From a virus, in the IMG/VR virus record IMGVR_UViG_3300012205_000179, positions 1 to 35,491 of that record: DNA of 35,491 nucleotides, one strand, 5' to 3'. Below are positions 1 to 35,491 of this stretch, piece after piece. Within the stretch, counting starts at the first letter, position 1. Each line of letters opens with the position of its first letter. The position numbers were made by a program, and so were the translations under genes. Below the pieces are notes generated by a model that saw only the letters and a list, made by a program, of their open reading frames with translations, was not told where the DNA came from and ran no database searches.

Positions 1-2
1 CC

Positions 3-629
3 GGGACGGCCGGGCTTGCAGGGGTGGTATCGATTGCCGGCAGTACGGCGGGCTTTATCGGTTTGACGCAAGGTTCCGCCGTTACCACCACCAACACCAA
101 CATCCCCGCCAATACCATCATTGATCAGGCGCCAACTGCCGTGACGGCTTACGCGATTGTTAGGCCTGGAGTGTCGGCAACAGGCATTCTGACTGGCACT
201 GTATCTTCCGCAGTCATTACGCAAGGATTCAGCGGCGATAGTAACCACTCAGCAGTAGTTACCATTGGTTCAGGTACATCTATCGGCTCAACAACACTCT
301 GTTCTTCCGCGAATTGTCCTGCTGGCACCTACGTCGTCCACGTTTACGTGGATATCACCACAGCCTGTGGGACGAGCGGGTCTTACACAGTGAACCTGAT
401 TTATACAGACGACCAAGGAGCGAAAACTGTACCAGTGAATCTTAACGGCACTGGTGCTGTTCCAGCTTCAGGAGTTATAACGACAACTTCGACGGCCAAC
501 TTTGGAGAGAACTCGCAGGTGCTCCGGTTGACTAGCGGGAATCTTAATTACAGCACTACGGCAGTGGCTTGCGGGACTGCCGGACCGATGGTAGGTAAGC
601 TCTATATGGCCGCCGTTCCCGTTCAATAG
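3..629 (+). CDS. C-terminal part of a secreted or structural beta-rich protein (5' cut by window edge)
   Basis: The frame is open from the window edge, so the first visible GTG (24) is probably internal and the gene starts upstream. The visible ~200 residues are rich in Thr, Ser, Gly, Val and Ala, with beta-strand-like alternation and a few cysteines (around CSSANC and TTACGT), and no transmembrane segment. The start contains a short Gly-Ala stretch that could be a collagen-like or linker tail. The composition fits an extracellular or virion surface protein such as a fibre or decoration domain. It is followed after 7 bases by a signal-peptide protein in the same direction, suggesting one operon. 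I do not recognise the family. Confidence 0.55.
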   Translation, partial: GTAGLAGVVSIAGSTAGFIGLTQGSAVTTTNTNIPANTIIDQAPTAVTAYAIVRPGVSATGILTGTVSSAVITQGFSGDSNHSAVVTIGSGTSIGSTTLCSSANCPAGTYVVHVYVDITTACGTSGSYTVNLIYTDDQGAKTVPVNLNGTGAVPASGVITTTSTANFGENSQVLRLTSGNLNYSTTAVACGTAGPMVGKLYMAAVPVQ

Positions 630-636
630 GAAGGCA

Positions 637-1392
637 ATGAGAAAACTCCTAAGTATTTTGGCTTCGATTCTGCTGATGCTCGCGCTTCCGATCGGCGCGC
701 ACCAACTTGGAGGGAAGCTCAAAATTGGCGGCAAAGTATCGGTGGCCACGGCGAGCGGAATTTTACCAATTTCCGTTACCGGGAAAAATTGTGTTGGCAA
801 TGCCAACTTCTCCAATCCAACTTGCACTTGGTCTGCAGATCCGGCAATTGGAGAAACTATTCATTGTGCGGTTATGAATGCGGGCACGGGTGCCAGTGCC
901 GGTACGCCTTATTCCGTCACCGATAACGCCAGCACGCCGAATGTCTATACCGCTAACGGTAGCGCTTTCGCCGGAACTTCTACCGGGGCGACAATGCAAT
1001 TGTTTGATTCATTCTCGATAACCCATTCACCGCACACCAGCACTTTTACCCAGACGGGTTCGGTTCAAAACTTTCCCGTGTTCATTTGTTTCAGCACGAC
1101 TGGCGGAGTTGGTGCCGCAGACGGTGCGGTTGGTACTTATGATAGCAACATCTCTGGAACCACCTTGACCACTACGGTCAATCCAACCGGAACCGCTGAC
1201 ATTGCCTATGGATGGGTCGTGGTTAGCGGCTCTCCCGCTTTTACGGCTGGAACTGGTTTTACACTTGTTGGCAGTAACAGCTCGCGCGCCAGCGAACAGA
1301 AAATCCTATCGTCATCAGGCTCGCAAACCTGCACGATGACTTACACTCCAGCCAGCGTGGGGAACGACATGATATGCGGCACATACAAGTAA
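637..1392 (+). CDS. Hypothetical secreted beta-rich protein with signal peptide
   Basis: A 251-residue protein. The first ~21 residues (MRKLLSILASILLMLALPIG followed by AHQ) have a charged start, hydrophobic core and AHQ-like cleavage region typical of a Sec signal peptide. The rest is Thr/Ser/Gly-rich with four widely spaced cysteines and is probably an extracytoplasmic beta-sandwich. A purine-rich AGGAAGGCA precedes the ATG. Its end overlaps the next gene's start by 19 bases, so the two are probably translationally coupled. The same beta-rich composition is seen in the gene before. No enzymatic motif is visible and no family is recognised. Confidence 0.65.
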   Translation: MRKLLSILASILLMLALPIGAHQLGGKLKIGGKVSVATASGILPISVTGKNCVGNANFSNPTCTWSADPAIGETIHCAVMNAGTGASAGTPYSVTDNASTPNVYTANGSAFAGTSTGATMQLFDSFSITHSPHTSTFTQTGSVQNFPVFICFSTTGGVGAADGAVGTYDSNISGTTLTTTVNPTGTADIAYGWVVVSGSPAFTAGTGFTLVGSNSSRASEQKILSSSGSQTCTMTYTPASVGNDMICGTYK

Positions 1393-4076
1393 AATTTGCT
1401 CTGTTGTGCCTGTTGCTAAGTCCAGCCAGCATTTCCGCGCAACTCTGGAGCGGCTTGATCGATTCAGCGCGCGCGACCGATTGGACGGGCGCTGGCGTCA
1501 CCGGAGGTATCCCTTCGGGCACCTGGACACAATGCGGCTCTACCATCGCCGCTGGAGCCACAGGAGCCACAATCAACGCAGCGATTTCCGCCTGCGCCGC
1601 AAATCACTATGTTCTTCTAGGAGCGGGAACGTTCAACATTTCTGATGCCGGATTGCTGATTAGCAAGAGCAACGTCGCTTTGCGCGGCTCTGGAGCGGAC
1701 CAAACGCTCTTAGTCTTTGCGGCCAGTACCTTCAACGCTTGCTCAGGAGGCTACCACACCGCGATCTGCCTGAACGGCTCTGCAGGAGCCTACTGGGTTT
1801 CAGACGCAAACTTCGCCACTTGGACAGCCGGGTACTCCCGCGGTACGACGGTTATCACGCTCTCAACGGTGACTGGCTTGGTGGCCAATCAAAGCATCAT
1901 CGGCCTTGACCAGTGTTCCCTGGGAAACAGCGGCTATCCCTGCTCCTCAAACGCCGAAGTAGATAACGGCAACTACTTCGATTGCGACGTGCTTTACAAC
2001 GCGGGAAGCACTAATGGCTGCGCTGTGAACGGTCCCGACGGAGGCAACCAACGCCTCAACCGTCCACAGAACGAACTCTTCCAAGTCTCGAACGTCAATG
2101 CCGGTGCCAGCCAAGTTACGCTGATCGGTTCCTTGAGGGCTCCAAACTGGAACTCCGCGCAAACCCCTGCAGTCTTTGCCGCCACTAATCCGGTGCAGTA
2201 CTCCGGCGTGGAGAATCTCTCGATTGATATGACCTCCGATCCGCAATACGGGGTGGTGGGCTATTACACCGCCAACTGTTGGGTTAAAGGCGTGCGGATC
2301 ATCAAGCCGACGCAAGCGGCCATCTGGTGGGTTGTCAGTGTTCATGCCACAACCAAAGACAACTACATCTACGGAACCAGCAATGCACCGCCAGGAGCGG
2401 ATAGCTTTTCCCTGGAAGGGACGGCCACTTCCGACCTACTCGTTCAAAACAACATCGTCCAGTGGTCAAGAGTCTGCACCAGCACCGAAGGAGCCGACAC
2501 TGGCAGCGTCTACGCTTACAATTTTTGCATCAACGATTACAGCAACAATGCCGGCCTCTATGCCGCGTCTTTCCAGCATGCCGGGAATCGCTGGCAGCTC
2601 TATGAAGGGAATGTCCAAAATTCCTATTTCGGCGAAAACTTCCATGGTCCGAAGATGATGCAGACGCTCTACCGTAACTTTGTTACTGGGTGGGAGTCTT
2701 GCGCCAACGGCTCAGTCTGCGGAAGTTCGACTTTCAAGGGTGGCGGCGGTAACGGCGCTAGCGCGGTGCGCCTGATGCATCACAGCCGGTATCACAACAT
2801 CATTGCCAACGTTCTAGGGACGCCCAGTTACCACAATTCCTATTCGACGACCAATGGGTTTGCCGACCTCAATATCTACGAGATGGGCTCAAACGATCTT
2901 GCTCCTGCCGACCCTATCGTGGGGCAGACGACTTACCGGTGGGGCAATTACGATACGGTAACAGCGGCGGTACGCTGGTGCGGAAATTCCAGCGATACCG
3001 GGTGGTCTACAACTTGTGCTAGCACTTCCGAAGTGCCTACCGGGTTCGCTACCTATCCGCAGCCGATTCCCACCGTCGGGGATCTTGGCACGGCGCTCCC
3101 TGCATCACTTTACCTTTCCTCGAAACCATCTTGGTTTGGTTCGATTGCTTGGCCGGCCATCGGTCCGGATGTAACTGGCGGAAACGTAGGCCAATGCACG
3201 GGTACTTGGGGGCCAACGACTCCGAACGTAGCTGGTCAATACGGTGGCGTACCGGCTACCAGCAGTTCTCAATGCACGGGAACAACTTTGACGTCTGCCT
3301 GGGCCGGCCATATAAATGCCATCCCTGCGATGAATTGTTTCCTCGTAACCATGGGCGGACCTCCCGATGGGACGAACGCCAGTGCGCTGAGTTTCAATGC
3401 TGATACTTGTTATGCCGGTGGCGGTGGTACGGTTGCCACGCCAACGTTCAGTCCAGTAGCGGGAAATTATGCAACCACCCAGAATGTCACCATCTCCACA
3501 AGTACCGGCGGAGCGACACTTTGCTACACCACGGATGGCTCTACTCCTACCGCCAACGGTGCAGGGACTTGCACGCATGGCACAACCTATTCAACGCCGG
3601 TGGTTGTGGCATCTTCGCTTACATTGAAGGCGGTCGGGTCGCTTTCTGGAGATAGCGATAGCGCCGTTGGATCGGCAGCATATACGATCGGAGCTTTGCC
3701 ACCCGCTCGGTCTGGTGTTGTCTTCACAAAATTATTTCCCCCGGTGATACACTTGCCGAGAGGAGGAGTACATGGCCCGGAAAAGTATCATCATTGTCGG
3801 CCTCTCTATATTTCTTGTGATTGTTTCCGTGGTCCTGCTGAAGAATTTGTCTTCTTCTTCGTCTCACGCTGCGGATCTGGCAAAAATCATCGCCGTCCCT
3901 TCCGGCAATATCGCGCCAACGCAGGATTTCCTGAACGACTATCGCGAATATCAAACTCTTCAGAAGGAACTCAACGCACTCTTCGCCGAGAAAGGCATCA
4001 AACGGAAACAAGACGAACTCACGGGGATGGTTACCCGCTTAAATCGGGCGATCCCGCAAGGATATTCTTGGGATGA
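1374..4076 (+). CDS. Secreted pectate-lyase-like beta-helix protein with chitobiase-type C-terminal domain
   Basis: Starts with a signal peptide (MRHIQVKFALLCLLLSPASISA). Residues ~55-420 read as a right-handed parallel beta-helix of the pectate-lyase/tailspike type: the ATINAAISACAAN and LLISKSNVALRGSGADQTLL stretches are typical of the first coils. Residues ~690-770 match the small beta-sandwich at the C-terminus of chitobiase/hexosaminidases (P.FSP..G.Y...QNVTIS...GATLCYTTDGSTPT). It may bind or cleave a surface polysaccharide. The last ~115 codons overlap the next gene in another frame and read like out-of-frame translation (Arg/His/Phe-rich), so the biological stop is probably near 3745. 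A C5 run at 3738-3742 is the likely site of a one-base shift. Confidence 0.7.
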   Translation: MRHIQVKFALLCLLLSPASISAQLWSGLIDSARATDWTGAGVTGGIPSGTWTQCGSTIAAGATGATINAAISACAANHYVLLGAGTFNISDAGLLISKSNVALRGSGADQTLLVFAASTFNACSGGYHTAICLNGSAGAYWVSDANFATWTAGYSRGTTVITLSTVTGLVANQSIIGLDQCSLGNSGYPCSSNAEVDNGNYFDCDVLYNAGSTNGCAVNGPDGGNQRLNRPQNELFQVSNVNAGASQVTLIGSLRAPNWNSAQTPAVFAATNPVQYSGVENLSIDMTSDPQYGVVGYYTANCWVKGVRIIKPTQAAIWWVVSVHATTKDNYIYGTSNAPPGADSFSLEGTATSDLLVQNNIVQWSRVCTSTEGADTGSVYAYNFCINDYSNNAGLYAASFQHAGNRWQLYEGNVQNSYFGENFHGPKMMQTLYRNFVTGWESCANGSVCGSSTFKGGGGNGASAVRLMHHSRYHNIIANVLGTPSYHNSYSTTNGFADLNIYEMGSNDLAPADPIVGQTTYRWGNYDTVTAAVRWCGNSSDTGWSTTCASTSEVPTGFATYPQPIPTVGDLGTALPASLYLSSKPSWFGSIAWPAIGPDVTGGNVGQCTGTWGPTTPNVAGQYGGVPATSSSQCTGTTLTSAWAGHINAIPAMNCFLVTMGGPPDGTNASALSFNADTCYAGGGGTVATPTFSPVAGNYATTQNVTISTSTGGATLCYTTDGSTPTANGAGTCTHGTTYSTPVVVASSLTLKAVGSLSGDSDSAVGSAAYTIGALPPARSGVVFTKLFPPVIHLPRGGVHGPEKYHHCRPLYISCDCFRGPAEEFVFFFVSRCGSGKNHRRPFRQYRANAGFPERLSRISNSSEGTQRTLRRERHQTETRRTHGDGYPLKSGDPARIFLG

Positions 4077-4149
4077 AACAACGATGAGTTTCAAGCCGAA
4101 TCCAGCTCCAGTTCCAATCCCGGCGGCACCAGTTGCGCAGAAAAAATAG
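3772..4149 (+). CDS. Small membrane-anchored protein with short coiled coil
   Basis: 125 residues with a strong ribosome site (GAGAGGAGG) 5 bases before the ATG. Residues 5-23 form one transmembrane segment or uncleaved signal anchor; residues ~50-85 are a charged, probably helical region (YREYQTLQKELNALFAEKG); the C-terminus is Pro/Ala-rich. It overlaps the 3' end of the preceding long frame by 305 bases. The better composition and RBS here argue that this frame is the real gene. A role in lysis (spanin-like) or head maturation is possible but not shown by any motif. Confidence 0.7.
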   Translation: MARKSIIIVGLSIFLVIVSVVLLKNLSSSSSHAADLAKIIAVPSGNIAPTQDFLNDYREYQTLQKELNALFAEKGIKRKQDELTGMVTRLNRAIPQGYSWDETTMSFKPNPAPVPIPAAPVAQKK

Positions 4150-4161
4150 CCGTGCAAAGCG

Positions 4162-5514
4162 ATGGCACTCATATTACAGGATTCACTCGGCGGACTGTGG
4201 AGCGTCACGATCGATGACAATGGCGGACTAGGGACTACTTCCGTGCTCTCCGGTTTGCCGAGCGCGCCGGTTCTGAATGATGCCGGCGGATCCACATCTT
4301 GGATTGTAGGCGTCACTTCCACAGGGCAACTGAAGACAACGACAACAACTTTCATTCCTGGAAATCCTACCTTCATTACCCTGACCAGTCCATCGGCGAC
4401 CTGGAAAGTAGGAGTAACGGTCGACGGCTTATTTACGACAAACCAGCAAGTCGTGACCGTCTCCGTGCTTGGAAGCGGCAAGGTCACTGCCGTCAATCCG
4501 ATCAGTTCATTTACCATTCCTGTTCGCACCGTATTCACGTTGACTTGGACATTGACGGATGCGGCGGGAATCCCCATCAACAATGCCACTGTAACAGCTA
4601 CGCTTTTTGCCGGGCGATCCGCCACCAATCCCTTGGGCACGCCCGGTACGCCGGTCTCTCCGATCAATGGATTGACGCTCGGTTATGTCGCTGGTTCGGC
4701 GGGACAATATTCAGCGGTCATTCCAGGCGAGATCAATCCGCCGCTGAATGGAACCGGTTATACGCTGGTTGTCGATGCCACCGTTGCCGGAACGCAGATT
4801 TATCACACCGAACAGCCGGCCACGGTGGAGACGGCCGGGTCTTTGCTCGACCTCACGACCGTCGACCAGGTCAAGAGCTGGATTCCCGGTCTTGCGGCCG
4901 CCGGCAGCGCCGATGATGCCATCATCCAGGCCTGCATCACCGCCTGGGGATTTGAATTCTTGAATCGTACCGGGCTCGGCAATCAGAATGGAGACTTGCT
5001 GCAATCTCCGTTCTGTGGCGTGTGCAATTTCAGCGAAACCTACGACGGCACGGGAACCTACCGGCTTTTTGTCCGCAACCGGCCGGTCAAAAACGTCTCG
5101 GCATTGATCATCAACGGAATCCAGGTCGCGCAATCTTCGGGCTTTTCCGTTCAAGGCTGGGTGATCGACGGAACCGGGAAAAGCATTTCTTTGCGCCCAG
5201 GCCTTCTTGGGTGGGGTGGAAGCTTTCCGCAAACGGCGTGGCAGTCCGGAGCCTATCGCGCGTTTGGCGGTGGCATGCGTTTCTTTGAAGGGATCCAGAA
5301 CATCTACTTGCAGTATTCGGCCGGTTACAACAACACGCCGGCGGATGTCGTGCAGTGCGCAAATAAAGTTGTTGCGCAAAATTATCGTCGTCGAAGCTGG
5401 GTGGACGAAGCTTCGCGCGCGATGAGTGGTGGCGCCGGCACCATCAGATATCGCGATTGGGATCTGCCAAGTGAGTGTCAGTATGTGGTTGACCGATATA
5501 CAAGGACATTGTGA
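4162..5514 (+). CDS. Head-tail connector (HK97 gp6-like) with N-terminal beta-domain extension
   Basis: The C-terminal ~220 residues, from LTTVDQVKSWI onward, look like the gp6/adaptor family that forms the ring under the portal: a helical start with a DDAIIQACITAWGFEFLNRTG-type segment, a central strand region (YRLFVRNRPVKNVSALIING), and a final helix (VVQCANKVVAQNYRRRSWVDE). Usual family members are 90-200 residues; here ~230 N-terminal residues are added, made of beta-repeats and an Ig-like segment (FTLTWTLTDAAGIPINNATVTATL). The position before a gp10-like and a terminator-like gene supports the call. The stop codon is shared with the GTG of the endonuclease remnant. Confidence 0.7.
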   Translation: MALILQDSLGGLWSVTIDDNGGLGTTSVLSGLPSAPVLNDAGGSTSWIVGVTSTGQLKTTTTTFIPGNPTFITLTSPSATWKVGVTVDGLFTTNQQVVTVSVLGSGKVTAVNPISSFTIPVRTVFTLTWTLTDAAGIPINNATVTATLFAGRSATNPLGTPGTPVSPINGLTLGYVAGSAGQYSAVIPGEINPPLNGTGYTLVVDATVAGTQIYHTEQPATVETAGSLLDLTTVDQVKSWIPGLAAAGSADDAIIQACITAWGFEFLNRTGLGNQNGDLLQSPFCGVCNFSETYDGTGTYRLFVRNRPVKNVSALIINGIQVAQSSGFSVQGWVIDGTGKSISLRPGLLGWGGSFPQTAWQSGAYRAFGGGMRFFEGIQNIYLQYSAGYNNTPADVVQCANKVVAQNYRRRSWVDEASRAMSGGAGTIRYRDWDLPSECQYVVDRYTRTL

Positions 5515-5795
5515 TTCATATTTATCTCATAATTTGTTTAGCCAATGGTAAGAAATATATCGGCCAGACTGCTCTATCGCTAGCAGGCCGATGGAAACTA
5601 CACATTGCAGACGCGCGCTGCAAGGGAGAATCGAGCAATCACAAAACTCCCTTCCATAAAGCCGTGTTTAAATATGGTCCGGAAAGATTTTGTGTATCTA
5701 CGAACATGGCAGAAAACACACACCGGAAGCACGCGCAAAGATGGTTGCTGCATGGCCAGCGAGAAGACGAATATGCTGACAATTTCATTTCGTGA
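5511..5795 (+). pseudogene. Decayed GIY-YIG homing endonuclease with out-of-frame NUMOD3 remnant
   Basis: The GTG overlaps the TGA of the connector gene (GTGA). Residues 3-30 carry the GIY-YIG core (YLIICLANGKKYIGQTALSLAGRW), followed by HKAVFKYGPERF, typical of the family's first ~65 residues. The conserved downstream Glu/WI segment is missing. Another frame (5697-5779) reads EHGRKHTPEARAKMVAAW before a TGA, which matches the NUMOD3 DNA-binding motif that normally lies ~60-100 residues after the nuclease domain. I infer a deletion of the middle plus a frameshift. The 3' end overlaps the start of the next structural gene. The reading frame may still yield a 94-residue fragment. Confidence 0.7.
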
Positions 5796-6285
5796 AAATT
5801 CGGACAGGCGATTAGTTGAAGCACTAAAATCAAAAGGTCCAGCTATAATTCGTGTTCTAACCTCAAAAATAAATGAACTAATGATAATGTTATCTTCATA
5901 TATCGTCTCCCAAAAGCTTTCCGGGCAAGCATTGAAACGCCAAACCGGCGTGCTTGCCGGCAGCATCCGCTATGTCCCCGCAACGCTTGAAGGAACCAGT
6001 ATTGTCGGCGCCGTAGAAGGTGCGGGCGGAGGTGCTTGGTATGGCGCCCTGTACGAAGATGTGAGCGCTGGCGGCACCGGCGGCGTATCGCATTCCTGGA
6101 CGATCACCGCCACAAAAGCCCGGGCACTTTCTTTTCTTGTCGATGGCAAACGTCTTTATCGCCACAGCGTTACACATCCCGCGCTGTCGGCGCGGCCGTT
6201 CATGACACCATCGCTCGAGGAGAATGCCGGTGAAATCGAAACGCAATTGCGCGCCGCTCTTGATGCGGAGCTGAGCAAGTCGTGA
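5773..6285 (+). CDS. HK97 gp10-like head-tail/tail completion protein
   Basis: The frame is open further upstream, but that part overlaps the endonuclease remnant and reads poorly, so I choose ATG 5773. The protein is 170 residues, with an N-terminal helix, the RQTGVLAGSIRYV segment, a YGALYEDVSAGGTGG segment and the final ARPFMTPSLEENAGEIETQL helix. These match the HK97 gp10/tail-component pattern (RTG.L..SI ... Y....E.GT ... PF..P). It sits between the connector and the terminator candidate, the normal order in this module. The stop overlaps the next GTG start. Confidence 0.72.
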   Translation: MLTISFRENSDRRLVEALKSKGPAIIRVLTSKINELMIMLSSYIVSQKLSGQALKRQTGVLAGSIRYVPATLEGTSIVGAVEGAGGGAWYGALYEDVSAGGTGGVSHSWTITATKARALSFLVDGKRLYRHSVTHPALSARPFMTPSLEENAGEIETQLRAALDAELSKS

Positions 6286-6758
6286 AAGGCACGCGCGAAG
6301 CAATTTCCGTTGCGCTTTTCAATCTTCTCGCAACCAACCAGGCGCTTGCGGGGCTTTGCAAAACTATCACGCGTAAACCGAAAATTTGGACTGCGGTAAG
6401 TGACCCCGAGAAACCGTTTTTGACTTTGTTTAAAGGCGGACCAACTACCGAAACATTCGATCAACCGCAAGAACGCCGCGTTGGACTGACGAAATATATT
6501 TTGCATTACAATCTTTGGCTTTATGTTGTCGCGGATCCATCAGGGCAGACCAACGCAGAAACGATCGTAAACAATATTAGCGATGCGATCGATCTTGCAA
6601 TGCAAACCGATGTAAACAAGAGTTCCTTTGGCGAGAGACAAACTCTCGGCGGCTTAGTCACTAACTGTTACATTGACGGCGGCAGTGAATGGGGTAGAGA
6701 ATTTGAAGATTCCAACTTGGTCGTTTTTTGGCGAATTACTTGCGAGCTTGGAATTTAA
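6282..6758 (+). CDS. Tail terminator or tail completion protein
   Basis: 158 residues, GTG start overlapping the previous stop (GTGA). The layout of an N-terminal helix (AISVALFNLLATN), central strands (PFLTLFKGG, KYILHYNLWLYVVAD), an ETIVNNISDAIDLAM helix and a final strand pair (VVFWRITCELGI) is that of the gpU/gp11-type terminator fold found after gp10-like genes. Assignment rests mainly on gene order and size. Its TAA is convergent with, and overlaps, the stop of the leftward cupin gene, so the structural operon is interrupted here by the accessory island. Confidence 0.6.
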   Translation: MKGTREAISVALFNLLATNQALAGLCKTITRKPKIWTAVSDPEKPFLTLFKGGPTTETFDQPQERRVGLTKYILHYNLWLYVVADPSGQTNAETIVNNISDAIDLAMQTDVNKSSFGERQTLGGLVTNCYIDGGSEWGREFEDSNLVVFWRITCELGI

Positions 6759-7315
6759 TCGCAAACGTGTTGCCCGTGCTCCAGGAAATACTTGTTCGAC
6801 TTCTTGAATTTCTTTCCAACCCAAAATCCAAACCTGCGAATCCTTGGCCCGGTAAGAAGAAAGGACCAGCAACCGCCTTTGTCTACTTTCACGTAATGAC
6901 GGTGAAGTGCTGGCCTGAAAGCAATCTTTCCGATTGTCAGTCTCTCTTCTCCTGACGGACTGACGTCGGTGTAGCTCCCTTTCAGGATTAGCGTTACAAA
7001 CCACCAGGCATGATCGTGGAAGTAGCGCGCGTCATCCGAATGCAACCAATGATGCAACCGAATCGAAAACCATGGAGTCTCAAAGTACCAGCGGCGAACA
7101 TAAACTCCTGTCGCACATTTCAGTTCTTCGGCCCATATAAATTTGGTACGCGGACGGGGATTCGAACCACCGGACCTGTCGGTTATATACCGACTGCTCT
7201 CTGGAATTTCCCGCGACTCGCTTCGAAACGATTCGTGGTTCCTTCCATAAGACTCAGAAACGTTTGCAACCGTCTCCTGCCTCGCCGCTGAGCTATCCGC
7301 GTATTGAGAATTCAT
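6755..7315 (-). CDS. Cupin-like phage protein; 5' third overlaps a tRNA
   Basis: The conserved part (roughly residues 60-186) includes VYVRRWYFETPWFSIRLHHW, a FHDHAWWF segment and RPALHRHYV. The paired HxH and later H fit a small metal-binding cupin often seen in phage genomes; its function is unknown to me. The frame is open back to ATG 7315, which has a GAGGA 10 bases upstream, but the first ~59 codons run straight through a tRNA gene on the same strand. No in-frame ATG, GTG or TTG exists between the tRNA and the conserved domain. Either the tRNA inserted into the 5' end and a new start is used, or an ATA/CTG start is used. Confidence 0.65.
   Translation of the reverse strand: MNSQYADSSAARQETVANVSESYGRNHESFRSESREIPESSRYITDRSGGSNPRPRTKFIWAEELKCATGVYVRRWYFETPWFSIRLHHWLHSDDARYFHDHAWWFVTLILKGSYTDVSPSGEERLTIGKIAFRPALHRHYVKVDKGGCWSFLLTGPRIRRFGFWVGKKFKKSNKYFLEHGQHVCD
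7144..7302 (-). tRNA. tRNA with ~83-nt insertion in the D-loop (possible anticodon UAU)
   Basis: On the minus strand the acceptor strands ACGCGGA (7302-7296) and TCCGCGT (7154-7148) pair over all 7 bp and are followed by A and an encoded CCA. A T-arm with the GGTTCGAATCC core and an anticodon-type stem GTCGG/CCGAC with loop TATATAA are present. The 5' part reads TA-GCTC-AGCGGC and the 3' part AGAGC-A-GTCGG, so a normal D-arm would result if the intervening ~83 bases were absent. Total length is 156 nt instead of ~73. Oddities are A at position 33 instead of U and an extra T in the T-stem. It lies inside the cupin open frame. The insertion itself contains a second stem-loop with GCA in the loop. 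Confidence 0.55.
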
Positions 7316-7319
7316 CTAA

Positions 7320-7690
7320 AAAAATTCCTCGCCTGCGATGTCTAGCCAGTCCTCGCCATTGCCATCCTGACCACATCAGTCCTCGCCTGCATTGCCGGTG
7401 CGTAACTCGCCTCTGCTCATCCTATCTTTCCAAGCCTGCACTGCCAATCCGCGCCCGATCACCCGAAGCAGTCCGAGCCTGCCAAGATAATGTCTTGCCG
7501 ATCCTTGCCACATCGAAGCATTCCTCGCCTGCATTACCATGCCCCGCCGGGTCCCCTGCTCGCCTTTCCCCGCCTGCCGTAACATACCCTGCCGCTACGT
7601 GACGCCCCGGCCAGAACGAGCCTTAGCCCAACTCTCCACGCCTGCCATGCCTGACTTGCCGTGCCGCGCCCGATCACGCCGTAGCCAGCC
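7320..7690 (-). repeat. Degenerate ~50-bp repeat array, C-rich on plus strand (GCAGGCG on minus)
   Basis: Read on the minus strand, a GCAGGC(G/A) core recurs at about 7331, 7383, 7434, 7478, 7528, 7572 and 7640, that is every ~44-68 bases, with divergent sequence between cores. I see no credible protein. The array lies upstream of the leftward tRNA and cupin gene, so it would be the 5' part of their transcript. Confidence 0.6.
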
Positions 7691-7744
7691 TTTCCGCCCT
7701 AGGGCCTAGCTTACCACAAAAAACCTACCGGGTAAATAAAAGTC

Positions 7745-7773
7745 TTGACAAGCCCACTAGTGAGGTATAGCTT
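7745..7773 (+). promoter_or_regulatory. Promoter TTGACA-N17-TAGCTT
   Basis: A perfect -35 box at 7745-7750 with a 17-base spacer and -10 TAGCTT (7768-7773). The predicted start near 7780 coincides with the first base of a folded leader ahead of the gene at 7966. Confidence 0.55.
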
Positions 7774-7780
7774 TTCCACA

Positions 7781-7851
7781 GTTTCGGACCGACTCGGCGG
7801 TCAACACGTCGAATCGGTCCTAACCGAAACCAAGAAGATTGAGGCTTCTTG
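7781..7851 (+). promoter_or_regulatory. Structured 5' leader
   Basis: GTTTC (7781-7785) pairs with GAAAC (7826-7830), and inside it GGACCGA (7786-7792) pairs with TCGGTCC (7814-7820), separated by a 5-base bulge. A second hairpin CAAGAAG/CTTCTTG (7831-7851) follows directly. This could be an attenuator, protein-binding leader or small RNA; no known riboswitch is recognised. Confidence 0.45.
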
Positions 7852-7965
7852 ATTTGGCTGCCGCGCAATCTACATCCCCGCAACAGCTTTTTCAAGACTC
7901 ATTCTCATTGTTTTCATCTCTATTCCTCAGTAGGGCGAGGAGGAGATATTCAAGGAGAATTTATC

Positions 7966-8697
7966 GTGGCAAAAGCAAAAGCAGCAGTAGAAGGATTAGC
8001 AGGACACGGCCCGATGAGCGATGTACTGGAAGACAAGAATCCAGCACGAACTTCTGTTCAAATCAAAGCACCAGACTTGCGCACCGTAATATTCCATGTC
8101 CGCGGAGTTTCGCCGTTGGTCATTCACAGGTTCAGCGTGAAAACCAAAGAGCAAATGGCGCGAAAAATGGAAGAAGGCAAATCGGCCGGCTCGAAGAAGA
8201 ACCGCGAAGCGAAAAACAGCGACGACACTTTTTTCGAAAGTCGCTACATTTCGAAAGAAGGTTGGGATGGTTTTCACGCTGCCAGTATTCGTAACGCCAT
8301 GATCAGCGCATGCCGGCTTGTCGGATTCAAAATGACTCTGGCGAAAATGAGCATCTTCGTCCTTCAAGACGGTTGGGACAAAGTCGAACCGCAAATTCCG
8401 CTCATCCGGATCATCGGCAAGGCCGTCAAGCAGGCAGACATGGCAAGAGTCGAAACAGGTGCACCATACGTAACGTACCGTGCAAGTTATAACCCCTGGG
8501 AAGCGAAGATCCGGATTCGCTTTGACGCCGACCAATTCAGCATCACCGACGTCTCACATTTGCTTAGTCGTGTAGGCATGCAAGTGGGCATCGGTGAAGG
8601 AAGACACGACAGTAAAAATAGTTGCGGAATGGGTTGGGGCTGTTTTTCCCTGGAAGGTGTACCGCAAGAAAAACCAGTTCAAGAAGTAGCAGCTTAA
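7966..8697 (+). CDS. Conserved phage protein of unknown function, possible RAMP/Cas7-like fold
   Basis: I choose GTG 7966 because AAGGAG lies 7 bases upstream; the further upstream frame (from 7849) is leader sequence. The 243-residue protein has VRGVSPLVIHRF near residue 45, a Lys/Glu-rich linker with an FFESRYIS segment, IRNAMISACRLVGF, and a Gly-rich C-terminus (GMQVGIGEGRHDSKNSCGMGWG). This pattern recurs in many phages, from memory, next to a homologue of the gene at 8964. A Gly-rich C-terminal loop is reminiscent of Cas7/RAMP nucleic-acid-binding proteins, but that is a guess. It lies between two repeat arrays. Confidence 0.6.
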   Translation: MAKAKAAVEGLAGHGPMSDVLEDKNPARTSVQIKAPDLRTVIFHVRGVSPLVIHRFSVKTKEQMARKMEEGKSAGSKKNREAKNSDDTFFESRYISKEGWDGFHAASIRNAMISACRLVGFKMTLAKMSIFVLQDGWDKVEPQIPLIRIIGKAVKQADMARVETGAPYVTYRASYNPWEAKIRIRFDADQFSITDVSHLLSRVGMQVGIGEGRHDSKNSCGMGWGCFSLEGVPQEKPVQEVAA

Positions 8698-8699
8698 CA

Positions 8700-8860
8700 C
8701 AAATCTCGGCAGGCGCGGAGAGTTACGACTTGCAAAGACGAGCATCAGCCGGGCTAGCAATGGCAGTGCAGGCGGTGAATGGTGGGGCTGGCCGGGTCTG
8801 GGTTTGGCGAGCCTTGAACGAGGCACGGCAGGAACGGCACGGCAGCAATCTGTGTTTCTA
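8700..8860 (+). repeat. Short stretch of the GCAGGCG repeat
   Basis: GCAGGCG occurs at 8709 and 8768, with GCAGGAA at 8828, and a TAGCAATGG motif at ~8754 that recurs in the long array downstream. It fills most of the gap between the two genes of the accessory pair. No credible coding frame. Confidence 0.55.
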
Positions 8861-8963
8861 GTCCAGTGGACATTCTCAGGCCAATCGGCCAAAGCGTCCG
8901 TCAACTAATTACGCAGCGGCCCGGGCGAGCCGAAATCGCCCATTCTTCTTGAAGGGAGGAACG

Positions 8964-9413
8964 ATGAAGAAGCTAAAGAATCCAGAAGTAATTGGAGAAC
9001 TAAAAAGACTTAGTGAGACTCGTAAAGGCATCCTGATGCCGGAGGATGTCGTCGCAGCGGCCAAGACAGAATCCTCGCCACTTCACAAATATTTTGATTG
9101 GGATGACGATTCTGCAGCGGAACTCTGGCGACTACACCAAGCTAGAAAACTTATTTCGGTCGTCGTTGAATATATCGGTACGGAAGATAACGGCCGAGAA
9201 TGCCGCGTCTTTGTAAGTTTGAAAAACGATCGCGCGGCTCACGGCGGCTATCGCGCTATCGTCGATGTTTTGAAAAGCCCGCGGCTGCGCGATGCATTGC
9301 TGCTGGATGCAGTCGAGGAAATGTCTTTTTTCAAAGAGAAATACAAATCACTGAAAGAACTAGCGATGGTTTTCAAAGTGATGACCAAGGCAGAACAAAA
9401 GCTTTTGAAATAG
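8964..9413 (+). CDS. Conserved phage protein of unknown function (partner of 7966 gene)
   Basis: 149 residues from ATG 8964, preceded by GGGAGGA at 5 bases; an in-frame start 15 bases upstream lacks a proper RBS. Visible blocks are LKRLSETRKGILMPEDVV, SPLHKYFDWDDDSAAELWRLHQARKLI, VFVSLKNDRAAHGGYRAIVDVL and a C-terminal helix with KEKYKSLKELAMVF. The PEDVV ... PLH..F.WDD..AA ... R..QAR.LI pattern is one I know from many temperate phages, usually beside the previous protein; no function is established to my knowledge. It may be small, acidic and helical, with no catalytic motif visible. Confidence 0.65.
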   Translation: MKKLKNPEVIGELKRLSETRKGILMPEDVVAAAKTESSPLHKYFDWDDDSAAELWRLHQARKLISVVVEYIGTEDNGRECRVFVSLKNDRAAHGGYRAIVDVLKSPRLRDALLLDAVEEMSFFKEKYKSLKELAMVFKVMTKAEQKLLK

Positions 9414-10365
9414 GCGCGGCAGGCGAGGAGCGGTCGGGGCAGGATTGTTATGACAAGTTATGGTTGGGCGTGGCAGGCGCGGCAGGTTCAGACCAGGACC
9501 GATAAGCAGCGGCCTTGCTGGTTGTAGCAGGCGTGTAGTGACATGGCCCGGAACGGCCGGGCGGGGAAGTCCGGGCGTGGCGCGTCTTTGCAGGCAAGGT
9601 GGTTAGGGCGAGTAGAGCAGCGATCAGTTCGGGCATCGCAGGCGTGGATGTCAGGGCGTGAACACGGACGGCGAGTTGGTTGAGCCGCGGTAACGCAGGC
9701 AGGACTGGTGTTGGACGGCGAGCAATGGCAGGGGTTGGAAGCGCAGGTGTGGACAGGACGTTCTGGACGGTACGGCGCGGCAGGCTTGACTAGAAACGTC
9801 ATGTTCTGATGCGTAGCGGCAGGGCAGGCGCGGTGTGGCATGAAGAGTTCTGGTAAGAAATGGTAGTGCAGGCATGGGTGGCGGGTTTTGGAGGGCAGGG
9901 GGCACGGAGGTCAGCAATGGTGCGAACGAGGCCAGTCCTGCAGCGGCAGTGCAGGTTAGGCACGACGAGCAACGGTCTGTAATGATGTGAACGTGGCGTC
10001 GCAGGCTAGCCTGGGCGGGCGATGGCGTGGCAGGCCGGTCGTGATCTGGTAAGCCAGGGCGGGTTCAGGTGCGATCAGGCGGTAAAGGCGTGGCGTAGCA
10101 GGCGAGGCAGGCGAGCAATGGTCCGGTCCGTTAAGGTCTGTTAGGTCCTGGATTCGCAGGCGAGGACTGTCGAGCAATGGTCGGGTCCGTTAGGCGCTGG
10201 CGTTGCAGGCGGGTCTGGATTTGGTGCGAACAGGCGCGTGTGGGAAAGTTGTGGCGTGGGATCGCAGGCATGAAAAGTTGTGATCTGGGCGGCAAGTTGT
10301 GATCAGGTTTGGAAGCGCAGGCGTGGAGAGTTAAGGCGTGAACGCGGTGTGTCCTGACATACAGG
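9414..10365 (+). repeat. Long noncoding array of a degenerate ~50-bp GCAGGCG repeat
   Basis: About 19 GCAGGC(G/A/T) cores at ~9419, 9473, 9527, 9590, 9638, 9695, 9742, 9780, 9824, 9868, 9951, 10001, 10030, 10098, 10107, 10156, 10205, 10264 and 10317, most 44-60 bases apart. A second motif GAGCAATGG occurs at about 9719, 9913, 10114 and 10172, with a variant GAGCAACGG at 9966. Units near 10107 and 10156 are the most alike (both with GGTCCGTTA). The plus strand is G-rich. Small open frames here are composition artefacts. Replication iterons, a structured RNA, or a satellite-like relic are possible; I see nothing decisive. Confidence 0.65.
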
Positions 10366-10370
10366 CATAA

Positions 10371-10700
10371 ATGATTATATTGGCTGCGGATTTGACGCCA
10401 GAAGAACACGTGCGTCTCAAGATGTTCATGGGCATACCCAAGATTGCCGATACTCTGAAAACTGGCAATTGGGAAGTTTTGCGCTGCCGCGCGGATAACA
10501 CTCATTTGCGCCGGATCATCCCGCCAGGTATCGAGACAATCGATTGCCGAACCACTTCCGCTACCGCGAGCGAACAAATCAACGCCTTCAATCTGAGATT
10601 CAAGGACCATGAAAAGTACGAGCTTCATTCTTGGATCGAAGACGGAAGAATGTGCCACTACTGCGTTGTATCAAAATATCCGCAATCTCCTCATTTCTAA
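10371..10700 (+). CDS. Hypothetical protein
   Basis: 109 residues immediately after the repeat array, with only a weak RBS. The sequence (MIILAADLTPEEHVRLKMFMG, later IIPPGIETIDCRTTSATASEQI and WIEDGRMCHYCVV) looks like a genuine soluble protein with normal composition. No domain is recognised. It ends 62 bases before the tail tube gene and may be the last gene of the accessory island. Confidence 0.55.
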   Translation: MIILAADLTPEEHVRLKMFMGIPKIADTLKTGNWEVLRCRADNTHLRRIIPPGIETIDCRTTSATASEQINAFNLRFKDHEKYELHSWIEDGRMCHYCVVSKYPQSPHF

Positions 10701-10762
10701 AAAATCGCTTCCATACGGTGCATTTCTTCGATACGGTTTTTGTGAACCCAGGAGGCGTCGAG

Positions 10763-11533
10763 ATGCGCATCCAATTCGGGACCGGGCAGCTTTACTGCCT
10801 GCCAGGCTCATTTTCGGGAGGCACCTTTGCCGCCTCTCCTGTATGGTTTGCGACTCTTCAGGACGTGGACATCACGATCGACGCCACCATCAAAGAATTG
10901 CGCGGCCAGTTTCAGTTTCCCGACGACACGGCCATCAGCGACAAGAAGATTACCTGGAAAGCCGGCTACGGACGCTTCAACATCGATACCTGGAACAACA
11001 TTTATTTTGGCGACACCATCAGCGCCGGCAGCAACGCCAGCGGCACCGGCCCGGGCGGCGGCGTTCCGCAAGTGCAAGAAGCAAAAACGCTCAATGCAAC
11101 GACTTACACGGTCACGAATTCGGCGACGTTCACCCAAGACATGGGCGTGATCTACGCTTCGAACTTGCAAGGCTTCCAAAAAGTTACCGGAGTCCCAACC
11201 GTCGGTCAGTATAACGTGAGCGCCGGGGTGTATGGTTTTTCCGTAACCGACAACAACAAAGCCATCCTGGTTTCCTACCGCTACAGCATTTCAACCGGCC
11301 GCGTGCTGGTGGTGCAAAATCACGTGCAAGGTTGGGGCCCGCAATTCGAAATGCTGCTCTCGCAGCCTTATCAGGAATTGACCGGGAGCATCCCAAACTA
11401 CCTGGATCTCTATGCCGCCAAGTGCGGAAAACTCACCGCCCCTCTGAAGCGCGTCGATTACTTGATCTCGGATCTTGAAGGGCAAGCGTTCGCAAATGCG
11501 GCAGGTTATATTGGGGAATTTTACGAAGATTAG
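10763..11533 (+). CDS. Major tail (tube) protein
   Basis: ATG 10763 is chosen because AGGAGG lies 7 bases upstream; the upstream extension from 10631 reads as noise. 256 residues. The N-terminal half (TLQDVDITIDATIKELRGQFQFPDDTA, KITWKAGYGRFNIDTWNNIYFG) resembles tube proteins of siphoviruses, with the strand-rich WKA motif. Residues ~112-185 form an inserted beta-domain (GQYNVSAGVYGFSVTDNNKAILVSYRY) that recurs twice in the J-like protein at 17838. Located directly before the tail chaperones and tape measure, the usual order. Normally it forms the hexameric tail tube. Confidence 0.75.
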   Translation: MRIQFGTGQLYCLPGSFSGGTFAASPVWFATLQDVDITIDATIKELRGQFQFPDDTAISDKKITWKAGYGRFNIDTWNNIYFGDTISAGSNASGTGPGGGVPQVQEAKTLNATTYTVTNSATFTQDMGVIYASNLQGFQKVTGVPTVGQYNVSAGVYGFSVTDNNKAILVSYRYSISTGRVLVVQNHVQGWGPQFEMLLSQPYQELTGSIPNYLDLYAAKCGKLTAPLKRVDYLISDLEGQAFANAAGYIGEFYED

Positions 11534-11550
11534 GCAATCACAATTCTTCC

Positions 11551-11579
11551 TTGACATCGCTCGCCGACCAAATTAGGAT
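11551..11579 (+). promoter_or_regulatory. Promoter TTGACA-N17-TAGGAT
   Basis: Perfect -35 (11551-11556), 17-base spacer, -10 TAGGAT (11574-11579). It sits in the intergenic region after the tail tube gene; predicted start near 11586. Confidence 0.6.
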
Positions 11580-11585
11580 TTCGTT

Positions 11586-11660
11586 CAGAGATGATGAGGG
11601 TAGCCCTTCATTGTTTCTCCCTTCGGGGAGCCGTCTCGCGGTTACGGCGGCTCCCCATTT
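11586..11660 (+). ncRNA. Structured leader or short RNA ending in a 9-bp GC hairpin
   Basis: Downstream of the promoter, AGGG/CCCT forms a small hairpin (~11595-11610), followed by GGGGAGCCG (11625-11633) pairing perfectly with CGGCTCCCC (11648-11656) and then ATTT. It could be an intrinsic terminator for the tube gene, an attenuator for the tail genes, or a ~75-nt RNA of its own. The U tract is short, so termination is uncertain. Confidence 0.5.
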
Positions 11661-11748
11661 AAACTGCTCGTGTAGTTCTTGAAGGCCGCCTACTGCGATG
11701 GGCGGTGCTGACAATCCAAACAAAAATCCAAGCAAGAAAGGCGAATTT

Positions 11749-12108
11749 ATGCCGCGCATCCGTGAAATCAAACTCGACAGCCTCTCTTTGAAGATTGCCC
11801 CGCTGAGCTGGGATGAAGCCGAAGAATACATCAAAGAAGGCCGGGAAATGCTGCATCGCGATCCGAAGCCCTCAGACGAGGCATGGGGCCGGCGGACGCT
11901 CGATGCCGTCGTGAGAGCATTGAACAAAGGCGCGGCAACGGCGAATGGTAATGGAAATGCGCCCTGGGACGCCAAGAAACTCACTTCGGAACTGGATATT
12001 GTCACGATCCAGCAGCTCTATGAGGAAATCATGAAGATGAGCGGGCTCTTGACCGTTCCGCGGACACAAGCCTCGGGGGAAGCGCCGGCGACATCGACTT
12101 TGGGCTGA
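11749..12108 (+). CDS. Tail assembly chaperone, short form (gpG-like)
   Basis: ATG 11749 gives MPRIREIKLDSLSLKIAPLSWDEAEEYIKEG, a typical chaperone start; an ATG at 11698 would add 17 low-complexity residues. 119 residues, acidic and helical, ending STLG just at a slippery sequence. In lambda-like phages the protein before the tape measure is made in two forms by a -1 frameshift and binds the tape measure during tail assembly. Size, location and the slippery site support that role. No recognisable sequence identity to lambda gpG is claimed. Confidence 0.7.
   Translation: MPRIREIKLDSLSLKIAPLSWDEAEEYIKEGREMLHRDPKPSDEAWGRRTLDAVVRALNKGAATANGNGNAPWDAKKLTSELDIVTIQQLYEEIMKMSGLLTVPRTQASGEAPATSTLG
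12099..12105 (+). other. -1 ribosomal frameshift site T_TTG_GGC
   Basis: The last codons of the short chaperone are ACT TTG GGC TGA. The heptamer T TTG GGC has the X XXY YYZ form and lies directly before the stop. After a -1 shift the frame continues without a stop (GGG CTG ATT CGA TGC CGC ATC GTG) into the frame at 12123. Confidence 0.65.
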
Positions 12109-12122
12109 TTCGATGCCGCATC

Positions 12123-12479
12123 GTGACAGAGCTCGGGCTTACTCCGGATGAAGTTGGCGCAATGGATTTTCCGTTTGTGGCGGAGCTATTGGAATATTGG
12201 CAGGACTTTCCGCCGGTGCACTTAATGTTTCGATCGTTCATTGGCTACAAAGGATCAGAAGGCCGGCAAAGCAATTGGCGTTCGAGAAGAGCCGAGGAAA
12301 TGGGCGATCACGGTTATAGGCCGGAAAAACAGGCTCCGGAAACAACGGAAAAGGATTCTCGGATTGCTGCGGAATTTATGACTGGCGCGCGGCATTTGGA
12401 TACTGCGCCATTTCACATTCAGCAAGGCGTTGAGCGATTCAAAAAAGGCGAGCATTTGCTGATTCCAAAGCCGGAGTAA
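12123..12479 (+). CDS. Tail assembly chaperone, frameshift extension (gpT-like part)
   Basis: This frame has only a GTG start without a clear RBS, overlaps nothing, and joins the previous gene by a -1 shift at 12099-12105, so the true product is probably a ~240-residue fusion translated from 11749. Residues LGLTPDEVGAMDFPFVAELLEYWQDFPP look like the chaperone's second domain; the end (FHIQQGVERFKKGEHLLIPKPE) is basic. The tape measure gene starts 1 base after its stop. In phage lambda the ratio of short to long form matters for tail assembly. Confidence 0.65.
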   Translation: MTELGLTPDEVGAMDFPFVAELLEYWQDFPPVHLMFRSFIGYKGSEGRQSNWRSRRAEEMGDHGYRPEKQAPETTEKDSRIAAEFMTGARHLDTAPFHIQQGVERFKKGEHLLIPKPE

Positions 12480-12480
12480 T

Positions 12481-14865
12481 ATGGACCCGCTAAAAATTGG
12501 CGTAGAAGTAAATGTTGGAGAAGTAGGGAAGCTCGCCGACGCTTCGAGGCAAGTTGCCGCCAGCACCGCCATAATGGGCGAGCAGTTCCGGGAAACCGGA
12601 AACGCCGCCACCGCCACGGCCGCCCGTTTCTTAAGAAGCGGCATGGATGTTGAAACAGTAAAAGGCGCATTAGTTGGATTAGGAAGTACTGCCAAGCAAG
12701 CGGCTGCCATCATGGTCGAACTCGGTGTCGCCACCGCGGCAACAGGAAACGAGATGGCGGTAGCGACCACGAAGGTCGACGTATACACTCGCCAATTAGC
12801 AAATTCTTCAGTAAGAATCGCAGCTTCAGAATTTGGCATCGGCCAACTCGGTTTTGCGTTCGGCCGCCTGGGCGCGATGAGCGCAACCCTGGCGCCGATT
12901 TTGGCTTCCACGTTTGCGATTTTTGCGGTGGTTGCTTTTGTCGAGATAATCGAAAAAGCGATTGATGCGTACGAGAAGTGGATCCACCTGGGCGAAGAGA
13001 CGGTCCACAAGATCGACGACCAGACGCTTTCGCTCTCCATGCAAGGCGACCAACTCGATATCGTCAATATCCGCATTCAAAATCAGATCGACAAGCTGGA
13101 ACACAAGCCAGAAAACTTCCTTGGCTTGGCTTTGGCGGAGAACAAACTCCGGGCCGATGAATTGGCAAAATCCCTGGAAGACGCCCTTCAGAAGACCGTT
13201 ACGTTATTGAAAGCCGGGCCTGGCTTTGGTTCTGAGATGTTTCTAGGCAAGGGGAACGTCGCCGCAGTCGGAAAATTACTCGAACCACTCGAACGCAGCT
13301 TACAGCTTGCCCGGATGGGAAACGATCAAGAAGCGGAAAAGAATGTTTTTCTCCAAGCTCAAGTCATTCTCCGGAAGGCGCTCGCGGATGAAGAAGCGAA
13401 ACATATGGAAAAGACAGCAGCCGGGCCGCGAGGAATGGGCGAGAAAGCCATCGGCCGGTTGCCGGATCCGGATGCCATCAACGACTATAAATCAGCGCTA
13501 CAGGGCCTTCAAATCCTGTTGGACAACATGGCGAAATCGGAGCAGCACAACGCGCTTGAAACCAAATTAGCTGGCGAACAGAAAGCGGCCGAAGCCAGAA
13601 AGTTTGCAGAATTGGACGATAAAATCTATCAGGAAAATGTCAAGAACAGCGAAAAACTTGCCAAGGCTGATCTTGAAACCATCACCAAACGGATGAAGCT
13701 CGAGGACGAAGCGCAACGCCGTCTCGATATCGACATAAAAAGGAATGAGGCAGAAGGAGTAAAAGCGGCTAGACAAGAGGAAGAGGCCTGGCAACGCGCA
13801 GTCGAAGTGCGCATTCGCGGGGAAGAGGAAGCTTTGCGGGTTTCGCAGCGCGCTTCCGAGAATCGTATCCGCGATATCAAGGCCCAGGAAGGCATCAGCG
13901 CTGCTGGAATCAGCAAAGGTCCCATCACCGCCGTGTTCGAGCAGGAATCGCTTAGACAACAAACGATTGTCGCTGCCGAGGCCATGCAAGAAGCGAAAGC
14001 GGCCGCGGCCGATTATGAAGCTCAACTCGATATCGTCAAGAACGTGATGCTCGAGGTAAATCAGAATTCCGAAGAAGGTGCCAGGCAGTTCAAGGACCTC
14101 GAAAAGCAGATGCAGCAATTGCAGCATCTGATGGACAATGCCGCCGCATCCGCCGACCGCTGGGGTTCAACACTGAAGCAAATTGCCGCCTCGCAGCGTG
14201 ATTTGGGTTTCAGCATGAACAACATCAAGGTCGCGACGGAGAACGCCGCGCAAGCCGGCTTCCAAAGTTTCAATTCGGCATTCCTCCGGATGGCTGCAGG
14301 CGGTGCGAGTTTTGCGCATGTCATGCAAAGTTTGTGGACCGGCATGGCGGATACTTTCATCACTTCCGTTTTGAAGATGGCCGAGGAATGGATCACCAAA
14401 AAATTGCTGATGATCGCATTAGAAAAAATATTCGGTGCAACGGCCGCCGGAACAGCAACAGCGAGCATCAGCTTAAAAGAAGTCGACCGGCAGGCAGCGA
14501 TCGGCGATGCTGCCGCTACAGCTGCTATTGAAGCGGCCTGGCTGGGTCCTGGTGCCGCGATTGCCGCAGCCAGCTTGGTAGAAGGATCTCTTCAAGCAAT
14601 TACTGGTTTTGAAAAAGGCGGCCTCGTTAAAGCCAATCTTCATGAAGGCGAAATGGTCTTGCCGGCGCACATCGCGAGTTTTGTGATGCAAAGTGCCAGT
14701 GCAGCGGGCGGAGCTGGTGGGCCAGGCGGCCCGGGCGGACCTGGCGGCGCGGCCGGCCGGACAGTGAACAATAACATTCATCTGGAAATGCATGGCGGGT
14801 CGATGGCCCCGGCCGACGTTACTAAGGCGGTACAACGCGCACTGCGAAGGAGTTCCTATTTATGA
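12481..14865 (+). CDS. Tail length tape measure protein
   Basis: 794 residues. The first ~120 are Ala/Gly/Thr-rich helical; residues ~125-160 are a hydrophobic stretch (MSATLAPILASTFAIFAVVAFVEII), as in most tape measures. Residues ~380-560 are charged, long coiled coil with many Glu/Lys/Ala. Residues ~595-720 form a second hydrophobic, Ala-rich area. The C-terminus has a Gly/Pro-Gly stretch followed by NNNIHLEMHGG. It is the longest gene of the module along with the tip protein and follows the chaperones. It determines tail length and is probably injected into the envelope. Its stop overlaps the next ATG. Confidence 0.85.
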   Translation: MDPLKIGVEVNVGEVGKLADASRQVAASTAIMGEQFRETGNAATATAARFLRSGMDVETVKGALVGLGSTAKQAAAIMVELGVATAATGNEMAVATTKVDVYTRQLANSSVRIAASEFGIGQLGFAFGRLGAMSATLAPILASTFAIFAVVAFVEIIEKAIDAYEKWIHLGEETVHKIDDQTLSLSMQGDQLDIVNIRIQNQIDKLEHKPENFLGLALAENKLRADELAKSLEDALQKTVTLLKAGPGFGSEMFLGKGNVAAVGKLLEPLERSLQLARMGNDQEAEKNVFLQAQVILRKALADEEAKHMEKTAAGPRGMGEKAIGRLPDPDAINDYKSALQGLQILLDNMAKSEQHNALETKLAGEQKAAEARKFAELDDKIYQENVKNSEKLAKADLETITKRMKLEDEAQRRLDIDIKRNEAEGVKAARQEEEAWQRAVEVRIRGEEEALRVSQRASENRIRDIKAQEGISAAGISKGPITAVFEQESLRQQTIVAAEAMQEAKAAAADYEAQLDIVKNVMLEVNQNSEEGARQFKDLEKQMQQLQHLMDNAAASADRWGSTLKQIAASQRDLGFSMNNIKVATENAAQAGFQSFNSAFLRMAAGGASFAHVMQSLWTGMADTFITSVLKMAEEWITKKLLMIALEKIFGATAAGTATASISLKEVDRQAAIGDAAATAAIEAAWLGPGAAIAAASLVEGSLQAITGFEKGGLVKANLHEGEMVLPAHIASFVMQSASAAGGAGGPGGPGGPGGAAGRTVNNNIHLEMHGGSMAPADVTKAVQRALRRSSYL

Positions 14866-16001
14866 GCAATCTCCTTTTGCCTACGTTACGACAGCCGCGC
14901 GCCTTGAGTTGGGGCTGGCCGGTAAAACAGACTCCTTCATACTCCACCGTCATACAAACCCCGACCAGCCGCCGCGGAGAAGTCCGGATCTCATTGACGC
15001 CAGTCCCAGTCTGGGATTTTGAAATCGATCTCACCTACATTTATGGCGACTTGAATCAGACCAATACCGCGATCCAGCAATTCCTTGATTTCTATCAGCG
15101 CATGCACGGCGCCGCGGACGACTGGCTTTTTTACGATCCCTATGACAACAACAATGCGGCGAATCCATCATTACTCGGTTATGGCGACAGTGTGACGACA
15201 CAGTTTCAAATTGGCCGGTCCCTTGCCGGTGCTGGTTTTGAACCATTACAGAATGTCATCCCTTCTGTGGTTAAGATCGCGGGCGTCACCATACCAGCCG
15301 GTCCACAACCGAGCGGCAATCAGTGGTTTTGTGGAATTGAAAATTGGTTGGCTTACTCACAAGACTTCTCACAAAGCGATTTTTGGTCTTTGACTCAATT
15401 TACCGACGCTCACGCTTCCATTGTTGCGCCGGATGGCACTGTCAGTGCGGATGCTCTTACAAACACGGGAGGAGGAGCTGGAACGAATGTCATTATACAA
15501 AATTTCCCTGTTCCTCTATTTTCTCCAGGTGATAAGGTTACATTTTCCGTTTGGCTCAAAGTACCCAGCGCTACGCTAGGTCCGATATCTATATATATCA
15601 TTAATGGTTCAACTAATCCTCAGTCATCGATTACCGTAACTACCTCATGGCAAAGGTTTTCCGTGAGTACAGTGGTTTTACAAGGATCACCCGTTACCTT
15701 CGTGCAAATCGGTACTGGCGGCATGGCATTTCCAGCCGGCCAGGTATTACATATATGGGGTGCGCAACTTGAGCGCTGGGCTTCTGCTTCGTCTTACGTT
15801 GCAACGACAAATAATGCACCAGTATTCCCGCGCGGCTTGCTTACATTCGCGATTCCACCAGCATCCCCTACTGCCATTACCGTCGGCGGCGACTATTACT
15901 ACCGCTGCCATTTCCTGGACGATGAATTAAACGACCTGGAGCAGTTTTTGTGGCAGTTGTGGGAATGCAAGAGTCTCAAATTCCGTTCATTGATTCTATG
16001 A
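14862..16001 (+). CDS. DUF2460-type distal tail protein with inserted carbohydrate-binding-like domain
   Basis: Residues 1-150 and 325-379 together look like the DUF2460 tail protein (FEIDLTYIYGDLNQTN, DDWLFYDPYDNNNAAN, GYGDSVTTQFQIGR; ending in YYYRCHFLDDELNDLEQFLWQLWECKSLKFRSL). Between them, residues ~161-320 are a separate jelly-roll-like domain (NWLAYSQDFS, TFSVWLKVPS, TTSWQRFSV, LHIWGAQLE, SYVAT). This pattern is common to carbohydrate-binding modules on fibre-like proteins. A closely related domain lies in the next gene. The start ATG overlaps the tape measure stop (ATGA) and the stop overlaps the next ATG. Confidence 0.75.
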   Translation: MSNLLLPTLRQPRALSWGWPVKQTPSYSTVIQTPTSRRGEVRISLTPVPVWDFEIDLTYIYGDLNQTNTAIQQFLDFYQRMHGAADDWLFYDPYDNNNAANPSLLGYGDSVTTQFQIGRSLAGAGFEPLQNVIPSVVKIAGVTIPAGPQPSGNQWFCGIENWLAYSQDFSQSDFWSLTQFTDAHASIVAPDGTVSADALTNTGGGAGTNVIIQNFPVPLFSPGDKVTFSVWLKVPSATLGPISIYIINGSTNPQSSITVTTSWQRFSVSTVVLQGSPVTFVQIGTGGMAFPAGQVLHIWGAQLERWASASSYVATTNNAPVFPRGLLTFAIPPASPTAITVGGDYYYRCHFLDDELNDLEQFLWQLWECKSLKFRSLIL

Positions 16002-17374
16002 AGAACTTTTCTCCAGGACTTCTTTCGTTTCTCAAAACCGCGAAGAGCTATAACCGCGCAGACCTATTTTCCATTACGCCGATACCGCAGAATCTCTTAT
16101 TGTGGTCCCAGTCTCTCAATAAAGCGGTCTGGACTTACAACACAATCACTCGGCCAGTATCTGCAACCGTTTCAGCACCTAACGGAACGTTAACTGCTTA
16201 TGCGTTAATCCCCGTCGGCGCGACGGATGCCTATATATTCCAAAACGTGAATCTTGTAATCGGACAGACTTATACTTTCTCGGTTTGGTTAAAAGTCCCG
16301 TCAGGAACAAAGACGATCAATATCCAGCTCCAAGACAATGCTGGCAGTATATTGAATATCACATCCTGTAATGTGACTACGACATGGCAGCGCTTCTCAG
16401 TGACGCGGACATGCGCAGCCAGTTTTACCTATGTATATGTCGGTGGCTCGAATAGCTGGACAACCGGAGAAGTGGATGCGTGGGGCGTACAACTGGAATG
16501 GTCGTCCATCCTGGGCCCCTACGTTGCAACTCAGGCCGTTCCCATCGGTCCTTACGGTCCGCGGCCGCCATCGATCAATGCTTGTTCCTCGACATTCGAT
16601 ATCGCCTATCAGGGCGTCACTTATTACGGTTCGAAATTCGGAGCCTGGGAGCGCGGGAAAATCACTTCAGAGGCATCCTTCGATTTGAAGGCCAACGACA
16701 TGACGCTTAGCGTGTTCGCGCCCGGGACGCTGGCATATCCGAATACAAGCGTGACCATGATGGGAGCCGCGCAGCTTGGTCTTTTCGATGCCGCTCTCGT
16801 GCAGGTTTTTACCGCCTACTGGCCCATGGGGCAGATGCCGAATTCCTATATCGCCTTATTGGGCGTCGAAACAAAATTTGCCGGCTACATCAAACCGAAC
16901 GGCTCGATCGGCAGAAGCAAACTGGAATTTGAAGTCGCCGATGCACTCTATCTACTCAATCAGAAATTGCCTCGCAACATCATCCAGGCAAGCTGCCGGC
17001 ATACGCTTTACGATCCGAATTGCACCATGGTCGCGACGAATTTCAAATCAGCCACGATGACTGTCGCTTCCGGGAGCACCCGGCAAAGCATCAATACCAC
17101 GGCCACGCTTGGACAATCGCCGCCGATTTTTACTCAGGGCTACATCACGTTTCTAACAGGTCAAAATGCCGGATTGAGTTTCACGATCAAGCAGCAAGTC
17201 AGCACGACGAATCTTTTGCTGGCCGCGTCCGTGCCGCTGCCGCTTGCAATCGGGGATACTTTTACGGCATTTTTCGGATGCGCAAAATCTCAAGCGGTTT
17301 GTAGCGGAACTTTCGCGAACTTAATCCATTTCGGCGGCCAGGGTTTTGTGCCAAATCCAGAAGTTGCAATCTAA
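15998..17374 (+). CDS. DUF2163-type tail-tip protein with inserted carbohydrate-binding-like domain
   Basis: ATG 15998 overlaps the previous stop (ATGA). 458 residues. Residues ~31-180 are the same type of domain as in the preceding protein (NLLLWSQSLNKAVW, TFSVWLKVPSG, TTTWQRFSV, WGVQLEW, YVATQ). The rest fits the DUF2163/baseplate hub family: ITSEASFDLKANDMTLSVFAP in the middle and the C-terminal Cys-containing part (CRHTLYDPNC, GCAKSQAVCSGTFANLIHFGG), where GC....C...F.N..NFGG is characteristic. It should act in the tail tip with the DUF2460, NlpC/P60 and J-like proteins around it. Confidence 0.78.
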   Translation: MKNFSPGLLSFLKTAKSYNRADLFSITPIPQNLLLWSQSLNKAVWTYNTITRPVSATVSAPNGTLTAYALIPVGATDAYIFQNVNLVIGQTYTFSVWLKVPSGTKTINIQLQDNAGSILNITSCNVTTTWQRFSVTRTCAASFTYVYVGGSNSWTTGEVDAWGVQLEWSSILGPYVATQAVPIGPYGPRPPSINACSSTFDIAYQGVTYYGSKFGAWERGKITSEASFDLKANDMTLSVFAPGTLAYPNTSVTMMGAAQLGLFDAALVQVFTAYWPMGQMPNSYIALLGVETKFAGYIKPNGSIGRSKLEFEVADALYLLNQKLPRNIIQASCRHTLYDPNCTMVATNFKSATMTVASGSTRQSINTTATLGQSPPIFTQGYITFLTGQNAGLSFTIKQQVSTTNLLLAASVPLPLAIGDTFTAFFGCAKSQAVCSGTFANLIHFGGQGFVPNPEVAI

Positions 17375-17379
17375 GCACC

Positions 17380-17838
17380 ATGACTGAAGCATGTAAGCGC
17401 GACCGCATCATTGCCACGGCAAGATCCTGGCTGAACACGCCCTTTATCGATTCGCAATGTTGCAAGGGTTTTGGGGTCGATTGTGCCTACTTTCTATCTG
17501 CAGTTGCTACTGAATCTGGCGTGGTCGAGCATGTTGAGATCCCGCCCTATTCACCGCAGATTTATCTGCACAAGAAACCGGATGGCACCTGGGACGACAC
17601 CTACGAAAAAATCATTCGGCAGTATGCGCATGAAATCTCAGAGGCTCAGGTAAAGCCCGGCGACATGGTGCTTTATAAAATCGCCCATAGCTATACCCAC
17701 GGAGGCATCATCGAATCCTGGCCGGACAAGATCATTCATCCGATCCGGCCTTATGGCGTGATCTATTCATCGGCGAACGAAGGATTCGTGCAGCGCCGCG
17801 AGCATCGTTTTTTTTCAGTCTTCACGGAGAATAAGTAA
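17380..17838 (+). CDS. NlpC/P60-family tail-tip peptidase
   Basis: 152 residues. The catalytic Cys is C35 in GFGVDCAYF and the His is H107 in THGGIIESW, with the usual spacing of NlpC/P60 phage cell-wall peptidases; the preceding RSWLNTPFIDSQC is also typical. Found between DUF2163 and J-like genes, as in gene-transfer agents and many siphoviruses, where it cuts peptidoglycan at the tail tip during DNA entry. Its TAA overlaps the next ATG by one base. Confidence 0.85.
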   Translation: MTEACKRDRIIATARSWLNTPFIDSQCCKGFGVDCAYFLSAVATESGVVEHVEIPPYSPQIYLHKKPDGTWDDTYEKIIRQYAHEISEAQVKPGDMVLYKIAHSYTHGGIIESWPDKIIHPIRPYGVIYSSANEGFVQRREHRFFSVFTENK

Positions 17839-20800
17839 TGGGGCTTCTCGGCGGTGGAAGCGGGAACCGTACGCAAAAGTACAACGCGGTACGGACCAAC
17901 AATTCGATCCTTGGCATCACCGTCCCTCTTCTTTTCGGCCAGAACCGCCTTGCCGCGCGCTTGATCGATTACAACGATTTCACGGCCACGAAAGCGAAGC
18001 AACAGGGCGGCAAAGGGCTTGGCAAGGGTGGCACGCAGTATGTCTACACCGCTTCGATTATCGCTCTTCTAGCTCAAGGCCCTATCAACGCCCTTCTAAA
18101 TCTTTGGGATTCTACCGGGCGTTTCGTGCTTCTCAGCTCTTCTGAGACCCATACGATCGCTGGTGGTGGCGGCACATACACGCCGACAAATGCGGCTATT
18201 TTTGGAAACGACCAGGGCGTCTACGTCGCGACAAGTTATTCCGTCGGTCCTTTTACGGATTACGGATCTCCCGGGCCCGTAACGCTCACCGGAACGCAGA
18301 ATATCCCCATGGTGCAAGTCCCATCGTCGCCCGGCGCCGGCCAGTACAGCGTGAATCCAACAACTGGCGTATACAGTTTTGCAGCAGCCGATGCCGGAAA
18401 AGTTGCCACCATAAATTATTCCTACTATCGCTACCAGATCATCACGCAGGAAATCACGGTCGTGCCATTCTCGGGTCCTTTTACGGTTACGGTGGACAAT
18501 TCCACGAATTTCGTTGCCGACCGCGGCGTGAGCTTCTATCCGAGCGGCACAGCCCTGATCAAAGTCGGCGGCTCGCCGGCTGCAGGACATTATTCACAGT
18601 CCGGAGCGACTTACACTTTCAATTCCGCGGACACCGGGTTAGGCATCGTCATCAACTATCAATACAAGGATCCCAATACAAACACGAATGCTCCAACGAC
18701 ATTGAACCTCACGCTTGTCAGCGGCCTCCTCGGCCAGGCTCCGCTTTCCTATATGACCGGGAAGCATCCATCGAAGGCGCTCGGTTATTCACAACTGGCC
18801 TATATTTTCTCTTCCGCTTTGTATCTGGGATTCACTCCGGAACTGCCGAATTATTCTTACGAGGTTGCCGGCAATTTCCAGTTTGGCGGCGGCGTCGTCG
18901 ATGCGAATCCCGCCGACTGCATCACTGCTTTGCTGACCGATCCTGCATTCAGTATCGGTTTCCCGCTCAACGGCATAAGCGGTCTTGATAGCGCATCCCT
19001 GGCGCGGAAGTGCTGGACGGCGAATTCTTTGTTCATTTCGCCGATCATCGAGAATCAAACGCCTTGCGCCCACATCATTGCTCCATGGCTCGAGGCCGGC
19101 ATGTGTGCTGCATTTTGGAGCGAAGGACTGCTCAAATTCGTTCCTTACAGCGACACGACCGCGGTCGGCAACGGCGTCACCTATTCGCCATCGACAACTC
19201 CGATCGTGAACATCACCGACGACAATTACATTCTTCCGAAAGACAAGGCCGAAGATCCCATAAAAATCACCAGGTCCGCCTGGCAGGATGCTTTCAACCG
19301 CGCGCAGGTCACGTATCAGGCCCGCGTGAACGATTACAATCCCGAGGTTGTCTACGAACAGGACGAAGCATCGATCGGCCGGTACGGCTTGCGCATCGAG
19401 GACCCCCAGCAATATGATTTCATCACTACGCTCGTGGCCGCTCAATATGCCGCTTCGATGCGCGTGCAGCGCAAATCCTATATTCGCAACGAATACACGT
19501 TTAAGCTTCCTGATACATTCTCTTATCTGGAGCCAATGGATGTCGTCACGATCAACGATCTGATCCTGGGGCTATCAGGGACTCCTGTTCGCATCACAAA
19601 AATCGAAGACGATCCGCAAGAAGGCTTGAGCATTACTGCGGAAGATTTCATCTGGGGCACGGCGCAGCCTGCTTACAATCCGAAAGATGTCAATGCGCCC
19701 TACGTTCTGGAACTTGGCCAGCAAGACCCGGGGAATACGAATGCACTTGTCCTTGAAGCTCCTAACCGTCTTGGATTGCAGCAAGGAAACATTCTCTACG
19801 GGTTTGTGAATGGTTCCAATCCGAATTGGGGCGGCTGCCATGTCTGGGTGAGCACCGATGGCGGAACAAATTACGCTTTATTGACAACCATCAGTTCGCC
19901 CAGCAGGCTCGGTACGCTAACACAATCGCTGGCAGCTTTCAGCTCGGCGAATCCGGATAATACCAATACGCTTCAGGTAAAACTCAATGTTGCCGGGGCC
20001 ACTCTCGCCACAGTTGCTTCATCCGACGCCTCGAACCTTGTGAGCCTCTGTGCAATCGTCAATGCATCGAATGCCCTCGAACTGTTGAGTTATCAAACGG
20101 CAAGTCTTGTCGGCGGGGAACTCTACAATTTGACGACACTCTATCGTGGGGTATACGGAACTCCCGGGTCTTCGCACCTTGCTGGTGAGATATTTGCCCG
20201 GTTGGACCAGGCCAGTTTCATCCAGCAATACGATCCGACATTCTACGGCAAAACGCTCAATTTCAAATTCACCTCGTTCAATCTCCTTGGCAATCAGGAA
20301 CAATCGCTTTCTGCCGTGACTGCTTATCCCTTGACGATTGCCGGCACCGGGAAAGGTGCTGTAGGTCTCGATACAGGCTATCTGCTCATAGGAGCACCAG
20401 GGTATACGGCGTATCGGCCACTTTCGAATCCATTGACCGCCCATGATGCCGGATCCAATGCTACCGTGAATATCGCGTCGTTCACGATGCAGCTCGCCGG
20501 ACTGACGAACATTGCCTATAACTCCGGCTCGATCACCGGGCTTTCCTACAACACGCTCTACTACATTTATTTCGACGATATCGCCGAAGTCGGCGGGACG
20601 GTCACCTATAATGCGACGACAACGAAAGAAACGGCCTTCGCCGGGACTAATCGATTTTTTGTTGGCTCGATTTTCACGCCGCGCGCCGGTGCGGTCGATA
20701 CGATTGGAAATCTCGATGGCGGCAATGGAGCCCAAGGTGGTCGTCTGAATGTATTAGGCATGTCATTTGCACAAAACGGCGCACGAATCAGCGGCAATGG

Positions 20801-21239
20801 CACAATTACCAATTTGCAGAATTGCGTCGATGGCAACATGACAACATTTACGAGACTCACCGTTACCGGCAATGGTGCGGTGAACCAAGCTGAAATATAC
20901 CTGTCAGCACCACCAGCGTTGAATCGGAATTATATATCCGCCACTTTAAAACTGGTCGTGGCGATAGCGACAGACAGTTTGGCTCCTACCACTCCGAACG
21001 TCATAGTCGCTACCGGTGGCCATAATGTGGTCCTGCCCGTCGGTGGTACCGTCGCTTTTGTGGATTTCCAACTTGCCGTGGGCAATACCCTCGCGTATCA
21101 AGAGTTGTCGACAGTATTGGTGTCCAATGCGAATTTATCCCAAACATGGGTCAGTATCTATCTAGCGACAACGACGACTCATACCTCCGGAACACTGAAC
21201 GTAGACGTCTATGGTTCTTGGATCGAGGCAGTCGAATGA
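17838..21239 (+). CDS. J-like tail tip / host-specificity protein
   Basis: 1133 residues. The N-terminus (NNSILGITVPLLFGQNRLAARLIDYNDF) is typical of J/GTA tail-tip proteins that cap the tail. Residues ~113-198 and 213-277 are two copies of a small beta-domain also present in the tail tube protein (GQYSVNPTTGVYSFAAADAGK; HYSQSGATYTFNSADTG). Residues ~440-600 carry the conserved central part (DDNYILPKDKAEDPIKITR, YGLRIEDPQQYDFIT, YTFKLPDTFSYLEPMDVVTI). The last ~450 residues are Ig-/fibre-like repeats and probably bind the receptor. It is last in the tail operon, which agrees with the role. Confidence 0.78.
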   Translation: MGLLGGGSGNRTQKYNAVRTNNSILGITVPLLFGQNRLAARLIDYNDFTATKAKQQGGKGLGKGGTQYVYTASIIALLAQGPINALLNLWDSTGRFVLLSSSETHTIAGGGGTYTPTNAAIFGNDQGVYVATSYSVGPFTDYGSPGPVTLTGTQNIPMVQVPSSPGAGQYSVNPTTGVYSFAAADAGKVATINYSYYRYQIITQEITVVPFSGPFTVTVDNSTNFVADRGVSFYPSGTALIKVGGSPAAGHYSQSGATYTFNSADTGLGIVINYQYKDPNTNTNAPTTLNLTLVSGLLGQAPLSYMTGKHPSKALGYSQLAYIFSSALYLGFTPELPNYSYEVAGNFQFGGGVVDANPADCITALLTDPAFSIGFPLNGISGLDSASLARKCWTANSLFISPIIENQTPCAHIIAPWLEAGMCAAFWSEGLLKFVPYSDTTAVGNGVTYSPSTTPIVNITDDNYILPKDKAEDPIKITRSAWQDAFNRAQVTYQARVNDYNPEVVYEQDEASIGRYGLRIEDPQQYDFITTLVAAQYAASMRVQRKSYIRNEYTFKLPDTFSYLEPMDVVTINDLILGLSGTPVRITKIEDDPQEGLSITAEDFIWGTAQPAYNPKDVNAPYVLELGQQDPGNTNALVLEAPNRLGLQQGNILYGFVNGSNPNWGGCHVWVSTDGGTNYALLTTISSPSRLGTLTQSLAAFSSANPDNTNTLQVKLNVAGATLATVASSDASNLVSLCAIVNASNALELLSYQTASLVGGELYNLTTLYRGVYGTPGSSHLAGEIFARLDQASFIQQYDPTFYGKTLNFKFTSFNLLGNQEQSLSAVTAYPLTIAGTGKGAVGLDTGYLLIGAPGYTAYRPLSNPLTAHDAGSNATVNIASFTMQLAGLTNIAYNSGSITGLSYNTLYYIYFDDIAEVGGTVTYNATTTKETAFAGTNRFFVGSIFTPRAGAVDTIGNLDGGNGAQGGRLNVLGMSFAQNGARISGNGTITNLQNCVDGNMTTFTRLTVTGNGAVNQAEIYLSAPPALNRNYISATLKLVVAIATDSLAPTTPNVIVATGGHNVVLPVGGTVAFVDFQLAVGNTLAYQELSTVLVSNANLSQTWVSIYLATTTTHTSGTLNVDVYGSWIEAVE

Positions 21240-21505
21240 AAAAACTTGAATCAATCACAATCGACGGACACATCGTGGAACTACAAGCGCATCGCAGGGA
21301 AGGCGGTATCCACTTCATCGCCATCTGCGGAGAACACAAACGCGAGAGCTTCATGTCCATGCATACGGATTCGCCGAGCACCAAGGAGCAGCACGCCATC
21401 AACGTGAAATTGCATATCGAACGGCTCGCTAAGGAAGCCGCCGGCCATCACCAGAACGAGAAGCTGCTCGATGATTTCTTCGAGGAGGAAAATGGACAGG
21501 AATAG
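21236..21505 (+). CDS. Small hypothetical protein
   Basis: ATG 21236 overlaps the stop of the J-like gene (ATGA). 89 residues, with a strand-rich first half (ITIDGHIVELQAHRREGGIHFIAICGEHK) and an acidic helical end (EKLLDDFFEEENGQE). It overlaps the start of the endolysin by 14 bases. No family recognised; it could be a small tail- or lysis-associated accessory. Confidence 0.6.
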   Translation: MKKLESITIDGHIVELQAHRREGGIHFIAICGEHKRESFMSMHTDSPSTKEQHAINVKLHIERLAKEAAGHHQNEKLLDDFFEEENGQE

Positions 21506-22013
21506 TGAAGCGCGGTTGCTGGAAGTCCATCCGAAGCTCGCGCAAAAAATCCGCACGCTTGCAGAAGTCCTCTTACAAGAAGAAATTGAAATCCGCGTGA
21601 CGCAGGGATTCCGGACCTGGGCGCAGCAGCATGCTCTGTGGCTGCAAGGGCGGGCCCCGGTCGACGATGTGAATACCTGCCGGCTCAATTGCGGGATGCA
21701 AATCATTCCTGAACACCAGAACCGGCGCGTTACAAAAGCAGACAGCGGACAGAGTTGGCACAATCTAGGTTTAGCCGTTGACGTTGCCCCGTTTCGCAAT
21801 GGCAATCCAATTTGGGACGAAAAAGATCCGGTCTGGGCGCGCATCATTACGGCCGGAGAAGCTCTCGGATTACGAAGCGGAACTTCCTGGGGCGACGAGC
21901 CCCATTTTGAATGGACATGCCAGTATCCCGCAATGCCGACAGAGGAAGTTCGTCAATTGTATAACGCTGACGGGGTTAAGGCAGTGTGGGATTCTTTAAG
22001 GCAGGAGTCTTGA
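21492..22013 (+). CDS. Endolysin, M15-type L-alanyl-D-glutamate peptidase
   Basis: ATG 21492 follows GAGGAGG by 4 bases; an in-frame ATG at 21471 is less likely. 173 residues. Metal ligands of M15 peptidases are visible as H90 and D97 in SWHNLGLAVDV and H138 in DEPHFEW, plus the RVTQGFRTWAQQHALWLQGR helix. This family includes T5 and Listeria phage endolysins and cuts the peptide cross-bridge. There is no cell-wall-binding domain and no signal peptide, so a holin is needed. The stop TGA is shared with the ATG of the homing endonuclease (TGATG). Confidence 0.85.
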   Translation: MDRNSEARLLEVHPKLAQKIRTLAEVLLQEEIEIRVTQGFRTWAQQHALWLQGRAPVDDVNTCRLNCGMQIIPEHQNRRVTKADSGQSWHNLGLAVDVAPFRNGNPIWDEKDPVWARIITAGEALGLRSGTSWGDEPHFEWTCQYPAMPTEEVRQLYNADGVKAVWDSLRQES

Positions 22014-22747
22014 TGTGCTTAGGTACCATATACGGATTATGTCATCCAATTACTATGAACGTAAGGTACATCGGTAAAACACACAGGAGCATCAGAATTC
22101 GCTTGAATGAGCATATCAATGAAGCCAGGAATGGTAGATCGCATAGACCACAAGCAACTTGGTGCGCGAATTGGATTCTATCTTTACTGCGAAATGGCAT
22201 GAAGCCTGTTTTGGTAGTCTTAGAGAAAGATGTAAAAAATTGGGTAGCTAGAGAGAGATTTTGGATTAGAAAGTATCGTCGAGCAGGAGCTAGATTAACG
22301 AATGCGACAGATGGAGGAGAAGGAGTATCAGGGCATAAGCAGACGAAAGCAGAAAGAATGAAACACAGCCTATCTATTAGGAAGTTCTGTCGAGAGAATC
22401 CGACCGCAAGAAGCAACTCGAATAAAGGTCGCCGGTTTTCTGAGGAGACAAAGAAAAAGATTGCAAAAGCACATCTAGGAAAGGCTTTAACGATAGCTCA
22501 CAGAAGAGCGATTTCTGCTGCTTTCATGCTTATGGGAGATAAAAATCCAGCTAAGAGTTTAGATGCCAGAAGAAAGATTTCTGAGGCAAAGAAAGGGTTC
22601 AAAATGTCAGAAGAAACCAAGGAGAAGATGAGGCATAGTGCAAGACGTAGTATCATAAAACATTCAAGAGACAAATTCGGGCGATTTGCTAATTTTTATC
22701 GTCTCCTTTTTGGGCTTACAGGAAAGCCAGTCCTACGCCGATCCTGA
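22013..22747 (+). CDS. GIY-YIG homing endonuclease with NUMOD3 motifs
   Basis: I choose ATG 22013, which overlaps the endolysin stop; the frame is open a little further upstream. 244 residues. The nuclease core has TIYGLCHP..MNVRYIGKT, the catalytic Arg region (RIRLNEHI), and ARERFWIRKYR with the catalytic Glu, then LTNATDGGEGVSGH. The C-terminal half is basic and carries NUMOD3-like repeats (GRRFSEETKKKIAKAHLG, MSEETKEKMRHSAR). It is A-rich compared with its neighbours, suggesting a recent arrival. It appears intact and may still promote homing at its target. Confidence 0.85.
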   Translation: MCLGTIYGLCHPITMNVRYIGKTHRSIRIRLNEHINEARNGRSHRPQATWCANWILSLLRNGMKPVLVVLEKDVKNWVARERFWIRKYRRAGARLTNATDGGEGVSGHKQTKAERMKHSLSIRKFCRENPTARSNSNKGRRFSEETKKKIAKAHLGKALTIAHRRAISAAFMLMGDKNPAKSLDARRKISEAKKGFKMSEETKEKMRHSARRSIIKHSRDKFGRFANFYRLLFGLTGKPVLRRS

Positions 22748-22805
22748 GAGGGCAAGACGCCAACGTCGGCGGCTCTGGAACCCAAGCCGTATGGGATGCG
22801 GCTGA

Positions 22806-22842
22806 GATTTCCTGAAAAATGCTCTTGTGGAAATCAAGAGCA
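22806..22842 (+). promoter_or_regulatory. Two mutually exclusive hairpins
   Basis: GATTTCC (22806-22812) can pair with GGAAATC (22829-22835), while GCTCTTG (22821-22827), lying in that loop, can pair with CAAGAGC (22835-22841). The two 7-bp stems share base 22835 and leave no crossing loop, so only one can form fully. It lies between the endonuclease and the recombination operon. Confidence 0.4.
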
Positions 22843-22847
22843 GGTTC

Positions 22848-22876
22848 TTGACATGTATAACTTCTGGTAGTAGTGT
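22848..22876 (+). promoter_or_regulatory. Promoter TTGACA-N17-TAGTGT
   Basis: Perfect -35 box at 22848-22853, 17-base spacer, -10 TAGTGT at 22871-22876. Predicted start near 22883, only a few bases before the zinc-ribbon gene's TTG start at 22886. It probably drives the RecT operon. Confidence 0.5.
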
Positions 22877-22885
22877 CGGCCTGCT

Positions 22886-23095
22886 TTGAAACGAACGCTA
22901 AAACCGCTACTTCCAAATCAATGCGCGAAATGCGGGCATGAATGGTATCCGCGCTCGCAGAAAACGGTCAAATGTCCCAACTGTCAAACGCGAAAGTGGA
23001 ATGGGCAAAGAATTCATAAGAAGGGACGATCCGCATGGCCAATGAAACCGCAGCAAAAAAGCAGCAGCAGCAGGACCCTGTCATCGAAAAGATGA
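22886..23095 (+). CDS. Small zinc-ribbon protein
   Basis: 69 residues with TTG start. CAKCGH and CPNCQTRKW form a clear pair of CxxC zinc knuckles (residues 13-18 and 30-38), as in small phage zinc ribbons often encoded before recombination genes. The last ~20 residues overlap the RecT start in another frame and are Ser/Lys-rich, so the C-terminus is less certain. The predicted transcription start is almost at the start codon, implying a near-leaderless message. Confidence 0.55.
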   Translation: MKRTLKPLLPNQCAKCGHEWYPRSQKTVKCPNCQTRKWNGQRIHKKGRSAWPMKPQQKSSSSRTLSSKR

Positions 23096-24144
23096 CGGTC
23101 GCCAAACCGAATCTTATTGCGCGACTGCCACAAGGCATCGACCGTAACCGGTTTTTCCTCGGGATTTTAACGGCAATCCAGAAAAGCAAAGCCACGGCAT
23201 CGCCAGGCAAGAGCCTTGCAGATTGCGATCCGAACAGCGTTCTGCTCGCTGCTTACGATGCCGCCGAAGTCGGCTGCAGTCTCAGCCCTTCGCTGCAACT
23301 CGGATGGCTGATACCTTATGGCAAAGAATGCAATTTCCAGCCATCCTACCGTTTCTTTATCCAGAAAGCCTACGAGACGGGAGAAGTGAAAACCTTTTAC
23401 GCCGAAGTGGTCTACGCAGGCGATAAGTTCGATAGGCAATTTGCGCCGAAACGGAGTCTATCGCATGAACCAGGCAATGGCGAGCGCAGCATGAAAACCA
23501 GAATTGGTGCTTATTCCTTGATCGAATTTACCGATGGCACTGTCGATTTTGAATATATGACTGCTGAACAAATTGAACGGCACCGGAATCATTCGAAACA
23601 GCCGAATAGCATGAAATGGGTGGCCTTCTGGGAGGAAGGCTGGAAAATCACTCCGATTAGAGTGATTGCCAAGCGATTGCCGCTCAAGAATCGGAACCTC
23701 GAGGGGCTTGTAGAAATCGTCAATCGTGATGCAGAGCGCGATCTTGATATCGCAGTGGAACAAATCATGGAGCCTTCCATTCCGCGCCGAATGCCTGAAC
23801 CCGAGAAGCCTGCGGAGAAGTCCGAACCGGCTGCAGCGGCTGAAACTGCGGCGACCGAGCCAAAAGAAGAACCCAAACCTGCCAGCAAGGAACCGGAAAA
23901 GGCTGCTTCTACTCAAGCGAATGCCACCCCGGCGGCCGGGTCTATGTTTGCCGAGGGGGACCAAGATCCCTATGTGACGCCGGCGGAGATCCAAGACTTC
24001 TGGAACAAAGCCTTTGGCGCCAACTGGAAGAAGCCTGAAGTCGTCAAGTTCATCAAGGAAACTTACAAAGTCGAAGCGCTGAAGGATATGCGGAAATCGC
24101 AGCTTGCCAGCGCCTTGGACAGTATTACGCAAGCGAGAGAATAG
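23035..24144 (+). CDS. recT: RecT-family ssDNA-annealing recombinase
   Basis: 369 residues. The N-terminal two thirds fit RecT/Bet-like annealases: a helix after the Gln-rich start, LIARLPQGIDRNRFFLGILTAIQKSK, DPNSVLLAAYDAAEVGCSLSPSLQLGWLIPYG and CNFQPSYRFFIQKAYETGEVKTFYAEVVY. The GWLIPYG and Q.sYRG-like segments are characteristic. The last ~130 residues are Pro/Glu/Ala-rich linker then a small helical end, a likely SSB or nuclease interaction arm. Next to it is a PD-(D/E)XK nuclease, so the two probably act as an annealase-exonuclease pair. Confidence 0.85.
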   Translation: MANETAAKKQQQQDPVIEKMTVAKPNLIARLPQGIDRNRFFLGILTAIQKSKATASPGKSLADCDPNSVLLAAYDAAEVGCSLSPSLQLGWLIPYGKECNFQPSYRFFIQKAYETGEVKTFYAEVVYAGDKFDRQFAPKRSLSHEPGNGERSMKTRIGAYSLIEFTDGTVDFEYMTAEQIERHRNHSKQPNSMKWVAFWEEGWKITPIRVIAKRLPLKNRNLEGLVEIVNRDAERDLDIAVEQIMEPSIPRRMPEPEKPAEKSEPAAAAETAATEPKEEPKPASKEPEKAASTQANATPAAGSMFAEGDQDPYVTPAEIQDFWNKAFGANWKKPEVVKFIKETYKVEALKDMRKSQLASALDSITQARE

Positions 24145-24806
24145 TGCTGGCGCGGGGATGCAGTTTTGATGAGGCGACGCATTCTTACACGATGGAAGGC
24201 CGTACGATCCCATCGTGTACACGGACACTCGATCACGCCGGGCTTATCAGTTACGAGATGGTGCGGAAAGAGATTCTCGACAGGAAAAGTACGATTGGAA
24301 CATTGGTCCATCTTGGAAGCCACTACTATGATGAAGGAACGCTCGACTGGACGTCCTTCAAAGAAGATAATCCGGCCGATCAGGATACCAAAGGCCGCAT
24401 CGAGGCCTGGGCCAACTTCCGTGGCGATACCGGATTTGTCCCGCGTTTGATCGAAGAACCATACATTGCCACGATCAACGGGATGACCTATGGATTAAAA
24501 ATCGACCGTGAAGGATTGATGCGCGGCCAGGAATCCATCATTGAAATCAAGAATGCCGCGAATGCTGAGTCATGGTGGGCGATCCAGCTCGCCGGCTATG
24601 CCCTGGGGGTTCCAGACGGGAAGCATAGTTCAGCAAGGGCTATGTTTGCCCGCCGGCGCCGTATGGCGGTACAGCTTTTCCCGGATGGGCGCTATAAAAA
24701 ATACGATTTTCGTGACTCTCAAGACGCTGAGATTTTCATTTCCACGCTCCATATAACGACCTGGAAATTAAATCACAGCAGCCCATTGCGGAAAATCGAG
24801 GAGTGA
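24144..24806 (+). CDS. PD-(D/E)XK nuclease, RecB/Cas4-like
   Basis: GTG overlaps the RecT stop TAG. 220 residues. GTLVHLGSHYYDEG (H56), GLKIDREG (D121), SIIEIKNAA (E134 and K136) and WWAIQLAGYAL (Q148) match the H...D...ExK...Q order of RecB/Cas4-type exonucleases. It likely makes 3' single-stranded ends for the RecT protein. No Cys cluster is seen, so it is not a canonical Fe-S Cas4. Confidence 0.82.
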   Translation: MLARGCSFDEATHSYTMEGRTIPSCTRTLDHAGLISYEMVRKEILDRKSTIGTLVHLGSHYYDEGTLDWTSFKEDNPADQDTKGRIEAWANFRGDTGFVPRLIEEPYIATINGMTYGLKIDREGLMRGQESIIEIKNAANAESWWAIQLAGYALGVPDGKHSSARAMFARRRRMAVQLFPDGRYKKYDFRDSQDAEIFISTLHITTWKLNHSSPLRKIEE

Positions 24807-24810
24807 TCCA

Positions 24811-25506
24811 ATGGCCGACCAGATGCCAGTCGTGGTTCTCGATTCCAAAAAAGTCGTGGAAATGCAGGCCAGCATCCCGCACATCGTCGCCCAGGCCAAG
24901 GATTTCGAAGTACTGGCGAATAACGACGATTATCTAGCGAGCGGCAGTTTACTGGACGTCATTGTCGCGCGGCAGAAAAAGATAACCGAGTTTTTCGAAG
25001 AGCCCGCAAAGCAAGCCAACAGCGTTCATAAATTCATCACCTCCTTGCGAGCCACGCTGCTGATGCCATTGCAACAGGCCGAAAACCTGATAAAGCGGAG
25101 CCGGCAAGACTTCCGCGCCGAAAAAGAACGCGAGAGATTAGAGAAGGAAGAAGCGGACCGCAAAGCGGCCAAAGCCGAAGCGGAGCAGCAGGCTTTGCAG
25201 GAAGCCGCGAGGATGGAAGAGATCGGCGAAACGGAAGCCGCCAATACCATCATCGAAAGAGCGGCAATTGCTCCGCCGCCGCCCGTGATCGTTCCGAGCA
25301 CCATCCCAAAGGAGCAAGGCCATTCTATCCGCAAGGTTTATAAATACCGGGTCACGAATCCAGCCCTCCATAAAAGGGAATTCTTGATCCTGGATGAATC
25401 AAAGGCTCAGGCCATCGTAACGAAGCTAGGCCCCGACGCCGCTGGCATCATCGGTGGAATCGAAGTATTCCAAGAAGAAGTTGAGACTGTCAGGAAAAGA
25501 GCATGA
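24811..25506 (+). CDS. Phage coiled-coil protein of unknown function
   Basis: ATG preceded by CGAGGAG. 231 residues. Residues ~30-95 read as a long amphipathic helix with EVLANNDDYLASGSLLDVI and FFEEPAKQANSVHKFI, then a Lys/Glu/Ala-rich coiled coil to ~150, a Pro-rich linker, and a small C-terminal domain with IRKVYKYRVTNPALHKREFLI. Proteins with this arrangement are common beside recT in phages, but I know of no proven role. A nuclease-control or DNA-end-binding function is only a guess. Confidence 0.6.
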   Translation: MADQMPVVVLDSKKVVEMQASIPHIVAQAKDFEVLANNDDYLASGSLLDVIVARQKKITEFFEEPAKQANSVHKFITSLRATLLMPLQQAENLIKRSRQDFRAEKERERLEKEEADRKAAKAEAEQQALQEAARMEEIGETEAANTIIERAAIAPPPPVIVPSTIPKEQGHSIRKVYKYRVTNPALHKREFLILDESKAQAIVTKLGPDAAGIIGGIEVFQEEVETVRKRA

Positions 25507-25510
25507 GCAA

Positions 25511-25876
25511 ATGACCGAAGAAAAATGTCCGGAATGCTTTGGCTTTCGCGGATTGCCTAAAATTCTGCATGACCAGGAAGAACCGCGGGAATGCGCTAAC
25601 GACTTTCACAAGTCCATGGCTCCCATTGTGGAATTCCCGGCACCGGAGATTCAGCAACCGGAAGATGTGCCAGCGCCATCGGCCATGCAGCAAACGATCC
25701 GCAAGCCCGTCTGTCCCTATTGCGGATCGGACGGCAAAATCTTCGGCTCGTTGACAGACCTCGGGCCATTCAAAATCATGGTCGTAAGCTGTGGCAACAA
25801 TGAGTGCCGGAAATTCCTTGGAGTATTCCAACCGCTGGGATTGGAAATGGTGCAAACGCCGGGAGTGACGCATTAA
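25511..25876 (+). CDS. Protein with two zinc-ribbon-like motifs
   Basis: ATG 25511, 4 bases after the previous stop. 121 residues. CPEC near the N-terminus and CPYCGSDG ... CGNNECRKF in the C-terminal half suggest two metal-binding sites joined by a Pro/Glu-rich linker. Probably a small nucleic-acid-binding accessory in the recombination operon. Confidence 0.6.
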   Translation: MTEEKCPECFGFRGLPKILHDQEEPRECANDFHKSMAPIVEFPAPEIQQPEDVPAPSAMQQTIRKPVCPYCGSDGKIFGSLTDLGPFKIMVVSCGNNECRKFLGVFQPLGLEMVQTPGVTH

Positions 25877-25888
25877 AGGAGGCTGAAA

Positions 25889-26551
25889 ATGGCTGTCAAA
25901 GGTAAAGGCATGCCGCCGCTGGATGCTGTCGAAGATTTTTCGCAACCGACTACGGTTCCAGGTTCTCTTGCCGAAGAACAAGTGGGCGCAGAGCCTGCCG
26001 AAGAACAAGTAGGCGAGCCTGAACCTGAACCCGGACCTGGACAGCAGGAGCAGGAGCAACTCAACTTAGGAGATTCGCCACCGGCCGAGCCCAAGGCTAT
26101 TCGCAACGGCAAGATGCTTGCCCAATTCGTGCGGCCGTATTTCGAGAAAGAAGAATCCGGCGACCGTTTTGTTGGATTCGAATTCGCCTTCCCGCTGACG
26201 AAAGAACACGAAGAAGACGGGCATCTCCCGGCTGAAGTGCTGGCGGAATGGAAACATATGCGCAAGGGCAATGTGAAGCGCACGGAAGTCGAGAGCGTCG
26301 CGCAACAGACGATTGCTGTTGGGCTTGTGCCCGATGACCCGGAGAATGACCTGACGCTTGTGGCGGCGATGATCGAGCATCCGGTGCTTGCCAACGTTGA
26401 AGAAAAAGGGAGTGGAAAAACACAAAAAGTCATCCGTTTTTCTTTCCGTGCAGTCGTCGACCAGGTGGAACAGATTGCGCGATTCGCGGTCGACCATCAT
26501 GGTGATCCGGTTTGGCTGAGCATGCAAAGAGCACAAGACAGTTTGTTCTGA
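25889..26551 (+). CDS. Hypothetical phage protein
   Basis: Strong RBS (AAAGGAGG) 7 bases before the ATG. 220 residues. Residues ~15-70 are acidic, Pro/Glu/Gln-rich with two copies of AEEQVG; the remainder (ALAQFVRPYFEKE-type region through VAAMIEHPVLANVEEKGSGK and a strand-rich end) is a folded domain I do not recognise. Its place directly before the HerA-like ATPase suggests a partner role. Confidence 0.6.
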   Translation: MAVKGKGMPPLDAVEDFSQPTTVPGSLAEEQVGAEPAEEQVGEPEPEPGPGQQEQEQLNLGDSPPAEPKAIRNGKMLAQFVRPYFEKEESGDRFVGFEFAFPLTKEHEEDGHLPAEVLAEWKHMRKGNVKRTEVESVAQQTIAVGLVPDDPENDLTLVAAMIEHPVLANVEEKGSGKTQKVIRFSFRAVVDQVEQIARFAVDHHGDPVWLSMQRAQDSLF

Positions 26552-26570
26552 TAAGGCCAAAAGACTTTCG

Positions 26571-28382
26571 ATGAAAATTGTAATCGGCAAATCCGAAGGC
26601 AAGAACGTTTCCTTGGATGTGAAGGCACTGCTCCGGACCCATCTTCTAATCTGGGCGAGCACGGGCGGGGGCAAATCGTTTTTGATTCGGCGCATGGTCG
26701 AGCAATTATTCGGGAAAACGCCAATTTTAATCATCGACCGCGAAGGCGAATTTGCGACATTACGCGAAAAATTTGGTTTCGTGCTCGTAGGACAAAATGG
26801 CGAAACACCAGCCGATCCAAGGTCGGCGAAAATTGTAGCCGAACGACTCCTTGAGATGCGCGCGTCGGCCGTGTGCGATCTGTTCGAACTGAGCCATGAA
26901 GCCCGCCATGAATGGGTAAGGAATTTCTATCTCGCTTTGATCAATGCTCCGAAGCGGCTTTGGGGCCCAACCACGGTTTGGCTCGATGAAGCACATTCCT
27001 TCGCCCCGGAAAAAGGGCAAGGCGAGTCGATCGCCTATGGAGCAGTCACGGACTTCAATGGAGTAGCTCGCAAACGAGGTTTTGGAAGCATCTTCGCTAC
27101 GCAACGCTTGGCGAAGCTCAGCAAAAACGCCACAGCGGAAATGTACAACCAGGCAGCCGGCCCAACCGCGCAACAATCCGACCGGGACCGCGCGGCCTAC
27201 GAGATGGGCATTACCGGGAAAGCCGCAGTGACGGAATTTTCCGACGCCTTGCGAACGCTTGACCCGGGAAATTTCTTCTTTCAGGGCCGTGCCATTTCGA
27301 TGGACAAGGTTCTCGTTAAGGTTGGTCCGATCCAGACTTCTCACGGCACCGAGACAACTGGCAAAGCTGCCGCTAAGGCACCGCCAACACCGGAAGAAGT
27401 CAAGAAGATGCTGCCGAAACTAGCCGATCTTCCAAAGGTGGCCGAGGAGCGAGCTAGGAGTGAAGCCGACCTACGTAAAGAAATCCGCGAATTGAAGCAA
27501 CAGTTGCGTGCTCAACCGGCCATGACAACAAAGGTTGTCACCGCCAAACCCGTCAAGACTTCTGCGGCGGAGCTCAAGCGCGTCCTCCAGGCAGAAATCG
27601 AGCCATGGAAGGAATTTGCCAAAGATATGCGCCACCGGCTGGTTAAGGCAGTCGCGTTAATCAAATCCGCTGGATCCGAATCCCTGACCATGGCTAACCA
27701 GGCAGGCGCTTACCTAAAGGAGCTTGGCCCAATCCCCGACTATCCAGTCCTGCATCCTGACTTCAAGGCATTGAAAGCACAGGTGGTTGCCCATGGAACC
27801 TTATCAGTATTACGCCATGACGAAAGTTCTGTCGCGCATCGAACGGAAACTCGACCGCATCCGGCGCAACATGGCCAAGCTCGAGCAGCTCCGATCGTGG
27901 GCGAGGGTTCCACATGGAACGGCGACCTCCCACAAGGCGAGAAGGAAATCCTGATTGCCATTGCCCGGTACGAGGAAGGCGTTGAACGGAACCAGCTTAC
28001 GGTTCTGACCGGCTATAAGCGGTCGACCAGGGACGCTTATATTGTCCGGCTGAAGCCCAAAGGCCTGATCGAACTGCGTGGCGACCGGATCCTCGCGACC
28101 GAAGCTGGCATCGCCGCCCTGGGCAGCGCCTATACGCCTCAACCTGCTAGCGGCGAGGAATTACAGCGATACTGGATGTCGGAACTTCCCGAAGGCGAGA
28201 AGAAAATCCTTCAATTGCTGATCGCTGCTGGCGGGGAGCCGGTAAACAGGGAGAAATTGGACGAAGCCACGGGTTTTGCCAGGTCCAGCAGGGATGCCTA
28301 TCTCAGCCGCCTGGGCGCCAAACGCCTGGTGCATGCGATTGGCCGCGGGCAGGTGCAGGCTTCTCAAAGTTTGTTGACATAG
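26571..28382 (+). CDS. HerA/FtsK-type P-loop ATPase with C-terminal winged-helix repeats
   Basis: 603 residues. Walker A ASTGGGKSF at 29-37, Walker B TTVWLDEAH at 134-142, an RGFGSIFATQRLAKLSK segment typical of HerA/DUF87-like DNA-pumping ATPases, and a later helical coiled coil (residues ~260-340). The last ~140 residues hold two related winged-helix-like units (LPQGEKEILIAIARYEEG..., LPEGEKKILQLLIAAGGE...), each with TGYKRSTRDAYIVRL or TGFARSSRDAYLSRL. It may move or remodel DNA for the recombination genes before it. It is not a terminase. Confidence 0.78.
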   Translation: MKIVIGKSEGKNVSLDVKALLRTHLLIWASTGGGKSFLIRRMVEQLFGKTPILIIDREGEFATLREKFGFVLVGQNGETPADPRSAKIVAERLLEMRASAVCDLFELSHEARHEWVRNFYLALINAPKRLWGPTTVWLDEAHSFAPEKGQGESIAYGAVTDFNGVARKRGFGSIFATQRLAKLSKNATAEMYNQAAGPTAQQSDRDRAAYEMGITGKAAVTEFSDALRTLDPGNFFFQGRAISMDKVLVKVGPIQTSHGTETTGKAAAKAPPTPEEVKKMLPKLADLPKVAEERARSEADLRKEIRELKQQLRAQPAMTTKVVTAKPVKTSAAELKRVLQAEIEPWKEFAKDMRHRLVKAVALIKSAGSESLTMANQAGAYLKELGPIPDYPVLHPDFKALKAQVVAHGTLSVLRHDESSVAHRTETRPHPAQHGQARAAPIVGEGSTWNGDLPQGEKEILIAIARYEEGVERNQLTVLTGYKRSTRDAYIVRLKPKGLIELRGDRILATEAGIAALGSAYTPQPASGEELQRYWMSELPEGEKKILQLLIAAGGEPVNREKLDEATGFARSSRDAYLSRLGAKRLVHAIGRGQVQASQSLLT

Positions 28383-28394
28383 GAGGCAGTGACG

Positions 28395-28781
28395 ATGGCT
28401 GGTGATTATAACTTTCAGGCAGGAGACAAGGTTTTGGTGAGTTCATCGATCAGTAGCATTGACGCTGAAACGGGCCGCGTGCAGGTCAGCTTGATACCAG
28501 GCGTGACCATTACCATGAGCAAAAACGTCCTGATCCCTGCCAATCGCATTCTGGAACTGGAAGGACAAGTGGCTGTCGTTGCGAAGCAAGCCGCTGCCCT
28601 CCAGAACGAGCGCGATTACGCTCTTACGGAGTGGCACAAATGCGCGCAATTCGCGGACAAGTGCCACGCCCTGCTCGATGAAACTGCGAAAGCATGCTCC
28701 GTGACGAAATCGTTCGTTGAAAAAACGGAACAAGCGCGTCAGGGAGGGCCGCCTACGGCTTGGCTCGGAGAAAAGAGTTAA
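28395..28781 (+). CDS. Hypothetical protein
   Basis: ATG 28395 lies 8 bases after AGGAGG; a GTG at 28389 is too close to the RBS. 128 residues with an N-terminal beta part (GDKVLVSSSISSIDAETGRVQVSLIPGVTITMSKN) and a C-terminal helix with ELEGQVAVVAKQAAALQNERD. No recognised family; possibly a small DNA-binding barrel with a coiled-coil tail. Confidence 0.55.
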   Translation: MAGDYNFQAGDKVLVSSSISSIDAETGRVQVSLIPGVTITMSKNVLIPANRILELEGQVAVVAKQAAALQNERDYALTEWHKCAQFADKCHALLDETAKACSVTKSFVEKTEQARQGGPPTAWLGEKS

Positions 28782-28783
28782 GC

Positions 28784-28981
28784 ATGGAAAAACAATTCAT
28801 CCCCGAAGTGACGATGCAACAACTGATCGATGCGGGCTTCAACGCTTTCGGGTTGCAACTTTTCGCCGAATCCGTCGCCGGCAAGACGGACGCGAAGACC
28901 TTTGAGCCGTTCACATTCAAGTTTCGGAATATCAAGATCACCCTAGCTCCGGATGGCAAAGTCGATACCAGTCATCACTGA
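28784..28981 (+). CDS. Small hypothetical protein
   Basis: 65 residues from ATG 28784, two bases after the previous stop. Helical start (EVTMQQLIDAGFNAFGLQLFA) and strand-rich end (FTFKFRNIKITLAPDGKV). No recognised domain. Same operon as neighbours. Confidence 0.5.
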   Translation: MEKQFIPEVTMQQLIDAGFNAFGLQLFAESVAGKTDAKTFEPFTFKFRNIKITLAPDGKVDTSHH

Positions 28982-28989
28982 TCAAAAAT

Positions 28990-29736
28990 ATGACCGATGA
29001 CCAATCTACGGAAATCCTATATCGTTGCACGATTGACGAAGCCGAACAGAACTATGTCCAGATTGCAGACAAGGCCGGGGCAATCCTTGCGCGAGACATT
29101 AATTCGCTGGCTCGTGGCGTTATCGATGCTCGCGAACTTCTTACTCTTGGACTATATCCAGTCATCTTGCGGAAGGAATTTGCCGATCCGCTTTGCCTGC
29201 TCGCCTATGCCTGCGAACACCCGACACGCAGAAAGAAGAGGACACCAATGGACGTCGATGAAATGGTCGAAAAGTGGATTCCGCTGATCCGGGAACTGGC
29301 CGTGGCGCACGATATCGACAAAAAGGATGCTGCGAGCGCAGCCCTCGATGACCATCTACTCCCGGTCATTGCCGCGCCGGTGGCGCAGATCCGCGAGTTC
29401 TACAGAAAGCTGACGGCCGAACTGAAGGCGGACGAAACGATTCCTTGGGCAGTCTGGAAGCTATTCGATTTCTGGGGGAGTAATGTCCTCGACAAGATCG
29501 GCACAGAACAGGAATTGCAACTGAAGACCGAAATCGCTAAACGCATCGCCGAGAATTCCATGGCATTGATTTCGCGGGAAGATTGGCTGAATTCCATGAT
29601 TGGCGCGCTGCAATGGCGGTCGCCGGAGAAACTTGCTCAAATCGAGAAGAAGCTCGAAGAAGGACACAAGCCAAAGATCAAGGGCTCTGAAAGTTGTTTG
29701 TTCCTCGTAATAGATAATTGTGAGGTAATGTTGTGA
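28990..29736 (+). CDS. Hypothetical phage protein
   Basis: 248 residues, mostly helical, with the C-terminal block EKKLEEGHKPKIKGSESCLFLV and VML at the end, a signature I associate with phage proteins of unknown function near replication genes. The TGA overlaps the GTG of an HNH-like mobile endonuclease, so the last codons could have been altered by its insertion. No catalytic motif is visible. Confidence 0.6.
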   Translation: MTDDQSTEILYRCTIDEAEQNYVQIADKAGAILARDINSLARGVIDARELLTLGLYPVILRKEFADPLCLLAYACEHPTRRKKRTPMDVDEMVEKWIPLIRELAVAHDIDKKDAASAALDDHLLPVIAAPVAQIREFYRKLTAELKADETIPWAVWKLFDFWGSNVLDKIGTEQELQLKTEIAKRIAENSMALISREDWLNSMIGALQWRSPEKLAQIEKKLEEGHKPKIKGSESCLFLVIDNCEVML

Positions 29737-30266
29737 CGCTGACCTGTCCGCGATGCGAGAGTCCGTTCCAGGCAGAACATCGTAATCAAAAATTCTGTTG
29801 CGCAAGTTGCTATCACTTGTCACGAAAGAATAAGACTTCTGTGCGCAAAGAGCATTTGGTTGAATATCACGTCTGGAGAGAAATGCGGCAAAGATGCCTC
29901 AATCAGCGAAATAAGAACTGGCCTTATTACGGAGGCCGAGGAATACAGATCCATTCGGCCTGGAACAGTTTTGAACTCTTCTTCAAAAATATCGGCCCGC
30001 GACCATCATCATTACATACGTTAGAGCGTAAAAACAATTCCGGCGATTACGAACCAGGAAACGTCTGTTGGGCTACACGCGAAGTACAAGCTAATAATCG
30101 TCGGTCGACCATCAGAATAACTCATGACGGTGTTACTATGACTCGCGCAGAGTGGGCTAGAAAGTTAGGCATTCCATATTTCACCCTGCGATCACGCATG
30201 GATAATTATGGTTGGAGTTTTGCACAAGCCATCACCATGCAACGCTGGAAAAGAATTCGGAAATGA
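29733..30266 (+). CDS. HNH-type mobile (homing) endonuclease-like protein
   Basis: GTG overlaps the upstream TGA (GTGA). 177 residues. N-terminal zinc finger CPRC ... CCASC (residues 5-26), then WREMRQRCLNQRNKNWPYYGGRGI, LHTLERKNNSGDYEPGNVCWAT and QANNRR, the diagnostic blocks of a common phage HNH-like family, and a small C-terminal helix-turn-helix (TRAEWARKLGIPYFTLRSRM). These usually behave as mobile genes inserted between phage genes. The next gene starts before its stop, so the insertion was seamless. Confidence 0.75.
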   Translation: MTLTCPRCESPFQAEHRNQKFCCASCYHLSRKNKTSVRKEHLVEYHVWREMRQRCLNQRNKNWPYYGGRGIQIHSAWNSFELFFKNIGPRPSSLHTLERKNNSGDYEPGNVCWATREVQANNRRSTIRITHDGVTMTRAEWARKLGIPYFTLRSRMDNYGWSFAQAITMQRWKRIRK

Positions 30267-30649
30267 AAGTTTACGAGATTACGCGCAGCACTTCCGGGCA
30301 GATCGGCGTGCTCGTGAAAACCAATAAGAAGAATGCAACACTTCTCAAGCATTGCGCTTTGCATTCACCTACGGGCTTCGAATGCGGTTACAACGGCAGT
30401 GGCCCAGGCGACTTATCGGCATCGATCCTGGCCGATTATTTCGGTGTCAGCCCCAAGCGCCTAATCAACGTATGGAAGAAATCTTGGGGTCTTGACGACA
30501 GTCTGGCCCTCAAAGTAATCCAGCTTCATCATCCTTTTACGAGGCACTTCGTCTCCGCTCATCGGCTGAACCCAGGCGAATCATATGAAATTTCCGGCAG
30601 TGAAATCGCCGTGTGGTTAAATGATCAGCATGACTTTTCCACCGCTTGA
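30263..30649 (+). CDS. DUF6166-like protein
   Basis: ATG 30263 overlaps the stop of the mobile endonuclease. 128 residues. The FECGYNGSGPGDLSASILADYFG block is the hallmark of the DUF6166 phage/plasmid family of unknown function; the C-terminal strand-rich part (FTRHFVSAHRLNPGESYEISGSEIAVWL) also agrees. The last 29 bases overlap the RusA gene. Confidence 0.7.
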   Translation: MKVYEITRSTSGQIGVLVKTNKKNATLLKHCALHSPTGFECGYNGSGPGDLSASILADYFGVSPKRLINVWKKSWGLDDSLALKVIQLHHPFTRHFVSAHRLNPGESYEISGSEIAVWLNDQHDFSTA

Positions 30650-31115
30650 ACCACCGCGAATTCTATTGCACGTCATCATCCCCGGCCAACCGCATGCCCA
30701 GGAGCGCGCCAGAACCAGTGGCTTCATCCGGACCAAAACCGGCAAATTCATTCCGCGATTCTACGATCCGAACAGCGATGAAAAGGAAACCTTTCGATGG
30801 CAATTGAAAGCGGCATGCCCTACTTTAAAACCGGACTTGCATGCGCGCCTGGGAATACGGCTAACCATATGGACTGGCATGCGCACCGCTCCAGACGAGG
30901 ATTGCGACAATTTCCTCAAGCACTACTTAGATTCGATGTCGCCGCCAAAACAGCCGAAAAGGAAAAAGGGGCGACCGGCGGTTGATCTAAGCAAGAGTTT
31001 TGCCGTGTGGGGCAATGACAACCAGGTGGATGAAGCATATGTCAGGATCAGGCGCGGGGCTGCCAATCCTAAAGTAGAAATTCTCGTTTATGAATTGAAT
31101 GATGAAGGCGCATGA
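30621..31115 (+). CDS. rusA: RusA-like Holliday junction resolvase
   Basis: 164 residues from ATG 30621 (a second in-frame ATG at 30630 is also possible). IPGQPHAQERART is the N-terminal RusA motif; DEDCDNFLKHYLDSM carries the catalytic acidic pair in D.DN..K..LD, and NDNQVDEAYVRI supplies the third. RusA cuts four-way junctions, which suits the recombination module. Overlaps the YiiX-like gene by 4 bases. Confidence 0.82.
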   Translation: MISMTFPPLEPPRILLHVIIPGQPHAQERARTSGFIRTKTGKFIPRFYDPNSDEKETFRWQLKAACPTLKPDLHARLGIRLTIWTGMRTAPDEDCDNFLKHYLDSMSPPKQPKRKKGRPAVDLSKSFAVWGNDNQVDEAYVRIRRGAANPKVEILVYELNDEGA

Positions 31116-31585
31116 TGCCATCGCTGCAAATTCGTTTCATTTCCGGCAAGGGCTGGGACAGCAAAATCATAGAATGGTGTAGCCGCTGCAAGTGGAGCCA
31201 CGTCGAATTATTATGGCCCGGCGACCACACCTTCGGCGCACAACTAAAAGGCGGCGTTCGCTGGCGGAAAACCAATGACCACTGCTACCGAAAAGCGATT
31301 GCGGCCGAGGTATGGCAAATACCGATCACGGACGAACAACAAACCCTGCTGCAGAAACTCATCGCCGATGCCGAAGGCGCACCGTACGACTGGCTGGCGA
31401 TCCTGTCATTCGCGCTCGGTTATCATCGCTTTCATCTGGCCGGGGCATGGATTTGCTCCGGCTATTTAGCAGGCGTCGTTGATTCGCTGAACTTGCTCAC
31501 CATGGTATTTGATCCCGAGAATTATTCTCCGCGGGATGTGTATATGTTGGTACCAAACATACCTGGAGCCACTAGACTCGCCTAG
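31112..31585 (+). CDS. YiiX/NlpC-like permuted papain-fold hydrolase
   Basis: 157 residues. WSHVELLW carries the His and AWICSGYLAG the Cys, in the order seen in YiiX/C92-type (permuted papain-fold) hydrolases found in phages and bacteria; the substrate is unknown, maybe a cell-wall or lipid amide. ATG overlaps the RusA stop (ATGA). Possible role in lysis or entry. Confidence 0.7.
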   Translation: MMPSLQIRFISGKGWDSKIIEWCSRCKWSHVELLWPGDHTFGAQLKGGVRWRKTNDHCYRKAIAAEVWQIPITDEQQTLLQKLIADAEGAPYDWLAILSFALGYHRFHLAGAWICSGYLAGVVDSLNLLTMVFDPENYSPRDVYMLVPNIPGATRLA

Positions 31586-31625
31586 GACGCTGGACGTACA
31601 CTTTCAAAACAGGAGAACCAACGAC

Positions 31626-32222
31626 ATGTTAAGCCGCAAACACCTTAGCAAAGGGGCCCTCGCTGTCATATTGTCGTCCATGCTCGTTGTCAACGGCTGT
31701 TGGGTTAAGTCGCAGTGGATCCAGACTGCGATCAACGATCTTCCGACGCTTATTCAAATTGTTACTTCGCTGATTAGCATCGCCGGTGCCGCGCAGGGAA
31801 AAGCGCAGATCGATCCTTCCATGGCCTCGCAGATTCAATCGGTCGGAGCACAAGTACAATCCGATTTGCAGCTTTTGCAAAATCTAGTGAACACGTATCA
31901 AGCGGCCGAAGCTTCCGCCAAGCCAGGACTATTGAACAAAATCGATACCGGCCTTGCTACCGTTCAAACGAATTTGACAGGTTTGCTGGCGGCTTTCCAT
32001 GTGAACAATACCGCCCTGCAGGCCACGATCACCGCCTCTCTTAGCTTGGCCATGACAACTATTCTGGCGATCCAATCCCTCGTTCCGCCTCCGCCGGCCG
32101 CGACGGCAGCTCGCAGAGCTATTTCGGCGAGCCCCGTCAAGCCGATGTCGTCTCACGATTTGAAGGCGGCATTCAACGGCGTCGTCAATTCGAACGGCTA
32201 TGGCCAGTTCGCCATCAACTAG
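31626..32222 (+). CDS. Putative lipoprotein
   Basis: ATG 31626 with AGGAGA 9 bases upstream. The first 25 residues end in a lipobox (LVVNGC), so Cys24 should be lipidated after signal peptidase II cleavage. The mature ~175 residues are helical and Ala/Gln-rich (LQLLQNLVNTYQAAEASAK, KIDTGLATVQTNLTGLLAAF). It could be an outer-membrane spanin-like or superinfection exclusion protein. It is flanked by two peptidase genes. Confidence 0.7.
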   Translation: MLSRKHLSKGALAVILSSMLVVNGCWVKSQWIQTAINDLPTLIQIVTSLISIAGAAQGKAQIDPSMASQIQSVGAQVQSDLQLLQNLVNTYQAAEASAKPGLLNKIDTGLATVQTNLTGLLAAFHVNNTALQATITASLSLAMTTILAIQSLVPPPPAATAARRAISASPVKPMSSHDLKAAFNGVVNSNGYGQFAIN

Positions 32223-32229
32223 GATAACG

Positions 32230-33018
32230 ATGCCGCCACTCACACCTTCGTCATCGGGACGGCGCTATGGCTATTTGCGCGATGTCGCCGACCACCGGGA
32301 TCTTGGCATTGCCAGTTTTGCGAAGCTTGCGCGCGATCCGCATCCGTCCGTCGTTGATCTTGAATCTTTTTGCGGCCCGGTTCGCGATCAGGGAAACGAA
32401 GGAAGTTGCACCGCCCATGCTGGCATTGGTATGCGCGAATTCCTGGCACGCAAATATCAGTCGCAGGCGCCTATCTTGTCGCCATCGTTCCTTTACTACC
32501 AAGAACGCATGCTCGATGGTTCGCTCGACCAAGGCGATTGCGGGTCGTATGGCCGCACGGCGTGCCGCGCACTCAATCAATTCGGCGTATGTACTCTTGG
32601 CGATGAAGCTTACGTCCCAGGACAGTTCTCGACAGCGCCTACAGAGACTCAACTCACCGACGGCCTCGCCTGGAAAGGTGGCGCCTATCATCGCATTGCC
32701 AATGTGCAGGACATGAAATCCTGTCTTGCCAGCGGTTATGTATTTGCGATCGGCTTCACCGTCTATGAATCGTTCGAATCCATCGGCGCAGATGGCTTGT
32801 GGAATCCATCGACGAAAGAAACTGTTTACGGAGGACACGAGGTTCTGGCGATCGGTTACAACGACTCCGTCAACGGCGGGTCATTTAAAGTCCGCAATAG
32901 CTGGGGCCCTGGATGGGCATCCTCCGGAAACTTCTGGATGCGCTATGCGGATGCTGCGAACCCCAATATTCTGCAAGACAGTTGGCTTATCCACCTCGGT
33001 AAGGCCTGGCGATCATAG
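32230..33018 (+). CDS. Papain-family (C1-type) cysteine peptidase
   Basis: 262 residues from ATG 32230. Q54 and C60 in VRDQGNEGSCTAHAG, H203 in GGHEVLAIGYND and N223 in VRNSWGPGWASSGNFWMRY make a full Q-C-H-N papain set. There is no signal peptide and almost no propeptide, so it would be made as a mature cytoplasmic or phage-particle enzyme. Papain-type peptidases are unusual in phage late regions. Confidence 0.85.
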   Translation: MPPLTPSSSGRRYGYLRDVADHRDLGIASFAKLARDPHPSVVDLESFCGPVRDQGNEGSCTAHAGIGMREFLARKYQSQAPILSPSFLYYQERMLDGSLDQGDCGSYGRTACRALNQFGVCTLGDEAYVPGQFSTAPTETQLTDGLAWKGGAYHRIANVQDMKSCLASGYVFAIGFTVYESFESIGADGLWNPSTKETVYGGHEVLAIGYNDSVNGGSFKVRNSWGPGWASSGNFWMRYADAANPNILQDSWLIHLGKAWRS

Positions 33019-33039
33019 AACATTAAAACAAATCCATCG

Positions 33040-33068
33040 TTGACCACCCGGGATAGGCGGCATAGCCT
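33040..33068 (+). promoter_or_regulatory. Promoter TTGACC-N17-TAGCCT
   Basis: -35 TTGACC at 33040-33045, 17-base spacer, -10 TAGCCT at 33063-33068. The predicted start near 33075 is two bases before a long nested hairpin. Confidence 0.45.
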
Positions 33069-33076
33069 TGTTATAA

Positions 33077-33146
33077 GGGACGGGACAACGCCGACTCCCT
33101 CCAGAGCACAACTTGAGAGATGCCCCATTTGGTCGGCAACCGTCCC
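33077..33146 (+). ncRNA. Nested-helix leader or small RNA
   Basis: GGGACGG (33077-33083) pairs with CCGTCCC (33140-33146); inside, GCCGAC (33090-33095) pairs with GTCGGC (33132-33137), with an asymmetric 6/2 internal loop. No protein frame is convincing. It precedes the small membrane protein gene at 33180 by ~30 bases and could control it. No known riboswitch class recognised. Confidence 0.45.
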
Positions 33147-33179
33147 ATTGCTTTGAAGAAAAAATAAAGGAGAGTCTGC

Positions 33180-33425
33180 GTGACTACTCTTATCGCCGTC
33201 ATAACGGTTACAGGTATGTGGGCCTGGGCAGTGGCGCACCAGCTTGTCATTTATTATTTCTGCTCCGTTGCCATCGATCAACTGCCCAAGCCTTCCGGGA
33301 ATAATCCCTTCTACACTTGGTTCTTCGGAGTTCTTCATCTTGCCGCGGCAAACTGGAACCGGGCCAAGATGGGCGTCATGACGAAGCCCGATGCAACCAA
33401 GGCCGACACAGTTACAAAAGCATGA
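33180..33425 (+). CDS. Small membrane protein, holin candidate
   Basis: 81 residues, GTG start with AAGGAGAG upstream. One clear membrane segment (residues ~3-30, TLIAVITVTGMWAWAVAHQLVIYYF) and a second, weaker hydrophobic stretch (FYTWFFGVLHLAAA) before a charged tail. Size and topology suit a holin or lysis regulator, but the endolysin is 11 kb away. The stop overlaps the next ATG (ATGA). Confidence 0.55.
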   Translation: MTTLIAVITVTGMWAWAVAHQLVIYYFCSVAIDQLPKPSGNNPFYTWFFGVLHLAAANWNRAKMGVMTKPDATKADTVTKA

Positions 33426-33925
33426 AACGTCTCCTGATTTTCTTCCTGCTCGCTACTGCCGCCAACGCAGGACCAAAGCATTTTGTCAATTCCCTGGGTT
33501 CTCAGTTCAAACGCACTTTCTATACCGACGTGAAAACACACCCGCTGTCCTGGGGAGTGCCATTGGCATTGCAATTTGCGATTGTTTTCTCGGATGCCGG
33601 AAGTTCTTGCGCCCTGCCGGAAAGAATGCAGGAAACCGGGCTATCTCGCTATTTCGTTGGCAGGTATCCAAAGTGTCATAAATACGTTGTATGGACGGCT
33701 GCCTCGATGACGGCTCATGCCACAGCCGAGAACTGGCTGGCGAACAAGTTCACTGACGCCTGCCTAACCGATGCCGTAGACAGGGGCAGTACCTGGTGGA
33801 AGGTCCAAGCCCATACACACGATCCATCCGACTGCTACAAGTGGGTGCCGATTGCCCACACTATCGCCATCGGAGCCCGCGAGATCCCGGCAATCAAGGG
33901 CAATATAGATCTTCTGCAGAAGTGA
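33422..33925 (+). CDS. Hypothetical secreted protein
   Basis: ATG 33422 overlaps the previous stop (ATGA). 167 residues. A signal-like start (MKRLLIFFLLATAANA|GPKH) is followed by a protein with four or five cysteines and a central hydrophobic stretch (WGVPLALQFAIVF). It may sit in the envelope. No family is recognised. Confidence 0.6.
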   Translation: MKRLLIFFLLATAANAGPKHFVNSLGSQFKRTFYTDVKTHPLSWGVPLALQFAIVFSDAGSSCALPERMQETGLSRYFVGRYPKCHKYVVWTAASMTAHATAENWLANKFTDACLTDAVDRGSTWWKVQAHTHDPSDCYKWVPIAHTIAIGAREIPAIKGNIDLLQK

Positions 33926-33954
33926 TTCATGGAGAACTTAAACACCAAGTTTAG

Positions 33955-33984
33955 TTGACAGCATCGCGGAACAGAGGCTATCAT
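33955..33984 (+). promoter_or_regulatory. Promoter TTGACA-N18-TATCAT
   Basis: Perfect -35 (33955-33960), 18-base spacer, -10 TATCAT (33979-33984). Predicted start ~33991, three bases before ATG 33994, so the message is close to leaderless. Confidence 0.6.
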
Positions 33985-33993
33985 CGCAAAGCT

Positions 33994-34359
33994 ATGTCAC
34001 GAGAAGAAACGATGAAAGTCGTTGAGCTGGTTCGCCGTGGCCTGATTTCAACAAACGACGCTCGCAGGCTGCTCGGTTTCGTGGACGAAGTTACTCCTCC
34101 AGTTCTTACAACAAACCATACAAATTTTCTTGGTGAGAGCTATGTTCCGGCCTGGCCGTCCGATTGGTCCTTAACGCTCGAGACGGTTACGAATAACGCT
34201 TCTTCCAATTCTCCTGCACCGGCCGACTTCGCAACATGGAAAGAAGACTTTTGGGATAAATTCTGGGATCATAAGCCGCCGCCTAAGCCACCAAAGCCCG
34301 ACCCGGAGCCGGACATTCTTCCGCTCCATGCCAAACGCAAAATCACGCTGGAAAAATGA
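33994..34359 (+). CDS. Hypothetical protein
   Basis: ATG 33994 gives MSREETMKVVELVRRGLISTNDARRLLGF, a short helical N-terminus like small phage regulatory/structural proteins; the upstream open frame overlaps the promoter and is rejected. 121 residues, with a Pro-rich C-terminal stretch (PPPKPPKPDPEPD). Stop overlaps the next ATG (ATGA). Confidence 0.55.
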   Translation: MSREETMKVVELVRRGLISTNDARRLLGFVDEVTPPVLTTNHTNFLGESYVPAWPSDWSLTLETVTNNASSNSPAPADFATWKEDFWDKFWDHKPPPKPPKPDPEPDILPLHAKRKITLEK

Positions 34360-34607
34360 AGAAGAAACTGAAGAAGTCTAAACCGGCAAAACGCGCCCGC
34401 CGCAAACCCGCAGCAAAACCCTTCCAGCATTCCCAAGACGTGCTTTCCCTGATGCAGAAAGTGAAACGGCAACTCGAAGATCTCAAGAAGCCCGCCTGGC
34501 CGCGCATCGATACTTCCTGGCAACCGACCGCTGCTGAGTACCGTGCCATAGATCGCACCCTGTCGATGATGCAGATCGATCCACGCCTGTATAAACCTGG
34601 ACCCTAA
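34356..34607 (+). CDS. Small basic protein
   Basis: 83 residues with a Lys/Arg-rich N-terminal ~25 residues (MKKKLKKSKPAKRARRKP) and a helical body. It could bind nucleic acid or be a minor virion component. It is the last protein-coding gene seen before the RNA array. Confidence 0.5.
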   Translation: MKKKLKKSKPAKRARRKPAAKPFQHSQDVLSLMQKVKRQLEDLKKPAWPRIDTSWQPTAAEYRAIDRTLSMMQIDPRLYKPGP

Positions 34608-34615
34608 AAAAACAC

Positions 34616-34644
34616 TTGACAATCTATTTGCTAAACGTTTACGC
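34616..34644 (+). promoter_or_regulatory. Promoter candidate TTGACA-N17-TTACGC for the RNA array
   Basis: Perfect -35 (34616-34621), 17-base spacer, weak -10 TTACGC (34639-34644). Predicted start ~34651, just ahead of the first hairpin of the structured RNA. TTGAC here could also be the flank of an IS200/IS605-type element. Confidence 0.4.
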
Positions 34645-34660
34645 TCCATTTGTCCAAAAG

Positions 34661-34806
34661 ACCTAGGGCTGGATAAGCCCAAAGTAAAGCCTCTTCGTAG
34701 TCCTCCGCTGAAGTAAGGCGGTTGTGGGAGGAACCCACCGAAGAGACCGGACTAACACATCCGGCTCCGTAGGAATCCTCTCCATTTATGGAGAGGAGGA
34801 TGTCAA
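34661..34806 (+). ncRNA. Highly structured RNA, HEARO/omega-RNA-like
   Basis: Helices by position: GGGCT/AGCCC (34666-34670 with 34676-34680); CTCTTCG/CGAAGAG (34691-34697 with 34739-34745) enclosing CCGC/GCGG (34705-34708 with 34718-34721) and GTGGG/CCCAC (34724-34728 with 34734-34738); CCGGA/TCCGG (34747-34751 with 34760-34764); and an 8-bp TCCTCTCC/GGAGAGGA (34776-34783 with 34790-34797) followed by GGATGTCAA. The GGAATCC-hairpin-GGATGTCAA end and AGGAACCC core are, from memory, like the right ends of IscB/TnpB-type elements and their guide RNAs, but no nuclease gene is present in the window. A second copy starts at 35419. Confidence 0.5.
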
Positions 34807-34874
34807 GCTCGGAATCGCTCCTGGCACTGTTCAGGCACTGTTCAGACGTACACAAGATCCGGTTTTGATGAGTT

Positions 34875-34994
34875 CGACGCACACTGCACGCGGATACATG
34901 AACGGGACCTAAACCGTCTCGGCTCGGCTGATAACCGGGGCCCCCGCCAAAACTGAGGGGGGCTCTTTATTGTCCCGCACGCGACATTGCGTCG
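34875..34994 (+). ncRNA. Permuted tRNA-like unit P0
   Basis: Outer helix CGACGCA (34875-34881) pairs with TGCGTCG (34988-34994); conserved loop strands CACTG (34882-34886) and CGACAT (34982-34987); inner GCGG (34890-34893) with CCGC (34975-34978), then ATACATG. The 3' half comes first: T-arm-like CTCGG-CTGATAA-CCGGG (34923-34939), acceptor strand GCCCCC (34940-34945), G, CCA (34947-34949). Then 7 bases, then the 5' acceptor strand GGGGGC (34958-34963), 6 bp. The T-loop is not canonical and no anticodon arm is seen, so this is tRNA-like, closer to a tmRNA-type tRNA domain. Confidence 0.55.
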
Positions 34995-35003
34995 TTTTGA
35001 TTT

Positions 35004-35140
35004 GGGGCACACTGGAATGTGGATACATGCGAGCGAAAGCTCACTCTAGGTTCGAATCCTAGGTCCGTCTCCATCTATGACGGACTTAGCCCGACTGGTA
35101 AGGGCACATGATCTGTAAACTCCACCGCCGACATTGCCCC
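35004..35140 (+). tRNA. Circularly permuted class II tRNA, Tyr(GUA)-like (unit P1)
   Basis: Outer helix GGGGCA (35004-35009) with TGCCCC (35135-35140), loops CACTG (35010-35014) and CGACAT (35129-35134), inner GTGGA/TCCAC (35019-35023 with 35121-35125). The 3' half comes first: CATG, variable arm GAGC-GAAA-GCTC (35031-35042), T-arm CTAGG-TTCGAAT-CCTAG (35046-35062), acceptor GTCCGTC (35063-35069), T, CCA (35071-35073). After TCTAT the 5' half follows: acceptor GACGGAC (35079-35085, perfect 7 bp), D-arm GCCC/GGGC, and CTGTAAA (35113-35119) with anticodon GTA. A long variable arm and CUGUAAA loop both fit tRNA-Tyr. The anticodon stem is imperfect. Confidence 0.65.
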
Positions 35141-35148
35141 ATCGATTT

Positions 35149-35260
35149 TGGCGACACTGAATAAGGCTCCATGACTGTCGGCGAATAGCCGACCCCCCTC
35201 CACCAATCGATGGGGGGGCCGCGCAAGCGGGACTATTGAAACCTTGTTCGACATTCGCCA
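35149..35260 (+). ncRNA. Permuted tRNA-like unit P2
   Basis: Outer helix TGGCGA (35149-35154) with TCGCCA (35255-35260), CACTG (35155-35159) and CGACAT (35249-35254), inner AATAAGG (35160-35166) with CCTTGTT (35242-35248, 7 bp with one G-U). 3' half first: T-arm-like GTCGG-CGAATAG-CCGAC (35177-35193), acceptor CCCCTCC (35195-35201), A, CCA (35203-35205). After ATCGAT comes 5' acceptor GGGGGGG (35212-35218), 7 bp with one G-U, then hairpin CCGC-GCAA-GCGG. No anticodon arm and a non-canonical T-loop, so probably not a decoding tRNA. Confidence 0.55.
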
Positions 35261-35266
35261 GTTTTT

Positions 35267-35392
35267 TGGCGGTCACTGTTTGGCTTACATGGATAGAGCG
35301 TCTGCTCTCGGAGCAGAAGGTCGTCGGTTCAAATCCGATACCCTGTAATGGGGTTAGCTCAGTAGCAAAAACAGCCGGACGACATACCGCCA
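35267..35392 (+). tRNA. Circularly permuted tRNA split in the D-loop, Arg(UCG)-like (unit P3)
   Basis: Outer helix TGGCGGT (35267-35273) with ACCGCCA (35386-35392), CACTG (35274-35278) and CGACAT (35380-35385), inner TTTGGCT (35279-35285) with AGCCGGA (35373-35379). 3' half first: GGATA-GAGC, anticodon arm TCTGC-TCTCGGA-GCAGA (35301-35317), AGGTC, T-arm GTCGG-TTCAAAT-CCGAT (35323-35339), acceptor ACCCTGT (35340-35346), A. The 5' half follows directly: ATGGGGT (35348-35354; 7 bp with two G-U), TA, GCTC, AGT. Joining AGT and GGATA gives a normal D-loop. Position 33 is C, not U; no CCA is encoded. Confidence 0.65.
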
Positions 35393-35418
35393 TTGTTTTT
35401 GGCAGGATACTGCCAAAC

Positions 35419-35491
35419 TAGGGCTGGACGAGCCCGATGTGAAGCCTGTGGAGATGCGGCGCTGTAAGGCTGATCGATGAAGCAGGAACCC
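35419..35491 (+). ncRNA. Second copy of the structured RNA, cut by window edge
   Basis: Starts TAGGGCTGGACGAGCCC (35419-35435), like TAGGGCTGGATAAGCCC at 34664-34680, then GATGTGAAGCCTG, GTAAGGC and AGGAACCC, each aligned with the first copy. The sequence differs but the 5' hairpin is preserved by pairing. It is preceded by GGCAGGATACTG (35401-35412), like the left edge of the permuted units, so its right edge may show whether it belongs to the same array. Confidence 0.5.

Follow-up and report, generated by a model that had tools for sequence, protein, structure and literature searches.

TnpB omegaRNAs (also termed reRNAs) of the ISDra2 and IS608 type consist of a scaffold that lies over the 3′ end of tnpB and the right end of the element. 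They feature a GAAT–hairpin–TCAA right end, a guide taken from the 3′ flank, and a target motif of the TTAC type—TTAC itself in the case of IS608 (PMC8612924). Palindrome-associated transposable elements (PATEs) are TnpB-less, IS605-derived elements known from Haloquadratum (PMC3119063), and a 271-nt PATE of Halanaerobium retains the LE hairpin, the last 58 nt of tnpB, and the full RE (PMC7290912). RAGATH-18 (RF03064) serves IS607 TnpB as its guide scaffold (PMC11061315). TldR is a nuclease-dead TnpB of phages with a guide RNA (PMC13418256), and in plasmids, TnpB functions as a gene drive for IS elements (PMC11870625). No report of TnpB-less omegaRNAs in phages was found in the open literature.

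The window—the whole stretch of DNA analyzed here—is the IMG/VR record IMGVR_UViG_3300012205_000179, which is linear, comprises 35,491 bases, and is probably a fragment. It features siphovirus-type tail genes, one RecT, and one terminase-like gene. Searches with PF07282 and PF01385 find no TnpB gene in this 35-kb record, in agreement with the sequence-only reading, which had described a nuclease-free OMEGA-type guide RNA. As a probable fragment, the record leaves room for a TnpB gene in another part of the phage. The sole relative found, IMGVR_UViG_3300012208_000003 (65 kb; L001), is 77–86% identical to the window over most of the region. It likewise carries no TnpB gene in its 65-kb record and shares the array that lies between the two RNA copies of the window, but both omegaRNA copies are absent; in L001, an unrelated stretch of ∼0.6 kb separates the array from the upstream gene.

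The covariance model R1 was built from 20 TnpB-linked omegaRNAs with no window sequence included. It matches the window at exactly two places: copy 1 (34662..34806, plus strand), matched over its full length with 64.8 bits and an E-value of 7.5e-16, and copy 2 (35417..35491, plus strand), with 51.6 bits and an E-value of 2.1e-12, both E-values being rough. As R1 derives from TnpB-linked RNAs, its matches place both copies, at the level of sequence and structure, in the TnpB omegaRNA class; such a model search had been proposed beforehand. Distant blastn matches align the copy 2 core with the 3′ termini of annotated TnpB genes on plasmids of Janthinobacterium, Aeromonas, and E. coli; for copy 1, the right-end portion aligns with similar right ends, and phage matches likewise lie at the 3′ termini of such annotated genes. 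As a type, these RNAs share with the omegaRNAs of ISDra2 and IS608 the scaffold, the right end, the 3′-flank guide, and the type of target motif. Unlike in IS200/IS605 elements, no tnpB lies upstream of the phage copies, neither overlapping nor directly 5′, a position that is usual for the gene and not part of the RNA. At the gathering score of Rfam, the window yields one tRNA-like match only, and a lax threshold adds HgcC at copy 1 (25.3 bits) and RAGATH-18 at copy 2 only (27.0 bits against a gathering score of 44.9 bits). The core of copy 2 thus resembles RAGATH-18 below threshold, whereas the ends and relatives of the phage copies are of the IS200/IS605 type.

Copy 1 features a complete TnpB-type scaffold, all on the plus strand: a 5′ hairpin (34666–34680); the helix CCUCU with GGAGG (34690–34694 with 34727–34731); an inner stem (34705–34708 with 34718–34721); a middle hairpin (34747–34764); and the right-end hairpin (34777–34796). 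The latter is preceded by GAAT (34773..34776), which is invariant in the host alignment and which we take to be the IS608-type guide GR. It is followed by TCAA (34803..34806), the right-end cleavage motif (CR) according to an alignment of 32 host copies. The previously noted ending hairpin-GGATGTCAA lies exactly at 34777–34806, and the order GAAT–hairpin–TCAA (34773–34806) followed by a variable guide is that of TnpB omegaRNAs. The stable fold claimed for 34661–34806 holds as well, with −56.3 kcal/mol, a z-score of −3.28, and an equally good fold in one of 200 shuffles, and acidobacterial relatives retain its helices. The lowest-energy outer helix CTCTTCG/CGAAGAG is probably not native, the conserved pairing being CCUCU/GGAGG. 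Copy 1 is 87.7% identical over 155 nt to a TnpB-less acidobacterial copy (L143), and clear homology of its segment to the host copies begins at about 34651.

The segment 34643..34806 (plus strand) is the probable insertion—a left-truncated mini-element of the IS200/IS605 type—because its removal gives a promoter-to-array spacing like that of L001, within 2 nt (26 nt in the window versus 24 nt in L001 between TTGACA and GAATCGCTCCTGGCAC). The base preceding 34643 is the last of TTTAC (34638..34642, plus strand), the presumed target or cleavage motif (CL, TAM), and host copies begin after (C/T)TTAC; the boundary itself is presumed from the spacing in a single relative of roughly 84% identity. 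Directly after TCAA, the would-be guide GCTCGGAATCGCTCCTGGCA (34807..34826, plus strand) is made up of the first bases of the array leader. The leader of L001 matches it at 17 of 20 positions and would be a poor target for copy 1, since its first bases differ and TTTAC is absent. The flank had been suggested as a source of guide-like matches; the check gave no TAM-flanked match to the guide among the loci examined. An 18-nt match to L001 in the host locus L158 looks guide-like but falls within a coding gene and is attributed to chance. Upstream of the segment, a perfect −35 hexamer, TTGACA (34616..34621, plus strand), is accompanied by a weak −10, and the consensus scan calls no promoter there; L001 features TTGACA-N16-TATTCT at the same place. 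Possibly, the TTGACA of the window belongs to the array promoter of the phage itself; L001 has it as well.

Copy 2 belongs to a second family of TnpB-type omegaRNAs, with a CCUGU...GCAGG helix, and is represented by its first half. As the sequence-only reading had it, this copy has the same orientation as copy 1; it starts at ∼35417 and runs off the end of the record, with its 3′ half, right end, and guide beyond position 35491. (C/T)TTAC is absent directly upstream. Copy 2 is 93.2% identical over 74 nt to an acidobacterial copy (L225), and its closest relatives form the type-B family, which is TnpB-less and occurs in the same acidobacterial genomes. The locus does contain two omegaRNAs, but they are not duplicates of each other: the separate closest host family of each rules out a recent duplication of one copy into two.

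The copy-1-specific pattern was found at 35 loci, all in six acidobacterial MAGs and in no other taxon among the 84,980 species genomes scanned; the exact 5′-end pattern and the type A and type B core patterns hit no other virus among viral contigs. At 34 of the 35 loci, no TnpB lies within up to 8 kb, and the remaining one (L167) has a single weak TnpB match. The helix CCUCU/GGAGG of the copy-1 type is swapped compared with CCUGU/GCAGG of the TnpB-linked relatives. Complete host copies follow (C/T)TTAC and consist of GGGCCGTAAAGCCTCGGCG...GGCCGAGG (AAAG plus a hairpin), the omegaRNA, and GAAT–hairpin–TCAA; the flanks outside these ends, including the one after TCAA, are unique to each of the 32 aligned copies. 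The left-end motif was recognized in 35 of 50 host elements (15 are without it), and in 25 of these 35, (C/T)TTAC lies no more than 14 nt before the motif, compared with 1% by chance. The host relatives thus have both palindromic ends, no transposase, dispersed copies, and clean flanks, as PATEs do. Both phage copies lack the left-end hairpin; hence, they are remnants rather than complete PATE-like members and are probably immobile. Among the three options offered by the sequence-only reading, a miniature element is the best, and a new RNA class is contradicted by the tens of copies of the same RNAs in Acidobacteria. So far, PATEs have been viewed purely as DNA passengers that depend on a foreign transposase for their movement. 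The present elements resemble them in being transposase-free, in their IS605 ends, and in the deletion of the tnpB core with retention of the omegaRNA-bearing right end. They differ in that compensatory changes maintain the omegaRNA fold throughout an amplified family and in that two left-truncated copies reside in a phage.

Covariation was assessed for copy 1 of the window together with 20 TnpB-less host copies, using 25 stated pairs in four stem-loops. Pairing is kept in 96.2% of the cells, and changes on both sides occur at 11 of the 25 pairs. The covariation score amounts to 0.380 compared with 0.144 ± 0.014 for shuffled sets (0/500) and with 0.02–0.08 (maximum 0.079) for slid partners; structural conservation in relatives is thus found alongside the model match. 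Upon addition of three TnpB-linked RNAs, the helix CCUCU/GGAGG also shows a double change from C-G to G-C. The fold of the TnpB-less copies is, hence, kept by compensatory changes. This supports, without proving, selection on the RNA after loss of TnpB, as cells count sequences and not events and the two main versions of the middle hairpin could stem from two parents. The right-end hairpin could be kept by TnpA at the DNA level; to our knowledge, no TnpA site is known in the middle or inner helices.

TnpB is present in all six acidobacterial genomes, with PF07282 matches numbering 6 in G002, 2 in G003, 15 in G004, 1 in G005, 10 in G006, and 21 in G007, and a TnpA-like Y1 protein is found in five of the six. 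The omegaRNA matches per genome—lower bounds, with 150 candidates scored in each—number at least 28, 19, 59, 18, and 22 in G002 to G006, respectively, and exceed the TnpB matches in each of these five; G007 is the exception, with at least 11 omegaRNAs for its 21 TnpB matches. In G002, G003, and G006, there are omegaRNAs with a copy-1-type core but with CCUGU/GCAGG; they are TnpB-linked where checked, and their TnpBs are, from sequence, the best candidates for the cognate nucleases. As the fold is kept and omegaRNA matches mostly far outnumber TnpB, the use of TnpB in trans as well as of TnpA is directly testable. The acidobacterial genomes with the same elements are most likely the hosts of the phage, the phage copies pointing to Acidobacteria of subdivisions 1/2; a search by terminase for akin prophages in acidobacterial genomes gave distant matches only (≤34% identity).

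We read both features, with a probability of about 0.8, as omegaRNAs of TnpB-less, PATE-like IS200/IS605 mini-elements that came from acidobacterial hosts and inserted in the phage. Two mini-elements of different families would have inserted beside and within the Y-RNA-like array of the phage, and both would then have lost their left ends. In the host, complete copies are most likely moved by TnpA in trans. Judging from TnpB biology, a host omegaRNA with its flank as guide most likely loads onto TnpB supplied in trans; the loaded TnpB would cut the uninserted allele, and repair would copy the element back. Copy 1, if transcribed with the array, would direct host TnpB to insertion-free leaders next to TTTAC. 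That the phage copies use host TnpB in trans is a tentative proposal, held at a little short of even odds. The wider proposal is improbable as a whole: that nuclease-free phage omegaRNAs and host TnpB in trans make up a guide-only weapon or homing device and that the acidobacterial families are guide RNA parasites that act in trans and exploit a few TnpB genes. If true, coinfecting phages with an insertion-free array leader would be cut, and the insertion would spread. Two points are new: the amplified acidobacterial families, whose guide RNA fold is maintained by compensatory changes, and the two left-truncated phage copies. As these copies demonstrate, elements that bring only a guide RNA are able to get into the genomes of viruses; there, they could play a part in competition between phages.

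The strongest alternative on function is that the copies are inert relics: right ends of decayed IS200/IS605 elements passing through, with no function now. The missing left ends of both copies, the relative L001 without either copy, and the commonness of decayed TnpB-less ends, as in the PATEs of Haloquadratum (PMC3119063), speak for it. However, all scaffold helices and the RE hairpin of copy 1 are formed and TCAA is intact, so that any decay is recent or limited, and the relic explanation is plausible while remaining a minority view. A domesticated phage guide RNA that turns host TnpB on rival phages or on the host itself—for exclusion, homing-like spread of the phage's array, or regulation—would fit the intact scaffolds that have lost the left end for transposition, the strong −35 just upstream of copy 1, and the cognate-type TnpB omegaRNAs in acidobacterial genomes. 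It would also fit the gene drive shown for TnpB against IS-free plasmids (PMC11870625) and the use by phages of TnpB-derived TldR with guides (PMC13418256). The TldR system is alike in that phages employ a guide RNA of the TnpB class, but the window carries neither a TldR gene nor an adjacent TnpB-like gene, and there is no known target. Domestication is unlikely, as carriage is not conserved in the sole relative, the guide of copy 1 has no TAM-flanked match among the loci examined, and a good −10 is missing; the left-end loss in two of two phage copies is weak evidence because 15 of 50 host copies also lack the motif. An RNA decoy that, like RNA anti-CRISPRs, saturates its target, here host TnpB, would suit an intact scaffold without a nuclease in two copies of two types, but it is very improbable given that nothing indicates harm to the phage by host TnpB, that the guide is still attached, and that many such RNAs already exist in host genomes. 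A HEARO or IscB-type guide RNA, the other half of the original "HEARO/omega-like" label and based on general resemblance only, can practically be dismissed, since RF02033 has no match in the window at the gathering score or at E ≤ 10, while TnpB RNAs match strongly and the guide is on the 3′ side.

The array (34807..35404, plus strand) is context rather than part of the element and is common to L001. Its units (34807–35404 in the window; 18590–19520 in L001) feature stems such as GGCGGT/ACCGCC with the bulges CACTG and GACAT around permuted tRNA-like modules. One L001 unit reaches 36.7 bits with the Rfam model YrlA (RF02553), which is below threshold; no TROVE/Ro60 protein (PF05731) was found in the L001 record. 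The permuted tRNA-like modules seen by the sequence-only reading are thus present, but the array more likely consists of tandem Y-RNA-like (YrlA) units than of permuted tRNAs. The functional link to the array that it had considered finds no evidence, the leader being simply the insertion site. The first array unit of L001 (18628–18699) holds an unpermuted tRNA-Lys (CTT)-like module according to ARAGORN and Rfam, and its equivalent appears deleted in the window. Just past the array of L001, a frame at ∼19870–20187 shows, by eye, an HNH-like motif (CYYCG...DHFEPL...RRCN).

A scan of viral contigs with the core pattern gave at least 120 loci, which were searched with a TnpB HMM from six proteins. 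Among the matches listed (125 places), a TnpB-like frame is rightly placed at 76, 15 are too near an edge, and 34 have at least 1.4 kb upstream and no TnpB-like frame. The idea that solo omegaRNAs of phages generally have a promoter of their own was considered and rejected: TATAAT-like sites upstream of 32 solo copies are not enriched (14 versus 15.4 in shuffled sequences), so no general claim is made. The 119-kb record IMGVR_UViG_3300044940_000489 (L020, L030, L058) carries at least five TnpB-less omegaRNAs in both orientations with differing 3′ sequences. Thermus phage TMA features a solo omegaRNA (L011, 2000–2131) with TATAAT just upstream, homologous to the RNA after TnpA–TnpB in phage YS40_Isch (L012). 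It resembles the copies described here in being phage-borne with no TnpB beside it and differs in its scaffold, in its right end TTCAC, and in not being acidobacterial. At L095 (∼4458–5505), one TnpB gene is followed by two omegaRNAs ∼0.9 kb apart with different 3′ flanks, and on a Janthinobacterium plasmid (L005, 2440–2763), two omegaRNA right ends, arranged as a tandem direct repeat, come after TnpB.
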